In this document: in pieces, positions 1-37,775 of the stretch
How the letters are laid out: every line of letters starts with the position of its first letter
How positions within the stretch are numbered: the first letter of the stretch is position 1
From: an uncultured bacterium
Lineage (GTDB): Bacteria; Bacillota; Clostridia; Peptostreptococcales; Anaerovoracaceae
Length of the DNA stretch: 37,775 nucleotides
Assembly (NCBI GenBank): GCA_905214225.1
Contig: CAJMLL010000023.1
Location: 1-37,775 of the forward strand
Reading direction: 5' to 3'
Notes under the pieces: model-generated
The model's database searches: none
Told to the model about the DNA's origin: nothing
Seen by the model: the letters and a program-made list of their open reading frames with translations, nothing else
Position numbers and translations under genes: made by a program

Positions 1-53
1 CCTATGACCTCCTGCTTGTAAGGCAGATGCTCTCCCAGCTGAGCTAAGCGCCC
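1..53 (-). tRNA. tRNA-Val (anticodon UAC), 3' part cut off by the window edge
   Basis: Read on the minus strand, position 53 starts GGGCGCTTAGCTCAG, a typical acceptor strand and D-arm. The anticodon stem-loop follows, with anticodon TAC at 18-20 in the loop CTTACAA. The window ends in the variable loop/T-arm, so the T-arm and the 3' acceptor strand are missing. The visible part matches the usual bacterial tRNA-Val(UAC) layout. Whether more tRNA genes follow to the left cannot be seen. Confidence 0.93.
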
Positions 54-94
54 ATCTTCATTGTCAGGATCTGAACTCCTGAACACATTTATTA

Positions 95-123
95 AGTTTA
101 CATGAAATCGATCAGCTTGTCAA
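95..123 (-). promoter_or_regulatory. Sigma-A promoter of the tRNA-Val gene
   Basis: On the minus strand the -35 is TTGACA (118-123) and the -10 is TAAACT (95-100), separated by 17 bases. Transcription would start near 88, about 35 bases before the tRNA 5' end. A perfect -35 is typical of stable-RNA promoters. A small inverted repeat, TCAGGA/TCCTGA (64-69 and 77-82), lies in the short leader. Confidence 0.75.
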
Positions 124-284
124 GAACTTTTTTCATCCGCATCATGTGGTCTGAAGAAATTCTGTAAAAACAGAAGCGATTTCCTGTGTCCCGAACACCC
201 TTGCGCTTGGAACGTTATTTATACTACCGCGTATCAGCTCCGATGTCAACAGATTTTTTCATATTCTTTTCAAACAATTTTCCT

Positions 285-313
285 TTACGCACAAGCTGTT
301 TATACGTTATACT
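285..313 (+). promoter_or_regulatory. Probable promoter of the GntP-family permease
   Basis: A good -10, TATACT (308-313), lies 70 bases before the permease start. The best -35 at the right distance is weak (TTACGC at 285-290 with 17 bases, or TTTACG at 284-289 with 18), so an activator may be needed. Between the tRNA and the permease (54-382) the only other visible structure is the inverted repeat TTCTGT-AAAA-ACAGAA (160-175), about 110 bases upstream of this promoter. Confidence 0.45.
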
Positions 314-382
314 GAAAACGCGTCATTTATTGTGCGTATTCACAAATTATTATCACATTTTTTGGTTATGAAAGGAGATTTT

Positions 383-1741
383 ATGTCTTCTGCATTAGGA
401 ATTATCGGTATTATCCTTGCAGTCGCCTTCCTGATTTATTTTGCCTACAAAGGAATCAACGTGATTCTGCTGGGCGTGATCAGCTGTCTGATCATCATGG
501 TTTTCAACGGCATGCCGGTCATTAAATCGGTCAACAAGGTCATGCTTCCCGGTGTCTGTACCTACATCACGGCGATGGCGGGCCCGACTCTCATGGGATG
601 TCTGATCGCGGCCTTCTATGAAACCAGCGGCGCAGCGCGGTCGGTGGCGGATGCTCTGTACCGCCTCTTCACCATCAGCGCGCGCAGACGTCAGAGAGAA
701 TCCGGCGGCAGCGAGCCTGTCATGCTCAGCCCGCTGCTTTCCATCCTCATCGTCTACGCCATCGGTGTCACCCTGTCTTACGGCGGCCTGAACCCGGTGG
801 TCATCCTCTTCATCCTTATGCCAGTGGCTTCCGACGTATTCGAGAAGTCCGGCATCCCGCGCAGCATGCTTCCCGGAATCGTCCTGGGTGCTCTGGCCAC
901 AGCTTCCTGCAGCATGCCTGGCACCACGTCCGATCAGAATATCATCGCTTCGCAGTTCCTGCACACCTCGGCGATGGCTGCTCCGATTCCTGGATTTATC
1001 GGCGGCGCCTTCGTTCTGGCTCTGAACATCACCGTCATGAACCATCTGGCAAAAAAGGAAATCGCAAGGGGTCATCTCTACACACCGCAGCAGCGTGAGC
1101 TGAAAATGACTGATGACAGCAGAAAGCCGCACTGGCTGATTTCCATCATCCCGATGACTTCCACCATCATCGGCTACAACGCGTTTAAATGGAATATTCT
1201 CGCCGCTCTGGCTCTGAACGTCGTTCTCTGCCTGGTCCTCTTCTGGAGATATCTGGGCGGACTCAACGGCTTCGTGAAGCTCCTGGAGCCGGTTCCGATG
1301 CAGTTTGCCCAGCTGGTGCTTCAGGTCGGCATTCTGGGAAGCATCGGTGCCGTTGCATCCGCGTCCCCGGCCTTCCCGGTATTAACCCACGGTCTGCTCC
1401 ACAGCAGTTTCCCGGGCCTCTATAAGGTCGTCATCGTAATTTCCATCATCACCGGAGTCGGAGGATCCGGTCCTGCCGGCCTTACTGCGTCCCTTCCATA
1501 TATGAAGCAGACCTTCGCGCAGATGGGAATCAGCATGAACACCCTGCACCGCGTTGCGGTATTCTCCAGCCAGACCCTGGATACCCTGCCGACCAACCCG
1601 GGCTACATCATCTCCACAGGCATTGCGGAGGTATCCATTAAGGAATCCTATAAATACGTATTCATCAGCACCGTTTTAAACACAGCGATTACGGCCTTCC
1701 TCGTCGCGACCCTGCTGACGATTTTCCCTGGCTGGGCTTAG
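383..1741 (+). CDS. GntP-family permease (organic acid or gluconate-type symporter)
   Basis: A 452-residue integral membrane protein, almost entirely hydrophobic segments separated by short loops. It begins with the GntP/citrate-type pattern IIGIILAVAFLIYFAYKG and has the family-like blocks around residues 75-90 (LMGCLIAAFYETSGAARSVA), the LSYGGLNPVVILFILMPVA stretch and ATASCSMPGTTSDQNIIAS. These resemble GntP permeases, which import gluconate and related organic acids with protons. The start is ATG 383, because AAAGGAG sits seven bases before it; an upstream in-frame ATG at 332 has no ribosome-binding site. No catabolic genes are adjacent, so the substrate cannot be named. The gene stands alone, followed by a hairpin at 1930-1961. 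The family call is fairly safe; the substrate is unknown. Confidence 0.8.
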   Translation: MSSALGIIGIILAVAFLIYFAYKGINVILLGVISCLIIMVFNGMPVIKSVNKVMLPGVCTYITAMAGPTLMGCLIAAFYETSGAARSVADALYRLFTISARRRQRESGGSEPVMLSPLLSILIVYAIGVTLSYGGLNPVVILFILMPVASDVFEKSGIPRSMLPGIVLGALATASCSMPGTTSDQNIIASQFLHTSAMAAPIPGFIGGAFVLALNITVMNHLAKKEIARGHLYTPQQRELKMTDDSRKPHWLISIIPMTSTIIGYNAFKWNILAALALNVVLCLVLFWRYLGGLNGFVKLLEPVPMQFAQLVLQVGILGSIGAVASASPAFPVLTHGLLHSSFPGLYKVVIVISIITGVGGSGPAGLTASLPYMKQTFAQMGISMNTLHRVAVFSSQTLDTLPTNPGYIISTGIAEVSIKESYKYVFISTVLNTAITAFLVATLLTIFPGWA

Positions 1742-1929
1742 GGACAAAATTTACCCGGTCAAGAGACGGAAAACCGCGCGTTGCCATTTGGGATTTTACC
1801 AGTGTTTTCAAAACGCCCGCCAGGAGTTTAGAAAAAACAGTTTCGGAATTATAAAATAATCGTGGTTCCTCAACGGATTGAAACGTGCACATTTTAATTG
1901 CACGTACATGAACAGTTAAAAAGCATGAA
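1742..1929. other. Intergenic, no gene seen
   Basis: This stretch follows the permease stop. The only visible element is a perfect inverted repeat ACGTGCA-N9-TGCACGT (1883-1905) with an AT-rich loop. Short open frames crossing it (for example 1689-1892 on the minus strand) have no ribosome-binding site and no recognisable product. Confidence 0.5.
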
Positions 1930-1970
1930 AATAGCGGGGATTGTCAAGATTCCCCGCTATTATTGTTTGA
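1930..1970. terminator. Bidirectional rho-independent terminator candidate
   Basis: An 11-base-pair perfect stem (AATAGCGGGGA at 1930-1940 with its complement at 1951-1961) closes a 10-base loop. On the plus strand it is followed by the moderately T-rich ATTGTTTGAT. On the minus strand it is followed by TTTTCATGCTTTTT. It could end the permease transcript from the left and anything still transcribed through the HxlR relic from the right. Confidence 0.65.
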
Positions 1971-2042
1971 TACAACAGGATAGACTTTCCGCGATATGAC
2001 TTCATCTCTTTCCAGTTCCCGGAGCTGCTTGCTCAGCATCCG
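1971..2042 (-). pseudogene. Relic of an HxlR-family transcriptional regulator
   Basis: The minus strand here encodes RMLSKQLRELERDEVISR followed by KVYPVV. This is the signature recognition-helix and wing block of HxlR/MarR-type winged-helix regulators (family pattern: MLTxxLRELExDGxIxRxVYPxVPP). The same frame is closed by TAG at 2070-2072 upstream and TGA at 1944-1946 downstream, so at most about 41 codons remain from a protein normally 100-130 residues long. No start codon or ribosome-binding site is kept. The rest of the gene is gone: a hairpin follows at once on one side, and the amt terminators lie on the other. The match to HxlR is clear by eye; that it is dead is inferred from its length. 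Confidence 0.72.
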
Positions 2043-2093
2043 TGCTGCTGCGCTTGCAGAGCTTTTCCTCTAGTCACGCAGCTGAAAGAAAAA

Positions 2094-2137
2094 GGGACCG
2101 CTGCCCTGTTCGCATCCATGCGCAGGGCAGCCGTCCC
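2094..2137 (-). terminator. Strong terminator, second of a tandem pair after amt
   Basis: On the minus strand a 15-base arm beginning GGGACGGCTGCCCTG pairs with one ending CAGGGCAGCGGTCCC around a 14-base loop, and TTTTTCTTTC follows directly. This is a textbook rho-independent terminator for transcripts coming from the Amt-PII gene, about 240 bases after its stop codon. Confidence 0.8.
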
Positions 2138-2154
2138 AAACAAACCATAAAGAA

Positions 2155-2200
2155 ACAGGACAGAGCGCCAGTTTCGCATATGCCGGCCGCTCCGTCCTGT
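2155..2200 (-). terminator. First hairpin of the tandem terminator pair after amt
   Basis: A 13-base-pair stem (ACAGGACGGAGCG on the minus strand with CGCTCTGTCCTGT, one G-U pair) closes a 20-base loop. On the minus strand it is followed by TTCTTTATGG, a weak T tract. On the plus strand it is followed by TCAGCTTTTTGCC. It lies just ahead of the stronger 2094-2137 hairpin in the direction of amt transcription. The remaining 2201-2376 shows no gene. Confidence 0.55.
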
Positions 2201-2376
2201 TCAGCTTTTTGCCTGTCCCTATGATTAACAAGATGGGCAGGATTATCTTGACCGCAAAGGACTGGGTAAGATATCTATGTTTTGAGAGTTAATAGAGAAT
2301 GTTTATTTAGAAACTATTCCCATGATCCGGATATGCCGGATGATCCCTTGCTGTTTGTTTTTTGTCCATGAAGGAC

Positions 2377-4143
2377 TTATTCTACGTCCTGCAGAGCGGC
2401 CATGTCTTCTTCTCCGGTCCTTACCTTAACAACATGAAGGACGTTGTAAACGAAGATCTTTCCGTCTCCGATATGGCCGGTGTAGAGGGACTTCTTGGCG
2501 GTCTCTACGACCTTGTCGACCGGGATCTTTCCGACGATGACGTCGATCTTGATCTTCGGCAGCAGGGTGTTGTCGACGACGGCGCCACGGTAACGTTCGG
2601 TGGAGCCTTTCTGGATGCCGGAACCCATGACCTGGGTCATGGTCATGCCGGTTACGCCCAGTTCGTTCAATGCCTTCTTCAGGCGGTCGAAGCGCTCCAT
2701 TCTGCAGATAATCGTCACCTTATGCATGCCGGTAACGGCGGATTCTGCTCCTGCCGCGGCGGCTGCCTGCGAGTTGATTTTCTGCACTTTGACAGCGGCG
2801 TTGATCTGCGCGTCGGATGCATTCTCATAGTCTTCTTCACCGAGGTCGGTGTTTTCGTTGACGTCCATGGTGTAGTCGGTGGCGTCCGTAATGGCGAATC
2901 CGGAGTATGCGGAAGCAAGTCCATGTTCGTGGATGTCCAGTCCGTCGATCTCGACTTCTGCCGGGACACGGAGTCCGATGCTCTTGTCGATGATCTTGAA
3001 TGCGATAAACATAACGATAAGTACGTAAGCTAATACACTGACAATTCCCAGTGCCTGGATGCCGAGCTGGTGGAATCCGCCTCCGTAGAAGAGTCCTTTT
3101 CCGACGCCGTCTGCGCCTGTGGAGAAGAGTCCTGCAGAAAGTGTTCCCCAGATTCCGTTGGCTCCGTGTACGGAGATTGCTCCGACCGGATCATCGATCT
3201 TCACTTTATTATCGAAGAATTCTACGCTGAATACCACCAGGATTCCTGCGACGAGGCCGATGAAGAAGCTTCCCACCGGTGATACGCAGTCGCACGGTGC
3301 TGTGATGGCAACCAGTCCTGCAAGTGCAGCGTTGAAAGTCATGGAAACATCCGGCTTTCCGTAACGGATCCAGGTGAGAATCATGGTTGTGCATGTCGCA
3401 ACGGCTGCAGCGAGGTTGGTGTTCATAAATACCAGACTCGCGGAGATGGCGCCGGCCTTGTCCATGGCGACAGTAGATCCTCCGTTGAATCCGAACCATG
3501 CGAACCAGAGGATGAATACACCCAGTGCGCAGGCCGTCATGTTGTGGCCCGGAATCGCCCTTGCATTTCCGTCTTTGTCATACTTTCCGATACGAGGTCC
3601 AAGTATTGCGGCGCCGAGACAGGCAATCACGCCTCCAACCATGTGTACGCAGGTGCTTCCTGCGAAGTCGTGGAATCCCAGCTGTCCGAGCCAGCCTCCG
3701 CCCCAGATCCAGTGGCCGCTGATCGGATAGACAAAAAGTGAAATGACGGCGGAATAAACGCAGTATGCCTTGAAATTGGTACGCTCTGCCATGGATCCGG
3801 ACACGATGGTTGCTGCAGTTGCGCAGAACACGGTCTGGAAGATGACGTAGCACCATAACGGCATAGTCTGTGGAACCACGCTGTTTGCGGCGGTATATGT
3901 TCCTCTGATCAATGGATCAAAACTTCCGATCAGTTTTCCGGTTCCTCCGAACATCAGTCCGAAACCAAGAAGCCAGAAGCACGGCGTTCCAATACAGAAA
4001 TCCATCATATTCTTCATCAGGATGTTGCCGGTGTTTTTTGCACGGGTCAGTCCCGCTTCACATAAGGCGAATCCCGCCTGCATGAAGTAGACCAGCGCTG
4101 CTGCAATTAACACCCATCCTACGGTGGTGACGTTAATTTTCAT
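2377..4143 (-). CDS. amt: Ammonium channel Amt fused to a C-terminal P-II signalling domain
   Basis: 588 residues in two known modules. Residues 1 to about 425 are an Amt/MEP ammonium channel: 11 expected membrane helices, the DFAG block followed by the first pore histidine (CVHMVGG), the second in GAISVHGANGIWG, and the conserved cytoplasmic tail GLDIHEHGLASAY. An acidic then Ala-rich linker of about 48 residues joins this to a full P-II domain (about 473-588) beginning MHKVTIICRMERFDRLKKAL. P-II normally binds Amt in trans and plugs its pore when nitrogen is plentiful. The nucleotide loop TGHIGDGKIFV and the RTGE motif are kept, so ATP/ADP binding is expected. In the T-loop, Gln39 and the pore-plugging arginine (YRG) are kept, but the tyrosine uridylylated in enteric P-II (AEY) reads AVV. 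Start: ATG 4143 has AAAGGGGAG six bases upstream; the ATG at 4161 overlaps that site. It diverges from gltBD. Confidence 0.93.
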   Translation of the reverse strand: MKINVTTVGWVLIAAALVYFMQAGFALCEAGLTRAKNTGNILMKNMMDFCIGTPCFWLLGFGLMFGGTGKLIGSFDPLIRGTYTAANSVVPQTMPLWCYVIFQTVFCATAATIVSGSMAERTNFKAYCVYSAVISLFVYPISGHWIWGGGWLGQLGFHDFAGSTCVHMVGGVIACLGAAILGPRIGKYDKDGNARAIPGHNMTACALGVFILWFAWFGFNGGSTVAMDKAGAISASLVFMNTNLAAAVATCTTMILTWIRYGKPDVSMTFNAALAGLVAITAPCDCVSPVGSFFIGLVAGILVVFSVEFFDNKVKIDDPVGAISVHGANGIWGTLSAGLFSTGADGVGKGLFYGGGFHQLGIQALGIVSVLAYVLIVMFIAFKIIDKSIGLRVPAEVEIDGLDIHEHGLASAYSGFAITDATDYTMDVNENTDLGEEDYENASDAQINAAVKVQKINSQAAAAAGAESAVTGMHKVTIICRMERFDRLKKALNELGVTGMTMTQVMGSGIQKGSTERYRGAVVDNTLLPKIKIDVIVGKIPVDKVVETAKKSLYTGHIGDGKIFVYNVLHVVKVRTGEEDMAALQDVE

Positions 4144-4409
4144 TTTATGCTCCCCTTTCATGAACTCAAAATCTCTAATCTTTTTTACTCAGCTTTCAAA
4201 CCATTCCCTCATGGCTCAAAGCTGTCCGCTTGTTTTCCCTTCTATACACCTCCCTGGTGAATCCGCTTCAGTCATGCTCCCCTTTCTGCACAGCTGAATA
4301 TTTATTCACATTGTTATAAATATAACTGAAGATTATCACGAACGGCACCAACACTCCTCGTGTATTCACAACACACTTCAATCTTACCATTGCCTGTTCG
4401 GATGCTATT
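4144..4409 (-). promoter_or_regulatory. Long 5' leader of the Amt-PII mRNA
   Basis: From the promoter at 4410-4438 the transcript would carry an untranslated leader of about 260 bases. It contains a hairpin (4185-4223 region) with stem CAGCTTT/AAAGCTG and an inner CCAT/ATGG stem. It also has a 19-codon open frame on the minus strand (4275 to 4216; MTEADSPGRCIEGKTSGQL). The 12-base string AAAGGGGAGCAT occurs twice, once as the ribosome-binding site of amt (4147-4158) and once before the small frame (4274-4285). I do not recognise a known riboswitch class. The structure may be regulatory, but that is inference. Confidence 0.45.
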
Positions 4410-4438
4410 ATCATACGCCGTTACTTGTTTATAGTCAA
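4410..4438 (-). promoter_or_regulatory. Sigma-A promoter for the Amt-PII gene
   Basis: On the minus strand TTGACT (4433-4438), 17 bases, then TATGAT (4410-4415) make a near-consensus promoter (5/6 in each box). It lies in the AT-rich divergent region shared with gltBD and would start transcription near 4403. Confidence 0.65.
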
Positions 4439-4649
4439 TAAAATATACAATATTATTTGTGAATCAAAACACATTCAATTTAAGTATCATCTGCTATACA
4501 ATTATTTCTACATTTTTGCAGCATTCAAAGCATATTCTTTTCTCATCAGCCTCCGTCTGCATTTCCAGTTTTTCCCTTTTCAAGTTCCGGCATCATGGCA
4601 TGCCGCTTAATTAATATTTCGCATTTTCGTTCAAGATAATAAATATATA

Positions 4650-4678
4650 TTCACATTCTTCCCCTGCTGTGCTATACT
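4650..4678 (+). promoter_or_regulatory. Sigma-A promoter for gltBD
   Basis: TTCACA (4650-4655), 17 bases, then TATACT (4673-4678): 5/6 in each box. The start would be near 4685, giving a leader of about 40 bases before gltB. The AT-rich run just upstream (4637-4650) could act as an UP element. This promoter and that of amt are about 210 bases apart and face away from each other. Confidence 0.72.
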
Positions 4679-4723
4679 TTTCTCCAAACACTCCATTGCA
4701 GACAGGAAGGAGCTGTACAGAAT

Positions 4724-7700
4724 ATGATGCAATATCATCAGAATAATCAGATAGACAATCACCTTTCATCCGGTCCCGGAGCGGATGTCAGGGATTCCCA
4801 CCACCAGGACGGAAAAGCGTCCGGACAGATGGATCAGGGCCGCTTCCAGAGCCGGCTGTATGATCCGTCATTTGAACATGACTCCTGCGGAATCGGCGCC
4901 ATCGTCAATATCCATGGGGAGAAGACATCGAAGACCGTCGATGACGCACTGAAAATCGTGGAAAAACTGGAACACCGGGCAGGTAAAGACGCCTCCGGAA
5001 AAACCGGCGACGGCGTCGGAATCCAGCTGCAGATCCCCCACCTTCTGATGAAGAAGGCTGCTGAAGAAGAGGGCTTTTATCTCGGCCAGGAACGGGATTA
5101 CGGCGTCGGCATGCTGTTTCTCCCGCAGAACGATCTGAAACGCGCCCAGGCCATGAAGATGCTGGAGATCATCGTGGATAAAGAAGGCATGGATTTCCTG
5201 GGCTGGAGAAAGGTTCCGGTCAACCCTTCTGTGCTTGGAGATCGTGCCCGTTCCTGCATGCCGGTCATTATGCAGTGCTTCGTAAAGCGCCCGCCAGATG
5301 TAAAGCGGGGACTGGATTTCGACCGGAAGCTCTACGTTGTAAGGAGAGTTTTTGAGCATTCCAATAACAACACCTATATTCCGTCATTTTCCAGCCGGAC
5401 CATTGTGTACAAAGGAATGTTCCTTGTCTCTCAGCTGAGAAAGTTCTACCCGGATCTGACGGATCCGGACTGCAGAAGCGCCATCGCCCTGGTTCATTCC
5501 CGTTTTTCGACCAACACCAACCCGAGCTGGGAGCGGGCGCATCCTTACCGCTACATCATGCACAATGGTGAAATCAACACCATCAGAGGCAACATCGACC
5601 GTATGCTGGCCCGTGAAGAGACCATGCACAGCAGTGTTCTTTCCGATACGGATATGGATAAGATTCTTCCAGTCATCGATCCCGACGGATCAGACTCGGC
5701 CATGCTGGATAACACGCTGGAATTTCTCATGATGAACGGCATCGATCTTCCACAGGCTGTGATGATGACTCTTCCCGAGCCTTGGGCCAATGAACGGAAG
5801 ATCAGCCGGTCCAAGCGGGATTTCTATCATTACTATGCGACCATGATGGAGCCATGGGACGGCCCTGCAGCCGTTGTATTCTCTGACGGGGACAGCGTCG
5901 GTGCCGTGCTGGACAGAAACGGGCTGCGTCCTTGCAGGTGGTATTTGACCAACGATGACACGCTGATCCTGTCCTCCGAGGTCGGCGTTCTGGACATTCC
6001 GGAAGAGAAAATCGTGAAGAAGTCCCGGCTGAAGCCGGGCAGAATGCTGCTGGTGGACACACTGAAGCAAAAAATCATCGAGGATGAGGATCTGAAATCC
6101 TACTACGCCCACCGCAAGCCCTACGGAGAATGGCTGGATGCGAATCTGATTTACCTGAAGGATCTTCCGATCCCGAACCGCAAGATCGAAAAATCGCCGC
6201 AGAAGCTCAGGGACCGGCTGTATAAAGCCTTTGGATACACCTATGAGGAAGTAACAGCGTGCATGCTGCCGATGGCGGAAAACGGCGCAGAGCCAACCAC
6301 AGCAATGGGTGTGGACACGCCGCTTGCGGTTCTGTCGGAGAAGCACCAGCCGCTGTTTAATTACTTCAAGCAGCTTTTCGCGCAGGTCACCAACCCGCCG
6401 ATTGACGCAATCCGCGAGGAAATCATCACGGATACAACGGTTTATGTCGGAACGGACGGAAATCTTCTGGAGGAAGAGCCGGAAAACTGCAGAAAGCTGC
6501 AGATTCACAACCCGATTCTGACCTCCATGGATCTGATGAAGATCCGCTACATCGACCAGCCGGGATTCCATGTGGCGACGATTCCAATTCTTTACTATAA
6601 AGGGTCGCCGCTGAAAAACGCCCTGGACCGCCTGTTTGTCGACAGCGACCGGGCCTACCGGAACGGGGCAAATATCCTGATTCTGTCCGACCGCGGTGTA
6701 GATGAGAACCACGCGGCGATTCCATCGCTTCTGGCGGTTTCTGCCCTGCAGCACTATCTGGTGCGCACAAAAAAGAGCACGACGGTGTCGATTATTCTGG
6801 AGAGCGCTGAGCCGAGGACGATTCACCACTTCGCGACCCTTCTCGGTTACGGCGCGCAGGCCGTCAACCCTTATCTGGCTCACGAATGCATCGAGGAGAT
6901 GGTTTCCCTGGGACTTCTGGACAAGGAGCCGTCTGCCGCGATCAATGACTATAACGACGCGGTGCTGCACGGCATCGTGAAGATTGCGTCTAAAATGGGA
7001 ATTTCCACCATTCAATCCTACATGGGCGCGCAGATCTTCGAATGCGTCGGCATCAATCATGAAGTCATTGATGAGTACTTCACCAATACGACAAGCCGGG
7101 TAGAAGGAATCGGACTGCAGGAAATCGAAGAGTGCGTGGAATGGAACCACAATCAGGCCTTCGACCCTCTGGGGCTCGGATTTGACTCCCGCCTGAACAG
7201 CCTGGGCGACCACCGCCTGCGTTCCGGCCCGGACAAAGAAGACCACATGTACAACCCAAGGACGATTCTGCTCCTTCAGAAAGCCTGCCAAGACAATGAC
7301 GAGGAGGCTTTTCACGAGTACTCCCGCCTGGTGGACTACGCCAAGAAGCCGCATACCTTAAGAGGACTGCTGGAGTTCCGTTATGATCCGGACGGAGGAA
7401 TCCCTCTGGACGAGGTGGAGCCGGCGTCTGAGATCGTGAAGCGCTTCAAGACCGGCGCCATGAGCTACGGCTCGATTTCCGAGGAAGCCCATGAATGCAT
7501 GGCGGAGGCGATGAACCGAATCGGCGGAAAATCCAATTCCGGAGAAGGCGGAGAAAACCCTTCCCGCTATGGAACGACGAAAAACTCCGCCATCAAGCAG
7601 GTGGCATCCGGACGCTTCGGCGTGACCAGCGATTACCTGATCAGCGCCAGAGAGATTCAGATCAAGATGGCGCAGGGTGCAAAGCCTGGCGAAGGCGGAA

Positions 7701-9367
7701 ATCTTCCGGGCGGAAAGGTCTACCCGTGGATTGCGAGAACCCGCTGCTCCACACCTGGTGTGTCCCTGATTTCTCCCCCGCCGCATCACGATATTTACTC
7801 CATTGAGGACCTTGCTGAGTTGATTTTTGACCTGAAAAACGCCAATCCAAAGGCCAGGATCGCCATCAAGCTGGTGTCTGAGGCCGGTGTCGGCACCATC
7901 GCAGCCGGCGTCGCAAAGGCCGGCGCCCAGGTTGTCCTGATTTCCGGATACGATGGCGGAACCGGCGCCGCGCCGATGACCTCCATTCACAACGCGGGCC
8001 TTCCGTGGGAACTGGGCGTCGCGGAAGCACATCAGACGCTGATTCAGAACGGCCTGCGGCAGCAGATCGTCATCGAAGCCGACGGAAAGCTCATGACCGG
8101 CCGCGACGTGGCCATCGCCTGCATGCTCGGCGCCGAGGAATTCGGTTTCGCGACTGCCCCGCTGGTTGCCATGGGATGCTGTATGATGCGTGTCTGCAGT
8201 CTGGACACCTGCCCATTCGGCATTGCCACACAGAATCCGAAGCTGAGAAAACGCTTCCGCGGGAAACCGGAACATGTCATCAACTTCATGTTCTTCGTCG
8301 CGGAGGAACTGCGGCAGCACATGGCGCGTCTGGGCATCCGGACGGTCGACGAACTCATCGGAAGGAGCGACCTTCTCAAGTTCAGAGACCATATGAACAC
8401 CCACCGCGCAGAGACCGTGGACATGAGCGCCGTCCTGCAGCACGACGCAGGAGCTGACTGCCACTTCAATCCGGAGTGCGTCCACGACTTCCACCTGGAG
8501 AAAACCGCAGACAGCCGCATCCTGATGAAGAAATTCGGGAAATCCCTGAATAAGAAGAGATCCGGCTCTCTGGATGTATCCGTGTCCTCCACCGACCGCT
8601 GTTTCGGAACGCTGTTCGGCTCCGAGATCAGCCGCCAATGCGGAAACGATCTGCCAGACGACAGCTACGTCATCAACTGCAGGGGCGGCGGCGGACAGTC
8701 CTTCGGTTCCTTCATTCCGAAGGGGCTCACCCTGCGCCTGGAGGGAGACTGCAACGACGGATTCGGCAAAGGCCTTTCCGGCGGAAAGCTGATCCTCTAT
8801 CCGCCGGAATCCGCAAGATACAACGCATCGGAAAACATCATCTGCGGAAACGTCGCCCTCTACGGCGCAACCAGCGGCTCCGCCTTTATCAGCGGAATTG
8901 CCGGTGAACGCTTCTGCGTCAGAAATTCCGGCGCAACCGCCGTTGTAGAAGGCGTCGGCGACCACGGATGTGAATACATGACAGGCGGACGGGTCGTCGT
9001 TCTGGGACCGACCGGAAAGAATTTCGCGGCCGGAATGTCCGGAGGCATCGCCTATGTCCTGGATGAGAGCCACAGCCTCTACCTGCGCCTGAACAAGGAC
9101 CAGGTCATGACCGATACTCTCACGGAAAAGCACGACATCGACGAGCTGAGAACACTGATCGAGCAGCACGTGGCCGCCACAGGCTCCGCAAAAGGAAAGA
9201 AGATTCTCGCCGCCTTCAAGTCCTACATTCCGTGCTTTAAGAAGATCATGCCGATCGATTACGACAAGATGCTGAAGACCATCGCTCACTTTGAAGAAAA
9301 AGGCCTGTCCAGAGATCAGGCAGAGCTGGAAGCCTTCGCCTGCATCCATCATAAGGAGGTTCGATAG
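4724..9367 (+). CDS. gltB: Glutamate synthase (NADPH) large subunit
   Basis: 1547 residues, the usual GltB length. The enzyme takes the amide nitrogen of glutamine and joins it to 2-oxoglutarate to give two glutamates. Domains in order: class II glutamine amidotransferase (from Cys55, in SFEHDSCGIGAI, to about 450), central linking domain (about 500-780), FMN-binding synthase barrel (about 850-1215, with GGKSNSGEGGENPSRYG and SGYDGGTGAAPMTS), and the GXGXG beta-helix (about 1280-1480). The 3Fe-4S cluster ligands are Cys1152, Cys1158 and Cys1163 with the family spacing. Mature GltB starts at the catalytic cysteine, so 54 residues would be removed; this propeptide is longer than the roughly 10-40 residues often seen and is polar and His/Gln-rich. 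AAGGAG lies 12 bases before ATG 4724, with another ATG directly after. It is cotranscribed with gltD, whose ribosome-binding site lies inside the end of this gene. Confidence 0.97.
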   Translation: MMQYHQNNQIDNHLSSGPGADVRDSHHQDGKASGQMDQGRFQSRLYDPSFEHDSCGIGAIVNIHGEKTSKTVDDALKIVEKLEHRAGKDASGKTGDGVGIQLQIPHLLMKKAAEEEGFYLGQERDYGVGMLFLPQNDLKRAQAMKMLEIIVDKEGMDFLGWRKVPVNPSVLGDRARSCMPVIMQCFVKRPPDVKRGLDFDRKLYVVRRVFEHSNNNTYIPSFSSRTIVYKGMFLVSQLRKFYPDLTDPDCRSAIALVHSRFSTNTNPSWERAHPYRYIMHNGEINTIRGNIDRMLAREETMHSSVLSDTDMDKILPVIDPDGSDSAMLDNTLEFLMMNGIDLPQAVMMTLPEPWANERKISRSKRDFYHYYATMMEPWDGPAAVVFSDGDSVGAVLDRNGLRPCRWYLTNDDTLILSSEVGVLDIPEEKIVKKSRLKPGRMLLVDTLKQKIIEDEDLKSYYAHRKPYGEWLDANLIYLKDLPIPNRKIEKSPQKLRDRLYKAFGYTYEEVTACMLPMAENGAEPTTAMGVDTPLAVLSEKHQPLFNYFKQLFAQVTNPPIDAIREEIITDTTVYVGTDGNLLEEEPENCRKLQIHNPILTSMDLMKIRYIDQPGFHVATIPILYYKGSPLKNALDRLFVDSDRAYRNGANILILSDRGVDENHAAIPSLLAVSALQHYLVRTKKSTTVSIILESAEPRTIHHFATLLGYGAQAVNPYLAHECIEEMVSLGLLDKEPSAAINDYNDAVLHGIVKIASKMGISTIQSYMGAQIFECVGINHEVIDEYFTNTTSRVEGIGLQEIEECVEWNHNQAFDPLGLGFDSRLNSLGDHRLRSGPDKEDHMYNPRTILLLQKACQDNDEEAFHEYSRLVDYAKKPHTLRGLLEFRYDPDGGIPLDEVEPASEIVKRFKTGAMSYGSISEEAHECMAEAMNRIGGKSNSGEGGENPSRYGTTKNSAIKQVASGRFGVTSDYLISAREIQIKMAQGAKPGEGGNLPGGKVYPWIARTRCSTPGVSLISPPPHHDIYSIEDLAELIFDLKNANPKARIAIKLVSEAGVGTIAAGVAKAGAQVVLISGYDGGTGAAPMTSIHNAGLPWELGVAEAHQTLIQNGLRQQIVIEADGKLMTGRDVAIACMLGAEEFGFATAPLVAMGCCMMRVCSLDTCPFGIATQNPKLRKRFRGKPEHVINFMFFVAEELRQHMARLGIRTVDELIGRSDLLKFRDHMNTHRAETVDMSAVLQHDAGADCHFNPECVHDFHLEKTADSRILMKKFGKSLNKKRSGSLDVSVSSTDRCFGTLFGSEISRQCGNDLPDDSYVINCRGGGGQSFGSFIPKGLTLRLEGDCNDGFGKGLSGGKLILYPPESARYNASENIICGNVALYGATSGSAFISGIAGERFCVRNSGATAVVEGVGDHGCEYMTGGRVVVLGPTGKNFAAGMSGGIAYVLDESHSLYLRLNKDQVMTDTLTEKHDIDELRTLIEQHVAATGSAKGKKILAAFKSYIPCFKKIMPIDYDKMLKTIAHFEEKGLSRDQAELEAFACIHHKEVR

Positions 9368-9369
9368 AT

Positions 9370-10866
9370 ATGGGAAAACCGACAGGATTTATGGAATATA
9401 ACCGGGAGGAAAACTCTGTCCGTCCTCCTGAAGAACGCGTCCGGGACTGGCAGGAATTTCACCTGCCCCTGTCCCGGGAAGACCGGATGCGTCAGGGCGC
9501 ACGCTGCATGAACTGCGGCACGCCCTTCTGTCAGACTGGCATGATCTGGGAAGGAAAACTCTTTGGCTGCCCGCTTCACAACCTCATTCCGGAATGGAAC
9601 GACATGGTCTGTCAGGGCAACCTGACCCATGCCCTCTCCCGCCTCCTGAAAACCAATAATTTCCCGGAGTTTACCGGAAGAGTCTGCCCGGCTCCCTGCG
9701 AACACGCCTGCCTCTGCGGACAGAACGACCAGCCGGTCACCATCCGTGAAAACGAACTGTACATCATCGAGCAGGCTTTCCGGAACGGAAAAATCAAGCC
9801 ACACATTCCTCTTCAGCGCTCCGGAAAGACCGTTGCAGTCATCGGATCAGGTCCTTCCGGCCTGGCCGCAGCCGACCAGCTGAATCATCGCGGACACAGT
9901 GTGACGGTGTTTGAGCGGGAACGCCACCCTGGAGGCCTCCTGACCTACGGCATTCCGAGCATGAAGCTGGAGAAAGACATCGTCTTCAGAAGAATCCGCC
10001 TCATGGAGCAGGAAGGCGTGGTCTTCCGGACCGGCTGCGACTGCGCAGACACCGCCTCCGCCGCCCGCATTCTCGAGGAATACGATGCCGTCATCCTCTG
10101 CTGCGGCGCTGAAGAAGCAAGACGTCTGCCCCTTGACGACGGTAGCGTTTCCGGCATCTGCACCGGAACAGAATTTCTGAAGGCCTCCGCAGAGGCGCAG
10201 CTCCGCCGCGTAGATCCATCTTCTGACATAAATTACCCGGGCAAGGGGTCTTCCCTGCCGGCGGCTTTCCCGACTTCTGACATCATTGCCGCAGAAACCC
10301 CGGAATCCTCTTCCGGCCGCGCGCGCAATCTCAATGCAGAAGGAAGAAATGTCATCATCGTCGGAAGCGGAGACACCGCGAGCGACTGCGCGGCAGCTGC
10401 CCTGAGGCAGGGTGCATCTTCCATCGTCCAGCTCGTCAGAAAGCCGAAAGACCATTACACAGACAAAAACGGAAAGCTTCCGATGGATTATGCCCACGAA
10501 GAATTACAGGCGGTTACAGGAGCGGATATCCGCCGCTTCTCTGTTCAGACAGAATCCGTAGAAACAGATTCCGACCACCATCTGACTGCCGTAAAGACGA
10601 CAGCCGGAGACACTCTGGAATGCTCCCTTCTGATCTGCGCCATGGGATTTACTGGCTGCAGAGAAGACATCTGCAGCGCCTTCCACGTGGACCGTGACCG
10701 CACCGTCAGCACCGAGGAAGATGCCCATGCGTCCTCTGTCGAAAAGGTCTTCACTGCAGGCGATATGCGGACAGGGGCGTCACTTGTCGTCTCTGCCATT
10801 GCGGACGGCCGCGCGGCAGCTGCGGAAGCAGACCGCTATCTTCTGGGCTACACGAATCTGATTTAG
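9370..10866 (+). CDS. gltD: Glutamate synthase (NADPH) small subunit
   Basis: 498 residues. GltD oxidises NADPH at its FAD and passes electrons through two 4Fe-4S clusters to GltB. The N-terminal cluster region has Cys46, 49, 54 and 67, then Cys106, 110, 114 and 116 (CPAPCEHACLCG). The FAD-binding fold starts with GSGPSG (159-164), the NADPH-binding fold with VIIVGSGDTASDCAA, and the C-terminal GDMRTGASLVVSAIADGR block closes the FAD site. Between the two dinucleotide folds there is an extra polar stretch rich in Ser, Pro and Ala (around residues 275-320) that looks like a loop insertion. The start is ATG 9370, with AAGGAGGT nine bases upstream. Only two bases separate the gltB stop from this start, so translation is probably coupled. 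Confidence 0.96.
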   Translation: MGKPTGFMEYNREENSVRPPEERVRDWQEFHLPLSREDRMRQGARCMNCGTPFCQTGMIWEGKLFGCPLHNLIPEWNDMVCQGNLTHALSRLLKTNNFPEFTGRVCPAPCEHACLCGQNDQPVTIRENELYIIEQAFRNGKIKPHIPLQRSGKTVAVIGSGPSGLAAADQLNHRGHSVTVFERERHPGGLLTYGIPSMKLEKDIVFRRIRLMEQEGVVFRTGCDCADTASAARILEEYDAVILCCGAEEARRLPLDDGSVSGICTGTEFLKASAEAQLRRVDPSSDINYPGKGSSLPAAFPTSDIIAAETPESSSGRARNLNAEGRNVIIVGSGDTASDCAAAALRQGASSIVQLVRKPKDHYTDKNGKLPMDYAHEELQAVTGADIRRFSVQTESVETDSDHHLTAVKTTAGDTLECSLLICAMGFTGCREDICSAFHVDRDRTVSTEEDAHASSVEKVFTAGDMRTGASLVVSAIADGRAAAAEADRYLLGYTNLI

Positions 10867-11058
10867 CATTACTGTCTTTACAGAAAACGAGCCGCGTGTT
10901 AAACTTTTACCGATGGACGGTATTCCTCAAGGGAAACTGTACCGGCGTTGAAATGCGCACGAGATAAATTCAATAACATGATATGACTGATGCTCTGGAA
11001 CATTTTTAATGGATCTGATTCAGCACGCCATCCCGGGAAGCGCCGGGAGGTGTAGATT
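10867..11058. other. Intergenic before the pantothenate genes
   Basis: 192 bases with no gene. A possible weak promoter (TTGAAA at about 10949, then CAATAA 17 bases on) precedes panG. No clear terminator follows gltD, so read-through from gltBD into the pantothenate genes is possible. Confidence 0.3.
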
Positions 11059-12045
11059 ATGAAAACAGGAATCATCGGAGCCGGCAAGGTCGGCTTCACC
11101 ATCGGTAAATATTTCAGTACCCACGGTCTGCAGCTGTCCGGTTATTACAGCCGCACCGCGGAATCCTCGATTGAGGCAGCACATTTTACAGGCAGCAGAA
11201 GCTTTACAAATATCAACGAGCTTGCCCGGGAAAGTGACGTGCTGTTTCTGACGGTCCCGGACGGGAAAATCACTTCTGTTTATCAGCAGATTGACCCCGC
11301 CCTGCTCCAGGGAAAACTGATCGGTCATACAAGCGGAGCGCTTTCCTCAGAAGAAGCGTTTCCTGACATTGAAGATACAGGGGCTTATGCCTTTTCCGTT
11401 CATCCGATGTCTGCAGTAAGCGATCGTTATCACGCTTACGTGCAGATGCCGGATGTTTTTTTTGCCATTGAAGGTGCAGACCAGGCTCTGGAAGTTCTGA
11501 TTCCCGGGCTTGAAGGAATCGGCCTTCATCTGCAGAAAATCGACCCGAAGGCAAAAGTCCGCTACCACTGCGCAGCCGCCATCGCCAGCAATCTCGTAAA
11601 CGCACTCCTTCTGACGAGCATCGACCTTCTCAGAAGCTGCGGCTTTACGGAAGAACGCGCGCGTGCCGCTCTGACTCCACTGGTTACGCTGAACGTGAAG
11701 AATGCCCTGAAAAACGGTGTTCCCGCCAGCCTCACCGGACCTGTAGAGCGTGCCGATGAAGAAACCATCAGAAGACATCTCAGCTGCCTTGAAGGCAAAG
11801 AAAAACAGGTCTACTGCCTGCTTTCCGAGATCCTGATTCCTGCCGCGCAGGAGAAACATCCTGACAGAAATTACCAGTCCATCAAAACACTTCTGCAGAA
11901 AGCGCTTTCCGGTATACCGGAGACGCCGGCCATGCAGGATATCCGTTCAGGTGCACAGAGCGGGCCAGACGCAGAGGAAGGAAATCCTCTTGCCGGCTCT
12001 GTTTTGTCAAAAAGCACTACACAAGGAAAGGATGGGCTGAAATGA
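11059..12045 (+). CDS. panG: PanG-type ketopantoate reductase (Rossmann-like and DUF2520 protein)
   Basis: 328 residues. The N-terminus is a Rossmann fold with the dinucleotide motif GIIGAGKVGFTIGKYF (residues 4-19). DVLFLTVPDGKI follows, then SGALSSEEAF and VHPMSAVS, and the C-terminal half is helical like DUF2520. This is the architecture of PanG, an alternative NADPH-dependent ketopantoate reductase described in Francisella with homologues in Enterococcus and Clostridioides; I rely on memory for that link. The position directly before panB supports it: PanB makes ketopantoate, and no panE is present here. GGGAGGTG lies seven bases before ATG 11059. The last four bases overlap panB as ATGA, a sign of translational coupling. 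The final 40 or so residues are polar and look disordered. The alternative is an uncharacterised oxidoreductase of the same fold. Confidence 0.78.
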   Translation: MKTGIIGAGKVGFTIGKYFSTHGLQLSGYYSRTAESSIEAAHFTGSRSFTNINELARESDVLFLTVPDGKITSVYQQIDPALLQGKLIGHTSGALSSEEAFPDIEDTGAYAFSVHPMSAVSDRYHAYVQMPDVFFAIEGADQALEVLIPGLEGIGLHLQKIDPKAKVRYHCAAAIASNLVNALLLTSIDLLRSCGFTEERARAALTPLVTLNVKNALKNGVPASLTGPVERADEETIRRHLSCLEGKEKQVYCLLSEILIPAAQEKHPDRNYQSIKTLLQKALSGIPETPAMQDIRSGAQSGPDAEEGNPLAGSVLSKSTTQGKDGLK

Positions 12046-12881
12046 AAAATACAACCGCGACATTTCAAAAGATGAAAGAAAAGCACGAGAAGATTTCCAT
12101 GCTGACCTGTTACGACTACTCGACGGCAAAACTGATGGAAGCCGCCGGAATCAACGGCATTCTGGTTGGCGATTCTCTCGGAAACGTCATGCAGGGCTAT
12201 GAGGACACCCTTCCGGTAACGATGGAAGAGTCGATCATCTACGGCCGCTCGGTAGCAAGAGCCACCCACGACACCATGGTGGTCATGGACATGCCGTTTA
12301 TGTCCTATCAGGTCTCTGTCGAGCAGGCACTGACCAATGCCGGAAGACTCATGAAGGAAGCACATGGAAACGCCGTCAAACTGGAAGGAGGCGCCGCAGT
12401 CTGCCCGCAGATCAAGGCTATGACCAGCGTGGGAATTCCGGTTATGGCGCATCTGGGCATGACGCCGCAGTCGGTCAACGCCTTCGGCGGAAACAAGGTA
12501 CAGGGAAAAACCGCCGATGCCGCAAAGCGCATGCTGGACGATGCGTATAAGATTCAGGAAGCCGGCGCCTTTGCCGTTGTACTGGAATGCGTTCCTGCCC
12601 CGCTCGCCGCGCTGATCACAGAGAAGCTGACCATCCCGACGATCGGAATCGGAGCCGGAAATGAAACGGACGGACAGATCCTCGTCTATCAGGACATGCT
12701 GGGAATGTTCAGCGACTACGTCCCAAAATTCGTAAAGAAGTTCGCCAATCTCGGCCGCGAAATGACGGACGCCTTCACCCAGTACGACAGGGAGGTCAAG
12801 AGCACGGCATTCCCGGACAAGGACCACGAGTTCCATAAGATGAGCAATCCTGAGGTTCTGGATGAATTAAAGGATCTCTAA
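12042..12881 (+). CDS. panB: 3-methyl-2-oxobutanoate hydroxymethyltransferase
   Basis: 279 residues, standard for PanB. It transfers a hydroxymethyl group from methylene-tetrahydrofolate to 2-oxoisovalerate, giving ketopantoate. Family blocks are complete: MLTCYDYSTAKLMEAAGI, VGDSLGNVMQGYEDTLPVTM with the metal-binding aspartate, VKLEGG, HLGMTPQSVNAFGG and the late ECVPAPLAALITEKL and PTIGIGAG segments. It forms a TIM barrel and acts in the cytoplasm. The start overlaps the panG stop by four bases, with AAGGATGGG upstream. A gap of 216 bases separates it from panC. Confidence 0.96.
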   Translation: MKNTTATFQKMKEKHEKISMLTCYDYSTAKLMEAAGINGILVGDSLGNVMQGYEDTLPVTMEESIIYGRSVARATHDTMVVMDMPFMSYQVSVEQALTNAGRLMKEAHGNAVKLEGGAAVCPQIKAMTSVGIPVMAHLGMTPQSVNAFGGNKVQGKTADAAKRMLDDAYKIQEAGAFAVVLECVPAPLAALITEKLTIPTIGIGAGNETDGQILVYQDMLGMFSDYVPKFVKKFANLGREMTDAFTQYDREVKSTAFPDKDHEFHKMSNPEVLDELKDL

Positions 12882-12889
12882 AAAGGATT

Positions 12890-12952
12890 ATGCAGCCGGC
12901 AGAAGATGTTCTAGTCTGGTCCATCTGGACGAAAAGGATTTAACCGGCTGCA
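12890..12952 (+). promoter_or_regulatory. Inverted repeat enclosing a 17-codon frame between panB and panC
   Basis: TGCAGCCGG (12891-12899) pairs perfectly with CCGGCTGCA (12944-12952). A small inner stem GTCC-ATCT-GGAC lies at 12919-12930. A short frame, MQPAEDVLVWSIWTKRI, starts at ATG 12890 and ends at TAA 12941-12943, directly before the right arm. A close AAAAGG precedes it. It could be a leader peptide or simply an RNA hairpin that stabilises or insulates the panB message. No T tract follows, so it is not a typical terminator. The rest of 12953-13097 shows no gene. Confidence 0.35.
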
Positions 12953-13097
12953 GGTTTATGAAACAGGGATGCCGGCAGTGCAGAGGTTCACTGGCGCGTA
13001 AGGCTTTTGTCCTGACGCAGAGGACGGGCATCTCAAGCGGATTCAGAGAAATAATACTGCGTAAGCAGAAAAACAAAATATCAGAGGAGAAAGAATC

Positions 13098-13967
13098 ATG
13101 AAAATTGCAAAGACGATTGAAGAAGTACGGGAGCAGATTGCGGAGTGGAAGGCTGAAGGACTGACGATCGGCCTCTGCCCGACGATGGGATTTCTGCACG
13201 AGGGCCACGCATCGCTGATGGATGCGTCGGTAAAGCGCTGTGATAAGACGGTTGCGTCTGTGTTCGTCAACCCGATTCAGTTCGGTCCGACGGAGGATCT
13301 GGCTGACTATCCGCGTGATTTCAAGCACGACTGCGACCTTCTGGAGAAGCACGGCGTTGACATGGTTTTCCATCCAGACCCGTCTGAGATGTATTTCGAT
13401 GATTTCTGCACTTATGTTGACATCGACGTACTTTCCAAGACACTCTGCGGAAAGACCCGCCCGATTCACTTCCGCGGTGTCTGCACCGTAATAACCAAGC
13501 TGCTTCACATCGTTGAGCCGGACTGCATCTTCTTCGGTCAGAAAGATGCCCAGCAGCTGGCCATCATCAGAAGAATGGTCAGAGACCTGAACTTCAGCGT
13601 TGAAGTCATCGGCTGCCCGATTGTCAGAGAAGCTGACGGCCTCGCCAAGAGTTCCCGCAACACCTACCTCAGCCCAGAGGCAAGAAAAGCCGCTGTCATT
13701 CTCTCCAGAGCCGTCCGCCTCGGTCAGGACCTGGTAGAAAAGGGTGAATACAGAAGCTCGCAGCTGACAGACGCCATGAAAAAGAAGCTCGCTGAAGAGC
13801 CGATGGCTGATCCGGAGTACGTGGAGGTCGTCAACGGCGAGAACATGCAGCCGGTTGAAACCTTCAAGAAGGGCGATCTGGTCGCTATGGCCGTAAGAAT
13901 CGACGGAACGCGCCTGATCGACAATTTCACCGTCGGTGATCCGAAGATCACTTACACAGAGGACTAG
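13098..13967 (+). CDS. panC: Pantothenate synthetase (pantoate-beta-alanine ligase)
   Basis: 289 residues, standard length. It condenses pantoate and beta-alanine using ATP, the last step to pantothenate. Nucleotidyltransferase-fold motifs are all present: PTMGFLHEGHASLM with the HxGH-type ATP site, FVNPIQFGPTEDLADYPRDF for pantoate and beta-alanine, FGQKDAQQLAIIRRMVRDL, and KSSRNTYLSPEAR (the KMSKS-like loop). GAGGAGAAAG lies five bases before ATG 13098. No panD for beta-alanine follows; the next gene is on the other strand, so beta-alanine must come from a gene elsewhere or from outside. Its TAG stop overlaps the yigZ stop. Confidence 0.96.
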   Translation: MKIAKTIEEVREQIAEWKAEGLTIGLCPTMGFLHEGHASLMDASVKRCDKTVASVFVNPIQFGPTEDLADYPRDFKHDCDLLEKHGVDMVFHPDPSEMYFDDFCTYVDIDVLSKTLCGKTRPIHFRGVCTVITKLLHIVEPDCIFFGQKDAQQLAIIRRMVRDLNFSVEVIGCPIVREADGLAKSSRNTYLSPEARKAAVILSRAVRLGQDLVEKGEYRSSQLTDAMKKKLAEEPMADPEYVEVVNGENMQPVETFKKGDLVAMAVRIDGTRLIDNFTVGDPKITYTED

Positions 13968-14608
13968 AGCGATTCCGGGTCCAGCGGCAGCGCGAAAAGC
14001 TTATGCTCTTCCCTCAGAGGATGGATGCTGCCGTTTGTGAGCCCGGCCATGACCTGCAGGACATCCTCTCTGTCGGATTCTTCCAGATACAGATCAAAAC
14101 CGACTTTATCGGTGTACTGGATATTGCTGATTTCTGCCTTTCCGTCAAACGGGAAGGCGGAAATCCGGTTAAATGTGCTGTAGTCCGTCTCAAATGAGAT
14201 GGCAAGCTTATCCGTCATCGCAGCTGGCGAAGATGCGCGCAGGCCCGCTTTTGCGGCCTGTGTGTAGGCTCTGACCAGCCCGCCGGTTCCCAGCTTGATT
14301 CCGCCAAAATATCTGGTCACAACTATGACCAGGTTGGAAAAGCGTTCTTTTACCAGCATCTGCACGATCGGGGCGCCGGATGTTCCCTGCGGTTCACCAT
14401 CATCACTTCCCCACTGCAGCTGAAACTGATCGCCGATCACCATTGCCGGTACGTTATGCGTCGCGTTATAGTGTTTTTTTCTGATGCTGCGGATAAATTC
14501 CTCCGCCTCCTCCCGGCTTTCTGCTGGTGATGCGTAAGCGATAAACTTTGATTTCTGAATGACAATTTCATCACTTCCCTGCTCGGTAACCGTCCGGTAC
14601 TGTTCCAT
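13964..14608 (-). CDS. YigZ/IMPACT-family protein (UPF0029)
   Basis: 214 residues. The N-terminal domain (about 1-125) has the UPF0029/IMPACT signature: KSKFIAYASPAESREEAEEF, THNVPAMVIG, SDDGEPQGTSGAPI and VVTRYFGGIKLGTGGLVRAY. The C-terminal domain (about 140-210) is the ferredoxin-like DUF1949 fold. Eukaryotic IMPACT modulates the GCN2 stress kinase. The bacterial role is not settled, though binding to nucleic acid or ribosomes has been suggested. GGGGGAGA lies just before ATG 14608. The gene is convergent with panC and shares the palindrome CTAG (13964-13967) for both stops. It seems to be a single-gene unit. Confidence 0.9.
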   Translation of the reverse strand: MEQYRTVTEQGSDEIVIQKSKFIAYASPAESREEAEEFIRSIRKKHYNATHNVPAMVIGDQFQLQWGSDDGEPQGTSGAPIVQMLVKERFSNLVIVVTRYFGGIKLGTGGLVRAYTQAAKAGLRASSPAAMTDKLAISFETDYSTFNRISAFPFDGKAEISNIQYTDKVGFDLYLEESDREDVLQVMAGLTNGSIHPLREEHKLFALPLDPESL

Positions 14609-15050
14609 CCATTCTCCCCCTTAGTTATTTTTCTTTCCTGCTTCTCTGCTGTTTTCCGTTTTTTTCCGAAAATATTCCGATATTTAAGGCTGCAGTACTT
14701 CCCCGCAGGCCTTTTTCATGACTCCTTAATGATCATAACACAGCTTTTCGGATCTGCCTGAAGAAAAACCCGACAAAAAACAAAAGAAAGCAGAAGATGA
14801 AAGGAAAACCCGTCATCTTCCGCCGAAAACACTTTGCAGAAATCTGCTCCCGCAAAGGCAGATCCGGTACTGCATCTTCTTGCCATGATCATACAACACC
14901 TTATTCTTACTGAATCCCTCTCGCCGGTCCTGTGCAGGAAGGCACAGGACATACAGAGGAATATCATTATCTATTCTTTCCTAACTGTATTCGTTTACCA
15001 TGGACTATGCCCATGATGAATTATTACAGGCCAAGCCCTGCAGACGCGGA
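14609..15050. other. 442-base gap between codY and yigZ; no gene seen
   Basis: No open frame here has both a ribosome-binding site and a recognisable product. Visible structure: inverted repeat AAATAT-TCCG-ATATTT (14670-14685), near the expected yigZ promoter region; and a perfect 9-base-pair hairpin GTCCTGTGC-N6-GCACAGGAC (14927-14950), about 100 bases after the codY stop in its direction of transcription. The hairpin may end or stabilise the codY mRNA, although no T tract follows. Confidence 0.4.
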
Positions 15051-15824
15051 TTAGATATCGATTTTTGCGATCTGGTCACGCAGGAAATTGTTTGTAATCT
15101 TGATTCTTGTTCCCTTCATGCCCAGAGATCTGGATTCGATAACTCCGGCACTCTCCAGCTTGCGGAGTGCATTGACGATTACGGAACGGGTGATGTTGAA
15201 CTTATCTGCTACCTTGCTGGCAACCAGGAGTCCCTCGTTTCCTTCAAGCTCTCCAAAAATCTTAACGACTGCATCAAGCTCAGAGTAGGACAGTGTCTCA
15301 AGAGCCATGTCAACAGCGTTCTTTTCTCTGCTGTCTGCCTCTTCTTCAAGCGCAATGCTTCTGGAAACTTCCAGTCCTACAACGGTTGCGCCATACTCTG
15401 TAATGGCAATATCTTCCTCATCGTAAGGCTCGTTCTCACGAAGCAGAACAACTGTAGCAACACGGTTTCCGCCGAAGATTACCGGAACGATGATATGATA
15501 GTATTCATACTTATTATAGTCATCTCCGATGATCTTGGTAATGTCATCTCCTGTGACGTTTTCTCTGGTTGTTGTGATTTTCAGGAGACGGGAATTGATT
15601 TCCGGCTTCAGCACCTCCGCACCAGATTCATCTTTGGTGACGAGAGTATCAGCTTCACTGCTTCTGGAAGCCAGGATCTTTCCTCTCTTGCTCATAACCA
15701 GAACTTCGGACTCCAGCATTTCTCCGATGGAATCGCACAGCTCATCAAAAGCTACGTAACCGGTTGTGCTCTCTGACAGCATTCTGTTTAGCTCTCGGAT
15801 TCTCGACAATAATCTCTTACTCAT
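15051..15824 (-). CDS. codY: GTP- and branched-chain amino acid-sensing global repressor CodY
   Basis: 257 residues (typical 255-260). CodY represses amino acid uptake, biosynthesis and stationary-phase genes when GTP and Ile/Leu/Val are plentiful. The N-terminal GAF sensor domain covers about 1-155 (LLSRIRELNRMLSES at the start), followed by a linker helix. The winged helix-turn-helix is about 200-245, with the highly conserved TRSVIVNALRKLESAGVIES and SLGMKGT. The start is taken at ATG 15824 (MSKRLL), which matches the family N-terminus; the ribosome-binding site AAAGG is weak and 11 bases away. It is the last gene of the topA-hslV-hslU-codY series, as in many Firmicutes. A strong hairpin lies between hslU and codY. 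Confidence 0.97.
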   Translation of the reverse strand: MSKRLLSRIRELNRMLSESTTGYVAFDELCDSIGEMLESEVLVMSKRGKILASRSSEADTLVTKDESGAEVLKPEINSRLLKITTTRENVTGDDITKIIGDDYNKYEYYHIIVPVIFGGNRVATVVLLRENEPYDEEDIAITEYGATVVGLEVSRSIALEEEADSREKNAVDMALETLSYSELDAVVKIFGELEGNEGLLVASKVADKFNITRSVIVNALRKLESAGVIESRSLGMKGTRIKITNNFLRDQIAKIDI

Positions 15825-15893
15825 AGTTTCATCAGCCTTTCTCTTACCACACACACAATTAGATAAAATGATTCTTTATATAAAAACACTGCT

Positions 15894-15925
15894 CAGGAAC
15901 AGGCAGGCTCTTCTGTCCGTTCCTG
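15894..15925 (-). terminator. Hairpin between hslU and codY (attenuator-like)
   Basis: Two 13-base arms (CAGGAACGGACAG on the minus strand, with two non-pairing positions against CTGCCTGTTCCTG) close a 6-base loop. On the minus strand GAGCAGTGTTTTTATATAA follows, so the T run starts about 8 bases after the stem. It lies about 70 bases before the codY start. It could partly terminate hslVU transcripts and so lower codY relative to hslVU. Confidence 0.45.
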
Positions 15926-16005
15926 CTGCGGCATTTTTAACGTATTTATAATCCGGACTGTATCTTCCTGCAGACGGCATCTGCCTGATATATCCTGCAT
16001 CAGCA

Positions 16006-17451
16006 TTACAGAATATATTTCTGAATATCGTCCTTCTCAATCGTATCAGCAAACTTGCTCTTGACGAATTCCTTGTCGATCACGGTCTTTCCCTCTGGTC
16101 CCTCTTCCGGAATCTCATAGGAAATGTCTTCCAGAAGACGCTCCAGAATCGTGGACAGGCGGCGCGCGCCGATATTCTCATGCTGCTGATTCATCAGAGA
16201 CGCAATTTCTGCGATTTCCTCGATGGCATCGTCTGTAAACTCCAGATGAATTCCTTCTGTCGCCAGAAGAGCCTGATGCTGCTTAACAATGGCATTCTTA
16301 GGAACCGTCAGAATCTTCATCAGATCATCCTTCGTCAGATTCTGCAGTTCCACACGGATCGGGAAACGTCCCTGCAGTTCCGGAATCAGATCTGTCGGCT
16401 TGGAGACGCTGAAGGCGCCGGCGCCGATAAACAGAATATGATCGGTTTTTACCGGTCCGTATTTGGTATTGACAACGCTTCCCTCTACGATCGGAAGAAT
16501 GTCTCTCTGAACTCCCTCACGGGATACATCTGCACCGGATCCGTAATTGTTTCCGGCAGCGATCTTATCGATCTCATCGATGAAAATGATACCATTCTGC
16601 TCCGCGTTCTCTACCGCGTCATCGGTAACGGCATCCATGTCCAGCAGTTTGGACGCTTCCTGCTCCCGCAGAATCTTTCTTGCGTCCTTAACCTTGACCT
16701 TTCTTGTTTTCTTTTTCTTTGGCATCATATCGCCGAAAATGTTTCCGATGGCGATACTCATTCCTTCATTACTCATGTCCAGTTCATTGCTTCTCGGTGC
16801 TTCTTCCACCTGAATCTCAATAAACTGATCTTCCAGAAGTCCCTTTCTGAGCTGATCACGCACCTGGTCTCTTGCCATCTTCACATCAGAAGACTCTGTC
16901 TCCTCGGCACGCTTCTGCTGACTCTGCTCATACAGCTGCTTCTGGCTTGGATAGCCCCCGCTGTTGCGGAGAAAATCAAACGGACTATTGTCCTGATTCT
17001 GCTGGTTCTGCACGGCCTGTGCTTTACCAGGAACCATCGCCTCGACAATTCTGTCTTCAGCCATCTTATCTGCGATGTCGTATTTCTCCTGCATCGCGCT
17101 CTGCTTGGTAATCCGCATAGACGCTTCCACCAGATCACGAACCATGGAGTCGACATCTCTTCCTACATAACCGACTTCTGTAAATTTAGTTGCCTCGACT
17201 TTTACAAACGGAGCCTTCATCAGCCTGGCCAGACGTCTTGCAATTTCTGTCTTTCCGCAGCCGGTAGGTCCCATCATCAGAATGTTCTTCGGGGTGATTT
17301 CTTCCCGCATCTCATCCGGGACAAGATTCCGTCTGTAGCGGTTTCTCAGTGCTACGGCAACGGAACGTTTTGCCTTGTCCTGACCGATGATGTATTTATC
17401 CAGTTCGGCAACAATCTCTTTCGGAGTCAAACCTTGGATCTTATCCGCCAT
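16006..17451 (-). CDS. hslU: HslU, ATPase and unfoldase of the HslVU protease
   Basis: 481 residues, a hexameric AAA+ ATPase that unfolds proteins and feeds them into HslV. The N-terminus LTPKEIVAELDKYIIGQDKAKRSVAVALRNR is family-typical. Walker A is GPTGCGKT (61-68), the GYVGRD pore motif is at about 91-96, Walker B is IIFIDEIDKI, and the sensor/arginine region is IGARRLSTILERLLED. The extreme C-terminus KYIL is the short tail that docks into HslV. The Gln/Ser-rich I-domain (about 130-270) is somewhat longer than in E. coli. AGAGGAGG lies ten bases before ATG 17451. It forms a pair with hslV upstream (156-base gap). Confidence 0.96.
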   Translation of the reverse strand: MADKIQGLTPKEIVAELDKYIIGQDKAKRSVAVALRNRYRRNLVPDEMREEITPKNILMMGPTGCGKTEIARRLARLMKAPFVKVEATKFTEVGYVGRDVDSMVRDLVEASMRITKQSAMQEKYDIADKMAEDRIVEAMVPGKAQAVQNQQNQDNSPFDFLRNSGGYPSQKQLYEQSQQKRAEETESSDVKMARDQVRDQLRKGLLEDQFIEIQVEEAPRSNELDMSNEGMSIAIGNIFGDMMPKKKKTRKVKVKDARKILREQEASKLLDMDAVTDDAVENAEQNGIIFIDEIDKIAAGNNYGSGADVSREGVQRDILPIVEGSVVNTKYGPVKTDHILFIGAGAFSVSKPTDLIPELQGRFPIRVELQNLTKDDLMKILTVPKNAIVKQHQALLATEGIHLEFTDDAIEEIAEIASLMNQQHENIGARRLSTILERLLEDISYEIPEEGPEGKTVIDKEFVKSKFADTIEKDDIQKYIL

Positions 17452-17607
17452 GATTATTTATCCTCCTCTATTATATACAACTTTTTCTCGAAAATGTCAA
17501 ACAATTTTGTTCTGTTTTAACTTTATAACATTACTGACAATACACAACTCTTAAAAGTACTGTTTATAATTATCGATTTCTATTGTGCTATCAGAAACCT
17601 GCATCAG

Positions 17608-18153
17608 CTATTTTCCAAGCTTCTCCACGGTAATATGATCATTCGTATAAACACAGATAGAAGACGCAATTTTCAACGATTCTCTTACGATGTCCTCTGC
17701 ACCCATGTCTGTATGATTGTACAGAGCATTTGCCGCAGAATATGCGTAATTACCGCCGGATCCAATGGCAACAAACTGCTCATCTGGCTCGATAATCTCA
17801 CCATTTCCGGAAAGGACCAGCATATCGTCTTTATCCATGACGATCATCAGTGCTTCCAGGCTTCTCATGCCCTTGTCCGATCTCCACATCTGCGCAAGAT
17901 CAACGGCAGCACGTCTCAGGTTTCCGTCATGCTCTTCAAGCTTGCTCTCAAATTTTTCGGTAAGTGTAAATGCGTCAGCTACTGATCCGGCAAAACCGGT
18001 GAGAACCTGACCATGGAAAATCTTCTTGACCTTAACCGCGCCATTTTTCATAATTGCGGTTTTACCCATTGTTACCTGGCCATCGCCTCCGATAGCCACA
18101 TCATCCGGGCCTCTTCTTACGGCACAAATCGTCGTTGCGTGAAATTCCGCCAT
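17608..18153 (-). CDS. hslV: HslV, peptidase of the HslVU protease
   Basis: 181 residues, proteasome beta-type fold. The protein begins [15 protein letters not shown]: the catalytic nucleophile is the first Thr of the TT pair (Thr7) after removal of a six-residue propeptide. Many Firmicute CodW/HslV proteins of the Bacillus type use an N-terminal serine instead, so this one is of the common Thr type. [23 protein letters not shown] and [16 protein letters not shown] are the conserved family blocks. AGGAGGCAGAGAAGTT precedes ATG 18153. Together with hslU and codY it forms a conserved Firmicute neighbourhood. The 156 bases to hslU (17452-17607) are AT-rich and hold no gene. Confidence 0.96.
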
Positions 18154-18247
18154 AACTTCTCTGCCTCCTTATTTTCTCAATATTTTCGGTGAACTGCAGC
18201 CATGCACAAATATACCGGCGCAGTAATTCCCCTGGTATATCTTATCC

Positions 18248-18304
18248 ATTATTACCATTGTTAAAACAATTCGCAATGCATCTTGCAAAACTTCGCAGAA
18301 AATT
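18248..18304 (-). promoter_or_regulatory. hslV promoter with an upstream CodY-like box
   Basis: On the minus strand TTGCGA (18271-18276), 17 bases, then AATAAT (18248-18253) is a usable promoter about 95 bases before hslV. A palindrome ATTGTT-AA-AACAAT (18257-18270) fills the spacer. At 18290-18304, just upstream of the -35, the plus strand reads ACTTCGCAGAAAATT, matching the CodY consensus AATTTTCWGAAAATT at 12 of 15 positions. It would place hslVU-codY under CodY feedback. A GC-rich hairpin (18358-18378) lies between the topA end and this promoter. Confidence 0.45.
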
Positions 18305-18443
18305 CACCTTAGAACTGAAACTCAGAACTACGTATTGTATACACAGATGAAGGTCAGTCTGCCCGGGCCGGCGGCAGAAACAGATCCGCCTTCCGCCAGA
18401 GCAGGCTTTTCTTCATTCCGTTTTTCGTGCAGAAATGCTGCTG

Positions 18444-20696
18444 TTACTCTTTATACTTGCATTCCGGATTGGAGCATGCCAGTGTTGTTGTTTTTGTTTT
18501 CTTTTCAACCAGAAGACTTCCGCAGACCGGACACTTTTTATTGACCGGCTTGTTCCAGTAAGACTGTTTGCACTCCGGCCATCCGCTGCAGCCGTAGAAA
18601 ACGCGGCCCTTGCGGGAATGCTTTTCGACAATGTCTCTTCCGCAGGCCGGGCATTTCACACCGATCTTGACGACCAGCGGCTTGGTGTTTTTACACTCCG
18701 GATAACCACTGCAGGCGATAAAGTCTCCGAATCTGCCGCTCTTAATGACCATCGGGCGGCCGCAAAGTTCACAGACCTCGCCGGTAGGACGATCCTGAAC
18801 TTCAACCTTCTGAATCTCAGAATCTGCGACGTCCAGTTCCTTCTTAAACGGGCCGTAGAAGTCCCGGATAACCTGTTTCCACTCTGTTCCCTTGACTTCG
18901 ACATCATCGAGGGTATTCTCCATTTCTGCGGTGAATCCTGAATCAACGATATCCTTGAAGTACTTTTCCAGAAGGTCATCGACAATAAATCCAAGATCTG
19001 TAGGAACCAGGCTTTTCTTTTCTCTTTTAACGTATCTTCTTCCGGTCAGTGTGTTTACGATCGGCGCGTATGTACTCGGACGGCCGATATCTCTTGTTTC
19101 CAGCTCTTTTACAAGGCTGGCTTCCGTAAATCTTGCCGGCGGCTGAGTAAAATTCTGCTCGCCCTCCAGTTTCTGAAGATCCAGCTGCTCGCCTTCCTGA
19201 AGCTCTGGAAGCTGTTTGCTGCCGTCATCCGCAGATACGTGATAAACTCTTCGGCATCCGTCGAAGATCATTCTTGATCCGGATGCACGGAATCCATATT
19301 CTCCGCAGGAGATGACCGCCTGCATGCTGTCATAGCGGGCAGGCGCCATCTGGCTGGCAATAAACCTGGTCCAGATGAGGTTGTACAGCTTGAACTGATC
19401 GGTGGACAGTGAATCTTTGACGTCTTCCGGCGCCAGAGTCACATCAGCAGGACGGATTGCCTCGTGTGCGTCCTGAATATCCTTTTTCTTATTGGAATAG
19501 ACTTTCCCGCCGTAGTATTCATCTCCAAAACGATCAGAAATGAATGTTTTAGATGCGCTTCTCGCCTCTTCAGAAACACGGACAGAGTCTGTACGCAGGT
19601 AGGTAATCAGACCGATCGTGCCGTGACCTTTGACGTCAACACCTTCATACAGCTGCTGCGCGATCATCATGGTCTTTCTGGTATTGAAATTAATACGGTT
19701 GGACGCATCCTGCTGAAGACTTGATGTAGTGTACGGCGGATACGGGTTTCTGACCGTTTCCCTTCTCGTCAGCTTGTCAACCAGATAGGGTTTCCCTTCA
19801 AGCTCTTTCAGGACTCCATCTTTTTCCTGTTCATTATGAAGCGTGATCTTCTTTCCGGCTTTGTTGTTCAGTTTTGCCTGGAAAACGATTCCCTTTTTAA
19901 AGGACGCCGTTACTGTCCAGTATTCTTCCGGAATGAAGTTCTGGATTTCTTTTTCTCTGTCGCAGATGATTTTCAGTGCGGCAGACTGTACACGTCCTGC
20001 GGAAAGTCCCCGCTTTACCTTTCTCCAGAGCAGCGGGCTGATCTGATATCCTACCAGACGGTCCAATACACGTCTTGCCTGCTGTGCGTCCACCAGACTC
20101 TGGTCAATCGGACGCGGATGCTTGATGGCTTCCTTTACAACCGGCTTTGTGATCTCATTGAAGGTCACTCGGCAGGGTTCATCCGGATCGATTCCGAGCA
20201 GATATGCCAGATGCCAGGAAATTGCTTCTCCCTCGCGGTCCGGGTCGGTTGCGAGATAGACACGGGATGCCTTTTTCGCTTCCCGTTTCAGTTCCTTGAT
20301 CAGGTCACCTTTGCCCCGGATCGAAATATACTGCGGCTCAAAATCGTTGTCGATGTCAATCCCCAGCTTGCTCTTCGGAAGGTCTCTGACGTGTCCGACA
20401 GACGCTACCACCTTGTATGTTGACCCTAAGAATTTGCCGATTGTCTTCGCCTTGGACGGAGACTCTACGATAACCAGCTTCTTCTTACGCGCAGCTGTCT
20501 TTTTAGTCGTCGTCTTCTTAGCCCTGGAGGCTGTCTTCCGGGCAGTTGTCTTTTTCTTTGTTGAAGTTTTCCTTTTTGCAGTGGTCTTCTCCTCTGCATT
20601 CTTCTCAGAAGATGCAGATTTCTCTGCTGCTCCAGATGAAGACACTGCTTTATCTTTAACCTCAGCCTCTGCGGCTGATGCCTTAACCATGTCCAT
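18444..20696 (-). CDS. topA: DNA topoisomerase I with an N-terminal lysine-rich tail
   Basis: 750 residues, type IA topoisomerase that relaxes negative supercoils. Residues 1-73 are an added tail of low complexity made of Lys, Ala, Thr and Ser (KRKTSTKKKTTARKTASRAK and similar). The TOPRIM domain starts at 74 (KLVIVESPSKAKTIGKFLG) with acidic DPDREGEA at 151-158. The catalytic tyrosine is Tyr366 in GLITYLRTDS. Three four-cysteine zinc ribbons end the protein (starting CELCG, CPACG and CPVCG). ATG 20696 is chosen because AAAAAGGGG lies nine bases upstream; an upstream ATG at 20720 overlaps that site. It has its own perfect-consensus promoter. The gene sits between dprA and hslV as in Bacillus, but trmFO and xerC are absent. 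Confidence 0.96.
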   Translation of the reverse strand: MDMVKASAAEAEVKDKAVSSSGAAEKSASSEKNAEEKTTAKRKTSTKKKTTARKTASRAKKTTTKKTAARKKKLVIVESPSKAKTIGKFLGSTYKVVASVGHVRDLPKSKLGIDIDNDFEPQYISIRGKGDLIKELKREAKKASRVYLATDPDREGEAISWHLAYLLGIDPDEPCRVTFNEITKPVVKEAIKHPRPIDQSLVDAQQARRVLDRLVGYQISPLLWRKVKRGLSAGRVQSAALKIICDREKEIQNFIPEEYWTVTASFKKGIVFQAKLNNKAGKKITLHNEQEKDGVLKELEGKPYLVDKLTRRETVRNPYPPYTTSSLQQDASNRINFNTRKTMMIAQQLYEGVDVKGHGTIGLITYLRTDSVRVSEEARSASKTFISDRFGDEYYGGKVYSNKKKDIQDAHEAIRPADVTLAPEDVKDSLSTDQFKLYNLIWTRFIASQMAPARYDSMQAVISCGEYGFRASGSRMIFDGCRRVYHVSADDGSKQLPELQEGEQLDLQKLEGEQNFTQPPARFTEASLVKELETRDIGRPSTYAPIVNTLTGRRYVKREKKSLVPTDLGFIVDDLLEKYFKDIVDSGFTAEMENTLDDVEVKGTEWKQVIRDFYGPFKKELDVADSEIQKVEVQDRPTGEVCELCGRPMVIKSGRFGDFIACSGYPECKNTKPLVVKIGVKCPACGRDIVEKHSRKGRVFYGCSGWPECKQSYWNKPVNKKCPVCGSLLVEKKTKTTTLACSNPECKYKE

Positions 20697-20736
20697 ATAA
20701 AAATACCCCTTTTTTCTCAAAACTCAGCAAGGATGT

Positions 20737-20764
20737 ATTATAGCACATCCTATGAACCTGTCAA
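20737..20764 (-). promoter_or_regulatory. Consensus sigma-A promoter of topA
   Basis: On the minus strand TTGACA (20759-20764), 16 bases, then TATAAT (20737-20742): both boxes are perfect. Transcription would start near 20730, about 35 bases before topA. GGATGT-N8-ACATCC (20731-20750), an inverted repeat, brackets the -10. A second TTGACA on the same strand (20857-20862) has only a poor -10 (TACAAA). The rest of 20765-20955 holds no gene. Confidence 0.82.
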
Positions 20765-20955
20765 ACATATCTGATTATTACACCTTATTGCGATATATTT
20801 TCCTATTCATAATCCTGGGCGTTTTGTTCTCTTTTGTATCATATAGATAAACACTTGTCAAGGAAAACCTTTCAAACCTGGTCAAAATCACTCAACATTT
20901 CACCAGAAGTTCACGAAAATTTTACACAGACAGCCGGACTGTCCGGATTTTTCTT

Positions 20956-21840
20956 TCAATTATTATCTGCGGCAAATACTCTTCCCATGCTGGTCTGTAC
21001 CCATCCTTTCATTTCTAATATCGTAACGAGACTGTTCACATACTGAGGAGAAAAGCCGGTTTTGGCACTGATCTTTTCTACCATGATTTCGCTTTCTGAT
21101 GCCACAGCATCCATGATTTTCTGTTCATCGCTTCCAAGAGCCTCCCGTTTTTCCTTTGCGGCATCCTTCCCGAAAAACTGAAAGATTTCACTCACGCTGC
21201 AGACCGGCATAATATCGCCGGTCCCGGCAAAGGCCAGAAGACGGTTCGTCCCAACACTGCAGCGGCTTGTGATATTCCCCGGAACGACCATCAGGGGTTT
21301 ATTCTGTTCCACCGCGTATTCTGCCGTAGTCAGCGCCCCGCTGTGAAAGGATGCCTCGACTACCGTAACTGCGTCCGCCAGGGCTGCAATCAGCCGGTTT
21401 CTCCTTGGAAAGGTCCAGGGCTTTGCCTCAAAACCAGGCGGATATTCGGAGATCAGAAGCCCTCTGTTCCGGATTTCTTCCATCAGCCCTTTGTTTTCCG
21501 CAGGGTAGCACTGATCAAGTCCGTTTCCCAGGACGGCTATGACCTTTCCTCCATGGTGCAGGCAGGCGCGCTGCGCAGAAGAATCAATTCCTGCGGCGAG
21601 CCCGCTGACAACCGCGACACCGCATTTTGCCGCCTGCCGGCCGATCTCTCTGCTGACCGAAGCGCCATAGGGACTGCACTTCCTGCTTCCGACCACAGCA
21701 AGCACCGGCCCGTTTAACAGCTCCGTCTTTCCTTCCATATATACGGTCTCCGGCTGGTCTTTCAGAGACGGGCTCTGAAACTGCTCCGGAAAACCCGCTT
21801 CTTTATTTCTGTATTTCCGAATCAATTTTTCCTCCTGCAT
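20956..21840 (-). CDS. dprA: DNA-processing protein DprA (single-strand DNA chaperone)
   Basis: 294 residues. DprA protects incoming single-stranded DNA and loads RecA during natural transformation. The Rossmann-like core (about 40-250) shows VVGSRKCSPYG, VSGLAAGIDSSAQ, VIAVLGNGLDQCYPAEN, FPRRNRLIAALADAVTVVEA and SGALTTAEYA, all family motifs. A winged-helix DprA C-terminal domain follows (about 230-290; MDAVASESEIMVEKISAKTG). The N-terminal SAM-like domain seen in longer DprA proteins (about 360 residues) is missing or reduced to some 40 residues. The ATG overlaps the comM stop (TAATG at 21838-21842 on the minus strand), so translation is coupled. With comM next door, the pair suggests a DNA-uptake role or its remnant. 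Confidence 0.95.
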   Translation of the reverse strand: MQEEKLIRKYRNKEAGFPEQFQSPSLKDQPETVYMEGKTELLNGPVLAVVGSRKCSPYGASVSREIGRQAAKCGVAVVSGLAAGIDSSAQRACLHHGGKVIAVLGNGLDQCYPAENKGLMEEIRNRGLLISEYPPGFEAKPWTFPRRNRLIAALADAVTVVEASFHSGALTTAEYAVEQNKPLMVVPGNITSRCSVGTNRLLAFAGTGDIMPVCSVSEIFQFFGKDAAKEKREALGSDEQKIMDAVASESEIMVEKISAKTGFSPQYVNSLVTILEMKGWVQTSMGRVFAADNN

Positions 21841-23354
21841 TAAATCGTATTCTTTCTGCGGTAGGCCAGTGCTTCCGTCAGATGCTCCATTCTGATTTCA
21901 TGGCTGCCCTCGATATCCGCAATGGTCCTTGCCGTCCGCACGGTCTTGTCCAGCATACGGGGATCCATATTCAGTTTCTCATAGGCATCTTTCAGGATCA
22001 GTTCTGACGCCTTATCCAGGGCAGCCCATCTCTGAATCTGCTTCCGGTCCATCTGACTGTTGAACTGGATCGGGCTCCCCCGGAAGCGGCTCCTCTGGAT
22101 TTCTCTGGCAGAAATCACCTGATGTTTCATGGTTTCTGTATCCAGAATGCCCTCCCCGGTCACCTCTTCATAGGTCAGAGACGGAAGATGGATCTGCATA
22201 TCGATCCGGCTTAAGAGCGGGCCGGAAATTCTCTTCTGGTAGCGTCTGATTTCCGACTCACTGCAGCTGCACTCGTGGGCGCTGTCTCCATAATATCCGC
22301 AGGGGCAGGGATTTGCCGCAGCAGCCAGCAGAAAGTCTGCAGGAAAATGGTATGTCCTGCCATTGCGGTTGAGGCGGACTTCCTTTTCTTCCAGCGGAAC
22401 CCTCAGGCTCTCAAGTGCAGAAGACGGAAATTCCGGCATTTCATCGAGAAACAGCACCCCGTGATGGGCCAGCGTCACCTCCCCCGGCCACGGTTCCTGT
22501 CCGCCTCCGATCAGCCCTGCCCGGCTGGTGCTGGAGTGCGGATGCCGGAAGGGACGGTGCCGGACAATCGGATCGTCCTGATCCAGAAGTCCCGCGATAG
22601 AGTAAATCTCTGTCAGACGCAGCTTTTCCTCCCTGTTCATTGGCGGGAGAATCCCGGGAATCCGTTCCGCCAGCATGGTTTTTCCCGTCGCCGGGCTTCC
22701 AGTCATCAGAATGCCGTGCCCGCCTGCTACCGCCACCGTCAGCGCTCTTTTGGCGGCTTCCTGACCGCAGACATCCCGGAAGTCTTTCAATGGGCCGGCC
22801 TCTTGCTCATTGCTTTTGCCGCGGATGCAGGGCTGAAGCAGTCCGCCCTGACAAAAGAAACGCGCAAGCTGCCGAAGATTTTCTGCGCCGTACACTTCTA
22901 TTCCCTCAATCAGTGCCGCCTCGCCTGCATTTTCCGCCGGGACTACGGCCTTCTTTACGCCGGATTCTTTCAGCACGCGGACCATCGGAAGGATCCCTCT
23001 GACCGGGCGCAGCTGCCCGTCCAGCGACAGTTCCCCGAAATACGCGTAGCGGTCTGCCTCCGGACATTCTATTTCACCACTGGACAGCAGAATTCCCATA
23101 GCCATGGGAAGATCCAGATGACTCCCGTGCTTATGCACGTCTGCCGGAGAAATATTCATGGTAATTCTGTGGGAAGGGAAACGGAAGCCGCTGTTGACCA
23201 AGGCTGGCCGTACTCTGTCCCGGGCTTCTTTTACCGAAGTATCCGCCATACCGACGATGGTCACGGATGGAAGGCCATAAGAAATATCCGTCTCCAGCAG
23301 CACCGGCTGCCCCTCAATTCCCTGCAGAACCGCAGTTCTGATTGTTGAAAGCAT
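21840..23354 (-). CDS. comM: ComM/YifB-family Mg-chelatase-like AAA+ ATPase
   Basis: 504 residues. In Vibrio and other competent bacteria ComM is a hexameric helicase that drives branch migration while transformed DNA is integrated. The N-terminal Lon-like S5 domain (about 20-160; GLPSVTIVGMADTSVKEARD, ISPADVHKHGSHLDLPMAMG) precedes the AAA+ core with Walker A GSPATGKT (219-226), Walker B LFLDEMPEF and the RLNRNGRTYHFPADF sensor region. Four cysteines in PCPCGYYGDSAHECSCS form the family's probable metal-binding loop. The C-terminal Mg_chelatase_C segment ends at the stop. ATG 23354 is chosen because AGGAGG lies eight bases upstream; a longer frame to 23432 has no such site. It is followed by dprA with a one-base overlap. 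Confidence 0.94.
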   Translation of the reverse strand: MLSTIRTAVLQGIEGQPVLLETDISYGLPSVTIVGMADTSVKEARDRVRPALVNSGFRFPSHRITMNISPADVHKHGSHLDLPMAMGILLSSGEIECPEADRYAYFGELSLDGQLRPVRGILPMVRVLKESGVKKAVVPAENAGEAALIEGIEVYGAENLRQLARFFCQGGLLQPCIRGKSNEQEAGPLKDFRDVCGQEAAKRALTVAVAGGHGILMTGSPATGKTMLAERIPGILPPMNREEKLRLTEIYSIAGLLDQDDPIVRHRPFRHPHSSTSRAGLIGGGQEPWPGEVTLAHHGVLFLDEMPEFPSSALESLRVPLEEKEVRLNRNGRTYHFPADFLLAAAANPCPCGYYGDSAHECSCSESEIRRYQKRISGPLLSRIDMQIHLPSLTYEEVTGEGILDTETMKHQVISAREIQRSRFRGSPIQFNSQMDRKQIQRWAALDKASELILKDAYEKLNMDPRMLDKTVRTARTIADIEGSHEIRMEHLTEALAYRRKNTI

Positions 23355-23391
23355 TTTTCGTTCCTCCTGAATAATCTCAATATCGTTCTGT

Positions 23392-23730
23392 TCAGCTGAA
23401 TGACGCGCTGGTTTCCGAACCGGTAACTTCAAAGACCATGAAGCGGACCCTTTTATCCGGAATCCGGTTTTCTGTCATATACCACTGCGCCGCGGCGCGG
23501 ATTCTTCTCTGTTTCCTCCGGTCCACAGCCTCGGCAGGCCGGCACATCCGTGCGTTCATCCTGGTTTTCACTTCGACAAAACACAGCTCGATTCCCCGCT
23601 CAATGATCAGGTCGATCTCTCCCAGGACGCAGCTGTAATTTCTTTCCCGGATGTGCCAGCCTTCAGAGAACAGAACGGCCTCCGCAAAGCGTTCACCCAG
23701 ACTTCCCAGAAGTTTCCGGTCCCTCGTCAT
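23392..23730 (-). CDS. YraN-family (UPF0102) nuclease-like protein
   Basis: 112 residues, usual family length. It has the PD-(D/E)XK-type core: LGSLGERFAEAVLFSEGWHI at the start, then GEIDLIIERG, CFVEVKTR and the later RKQRRIRAAAQWYM helix. These are the acidic and lysine residues expected of a restriction-endonuclease fold, though activity in this family is poorly defined. AGGAGG lies eight bases before ATG 23730. A GTG three codons upstream would touch the ribosome-binding site. The gap to comM is 37 bases, so it is the first gene of the yraN-comM-dprA unit, all linked to DNA handling. Confidence 0.9.
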   Translation of the reverse strand: MTRDRKLLGSLGERFAEAVLFSEGWHIRERNYSCVLGEIDLIIERGIELCFVEVKTRMNARMCRPAEAVDRRKQRRIRAAAQWYMTENRIPDKRVRFMVFEVTGSETSASFS

Positions 23731-23780
23731 GCCGCTCACCTCCTGCTTTTCATTATGCGCCAGGCCATGCCGTCGATTCC

Positions 23781-23850
23781 ATCAACTTTTTTCGGCTTTT
23801 TTCAACGTTTTTCAACGTTTTTCGACGTTTTTCGAGAAAATTCGACGCAG
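23781..23850. repeat. Seven degenerate 10-base repeats, helically phased T tracts
   Basis: Blocks close to TTCAACGTTT follow each other at an exact 10-base step from about 23781 to 23850: two perfect copies (23801-23820), one with a single change (23821-23830), and weaker ones on both sides. Each carries a run of 4-6 T. Runs of A/T at one-helical-turn spacing cause intrinsic DNA bending. The array sits 50-120 bases upstream of yraN and next to a terminator. On the minus strand it lies where an upstream promoter element would be; a -10-like CATAAT (23752-23757) follows. Confidence 0.7.
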
Positions 23851-23863
23851 AAAACGCAAAAGG

Positions 23864-23902
23864 CCGGATCCTGTGAAAGCTGCATGGCTTTCCAGAATCC
23901 GG
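23864..23902. terminator. Bidirectional rho-independent terminator
   Basis: A 16-17-base arm (from CCGGAT at 23864 to 23880) pairs with 23887-23902 around a 6-base loop, with a few mismatches. The plus strand continues TCTGTTTTTCC, and the minus strand continues CCTTTTGCGTTTTC. It would end the HAD phosphatase operon coming from the right. The short 23903-24026 stretch holds no gene. Confidence 0.75.
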
Positions 23903-24026
23903 TCTGTTTTTCCTTGTTTTCAATTCTAACAGCCTGAAATCCAGACGATCTGATAATCGTAATACAGAATCGGTATCCTCAGAATCAGCAGAACGACCCG
24001 GCTGACGATTTCCTCACCGGAAACCT

Positions 24027-24914
24027 TCACCCCTGGATCACAAACTTCGCAAAGGCCTTCGCGACGCCGTCTTCAGCATTGCTTTCCGTCACGTAATCCG
24101 CCATTTCCTTCACCTCTTCACAGGCATTCTCCATAGCCACGCCGATTTCCGCCAGCTGGATCATCTTCGCATCGTTCATGCTGTCTCCGCAGGCCATCAG
24201 CTCTTCCTTCTTCACTCCGAGACGCTCCATCAGAACCTTCAGCGCCGATGCCTTGCTCGTGCCCTTTCCGCCGATTTCCATGTTATACCAGACGGAAGAT
24301 GTCAGGGTCACATCGCTCCGTTTACCAAGAAAATCAAACATGGCCTCTCTCTGGTCCATGTCCCGGAAATTCAGGCTGATGTTTTCAATCTTATCATGAT
24401 TTTCAACAAGCAGAGCGAGAATGTCAGAAACCGGCTTTCTGGTTCTGAGAACATACTGCCGGCTCACTTCCGAGCGGTAATCCGCCTTTCCTTCCTGAAG
24501 TTCCCGGTAGGAATCCTCATTCATATAGGCCATTCCGCCGGTGAACACTTCCACATCGAGCTTCTTTCCCCTCAGAAAATCCGCCAGTTCGTCCACAGCA
24601 TCCGGCGTAAGAAAGCTGGTATAGAGGATTTTCCGGTCGCACAGCCTCGTAATGACAGCCCCGTTGGAATTGATCATGTACTCCAGTCCCTCCATGTTTT
24701 TCAGCTCGTCCGGCGCGGCGGAAAAGACTCTTCCCGTCGTCACAACCACATGCACCCCTTCCCGGCTGGCCTGCTGAAGCGCCTTTCTCGTCACATCCGA
24801 CAGGGATTTATCCGGCCGGAGCGTCGTCCCGTCCAGATCCAGAGCCGTCATTTTTATCTTTTTTCTACTATTATATTCTTTATCCTTATACTGATTTTCC
24901 TCTTGCTCCTTCAT
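24027..24914 (-). CDS. Cof-type HAD-IIB phosphatase
   Basis: 295 residues. HAD-superfamily hydrolase with a C2 cap, the type that dephosphorylates sugar phosphates, nucleotides or cofactors. Motif I is ALDLDGTTL (near residue 25, nucleophile the first Asp), motif II VVTTGR, motif III the lysine in GGKGTSKASALK, and motif IV GDSMNDAKMI. SNGAVIT is the typical Cof signature. The N-terminal 20 residues are charged and lie before the fold. AAGGGA lies seven bases before ATG 24914. The metallo-hydrolase stop is only 12 bases upstream, so the two form an operon. Substrate specificity cannot be read from sequence in this family. Confidence 0.9.
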   Translation of the reverse strand: MKEQEENQYKDKEYNSRKKIKMTALDLDGTTLRPDKSLSDVTRKALQQASREGVHVVVTTGRVFSAAPDELKNMEGLEYMINSNGAVITRLCDRKILYTSFLTPDAVDELADFLRGKKLDVEVFTGGMAYMNEDSYRELQEGKADYRSEVSRQYVLRTRKPVSDILALLVENHDKIENISLNFRDMDQREAMFDFLGKRSDVTLTSSVWYNMEIGGKGTSKASALKVLMERLGVKKEELMACGDSMNDAKMIQLAEIGVAMENACEEVKEMADYVTESNAEDGVAKAFAKFVIQG

Positions 24915-24926
24915 ATTTTGTCCCTT

Positions 24927-25541
24927 CTATCTGCTCTTTCCGGCCAGCAGAGCCAGAAATTCCGAGTTGTACTTCCGGACATCCTTCATGCTGCTGTCTC
25001 CCTCGTGGCCCGGGTAAATGTGGATGTCATCGCCGAGCTGATCGTTCAGAAGCTTCACCGACTTCACCATTTCCTCTTCATTTCCGCCCGGAAGGTCGGT
25101 CCGGCCCAGATCCGTGTCGAACAGCGTGTCGCCCGTGAAGCAGACCCTGCTCTTTTTCGACAAAAAGCAGACAGAGCCAGGGGTATGACCTGGTGTGTGA
25201 AGGACCAGGAAAAATTCCTCTTCCGGGCCGTCGCTGATGGAATACACGTCGCCCTCTTCAAACAGATCGTCGATCGGAAGACTGCAGCGCATCATGTCCT
25301 CCTCATGCATGGCCGCCGGGCATTTATATTTCTTCATCAGAGCTGCCGCCGCGCCGATGTGATCATCGTGGCAGTGGGTCAGCAGAATTTCCTCCAGCCT
25401 GAGCTGATGCTCTTCCATAAACCTTACGTACAGCTCCGGACAGTATCCCGGATCGATAATCCAGCACTTGCCGCCGTCTCGCTGATAAATCAGATAGCCG
25501 TTTTCCAGAATCGGTCCGCACTGAAATCTCTTGATTTTCAT
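24927..25541 (-). CDS. Metallo-beta-lactamase-fold hydrolase (glyoxalase II-like)
   Basis: 204 residues. The metal site THCHDDHIGAAAAL gives the HxHxDH motif. HTPGHTPGSVCF, FTGDTLFDTDLGRTDLPGG and the late YPGHEGDSS histidine complete the binuclear zinc or iron centre. The small size and GRTD(L)PGG block match YcbL/YqgX-type thioesterases, which cleave S-lactoylglutathione-like esters; the true substrate is unknown. ATG 25541 is chosen because GAGGAG lies seven bases upstream; a longer frame to 25595 has no site. It is the first gene of a two-gene unit with the HAD phosphatase. Confidence 0.9.
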   Translation of the reverse strand: MKIKRFQCGPILENGYLIYQRDGGKCWIIDPGYCPELYVRFMEEHQLRLEEILLTHCHDDHIGAAAALMKKYKCPAAMHEEDMMRCSLPIDDLFEEGDVYSISDGPEEEFFLVLHTPGHTPGSVCFLSKKSRVCFTGDTLFDTDLGRTDLPGGNEEEMVKSVKLLNDQLGDDIHIYPGHEGDSSMKDVRKYNSEFLALLAGKSR

Positions 25542-25617
25542 TTTCCAGCTCCTCTCCAAAAGCAGTTGTTTCAACAGGGTTTGTTGCAATCCCACGATGA
25601 ATTGCCTTATTTCCTAT

Positions 25618-25646
25618 AGTATATCCCATATTTCTTCATTCGTGAA
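25618..25646 (-). promoter_or_regulatory. Promoter of the metallo-hydrolase/HAD operon
   Basis: On the minus strand TTCACG (25641-25646), 17 bases, then TATACT (25618-25623). This gives a leader of about 70 bases before ATG 25541. The -10 is strong, the -35 moderate. Confidence 0.6.
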
Positions 25647-26037
25647 ATCTTTTGGCTTGCTCAGATTCATAAGCACAATGTGGGCCAGACGCGCCCGCCG
25701 CTTGAAACAACGGCGGAATTCTGCTGATTTTCAACGTTTTATTGCATTTGTCACCCCGAGTAATTTTCTTCTCATGTATCCAATATTCACTTGCAAATTT
25801 ACACCGTCTGTCATAGAATGTTGATGGCTGGAAAACGCTGTTCACCGTCGTCTTTATCTCTGTGATGCAGGCGTGCATGAACATGATTTCCGCCATTCTT
25901 TATTTTGTCTGGTTTTTTGACAAAATGGATATACAAGAGGCCAGATTAACAATAACTGAGACAAAAATACTCAGTATTAATATTGCAGATTAACCGGCAG
26001 CAGTAATCAAGCTGCTGCCTTCTAAAAGGAGCTTGAA
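25647..26037. other. 391-base upstream region of the trk genes with several inverted repeats
   Basis: No gene is seen. Perfect inverted repeats in order: CCGCCG-N10-CGGCGG (25695-25716); TTTTGTC-N9-GACAAAA (25903-25925), which includes a TTGACA; ACTGAG-N9-CTCAGT (25955-25975); and GGCAGCAG-N8-CTGCTGCC (25996-26019), ending a few bases before the trkA ribosome-binding site AAAAGGAG. I could not fix a convincing -35/-10 pair for trkA. The last hairpin would be at the end of the leader RNA. No match to the c-di-AMP (ydaO) riboswitch was apparent on either strand. Confidence 0.45.
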
Positions 26038-27384
26038 ATGGATGTAGCAATCGTAGGTGCCGGCAAGCTTGGCTACAAGGTTGCAGAAGCGCTTTCCAAC
26101 GGTGACTATTCCGTTACGATCATTGACAGAAAAGAAGCCCTGCTGGATAAAATTTCTCAGCATCTGGATGTGATGACCATCAATGAAGATGCGCGGAGAA
26201 TGTCAGTCCTTCAGGATATCGGCATTGAACACTTTGACTATCTGCTGACGGCAACATCGAACGATGAAATGAACATCGTCATCGCCGCTATGGCAAAGAA
26301 ACTCGGATGCCGCCACGTTATCGCCAGAGTCAGAGACCCGGAGCACATGAACCAGATCGATCTTCTCCGTGAAACCTTCAATCTGGATGTGATCGTTAAC
26401 CCGGATCTTGCGATTACGGAAGAGATTTATAAATATCTGGCAGAAAAATACACGCTGCAGAACGGAATCTTCACCACAGGAAAAATCTCCATGATTGAGT
26501 TTGAGGCGAAGAATTATTCCAAGCTGATCGGCTGCTCTATCACGGAAATCCGCTCTATTTTCCCGGACTTCCTGGTCCTGGCACTGTCCCGCAATGGCAA
26601 GGTCATCATCCCTCACGGAAATGACACAGTCGAGCAGTCTGATCTTCTGTACATGCTCGGAGAAAGGGATAAAATCGGCTCCCTGCACAGGAAAGTCAAT
26701 AAAAAGCGCTCCACGCAGCTCCGCAAGGTGATGATCATTGGCGGAGGAAAGACCGGCTATTACCTGTCTCAGAAGCTGGCTGATTTCGGCGCTGCCGTAA
26801 AGCTGGTCGAGCAGGATCTTGCCCGCTGCCAGTATCTGGCCACGCAGCTTCAGAATGTCATGGTTCTGCATGTTGACGGAACAGACATTTCCACGCTGGA
26901 AGATGAGAACATGGACGGCATGGACGCATTCGTCACCGCAACCGGATATGATGAAGAAAACCTGCTCCTGGCTCTGACTGCCAAGAGACGCGGTATTCCG
27001 GATGTTATCGCCAAGGTCAGCCACGAAAACTACGTGGACCTGATCGAGGAAATGGGTGTCGATATGGTGCTGAATCCGCTGGACATCACCGCAAGCAATA
27101 TCCTGCGTGAAATTCAGGGAACCAGCAGAATCATTACTTCTGTACTGATTCAGGGTCAGGCAGAACTGATTGAAGTCCGTGCCCAGAGCGGCATGAACTT
27201 CCTCGGAAAGCCGATTTCCGAACTTCCTCTTCCGGACAGCATCCTTATCGCTGCCATCGACCGCGAAGGACAGCTGATCATCCCGGACGGAGATACGAAA
27301 ATCAAGCGGAACGATCATGTGATCATGCTTTCGCTTCTTTCCAGCATCAGCAGTCTGGAAAAACTGCTCAAGCCAAAAAGATAA
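26038..27384 (+). CDS. trkA: TrkA, cytoplasmic nucleotide-binding regulator of the Trk potassium system
   Basis: 448 residues, two tandem RCK units as in TrkA of E. coli. RCK1-N starts with VAIVGAGKLGYKVAEAL (residues 3-19), and RCK2-N with VMIIGGGKTGYYLSQKLADF (about 231-250). Each is followed by a TrkA-C domain (about 140-220 and 370-448). The protein forms a ring under the TrkH channel and gates it on ATP/NADH, or on c-di-AMP in some Gram-positives. The start ATG 26038 has AAAAGGAG seven bases upstream. Two TrkH subunits follow on the same strand, so all three are probably one operon. Confidence 0.95.
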   Translation: MDVAIVGAGKLGYKVAEALSNGDYSVTIIDRKEALLDKISQHLDVMTINEDARRMSVLQDIGIEHFDYLLTATSNDEMNIVIAAMAKKLGCRHVIARVRDPEHMNQIDLLRETFNLDVIVNPDLAITEEIYKYLAEKYTLQNGIFTTGKISMIEFEAKNYSKLIGCSITEIRSIFPDFLVLALSRNGKVIIPHGNDTVEQSDLLYMLGERDKIGSLHRKVNKKRSTQLRKVMIIGGGKTGYYLSQKLADFGAAVKLVEQDLARCQYLATQLQNVMVLHVDGTDISTLEDENMDGMDAFVTATGYDEENLLLALTAKRRGIPDVIAKVSHENYVDLIEEMGVDMVLNPLDITASNILREIQGTSRIITSVLIQGQAELIEVRAQSGMNFLGKPISELPLPDSILIAAIDREGQLIIPDGDTKIKRNDHVIMLSLLSSISSLEKLLKPKR

Positions 27385-27416
27385 GATCTGCGGCTGTTTA
27401 ACAGAAACTTATTCTG

Positions 27417-27437
27417 CCTCGCGAATTTTTCGCGGGG
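27417..27437 (+). other. Hairpin between trkA and trkH
   Basis: CCTCGCG (27417-27423) pairs with CGCGGGG (27431-27437), one G-U pair, around a T-rich loop. No T run follows the stem, so it is more likely an intercistronic stabiliser or partial attenuator than a terminator. Confidence 0.4.
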
Positions 27438-27476
27438 CACTTGAATATATATAGAAATGGGATTGAACTTACTGCA

Positions 27477-28943
27477 ATGAATATCACCATGAAAAACATC
27501 GTCCGACTGATCGGCGTAATCATATTTGTAACAGGTCTCGCGATCTTTCCGTCTCTGATCACGGCATTCATCTACCATGAAATGAAATCTGCGGTCTGCT
27601 TCGGCGCAACGATGGGTATCTGCATCCTTCCGGGCCTTATCATCATGAAGGCCCTCCCTGCAGAATCCTTTAAAATGCATCAGCGTGACAGCTATCTGTA
27701 TGTCACCCTGACCTGGTTCATCGTCTCTCTGGTCGCCGCCGTTCCTCTGACCGCTTCCGGAGCGATTCCTCATTACTACGATGCATTTTTTGAAATGTGC
27801 TCGGGATTTTCAACCACTGGATCTACCATTCTTTCGAATGTAGAAGCCCTGCCGAAGTCGATGCTGTTCTGGCGCTCTTTCACCCATTGGCTGGGAGGAA
27901 TGGGAATCATCGTCTTCACAGCGGCCATCATGCCGAACCTGGGAATTTCCGGACAGTCTATCGCAGAGGCTGAGGCGCCTGGCCCGACCATGGATAAACT
28001 GACCGCAAGATATACCGATACCGCAAAGAACTTATACCTCCTCTACTTCGGCATTACGATTGCAGAGACCATCCTGCTGATGCTGGGAGGCATGAATCTC
28101 TATGATGCTCTGGTTCAAACATTCGGTACAGTCGGAACAGGAGGCTTCTCCAACTACGGCGACAGTATCGCGCACTTCACCAGCCCGTATATTCAGTGGG
28201 TTATCATCATCTTTATGCTGATGTGCGGAACCAACTTCAACCTGTATTTCGGCATTCCAAAATACGGACCGAAGGCCCTGCTGAAGGACTCTGAATTCCG
28301 TCTCTACATGGCGGTCGTTCTGGCGACGACGGCAGGAATCACCATCAACCTGATCGCCTGCGGAATCATCAAAAGTCCTTTCAAGAGCCTGACCGCGGCG
28401 GCCTTCCAGGTGTCTTCGCTGATCACCACAACCGGCTATGCAACCAAGAATTATGACCTGTGGCCTACCTTCTCCAAGATGATGCTGATGATCACCTTCC
28501 TGACCGGAGCCTGCGCCTCTTCAACCGGAGGCGGCCCGAAGATCATCCGTGTTCTGGTAGCCCTGAAAATGATCAGACGAAGCATTGCGCTGAAAATTCA
28601 TCCGTCCAGAGTCTACACCATCAAGGTAAACGGAAAGCCGGTTGAGCGGGAAGTGCTGACCAACATTTCCAACTTTATCTTTTTCTACATCGCAGTTCTG
28701 TTCATCGGCTGCATCATCGTCGGACTGAACGGCTACGATGTCATGACGACATTTTCCTCGGTACTGACCTGTCTGGGAAATGTGGGGCCTGGATTTAATA
28801 AAGTCGGCCCGATTTACAACTTCGGATTTTTTGCGCCATGGGCAAAAATTGTTCTTTCTGTGCTGATGATCGCCGGACGTCTGGAACTGTTCACGGTTCT
28901 GACCCTGCTTTCGCCGCGCTACTGGAATTCGAACAAAAACTAA
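27477..28943 (+). CDS. trkH: TrkH potassium channel subunit
   Basis: 488 residues, integral membrane protein with four M1-P-M2 repeats. All four selectivity-filter glycines are kept: CSGFSTTGSTIL (P1), GTVGTGGFSNYG (P2), LITTTGYATKNY (P3) and LGNVGPGFNKVG (P4). The gating loop in the third repeat is the canonical ASSTGGGPKIIRVLVALK, and SFTHWLGGMGIIV follows P1. It forms the K+ pathway regulated by TrkA encoded just upstream. The start is uncertain: ATG 27477 (MNITMKN) is preferred, but it has only a poor ribosome-binding site; TTG 27441 and ATG 27489 are alternatives. Weak initiation would fit coupling to trkA. It is followed by a second, different TrkH. Confidence 0.93.
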   Translation: MNITMKNIVRLIGVIIFVTGLAIFPSLITAFIYHEMKSAVCFGATMGICILPGLIIMKALPAESFKMHQRDSYLYVTLTWFIVSLVAAVPLTASGAIPHYYDAFFEMCSGFSTTGSTILSNVEALPKSMLFWRSFTHWLGGMGIIVFTAAIMPNLGISGQSIAEAEAPGPTMDKLTARYTDTAKNLYLLYFGITIAETILLMLGGMNLYDALVQTFGTVGTGGFSNYGDSIAHFTSPYIQWVIIIFMLMCGTNFNLYFGIPKYGPKALLKDSEFRLYMAVVLATTAGITINLIACGIIKSPFKSLTAAAFQVSSLITTTGYATKNYDLWPTFSKMMLMITFLTGACASSTGGGPKIIRVLVALKMIRRSIALKIHPSRVYTIKVNGKPVEREVLTNISNFIFFYIAVLFIGCIIVGLNGYDVMTTFSSVLTCLGNVGPGFNKVGPIYNFGFFAPWAKIVLSVLMIAGRLELFTVLTLLSPRYWNSNKN

Positions 28944-29014
28944 GCACAGTCCGGCAGGCGTCCCCTTGCCGATGTGTATTTTGTCCGTAATGCTGAATGA
29001 AAATATGAGGTTCA

Positions 29015-30472
29015 ATGATGAAAATCAATAATCGACTGCTCTATAAAACATTTTCGGCAGTATATATTCCGCTGGGCTGTTCCATGCTGATTCCACTGCT
29101 GCTGGCAGTGATTCAAAAAGACAGCAGCAGCCTGACCGCCTTTCTTATTCCGGCGGTTCTCTGCCTTCTAATCGGCGGATTCTGCATGCTGGTGCTGAAG
29201 AAGAGCAAGACTCTCTCGGAACGGAAAATGCTGATCAGGGACGGTTACCTGATGGTCGCTTCCGGCGCGCTGATCCTTCTTCTTCTGTCCGCCCTGCCTT
29301 ACTGGATCTGCGGAAAACACATCGGTTTCGTTGACGGCTGGTTCATGTCCGTATCCTCCTGGACAACTACAGGAACCTATTCGGTTCCCTGCGGAGACCT
29401 GACAGATGCCCTGATGCTCTGGCGCAGCATGAACTGCTGGATGGGCGGATTCGTGATGCTGGCTGTCGCAATCACGATTTTCCAGAAACTGGGAATCAAT
29501 GAACAGGGACTGCTCAGCGGTCCTTCTGCAATCAGCAAACAGAGTGCCAAGCTGACCGCGCACTTTACCGGAACCGTAAAGATCCTGCTCTACTTCTATA
29601 TTGCGATGACTGCGGCAGAACTGGTTTTTCTCGCCTTTTCTGACATGACCTTTTTCAGTGCCCTGCTGAACACCCTCAGCAATGTCAGCACTTCGGGAAT
29701 GATCGGAATTTCGAAGTCTGCAGACACGTCCTATATCCGGATCGTCATGACCGTTTTTGCTCTGCTGGCGTCCATCAACTTCTTCGAATACTATTACGTC
29801 CTGACCCGGCATCACGTGTCGAAGAACTATGAAGTCCGTTCCTACCTGTCCATCATCGCCGTTGCGGTCATTGTGATCACCGCAGATCTGATGATTACAG
29901 GAAAATATCATAATGTAGTCAATGCATTGAGAGACGCGCTGACCGTCTGCGTCTCCACTTCATCGACCTCCGGTTACGCGGCTTCCCTTTCCAGTTCCTG
30001 GCCGACGACCAGCATCTTCATTCTTCTGTTCCTCATGATGATCGGAGGATGCAGCATCTCTGCGGCCAGCGGAATCAAGGTCACCAGAGCGGTCGTCTTC
30101 TGGAAGCTGATCATGCGAGGGATTTACAAACGTATTCATCCGCGGTCAACCAGGGCGGTCATTGTCCACGGACATAAAATTCCTGCAAGCAAGGCTTCCT
30201 CCATCACGGTGTTCATCATGCTGTTTTTCCTGATCGTGATCGTCGCGGCAGTGGTTGTCAGCCTGGATAACCAGAGTCTGGACACCACCTTCTACGCCGT
30301 CATCGCATCGCTGACCAACTCCGGCGCCTTTGCCGGAAAGCTCGCGTCCGGAGACTACAGCATCTTCAGCATGCCGATCCGCTTCTTCCTGTCCCTTCTG
30401 ATGATCATCGGACGTTTCGGAATCTACCCGGTCGTTGTGCTGTTCTCAACTTCTTTCTGGAGAGAGAAGTAG
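29015..30472 (+). CDS. Second, divergent TrkH-like channel subunit
   Basis: 485 residues, TrkH/KtrB superfamily with the same overall layout as its neighbour but strongly diverged. Filter regions: SSWTTTGTYSV (P1), NVSTSGMIGIS (P2), STSSTSGYAAS (P3), SLTNSGAFAGK (P4); each keeps one glycine at the filter position. The gating loop is altered: where the first TrkH has ASSTGGG, this one has SISAASG before IKVTRAVVFWK. The motif after P1 is NCWMGGFVMLA in place of HWLGGMGIIV. The protein could pair with the first TrkH to make a heterodimer, or act as a separate channel with other selectivity. ATG 29015 is followed directly by another ATG (29018); GAGG lies four or seven bases before them. The gap to trkH is 71 bases. 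Confidence 0.88.
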   Translation: MMKINNRLLYKTFSAVYIPLGCSMLIPLLLAVIQKDSSSLTAFLIPAVLCLLIGGFCMLVLKKSKTLSERKMLIRDGYLMVASGALILLLLSALPYWICGKHIGFVDGWFMSVSSWTTTGTYSVPCGDLTDALMLWRSMNCWMGGFVMLAVAITIFQKLGINEQGLLSGPSAISKQSAKLTAHFTGTVKILLYFYIAMTAAELVFLAFSDMTFFSALLNTLSNVSTSGMIGISKSADTSYIRIVMTVFALLASINFFEYYYVLTRHHVSKNYEVRSYLSIIAVAVIVITADLMITGKYHNVVNALRDALTVCVSTSSTSGYAASLSSSWPTTSIFILLFLMMIGGCSISAASGIKVTRAVVFWKLIMRGIYKRIHPRSTRAVIVHGHKIPASKASSITVFIMLFFLIVIVAAVVVSLDNQSLDTTFYAVIASLTNSGAFAGKLASGDYSIFSMPIRFFLSLLMIIGRFGIYPVVVLFSTSFWREK

Positions 30473-30500
30473 ACAAAATATATAAAGCAAGGAGCATATC

Positions 30501-31802
30501 ATGCAGCCATTATCTGTACGGATGCGCCCGGACAGCCTGGAAGAGTTTGCCGGACAGCGGCATTTCCTCTATCCGGGCTCGCTTTTTGTCCGGGCAGTGA
30601 AAAACCATAACTTTCATTCCGCGATATTCTTCGGCCCTCCGGGAACGGGAAAAACCACCCTTGCCCGCATCATCGCCAGGACGATGGACAGCGAGTTCCA
30701 TGAGATCAACGCGTCTGTCTCCGGAACCAGAGAGCTGAAGGAAATCCTGGACGGCGCCCGCCTGAAGTTCTACGGACTGCAGCGCCGGTCCACGGTTTTG
30801 TACGTGGATGAAATCCACCGCTGGAACAAGCTTCAGCAGGACGCCCTTCTGAAAGCATTGGAAGAAGGCGTCATCCACCTGATCGGAAGCACCACGGAAA
30901 ATCCGTATTTTTCTGTGAATAAAGCGATCTTAAGCCGTGTAAGAAATATTTATGAATTTTATCCGCTGAAAAAAGAGGATCTTGTGATCCTGATGAAACG
31001 AGCGCTGAAGGATCCGAGAAAGGGGCTGGGCAGCATGGATCCGCCGCTTTCTGCAGAGGAAGATGCACTTTCTCTTCTCGCAGAATTTTCTCAGGGAGAT
31101 GCCAGGGCCGCACTGGATACCCTCGGCTTCATTGCAGAGAATCTTCCCGAAGATGACCGGAGAATAACAAAAAAGGCTGTCGGGGAGGCTCTCCAGCGGA
31201 AGGTCAACAATTACGATGAGTCCACGGAATATGATCTTCTTTCCGCGCTTCAGAAATCCATCCGGGGCAGCGACCCGGACGCCGCGATCTACTATTTCTC
31301 CCGTATGGCGGACGCGCGCTGCGATCTGATGACAATCGGAAGAAGGCTCATGGTGATCGCTTCTGAGGACATCGGCATGGCCTACCCTTCCGCAGTATCC
31401 ATCGTCACCTCCTGCGTGCAGGCTGCCCAGATGGTCGGCTGGCCGGAAGCCGGAATCAATTTAAGCCAGGCCGTAATTCTTCTGGCTTCTTCACCGAAGT
31501 CCAACTCGGTTGTGAAGGCCTATCAGGAGTCCTTAAATGACGTGAGAACCAGAGAAGCAGACCCGATTCCTGCTCATCTGCGGGACGCGCATTACAGCGG
31601 AGCAGAGAAACTCGGTTACGGAAAGGACTATCTCTATCCGCATGATTTCGGCGGCTATGTAAAGCAGCAGTATCTCCCGGACAATCTGGAAAAGGCAGGC
31701 GTGTCCTATTACCATCCGACGGAAAATGGATCAGAAAAACAGTTTAAACATTTTCTCCGGCAGCTGGACGAGAAGCTGGGGAATAAGAAAGGAAAGAGAT
31801 AA
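30501..31802 (+). CDS. rarA: RarA/MgsA replication-associated recombination ATPase
   Basis: 433 residues, clamp-loader-like AAA+ ATPase that acts at stalled replication forks. The family start RMRPDSLEEFAGQRHFL is followed by Walker A FGPPGTGKTTLA (about 48-56), Walker B VLYVDEIHRWNK, sensor 1 GSTTENPYF and the SRVRNIYEF box. The C-terminal half carries the MgsA helical domain with SAIQKSIRGSDPDAA-like text (here ALQKSIRGSDPDAAIYYFSR), EDIGMAYP and the late GYGKDYLYPHDF and YLPD blocks. AAGGAG lies six bases before ATG 30501. It starts 28 bases after trkH2 and ends directly at the ATG of ispH-rpsA, so all may be cotranscribed. Confidence 0.95.
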   Translation: MQPLSVRMRPDSLEEFAGQRHFLYPGSLFVRAVKNHNFHSAIFFGPPGTGKTTLARIIARTMDSEFHEINASVSGTRELKEILDGARLKFYGLQRRSTVLYVDEIHRWNKLQQDALLKALEEGVIHLIGSTTENPYFSVNKAILSRVRNIYEFYPLKKEDLVILMKRALKDPRKGLGSMDPPLSAEEDALSLLAEFSQGDARAALDTLGFIAENLPEDDRRITKKAVGEALQRKVNNYDESTEYDLLSALQKSIRGSDPDAAIYYFSRMADARCDLMTIGRRLMVIASEDIGMAYPSAVSIVTSCVQAAQMVGWPEAGINLSQAVILLASSPKSNSVVKAYQESLNDVRTREADPIPAHLRDAHYSGAEKLGYGKDYLYPHDFGGYVKQQYLPDNLEKAGVSYYHPTENGSEKQFKHFLRQLDEKLGNKKGKR

Positions 31803-33794
31803 ATGGAAATCATCAGAGCGCAGCACAGCGGCTTCTGCTTCGGTGTCAAGAAGGCCGTAGAAACTGCCTATCAAGAGACAGAAAAGCTGAAGGATCATCC
31901 CGGCCGGCTCTTCACCCACGGCCAGCTGATTCACAACCGCGACGTTACCGACGAACTGGAAAAAAGAGGCGCGCAGATCATCGAGGATCTCTCTGAGGTC
32001 CCAGAAGGGTCAACGGTAATCGTCCGCTCCCATGGAGAGACAAAAGAATTCTACCAAGAGGCTGAAAAGGACGGAATCCGTCTGGTGGACACCACCTGCC
32101 CCTTTGTTTCCCGGATTCACCAGCTGGTGCAGGACGCCTGGAAGGATGGGAAAAATGTCGTGATTATCGGAGATAAAAAACACCCGGAGGTCATCGGAAC
32201 CAACGGATGGTGTGAGAACCAGGGGATGATATTAGGCAGCGCGGAGGATGCTGAGGATTTCCCTTGCAGATCAGCCTTTGTCGTCTGTCAGACCACCCTG
32301 CGTGAAGAGACCTTCGATTCTGTCATCGAAGAACTGAAGCGCCAGAATGTGGAACTTGAAATACACAACACCATCTGCAGCGCCACGGCCCAGAGACAGA
32401 AAGCGGCGGCGGAACTCGCGAAAAAATGCGATGCGATGGTGGTTTTAGGGGGCAGAAATTCATCCAACTCAAGAAAACTTTACGAAATCTGCCAGAAATA
32501 CTGCCCAAACTCGTTTTTTGCCGAAAATATTAATGATTTGCCATTGAAACAATTGAGAAATTGTAATAAAATAGGTGTTGCGGCAGGTGCATCGACGCCT
32601 GAACGTACTATCAAGGAGGTTACTACTGTTATGAGTGACAATATCACTAACGAAACTGCAAATTCGATGGAAGCTTTCATGGACGAAATCGATGCATCTT
32701 TGAGACTCCCACACACCGGCGAGATCGTAACCGGTAAGGTTGATCAGGTAAATGACGACGAGGTCATCGTCAACCTGGGCTGCAAGAAAGATGGAATCCT
32801 GACAGCGCGCGAGGTTACGCTGGAAGAAGGACAGACACTGACAGACATGTTCCATGTCGGCGATGAGGTCCAGGCCAAGGTCATCAAGACTGACGACAAC
32901 GACGGCGGAATTCTGCTGTCCAAGAAGAGACTGGAAGTCAACAAGCACTGGGATGAAATCAATGAAGCACTTGAAAATAAGTCAAATATTGAGGTCAAGG
33001 TTGTCCGTGTTGTTAAGGGCGGCGTAATCGCAGCTTACAAGGAAGTATCCGGATTCATTCCACTCTCCCAGCTGTCCAACAGATATGTTGAGAGCGCAGA
33101 TGAGTTCCTGGGACAGGTTCTGACTGTAAAGGTTTCCCGTGTTGATCAGAGAAGAGGCAGAGCTGTATTCTCCCACAAGGCTGTACTGGCTGAGGAGAGA
33201 CAGAAGAAACTGGACCTGATCTGGGATACTCTGAAGGTTGGCGACATCGTAGAGGGAACCGTTATGAGATTCACCGACTACGGCGCATTCGTAGACCTGG
33301 GCGGAATCGACGGACTGCTCCACATTTCCGAAATTTCCTGGGGCAAGCTGAAGCATCCTGACGAGGTTCTGAGCATCGGCGAAAAGATCAACGTCAAGAT
33401 CCTGAACATGAACCGCGAGAAAGGAAAGATTTCCCTCGGCCTGAAGCAGACAACACCGGAGCCATGGTCTGTAATTAACGAGACTTATCATGTTGATCAG
33501 ATCGTCAAGGGCAAGGTTGTTCAGCTGAAGGAGTACGGTGCATTCGTAGAGCTGAAGCCGGGCCTGGACGGACTGGTACACATCTCTGAGGTTGCAAACA
33601 AGCACGTTAACAACATCAGTGATGAGCTGACTGTAGGTCAGGAAGTCTACACAAAGATCCTGGACATCGATACAGAGAGAAGAAGAATCAGCCTCTCCAT
33701 GAAGCAGGTTCCGGAAGACTACAAGCCGGAAGAGGAAGAAGCTGCTGATGCTGAGGAAGCACCTGCAGAAGAGTCTGCTGAGGACGCTGAGTAG
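31803..33794 (+). CDS. ispH-rpsA: IspH (HMBPP reductase) fused to ribosomal protein S1
   Basis: 663 residues in two known modules. Residues 1-276 are IspH, the 4Fe-4S enzyme that ends the MEP isoprenoid pathway: cluster cysteines Cys12, Cys99 and Cys192, the HPEV glutamate (129) and the NSSNS substrate motif. Residues 277-663 are a four-repeat S1 protein (about 306-376, 393-460, 476-548 and 562-634) with the classic GAFVDLGGIDGLLHISEIS in repeat 3 and a glutamate-rich tail. Such IspH-S1 fusions are known in clostridia. The start at ATG 31803 follows the rarA stop with no gap; AAGAAAGGAAAG lies inside the rarA end. Oddity: Met277 has its own AAGGAGG and a promoter-like sequence upstream, and the DNA at about 32510-32590 is far more AT-rich than its surroundings. 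A strong terminator follows at 33814. Confidence 0.95.
   Translation: MEIIRAQHSGFCFGVKKAVETAYQETEKLKDHPGRLFTHGQLIHNRDVTDELEKRGAQIIEDLSEVPEGSTVIVRSHGETKEFYQEAEKDGIRLVDTTCPFVSRIHQLVQDAWKDGKNVVIIGDKKHPEVIGTNGWCENQGMILGSAEDAEDFPCRSAFVVCQTTLREETFDSVIEELKRQNVELEIHNTICSATAQRQKAAAELAKKCDAMVVLGGRNSSNSRKLYEICQKYCPNSFFAENINDLPLKQLRNCNKIGVAAGASTPERTIKEVTTVMSDNITNETANSMEAFMDEIDASLRLPHTGEIVTGKVDQVNDDEVIVNLGCKKDGILTAREVTLEEGQTLTDMFHVGDEVQAKVIKTDDNDGGILLSKKRLEVNKHWDEINEALENKSNIEVKVVRVVKGGVIAAYKEVSGFIPLSQLSNRYVESADEFLGQVLTVKVSRVDQRRGRAVFSHKAVLAEERQKKLDLIWDTLKVGDIVEGTVMRFTDYGAFVDLGGIDGLLHISEISWGKLKHPDEVLSIGEKINVKILNMNREKGKISLGLKQTTPEPWSVINETYHVDQIVKGKVVQLKEYGAFVELKPGLDGLVHISEVANKHVNNISDELTVGQEVYTKILDIDTERRRISLSMKQVPEDYKPEEEEAADAEEAPAEESAEDAE
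32544..32572 (+). promoter_or_regulatory. Candidate internal promoter for the S1 part of ispH-rpsA
   Basis: TTGAAA (32544-32549), 17 bases, then TAAAAT (32567-32572), 5/6 in each box, inside an AT-rich island within the ispH coding part. The start would be near 32579, about 50 bases before the in-frame ATG 32631. Confidence 0.55.
32613..32633 (+). promoter_or_regulatory. Internal Shine-Dalgarno and in-frame start codon of S1
   Basis: AAGGAGG (32613-32619), 11 bases, then ATG (32631-32633). The ATG is codon 277 of the fusion frame and starts MSDNITNETANSMEAF, the point where the S1 module begins. A seven-base perfect anti-16S match at a domain boundary suggests a former or still active start for separate S1. 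Confidence 0.65.
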
Positions 33795-33813
33795 TTCTGA
33801 CAAAAGCTATTTC

Positions 33814-33845
33814 GGGCAAGCGCGTAACGTGCTTGCCCTTTTTTT
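33814..33845 (+). terminator. Strong rho-independent terminator after ispH-rpsA
   Basis: GGGCAAGCGCG pairs with CGTGCTTGCCC (one G-U pair) around a TAA loop, followed by seven T (33839-33845). It lies 20 bases after the stop codon. The next 150 bases up to rnr hold no gene; TTCCC-TTC-GGGAA near 33930 is a minor hairpin. Confidence 0.92.
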
Positions 33846-33998
33846 ATCTGCATACAGGTACGAATAAATACAGTTTCGCAGCGGATATAATTTCTGAAGA
33901 AATCTGTTGAAGCGCCGGCTGCCCTTCCCTTCGGGAAATACAGAGGCTTTTCATCCGAAATCATCTAGAACCGAAATCATTAACAGCTAAGGAGAATT

Positions 33999-35966
33999 AT
34001 GAGTAAACGCAAACATACACCCGCCATCCAGGGACGTCTGGATAAAACAAAATCCGGAAACGGATTCGTCGTCATGGAAGACGGAGACGATATTTTTATT
34101 GATCAGGAGAACATGAGAGGCGCGATGAACGGCGATCTGGTTCAGGTTGACCTGCTCCCGGAGATCTACTGGGACAGAAGACCGGAAGGAATCATCGACC
34201 GGGTTCTCGACCGGGGACGCGAAGAAGTCATCGGTACCTACCACCGCAGCGGAAAGAACGGATTCGTTGCACCGGTCGCGAAAAACGACAAGGAGTGCGT
34301 ATTCATCCGCGGACACGCAAACGGGAAAGCAAAAGACGGAGACAAGGTACTTGCCAGGATCACCCGCTACCCTTCCCGCCCGGACGAAAATGCCGAAGGA
34401 AAAATCATCGACATCATTGCCAGGAAAGGGGCAGCCGGAGCAGAAATCAAAGCCCTGATCCGTTCTGCAGGCCTGCATGAACAGTTCCCGTCCCCTGTTG
34501 AAGCTGAAGCCGCAAGATGCGCTTCAGAAACGCTCTCAGAAGAAGATCTGGCCAGAAGGAAGGATCTGCGGAACGAACTGATCCTGACCATCGACGGTGC
34601 AGATTCCAAGGATCTGGATGATGCCGTCTCCGTAAAGAAGCTCCCGGATGGAAACTGGCTGCTCGGCGTCCATATCGCCGATGTCGCACACTTTGTCACC
34701 GAGGGAAGCCGGCTGGACAAGGAAGCAAAAAAGCGCGGAAACAGTGTTTACCTCCTGACTCGCGTCATTCCTATGCTTCCGAAATCCCTCTCCAACGGCG
34801 TCTGCAGCCTGTTTGAAGGTGCAGACCGGCTGACCCTGTCCTGCGAGATGAAAATCAGTCCTTCCGGAGAGATCCTGAGCCATGAGATTTTTGAGAGCGT
34901 AATCCGTTCAAAAGCCCGCATGGTCTACGACGACGTCTCGGATATGCTGGAGGATGACAAGAGCCCCTTGATCAGCCAGTATTCTGATTACCACGGCTTC
35001 GACATCTACTCCGCACTGAAAGACATGGCAGAACTCGCAGCAATTCTGAACAAAAGCAGAATGAACAGCGGCAGCATCGATTTTGAGCACGAAGAAGCAG
35101 AGATCATTCTGGACAATCAGGAAAATCCTGTCGATATCCACCCCGCCGACCGCCGCGTTGCAAACCGTCTGATTGAAGAATTCATGCTCGCTGCAAACAG
35201 GACCGTAGCCGAGCATTTCTGCCGCATGCACATTCCCTTTGTCTACCGAGTCCATGAGCAGCCGGAAGCGGTCAAAATCGAGGAAATGAAGCACTTCCTG
35301 GCCTTCTTCGGGATCACCCTTCATACAAAAAAGGATACGCTGCCTCCGGAGGAACTCAGCCGTATCCTGAAACTTGCTGAGGGAAAGCCCTATGAGAACA
35401 TCGTCAGCACCGTGCTCCTGCGTTCGATGACCAAGGCCTATTACAGCCCGGACTGCACCGGCCACTACGCCCTTGCATTCAAGTATTACTGCCACTTCAC
35501 CTCCCCGATCAGAAGATATCCGGACCTGATGATCCACCGCATCATCAAGCTCATCCTGAACGGAAATAAGAATGAGCTGCGCAGAAAATTCTGGATTTCC
35601 GCCGTTGAAGACGCTTCTGTACATTCTTCAGATACCGAGCGCGCCGCCCAGGAGCTCGAACGTGATGTGGACAAGCTGAAGATGGCGCAGTACATGAAGA
35701 AGTTCATCGATGAAGAATACGACGGCATCATCAGCGGCGTTACCGAATTCGGTATCTACGTCCAGCTGGAAAACACCGTGGAAGGCCTGGTTCCGATCTC
35801 CACCATGAATGACGACTTCTACAACTTCGAGGAAAGCCGCTACCGGCTGATCGGGTCTGCAACGAATAAAATCTACGCACTGGGCGATCCGGTCCGGATC
35901 CGGGTTACGGATGCCCGCCCGGAAGAACGGCAGATCGACTTTCAGCTTGTGACAGAGGAAGAATAG
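33999..35966 (+). CDS. rnr: Ribonuclease R (RNase II family 3'-5' exoribonuclease)
   Basis: 655 residues. It degrades structured RNA from the 3' end and takes part in RNA quality control. N-terminal cold-shock/OB domains (about 1-140; KSGNGFVVMEDG, YHRSGKNGFVAPV) precede the RNB catalytic domain (about 185-510) with the acidic site DGADSKDLDDAV (199-210; Asp199, 205, 207 and 208) and the ALAFKYYCHFTSPIRRYPDL motif. A C-terminal S1 domain (about 570-650) closes it with DGIISGVTEFGIYVQL. It is shorter than many RNase R proteins (700-800) because it lacks the N-terminal helix-turn-helix and the basic C-terminal tail. AAGGAG lies four bases before ATG 33999. The gene converges with the DUF6382-like gene, leaving only five bases between the stops. 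Confidence 0.95.
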   Translation: MSKRKHTPAIQGRLDKTKSGNGFVVMEDGDDIFIDQENMRGAMNGDLVQVDLLPEIYWDRRPEGIIDRVLDRGREEVIGTYHRSGKNGFVAPVAKNDKECVFIRGHANGKAKDGDKVLARITRYPSRPDENAEGKIIDIIARKGAAGAEIKALIRSAGLHEQFPSPVEAEAARCASETLSEEDLARRKDLRNELILTIDGADSKDLDDAVSVKKLPDGNWLLGVHIADVAHFVTEGSRLDKEAKKRGNSVYLLTRVIPMLPKSLSNGVCSLFEGADRLTLSCEMKISPSGEILSHEIFESVIRSKARMVYDDVSDMLEDDKSPLISQYSDYHGFDIYSALKDMAELAAILNKSRMNSGSIDFEHEEAEIILDNQENPVDIHPADRRVANRLIEEFMLAANRTVAEHFCRMHIPFVYRVHEQPEAVKIEEMKHFLAFFGITLHTKKDTLPPEELSRILKLAEGKPYENIVSTVLLRSMTKAYYSPDCTGHYALAFKYYCHFTSPIRRYPDLMIHRIIKLILNGNKNELRRKFWISAVEDASVHSSDTERAAQELERDVDKLKMAQYMKKFIDEEYDGIISGVTEFGIYVQLENTVEGLVPISTMNDDFYNFEESRYRLIGSATNKIYALGDPVRIRVTDARPEERQIDFQLVTEEE

Positions 35967-35971
35967 AGTAG

Positions 35972-36634
35972 TTACTTCGCATATTCCGCAGTTTCTTCTG
36001 CCACATCCAGGGGATCCCGATAGAATTTCCTCGTTCGCTCCATCCGGTCATCCCCTCTGCTGTATCCACAGTCAAAAGCCTCGGACCGCACCCGGTAGAT
36101 TCTCCGCCTCAGAGCGCCGGCGTGGAGGCCTTCCCCCGCCGAAATATTCCAGGCGTGACGCAGATATCCTGCTCCGTCTCCCTGAAGGTTCTCCTCCAGC
36201 ACATCAATGACACTGCAGATTCCATCATGGAACTGATTCATGGTGCAGATGTAGCTGGCATATTCCCGGTCCGTTCCCGTCCAGGCCAGGGCCGCCTCGA
36301 GCTCCCCGCCCTGTTTCGGCCTCTTCACAAACACCAGATCTGGATGGATCAGGTAGTCCCCGATAAACAGGAACACATCCTCTGCCCTCACCATTTTCTC
36401 AAGAAGCGAGAGCACCACATCCAGCGCCTCACAGACATCCCGCGCGTGAAAGTCCCGCAGGCTCACATAACCTTCCGTCTGAAACATCCCGGAAAGCCGC
36501 ATGGAGCCGTCCTGCTCCATCACCGACAAAAATGAAACCGGCAGAAATAAGCCGGTATATCCGGTCTCCAGAATCTGCCTCTGATATTCCATAAGATCAC
36601 TCTGCCCATATTCGATTTCCAGCCGTTCTTCCAT
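35972..36634 (-). CDS. DUF6382-like protein next to Tad pilus genes
   Basis: 220 residues, no signal peptide or membrane segment. The pattern LFLPVSFLSVMEQDGSMRLSG, the VSLRDF region, a helix ending in DVVLSLLEKM and then DYLIHPDLVFVKRP resembles the DUF6382 domain. That domain is found in clostridia near Tad-type pilus genes and often in front of an FHA domain; no FHA is present here. The function is unknown; a cytoplasmic regulatory role is inferred from context. Start: ATG 36634 has AAAGGAGG six bases upstream. An ATG at 36691 overlaps the TadE-like stop (TAATG) after a GGGGG and would add 19 highly charged residues; it cannot be fully excluded. Confidence 0.6.
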   Translation of the reverse strand: MEERLEIEYGQSDLMEYQRQILETGYTGLFLPVSFLSVMEQDGSMRLSGMFQTEGYVSLRDFHARDVCEALDVVLSLLEKMVRAEDVFLFIGDYLIHPDLVFVKRPKQGGELEAALAWTGTDREYASYICTMNQFHDGICSVIDVLEENLQGDGAGYLRHAWNISAGEGLHAGALRRRIYRVRSEAFDCGYSRGDDRMERTRKFYRDPLDVAEETAEYAK

Positions 36635-36690
36635 TGCTGGCCTCCTTTCTTCTTTTCTTTCCTTTTCTGCATATTGTTTATATTTCCGCA

Positions 36691-37488
36691 TTATCCCCCG
36701 CAGGTCCGGCAGGCCGTATAGCCCAGCTTCTTCGCTTCATTCAGACTCATCTGCGAACACCACCTGGTAACTGACCTGCAGCTCCCGTAATGATAAGCCT
36801 CTCCCGCGCTCTCAAATACGTACACCGGCGTTCCCAGAGACGCAGAGGAGGCTTTACAGTTCGGGCATGGATGATACTTCTTCTTTATGGCATCTGACAA
36901 GGGCCGCATCTTACAGCAGGCCCGGACGTGCTGACAGTTTTCCTGATGATACCGGATCCCGTCCTCCGGGAAGATCCAGACCAGCCTCTCCTCATCCGTG
37001 AAGCTTCCTCTTGCGCTGCCCCTTCTCACCCGTCCAGTGAAGGCCCTTCCCGTCACCAGTGCCGGGAAACGGATATCATCGAATTGGCCAAGCGGATCAT
37101 GCACGCCGCCCTTTGCCAGCATCCGCACTTCAATCAGATCCTCCATCGTCCCGTGAGAAAACCTGTACTGATAGCCGGTAATATACAGATGGCGAAGCTC
37201 TCTGTTTTCCCGGTGTACACGGGCCTCAAGAAGAACCGGCATTCTGGAAGCAGACGGCTGAAGCCCGCACAGCAGCATCTCCCGCCTGAGCTCATCGGAA
37301 GAGGCAAACACCAGATTCTCCGCCATCGCAATTACCGGAATAATGCCGATCAGGGCGGTCACCGCCAGAATGAATACCGGAACGATGATGGCTGCTTCTG
37401 CAATATAGCCGCCTTTTTTCTCCCTCAGCTTCCGGAAAACCGTCAGCCCGGAAGTTTTTTCCGTTTTCTTGTCTCTGTGCATCCTCAT
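36691..37488 (-). CDS. TadE-like pilus protein with two Cys/His modules
   Basis: 265 residues. Basic N-terminus, then KKGGYIAEAAIIVPVFILAV: a pilin-like leader with a glycine before the mature segment, a glutamate shortly after it and one membrane helix (about 30-55). This is the TadE/TadG minor pseudopilin pattern, so the rest should lie outside the membrane. The C-terminus has two 44-residue repeats (170-213 and 222-265), each V(W/Y)(I/V)F...YH then three cysteine positions with exactly equal spacing: His181, Cys185, Cys192, Cys208, Cys211 and His233, Cys237, Cys244, Cys260, Cys263. They resemble small zinc-binding modules of the Ada/nuclease-tail kind. AAGGG lies seven bases before ATG 37488, which is three bases after the previous stop. 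It is in an operon with its neighbours on both sides. Confidence 0.75.
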   Translation of the reverse strand: MRMHRDKKTEKTSGLTVFRKLREKKGGYIAEAAIIVPVFILAVTALIGIIPVIAMAENLVFASSDELRREMLLCGLQPSASRMPVLLEARVHRENRELRHLYITGYQYRFSHGTMEDLIEVRMLAKGGVHDPLGQFDDIRFPALVTGRAFTGRVRRGSARGSFTDEERLVWIFPEDGIRYHQENCQHVRACCKMRPLSDAIKKKYHPCPNCKASSASLGTPVYVFESAGEAYHYGSCRSVTRWCSQMSLNEAKKLGYTACRTCGG

Positions 37489-37491
37489 CCC

Positions 37492-37775
37492 TTATCCCTT
37501 CATTTTCTCCGGGAAATATTCACGGCGGGACGTATATTCTTTTCCATTCAGCTTAAACACCGCTTCAATCCCGCTGTAATGATCCCGCAGAAGAAAATCC
37601 TCATACCATCCATACTGCATGTTGATCTGCATCAGATCCATCATTCTCAGAATCTGAAGTTCCTGACCCGTCAGCGCAGCAAAAAATCGAAGATAGTCTT
37701 CATAAGTCTCCCCCCTGCTATGAACTGCTCCCCGTCAAGAAGACAGTGAAAAAATATAATATTTTTGACCAGTGA
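37492..37775 (-). pseudogene. 3' end of a probable DUF5702-like Tad-locus protein, frame broken at a G6 tract
   Basis: Reading in from the right edge on the minus strand, one frame gives SLVKNIIFFHCLLDGEQF then IAGGR. After the six-G run (37710-37715) the sensible reading moves to another frame: ETYEDYLRFFAALTGQEL, then QILRMMDLMQINMQYGW, ending at TAA 37492-37494. TYEDYLR and RMMDLMQIN look like the C-terminal pattern of clostridial DUF5702 proteins of Tad loci (from memory). One extra G would join the frames. The unshifted frame stops at TGA soon after. It may be a real mutation, a phase-variable tract, programmed slippage or a sequencing error. Most of the gene lies outside the window. Confidence 0.5.

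Follow-up and report, generated by a model that had tools for sequence, protein, structure and literature searches.

Conserved internal start signals in clostridial ispH-rpsA fusion genes suggest a nested gene for ribosomal protein S1

The DNA analyzed here, referred to as the window, is a stretch of 37,775 nucleotides (contig CAJMLL010000023.1) from an uncultured bacterium of the Anaerovoracaceae within the class Clostridia. It carries a gene in which ispH is fused in frame to rpsA, the gene of ribosomal protein S1 (Table 1). The fusion forms a single unbroken frame with the LYTB domain once (residues 3-277) and four S1 stretches, and its match to NF000907, which spans residues 1-656 and scores 762 bits where the cut-off is 624, places it in this fusion family. 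A gene for a RarA/MgsA-type AAA ATPase (30501-31802) lies directly upstream, and a gene for RNase R begins downstream at 33999. Elsewhere in the window, a TrkA gene is followed on the plus strand by two TrkH-like genes (26038-30472), and a partial tRNA at the window edge (1-53, minus strand) is the sole Rfam match at gathering score.

Table 1. Positions of the ispH-rpsA fusion gene, its parts and its observed or predicted signals in the window.
Feature	Position	Strand	Basis or remark
ispH-rpsA fusion gene	31803..33794	+	663 aa, 74.0 kDa; open reading frame, NF000907, LYTB and four S1 stretches
IspH part, residues 1-276	31803..32630	+	TIGR00216 match over residues 2-276
A+T-rich stretch 5' of the -35 element, putatively UP-element-like	32505..32543	+	binned A+T content, near group
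-35 element TTGAAA of internal promoter P1	32544..32549	+	conservation of Leu248 as TTG
-10 element TAAAAT of P1, 17-nt spacer	32567..32572	+	column scan against shuffles
Predicted transcription start, about 7 nt 3' of the -10 element	32579..32579	+	position only
Leader hairpin CAGGTG-6-CGCCTG	32584..32601	+	between P1 and the Shine-Dalgarno sequence; covariation of third-base pairs
Shine-Dalgarno sequence AAGGAGG for S1	32613..32619	+	Lys/Glu codon choice; unfused ispH as control
Nested S1 reading frame, 387 aa, 43.1 kDa	32631..33794	+	ATG in frame with the fusion
Terminator-like hairpin (33814-33838) followed by a T run	33814..33848	+	11 pairs, 8 of them G-C, then TTTTTTTATC

The first-pass annotation of this DNA had drawn attention to an A+T-rich island inside the fusion, holding a promoter-like TTGAAA-17-TAAAAT, an AAGGAGG 40 nt after the -10 element and an in-frame ATG at the start of the S1 part, and all of these elements are indeed present. 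The island is evident from a G+C content of 0.36-0.40 in 100-nt intervals from 32450 to 32699, as compared to 0.46-0.59 earlier in the ispH part. The patterns TTGAAA-17-TANAAT and AAGGAGG-11-ATG, both written after the site had been seen, each occur once in the window, with 0.05 and 0.09 occurrences expected, respectively. A looser promoter scan of positions 31000 to 34500 returned 2 sites against 1.9 expected, which is chance level and weak evidence from a single sequence, and the scan was therefore not taken as proof. Furthermore, the C-terminus of IspH (I-K-E-V) itself provides part of the Shine-Dalgarno (SD) sequence, so that codon choice in related genes becomes the required test. The window sequence by itself is suggestive of an internal promoter and start, and it is the comparison with relatives that makes a strong case for them.

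The main text of Rao et al. (2015; PMC4746011) covers 447 IspH-RPS1 fusion sequences, describes the organisms that carry them as having no other rps1 gene, and proposes a moonlighting role of the fusion on the ribosome. Among 35 genomes from the window's clade, drafts that may be incomplete, 33 likewise show no second S1 at E<=1e-40; taken together with the statement of Rao et al., this means that the fusion gene must meet the demand of the ribosome for S1. Two genomes, G045 (locus L063) and G056, carry an additional S1 gene besides the fusion. When the S1 part was used as a query in a protein search, most of the best 120 of 7953 matches were fusions, and about 20 of these 120 are without a LytB domain, some of them on contigs longer than 30 kb. 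Among the latter are P0010, P0064, P0067 and others, which are of S1 length and close to the S1 of the window. Such matches may represent fragments or broken frames, gene calls that begin at the inner start, or unfused genes.

The null hypothesis of the comparison was that the bases in question are dictated by the C-terminus of IspH. A codon alignment of the first 420 residues was built from 125 fused genes, namely that of the window, 38 found around Eubacterium pyruvativorans, the nearest species with a name, and 86 loci from 245 evenly drawn genomes of the class, 148 of which gave a match at E<=1e-130, with 90 of the genes read and 58 not. These fusions were divided into 37 near genes, the window's clade, and 88 far genes; membership of the near group was settled after the first alignment had been seen, and L041 was moved by hand from near to far. 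Left out before counting were L004-L006, which are the same genes as L001-L003, and L007-L011, which are other S1-domain genes. L056, whose frame is broken inside S1, was counted neither as fused nor as unfused, and L014/L015 and some other near-identical pairs were counted separately. The 21 unfused ispH genes that served as controls are those met in the searches and are not evenly drawn. Codon expectations were computed from each gene's own codon use, which was also the null of a synonymous-constraint profile, where the other columns of the alignment control for shared ancestry. Promoter-like sites were sought in all columns 5' of the S1 ATG at a threshold of at least 9/12 and compared with 100 synonymous shuffles. 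As a hold-out, a later search of 119 genomes of the family gave 107 with a match at E<=1e-150, and 43 genes were obtained from previously unused genomes (23 supplied as loci and 20 from weaker matches); 36 of the 43 were evaluated by script and the remaining 7 by later scripts, pattern search or eye. Since the sequences are related, printed P-values are too small, and weight was placed on controls within the same alignment, on reciprocal clades, on the unfused genes and on the hold-out.

In the first four genes aligned, the -35 element and the SD sequence were unchanged and adjacent synonymous sites varied. The full set extends this observation, as 122 of 125 fusions have a GGAGG 5' of an in-frame ATG, at a distance of 11 nt in 119 genes and of 8 nt in 3, and GGAGG-ATG recurs in 43 of 43 hold-out genes. 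The conservation exceeds what the protein demands, as would be expected of a nested gene. Wherever residue 272 is Glu, its codon is GAG (124/124; 38.3 expected, 13.0 near and 25.3 far), and wherever residue 271 is Lys, its codon is AAG (94/94; 43.4 expected, 18.5 near and 24.9 far). Where Lys271 is replaced, the SD core is mostly kept, with AGG, GAG, CAG, GGG or TTG preceding GAG-G. The highest synonymous constraint within the first 420 residues falls at about residues 237-282. The 11 nt that separate GGAGG from ATG in most fusions make a somewhat long gap for an SD sequence; the 8-nt cases, and the 9 nt seen in an unfused gene described below, come nearer to the usual distance.

Of the 21 unfused controls, only one has GGAGG, none has Met at the column of the S1 start (as compared to 121 of the 125 fusions), and those with Glu at the SD position use GAA seven times and GAG twice. 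Chance combined with protein constraint would make the motifs a mere spelling of I-K-E-V and of L-K ... K-I-G, in keeping with the chance-level scan of the window and with K-E-V belonging to the end of IspH, but this explanation is contradicted by the codon-use and synonymous-shuffle tests as well as by the Glu codons of the unfused genes, and we consider it hardly credible. The site also lies at a domain border and its codons are kept, as they would be if the SD-like run were a pause site that delays ribosomes at the passage from the IspH to the S1 domain in aid of folding, with the fusion as the sole product. Such a pause, however, requires neither a Met at fixed spacing nor a promoter, is at odds with the three genes whose ATG stands at 8 nt instead, and leaves the promoter-like sites P1 and P2 described below unexplained; we regard it as improbable.

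The few departures from the rule were inspected by eye. Among the 125 fusions, the S1 Met is preceded by an AGGAG at 11 nt in L044 and by an AAGGAG at 12 nt in L045, and L133 has GAGAGG 11 nt before the ATG. Ten further fusions, from 20 genomes of the class that lay below the threshold, all show GGAGG 8 or 11 nt before ATG (10/10, by eye), a count outside which the candidate G062 (L180) from these genomes lies. In three additional fusions, likewise read by eye, GGAGG-ATG is present in L155 and L159 and absent from L153, where the ATG is preceded by GGTGAGGG and the S1 start has no GGAGG. L044, L045 and L153 are distant fusions without the I-K-E-V...M junction and perhaps go back to separate fusion events. 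Fusions of the Fusobacterium type, with six S1 repeats, may likewise have arisen separately; Clostridium thermocellum is a non-pathogenic carrier of the fusion. The single unfused ispH gene with GGAGG, L177, has a stop codon and is accompanied by a separate rpsA in another frame, whose ATG sits within the end of ispH, 9 nt after GAGGAGG (reverse strand, about 2570-2620). The site is thus positioned to start S1 even when the two genes are unfused, and the overlap could represent the stage before a fusion arose or the reversal of one.

Within the window's clade, the internal promoter P1 is conserved as well. Leu248 is encoded by TTG in 37 of 37 near genes as compared to 4.3 expected, even with CAA, CAT or AAT instead of AAA as the next codon, and Ile257 by ATA in 34 of 36 (5.6 expected). 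The P1 column holds a promoter of at least 9/12 in 36 of the 37 near genes (shuffle mean 3.0, largest value 9 in 100 shuffles), the sole exception being L034 with TTGCAT as its -35 element. The -10 element reads TAGAAT in Eubacterium pyruvativorans. The flank is rich in A+T, which in the near group makes up 0.73 and 0.81 of the two 15-nt bins covering positions -120 to -91 relative to the ATG, as compared to a gene mean of 0.53. In the hold-out, TTG occupies the -35 position in 43 of 43 genes and P1 reaches at least 9/12 in 35 of 43 (by script alone 31 of 36, against 2.9 expected); L217, below this threshold, reads TTGAAT-17-TAAGAT by eye. P1 thus combines near-consensus -35 and -10 hexamers, whose spacing of 17 nt lies within the range of 16-18 nt, with conservation beyond coding constraint, as is characteristic of a sigma-A-type promoter.

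The presence of P1 in all fusions was considered and rejected, as promoter-like sites near the ATG occur in 22 of 85 far genes against 19.1 expected. At the P1 column itself, 13 of the 88 far genes carry a P1-like site, slightly above the shuffles (mean 8.0, largest 12), and outside the window's clade similar sites are scattered. The constraint profile of the far group has a further peak at residues 181-199, in which a second promoter-like site, P2, is found. It consists of a TTGNNA-like hexamer and, after 16-18 nt, TACAAT within Asp-Thr-Ile-Cys codons (for example in L079, L111 and L136), and in window numbering it lies about 260 nt 5' of the S1 ATG. In the column scan, P2 appears in 45 of 88 far genes (shuffle mean 12.9, largest 21), 43 of them within one clade of 51 genes in a FastTree tree built without the junction. 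In this clade TACAAT is present in 47 of 51 genes, Thr190 has the codon ACA in 48 of 51 (19.5 expected), and Ile191 the codon ATA in 47 of 50 (13.8 expected). Reciprocally, position 190 is ACA in 2 of 37 genes of the window's clade (10.7 expected), and TTG encodes one of the nine Leu residues at position 248 in the 51-gene clade. P1 and P2 are thus reciprocal between clades, which points to two lineages with promoter-like sites at different distances from the same S1 start.

No clear conserved promoter column was seen in the 37 fusions outside both clades. Nearly all of these 37 (of 125) have the SD-ATG, as would fit internal initiation on a single long transcript, with hexamers that do not work as a promoter. 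Codon choice, however, maintains both P1 hexamers at a spacing of 17 nt, together with the A+T-rich flank, throughout the window's clade and in the hold-out, and initiation on the long transcript as the whole explanation is therefore unlikely. The first-pass annotation had looked to conservation of both SD sequence and promoter at the junction in related species. For the SD-ATG this holds more widely than it had supposed, in nearly all sampled fusions of the class, and for the promoter in the window's clade only. It had also named, as evidence against its interpretation, conservation of these elements no greater than the codons require; this comparison leaves the interpretation standing, with 20 of 21 unfused ispH genes free of the SD sequence.

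A leader hairpin adds a further conserved feature. Among the 2512 third-base pairs within 12 codons in the near group, the two of this hairpin hold ranks 1 and 12. They are paired in 35 and 34 of 36 hold-out genes, as compared to 25.2 and 26.9; this set leaves out L228 and six genes with an altered G-A-S motif. The far group gives ranks of 9 and 157 among 2649, with a single pair of the two standing out, and a hairpin common to all fusions is not claimed. At the 5' end of a transcript, the hairpin could protect the RNA or regulate S1.

The elements exist and are kept as DNA beyond the requirements of the protein. From this we infer that the promoter and the start are active, as well as the ratio of their products. 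The gene most likely yields the 74 kDa fusion and a separate 43 kDa S1 from the internal promoter and SD-ATG, with a probability of about 0.87 as judged from sequence comparison. This agrees with the two products proposed in the first-pass annotation, which gain support from SD codons and promoter hexamers kept beyond the expectation from amino acids and codon use. Transcripts from upstream would give rise to IspH-S1, the source of the IspH enzyme, and the sigma-A-type promoter within the ispH part would produce a short transcript on which the strong SD sequence and the ATG at 32631 would direct synthesis of separate S1. Ribosomes on the long transcript could use the same SD-ATG as well. The cell could thereby make S1 in excess of IspH from one gene, apparently its only source of S1, and separate S1 would presumably exceed the fusion. 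Cleavage of the fusion protein, in place of a second start, would solve the same dosage problem; observations in its support were not seen, the conserved codons, Met and promoter would remain unexplained as DNA, and it carries next to no weight. A more far-reaching reading can be put forward tentatively, as possible rather than probable. In it, separate S1 would be the general rule of the fusions of the class, with the SD-ATG kept, the place of the promoter varying and the hairpin controlling synthesis, perhaps through S1, and the fusion would be a minority form through which some ribosomes carry an Fe-S enzyme as a tag, giving translation a built-in signal of a redox or isoprenoid kind.

The fusion gene of the window belongs to the same family, NF000907, as the fusions treated by Rao et al. 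(2015; PMC4746011). Their main text regards the fusion as one bifunctional protein and contains "start codon", "Shine", "promoter" and "internal" zero times, whereas here the S1 part has a conserved start of its own and a clade-specific promoter. The open-licence literature, outside which most subscription papers lie, yielded nothing on a start or promoter inside the ispH-rpsA fusion; PMC12605070 has a single mention of the subject, and the passages covered from the C. ljungdahlii paper (PMC6203783) contain nothing on the start of the fusion gene. The reading as one bifunctional protein has so far served as a hint of a tie between IspH and the ribosome. Should a large share of S1 be made separately, the ribosomes of these bacteria need not carry IspH, the dosage problem between enzyme and ribosome would be solved within one gene, and in many genomes the annotation would lack a product that is an essential ribosomal protein. 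The purpose of the fusion becomes directly testable through synonymous silencing of the internal start or promoter. Moreover, codon choice alone can reveal regulatory DNA that overlaps coding sequence.

In-frame nested genes with an internal start are known from infB, with its forms of IF2, from the short form of cheA, and from clpB. These resemble the arrangement proposed here in that a second, shorter product of the same frame arises from an internal start. Unlike in these genes, the nested product would be a complete ribosomal protein whose fusion partner is an enzyme unrelated to it, and a promoter as well as an SD sequence is involved, class-wide and with promoter positions that differ. 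In E. coli, a promoter of rpsA has been reported inside the upstream gene cmk, which likewise places an S1 promoter within an upstream coding sequence, but in the fusions the upstream and downstream genes form one continuous reading frame. In-frame nested genes as such are thus already known; what is notable here is the breadth of the arrangement and its bearing on a puzzling fusion.
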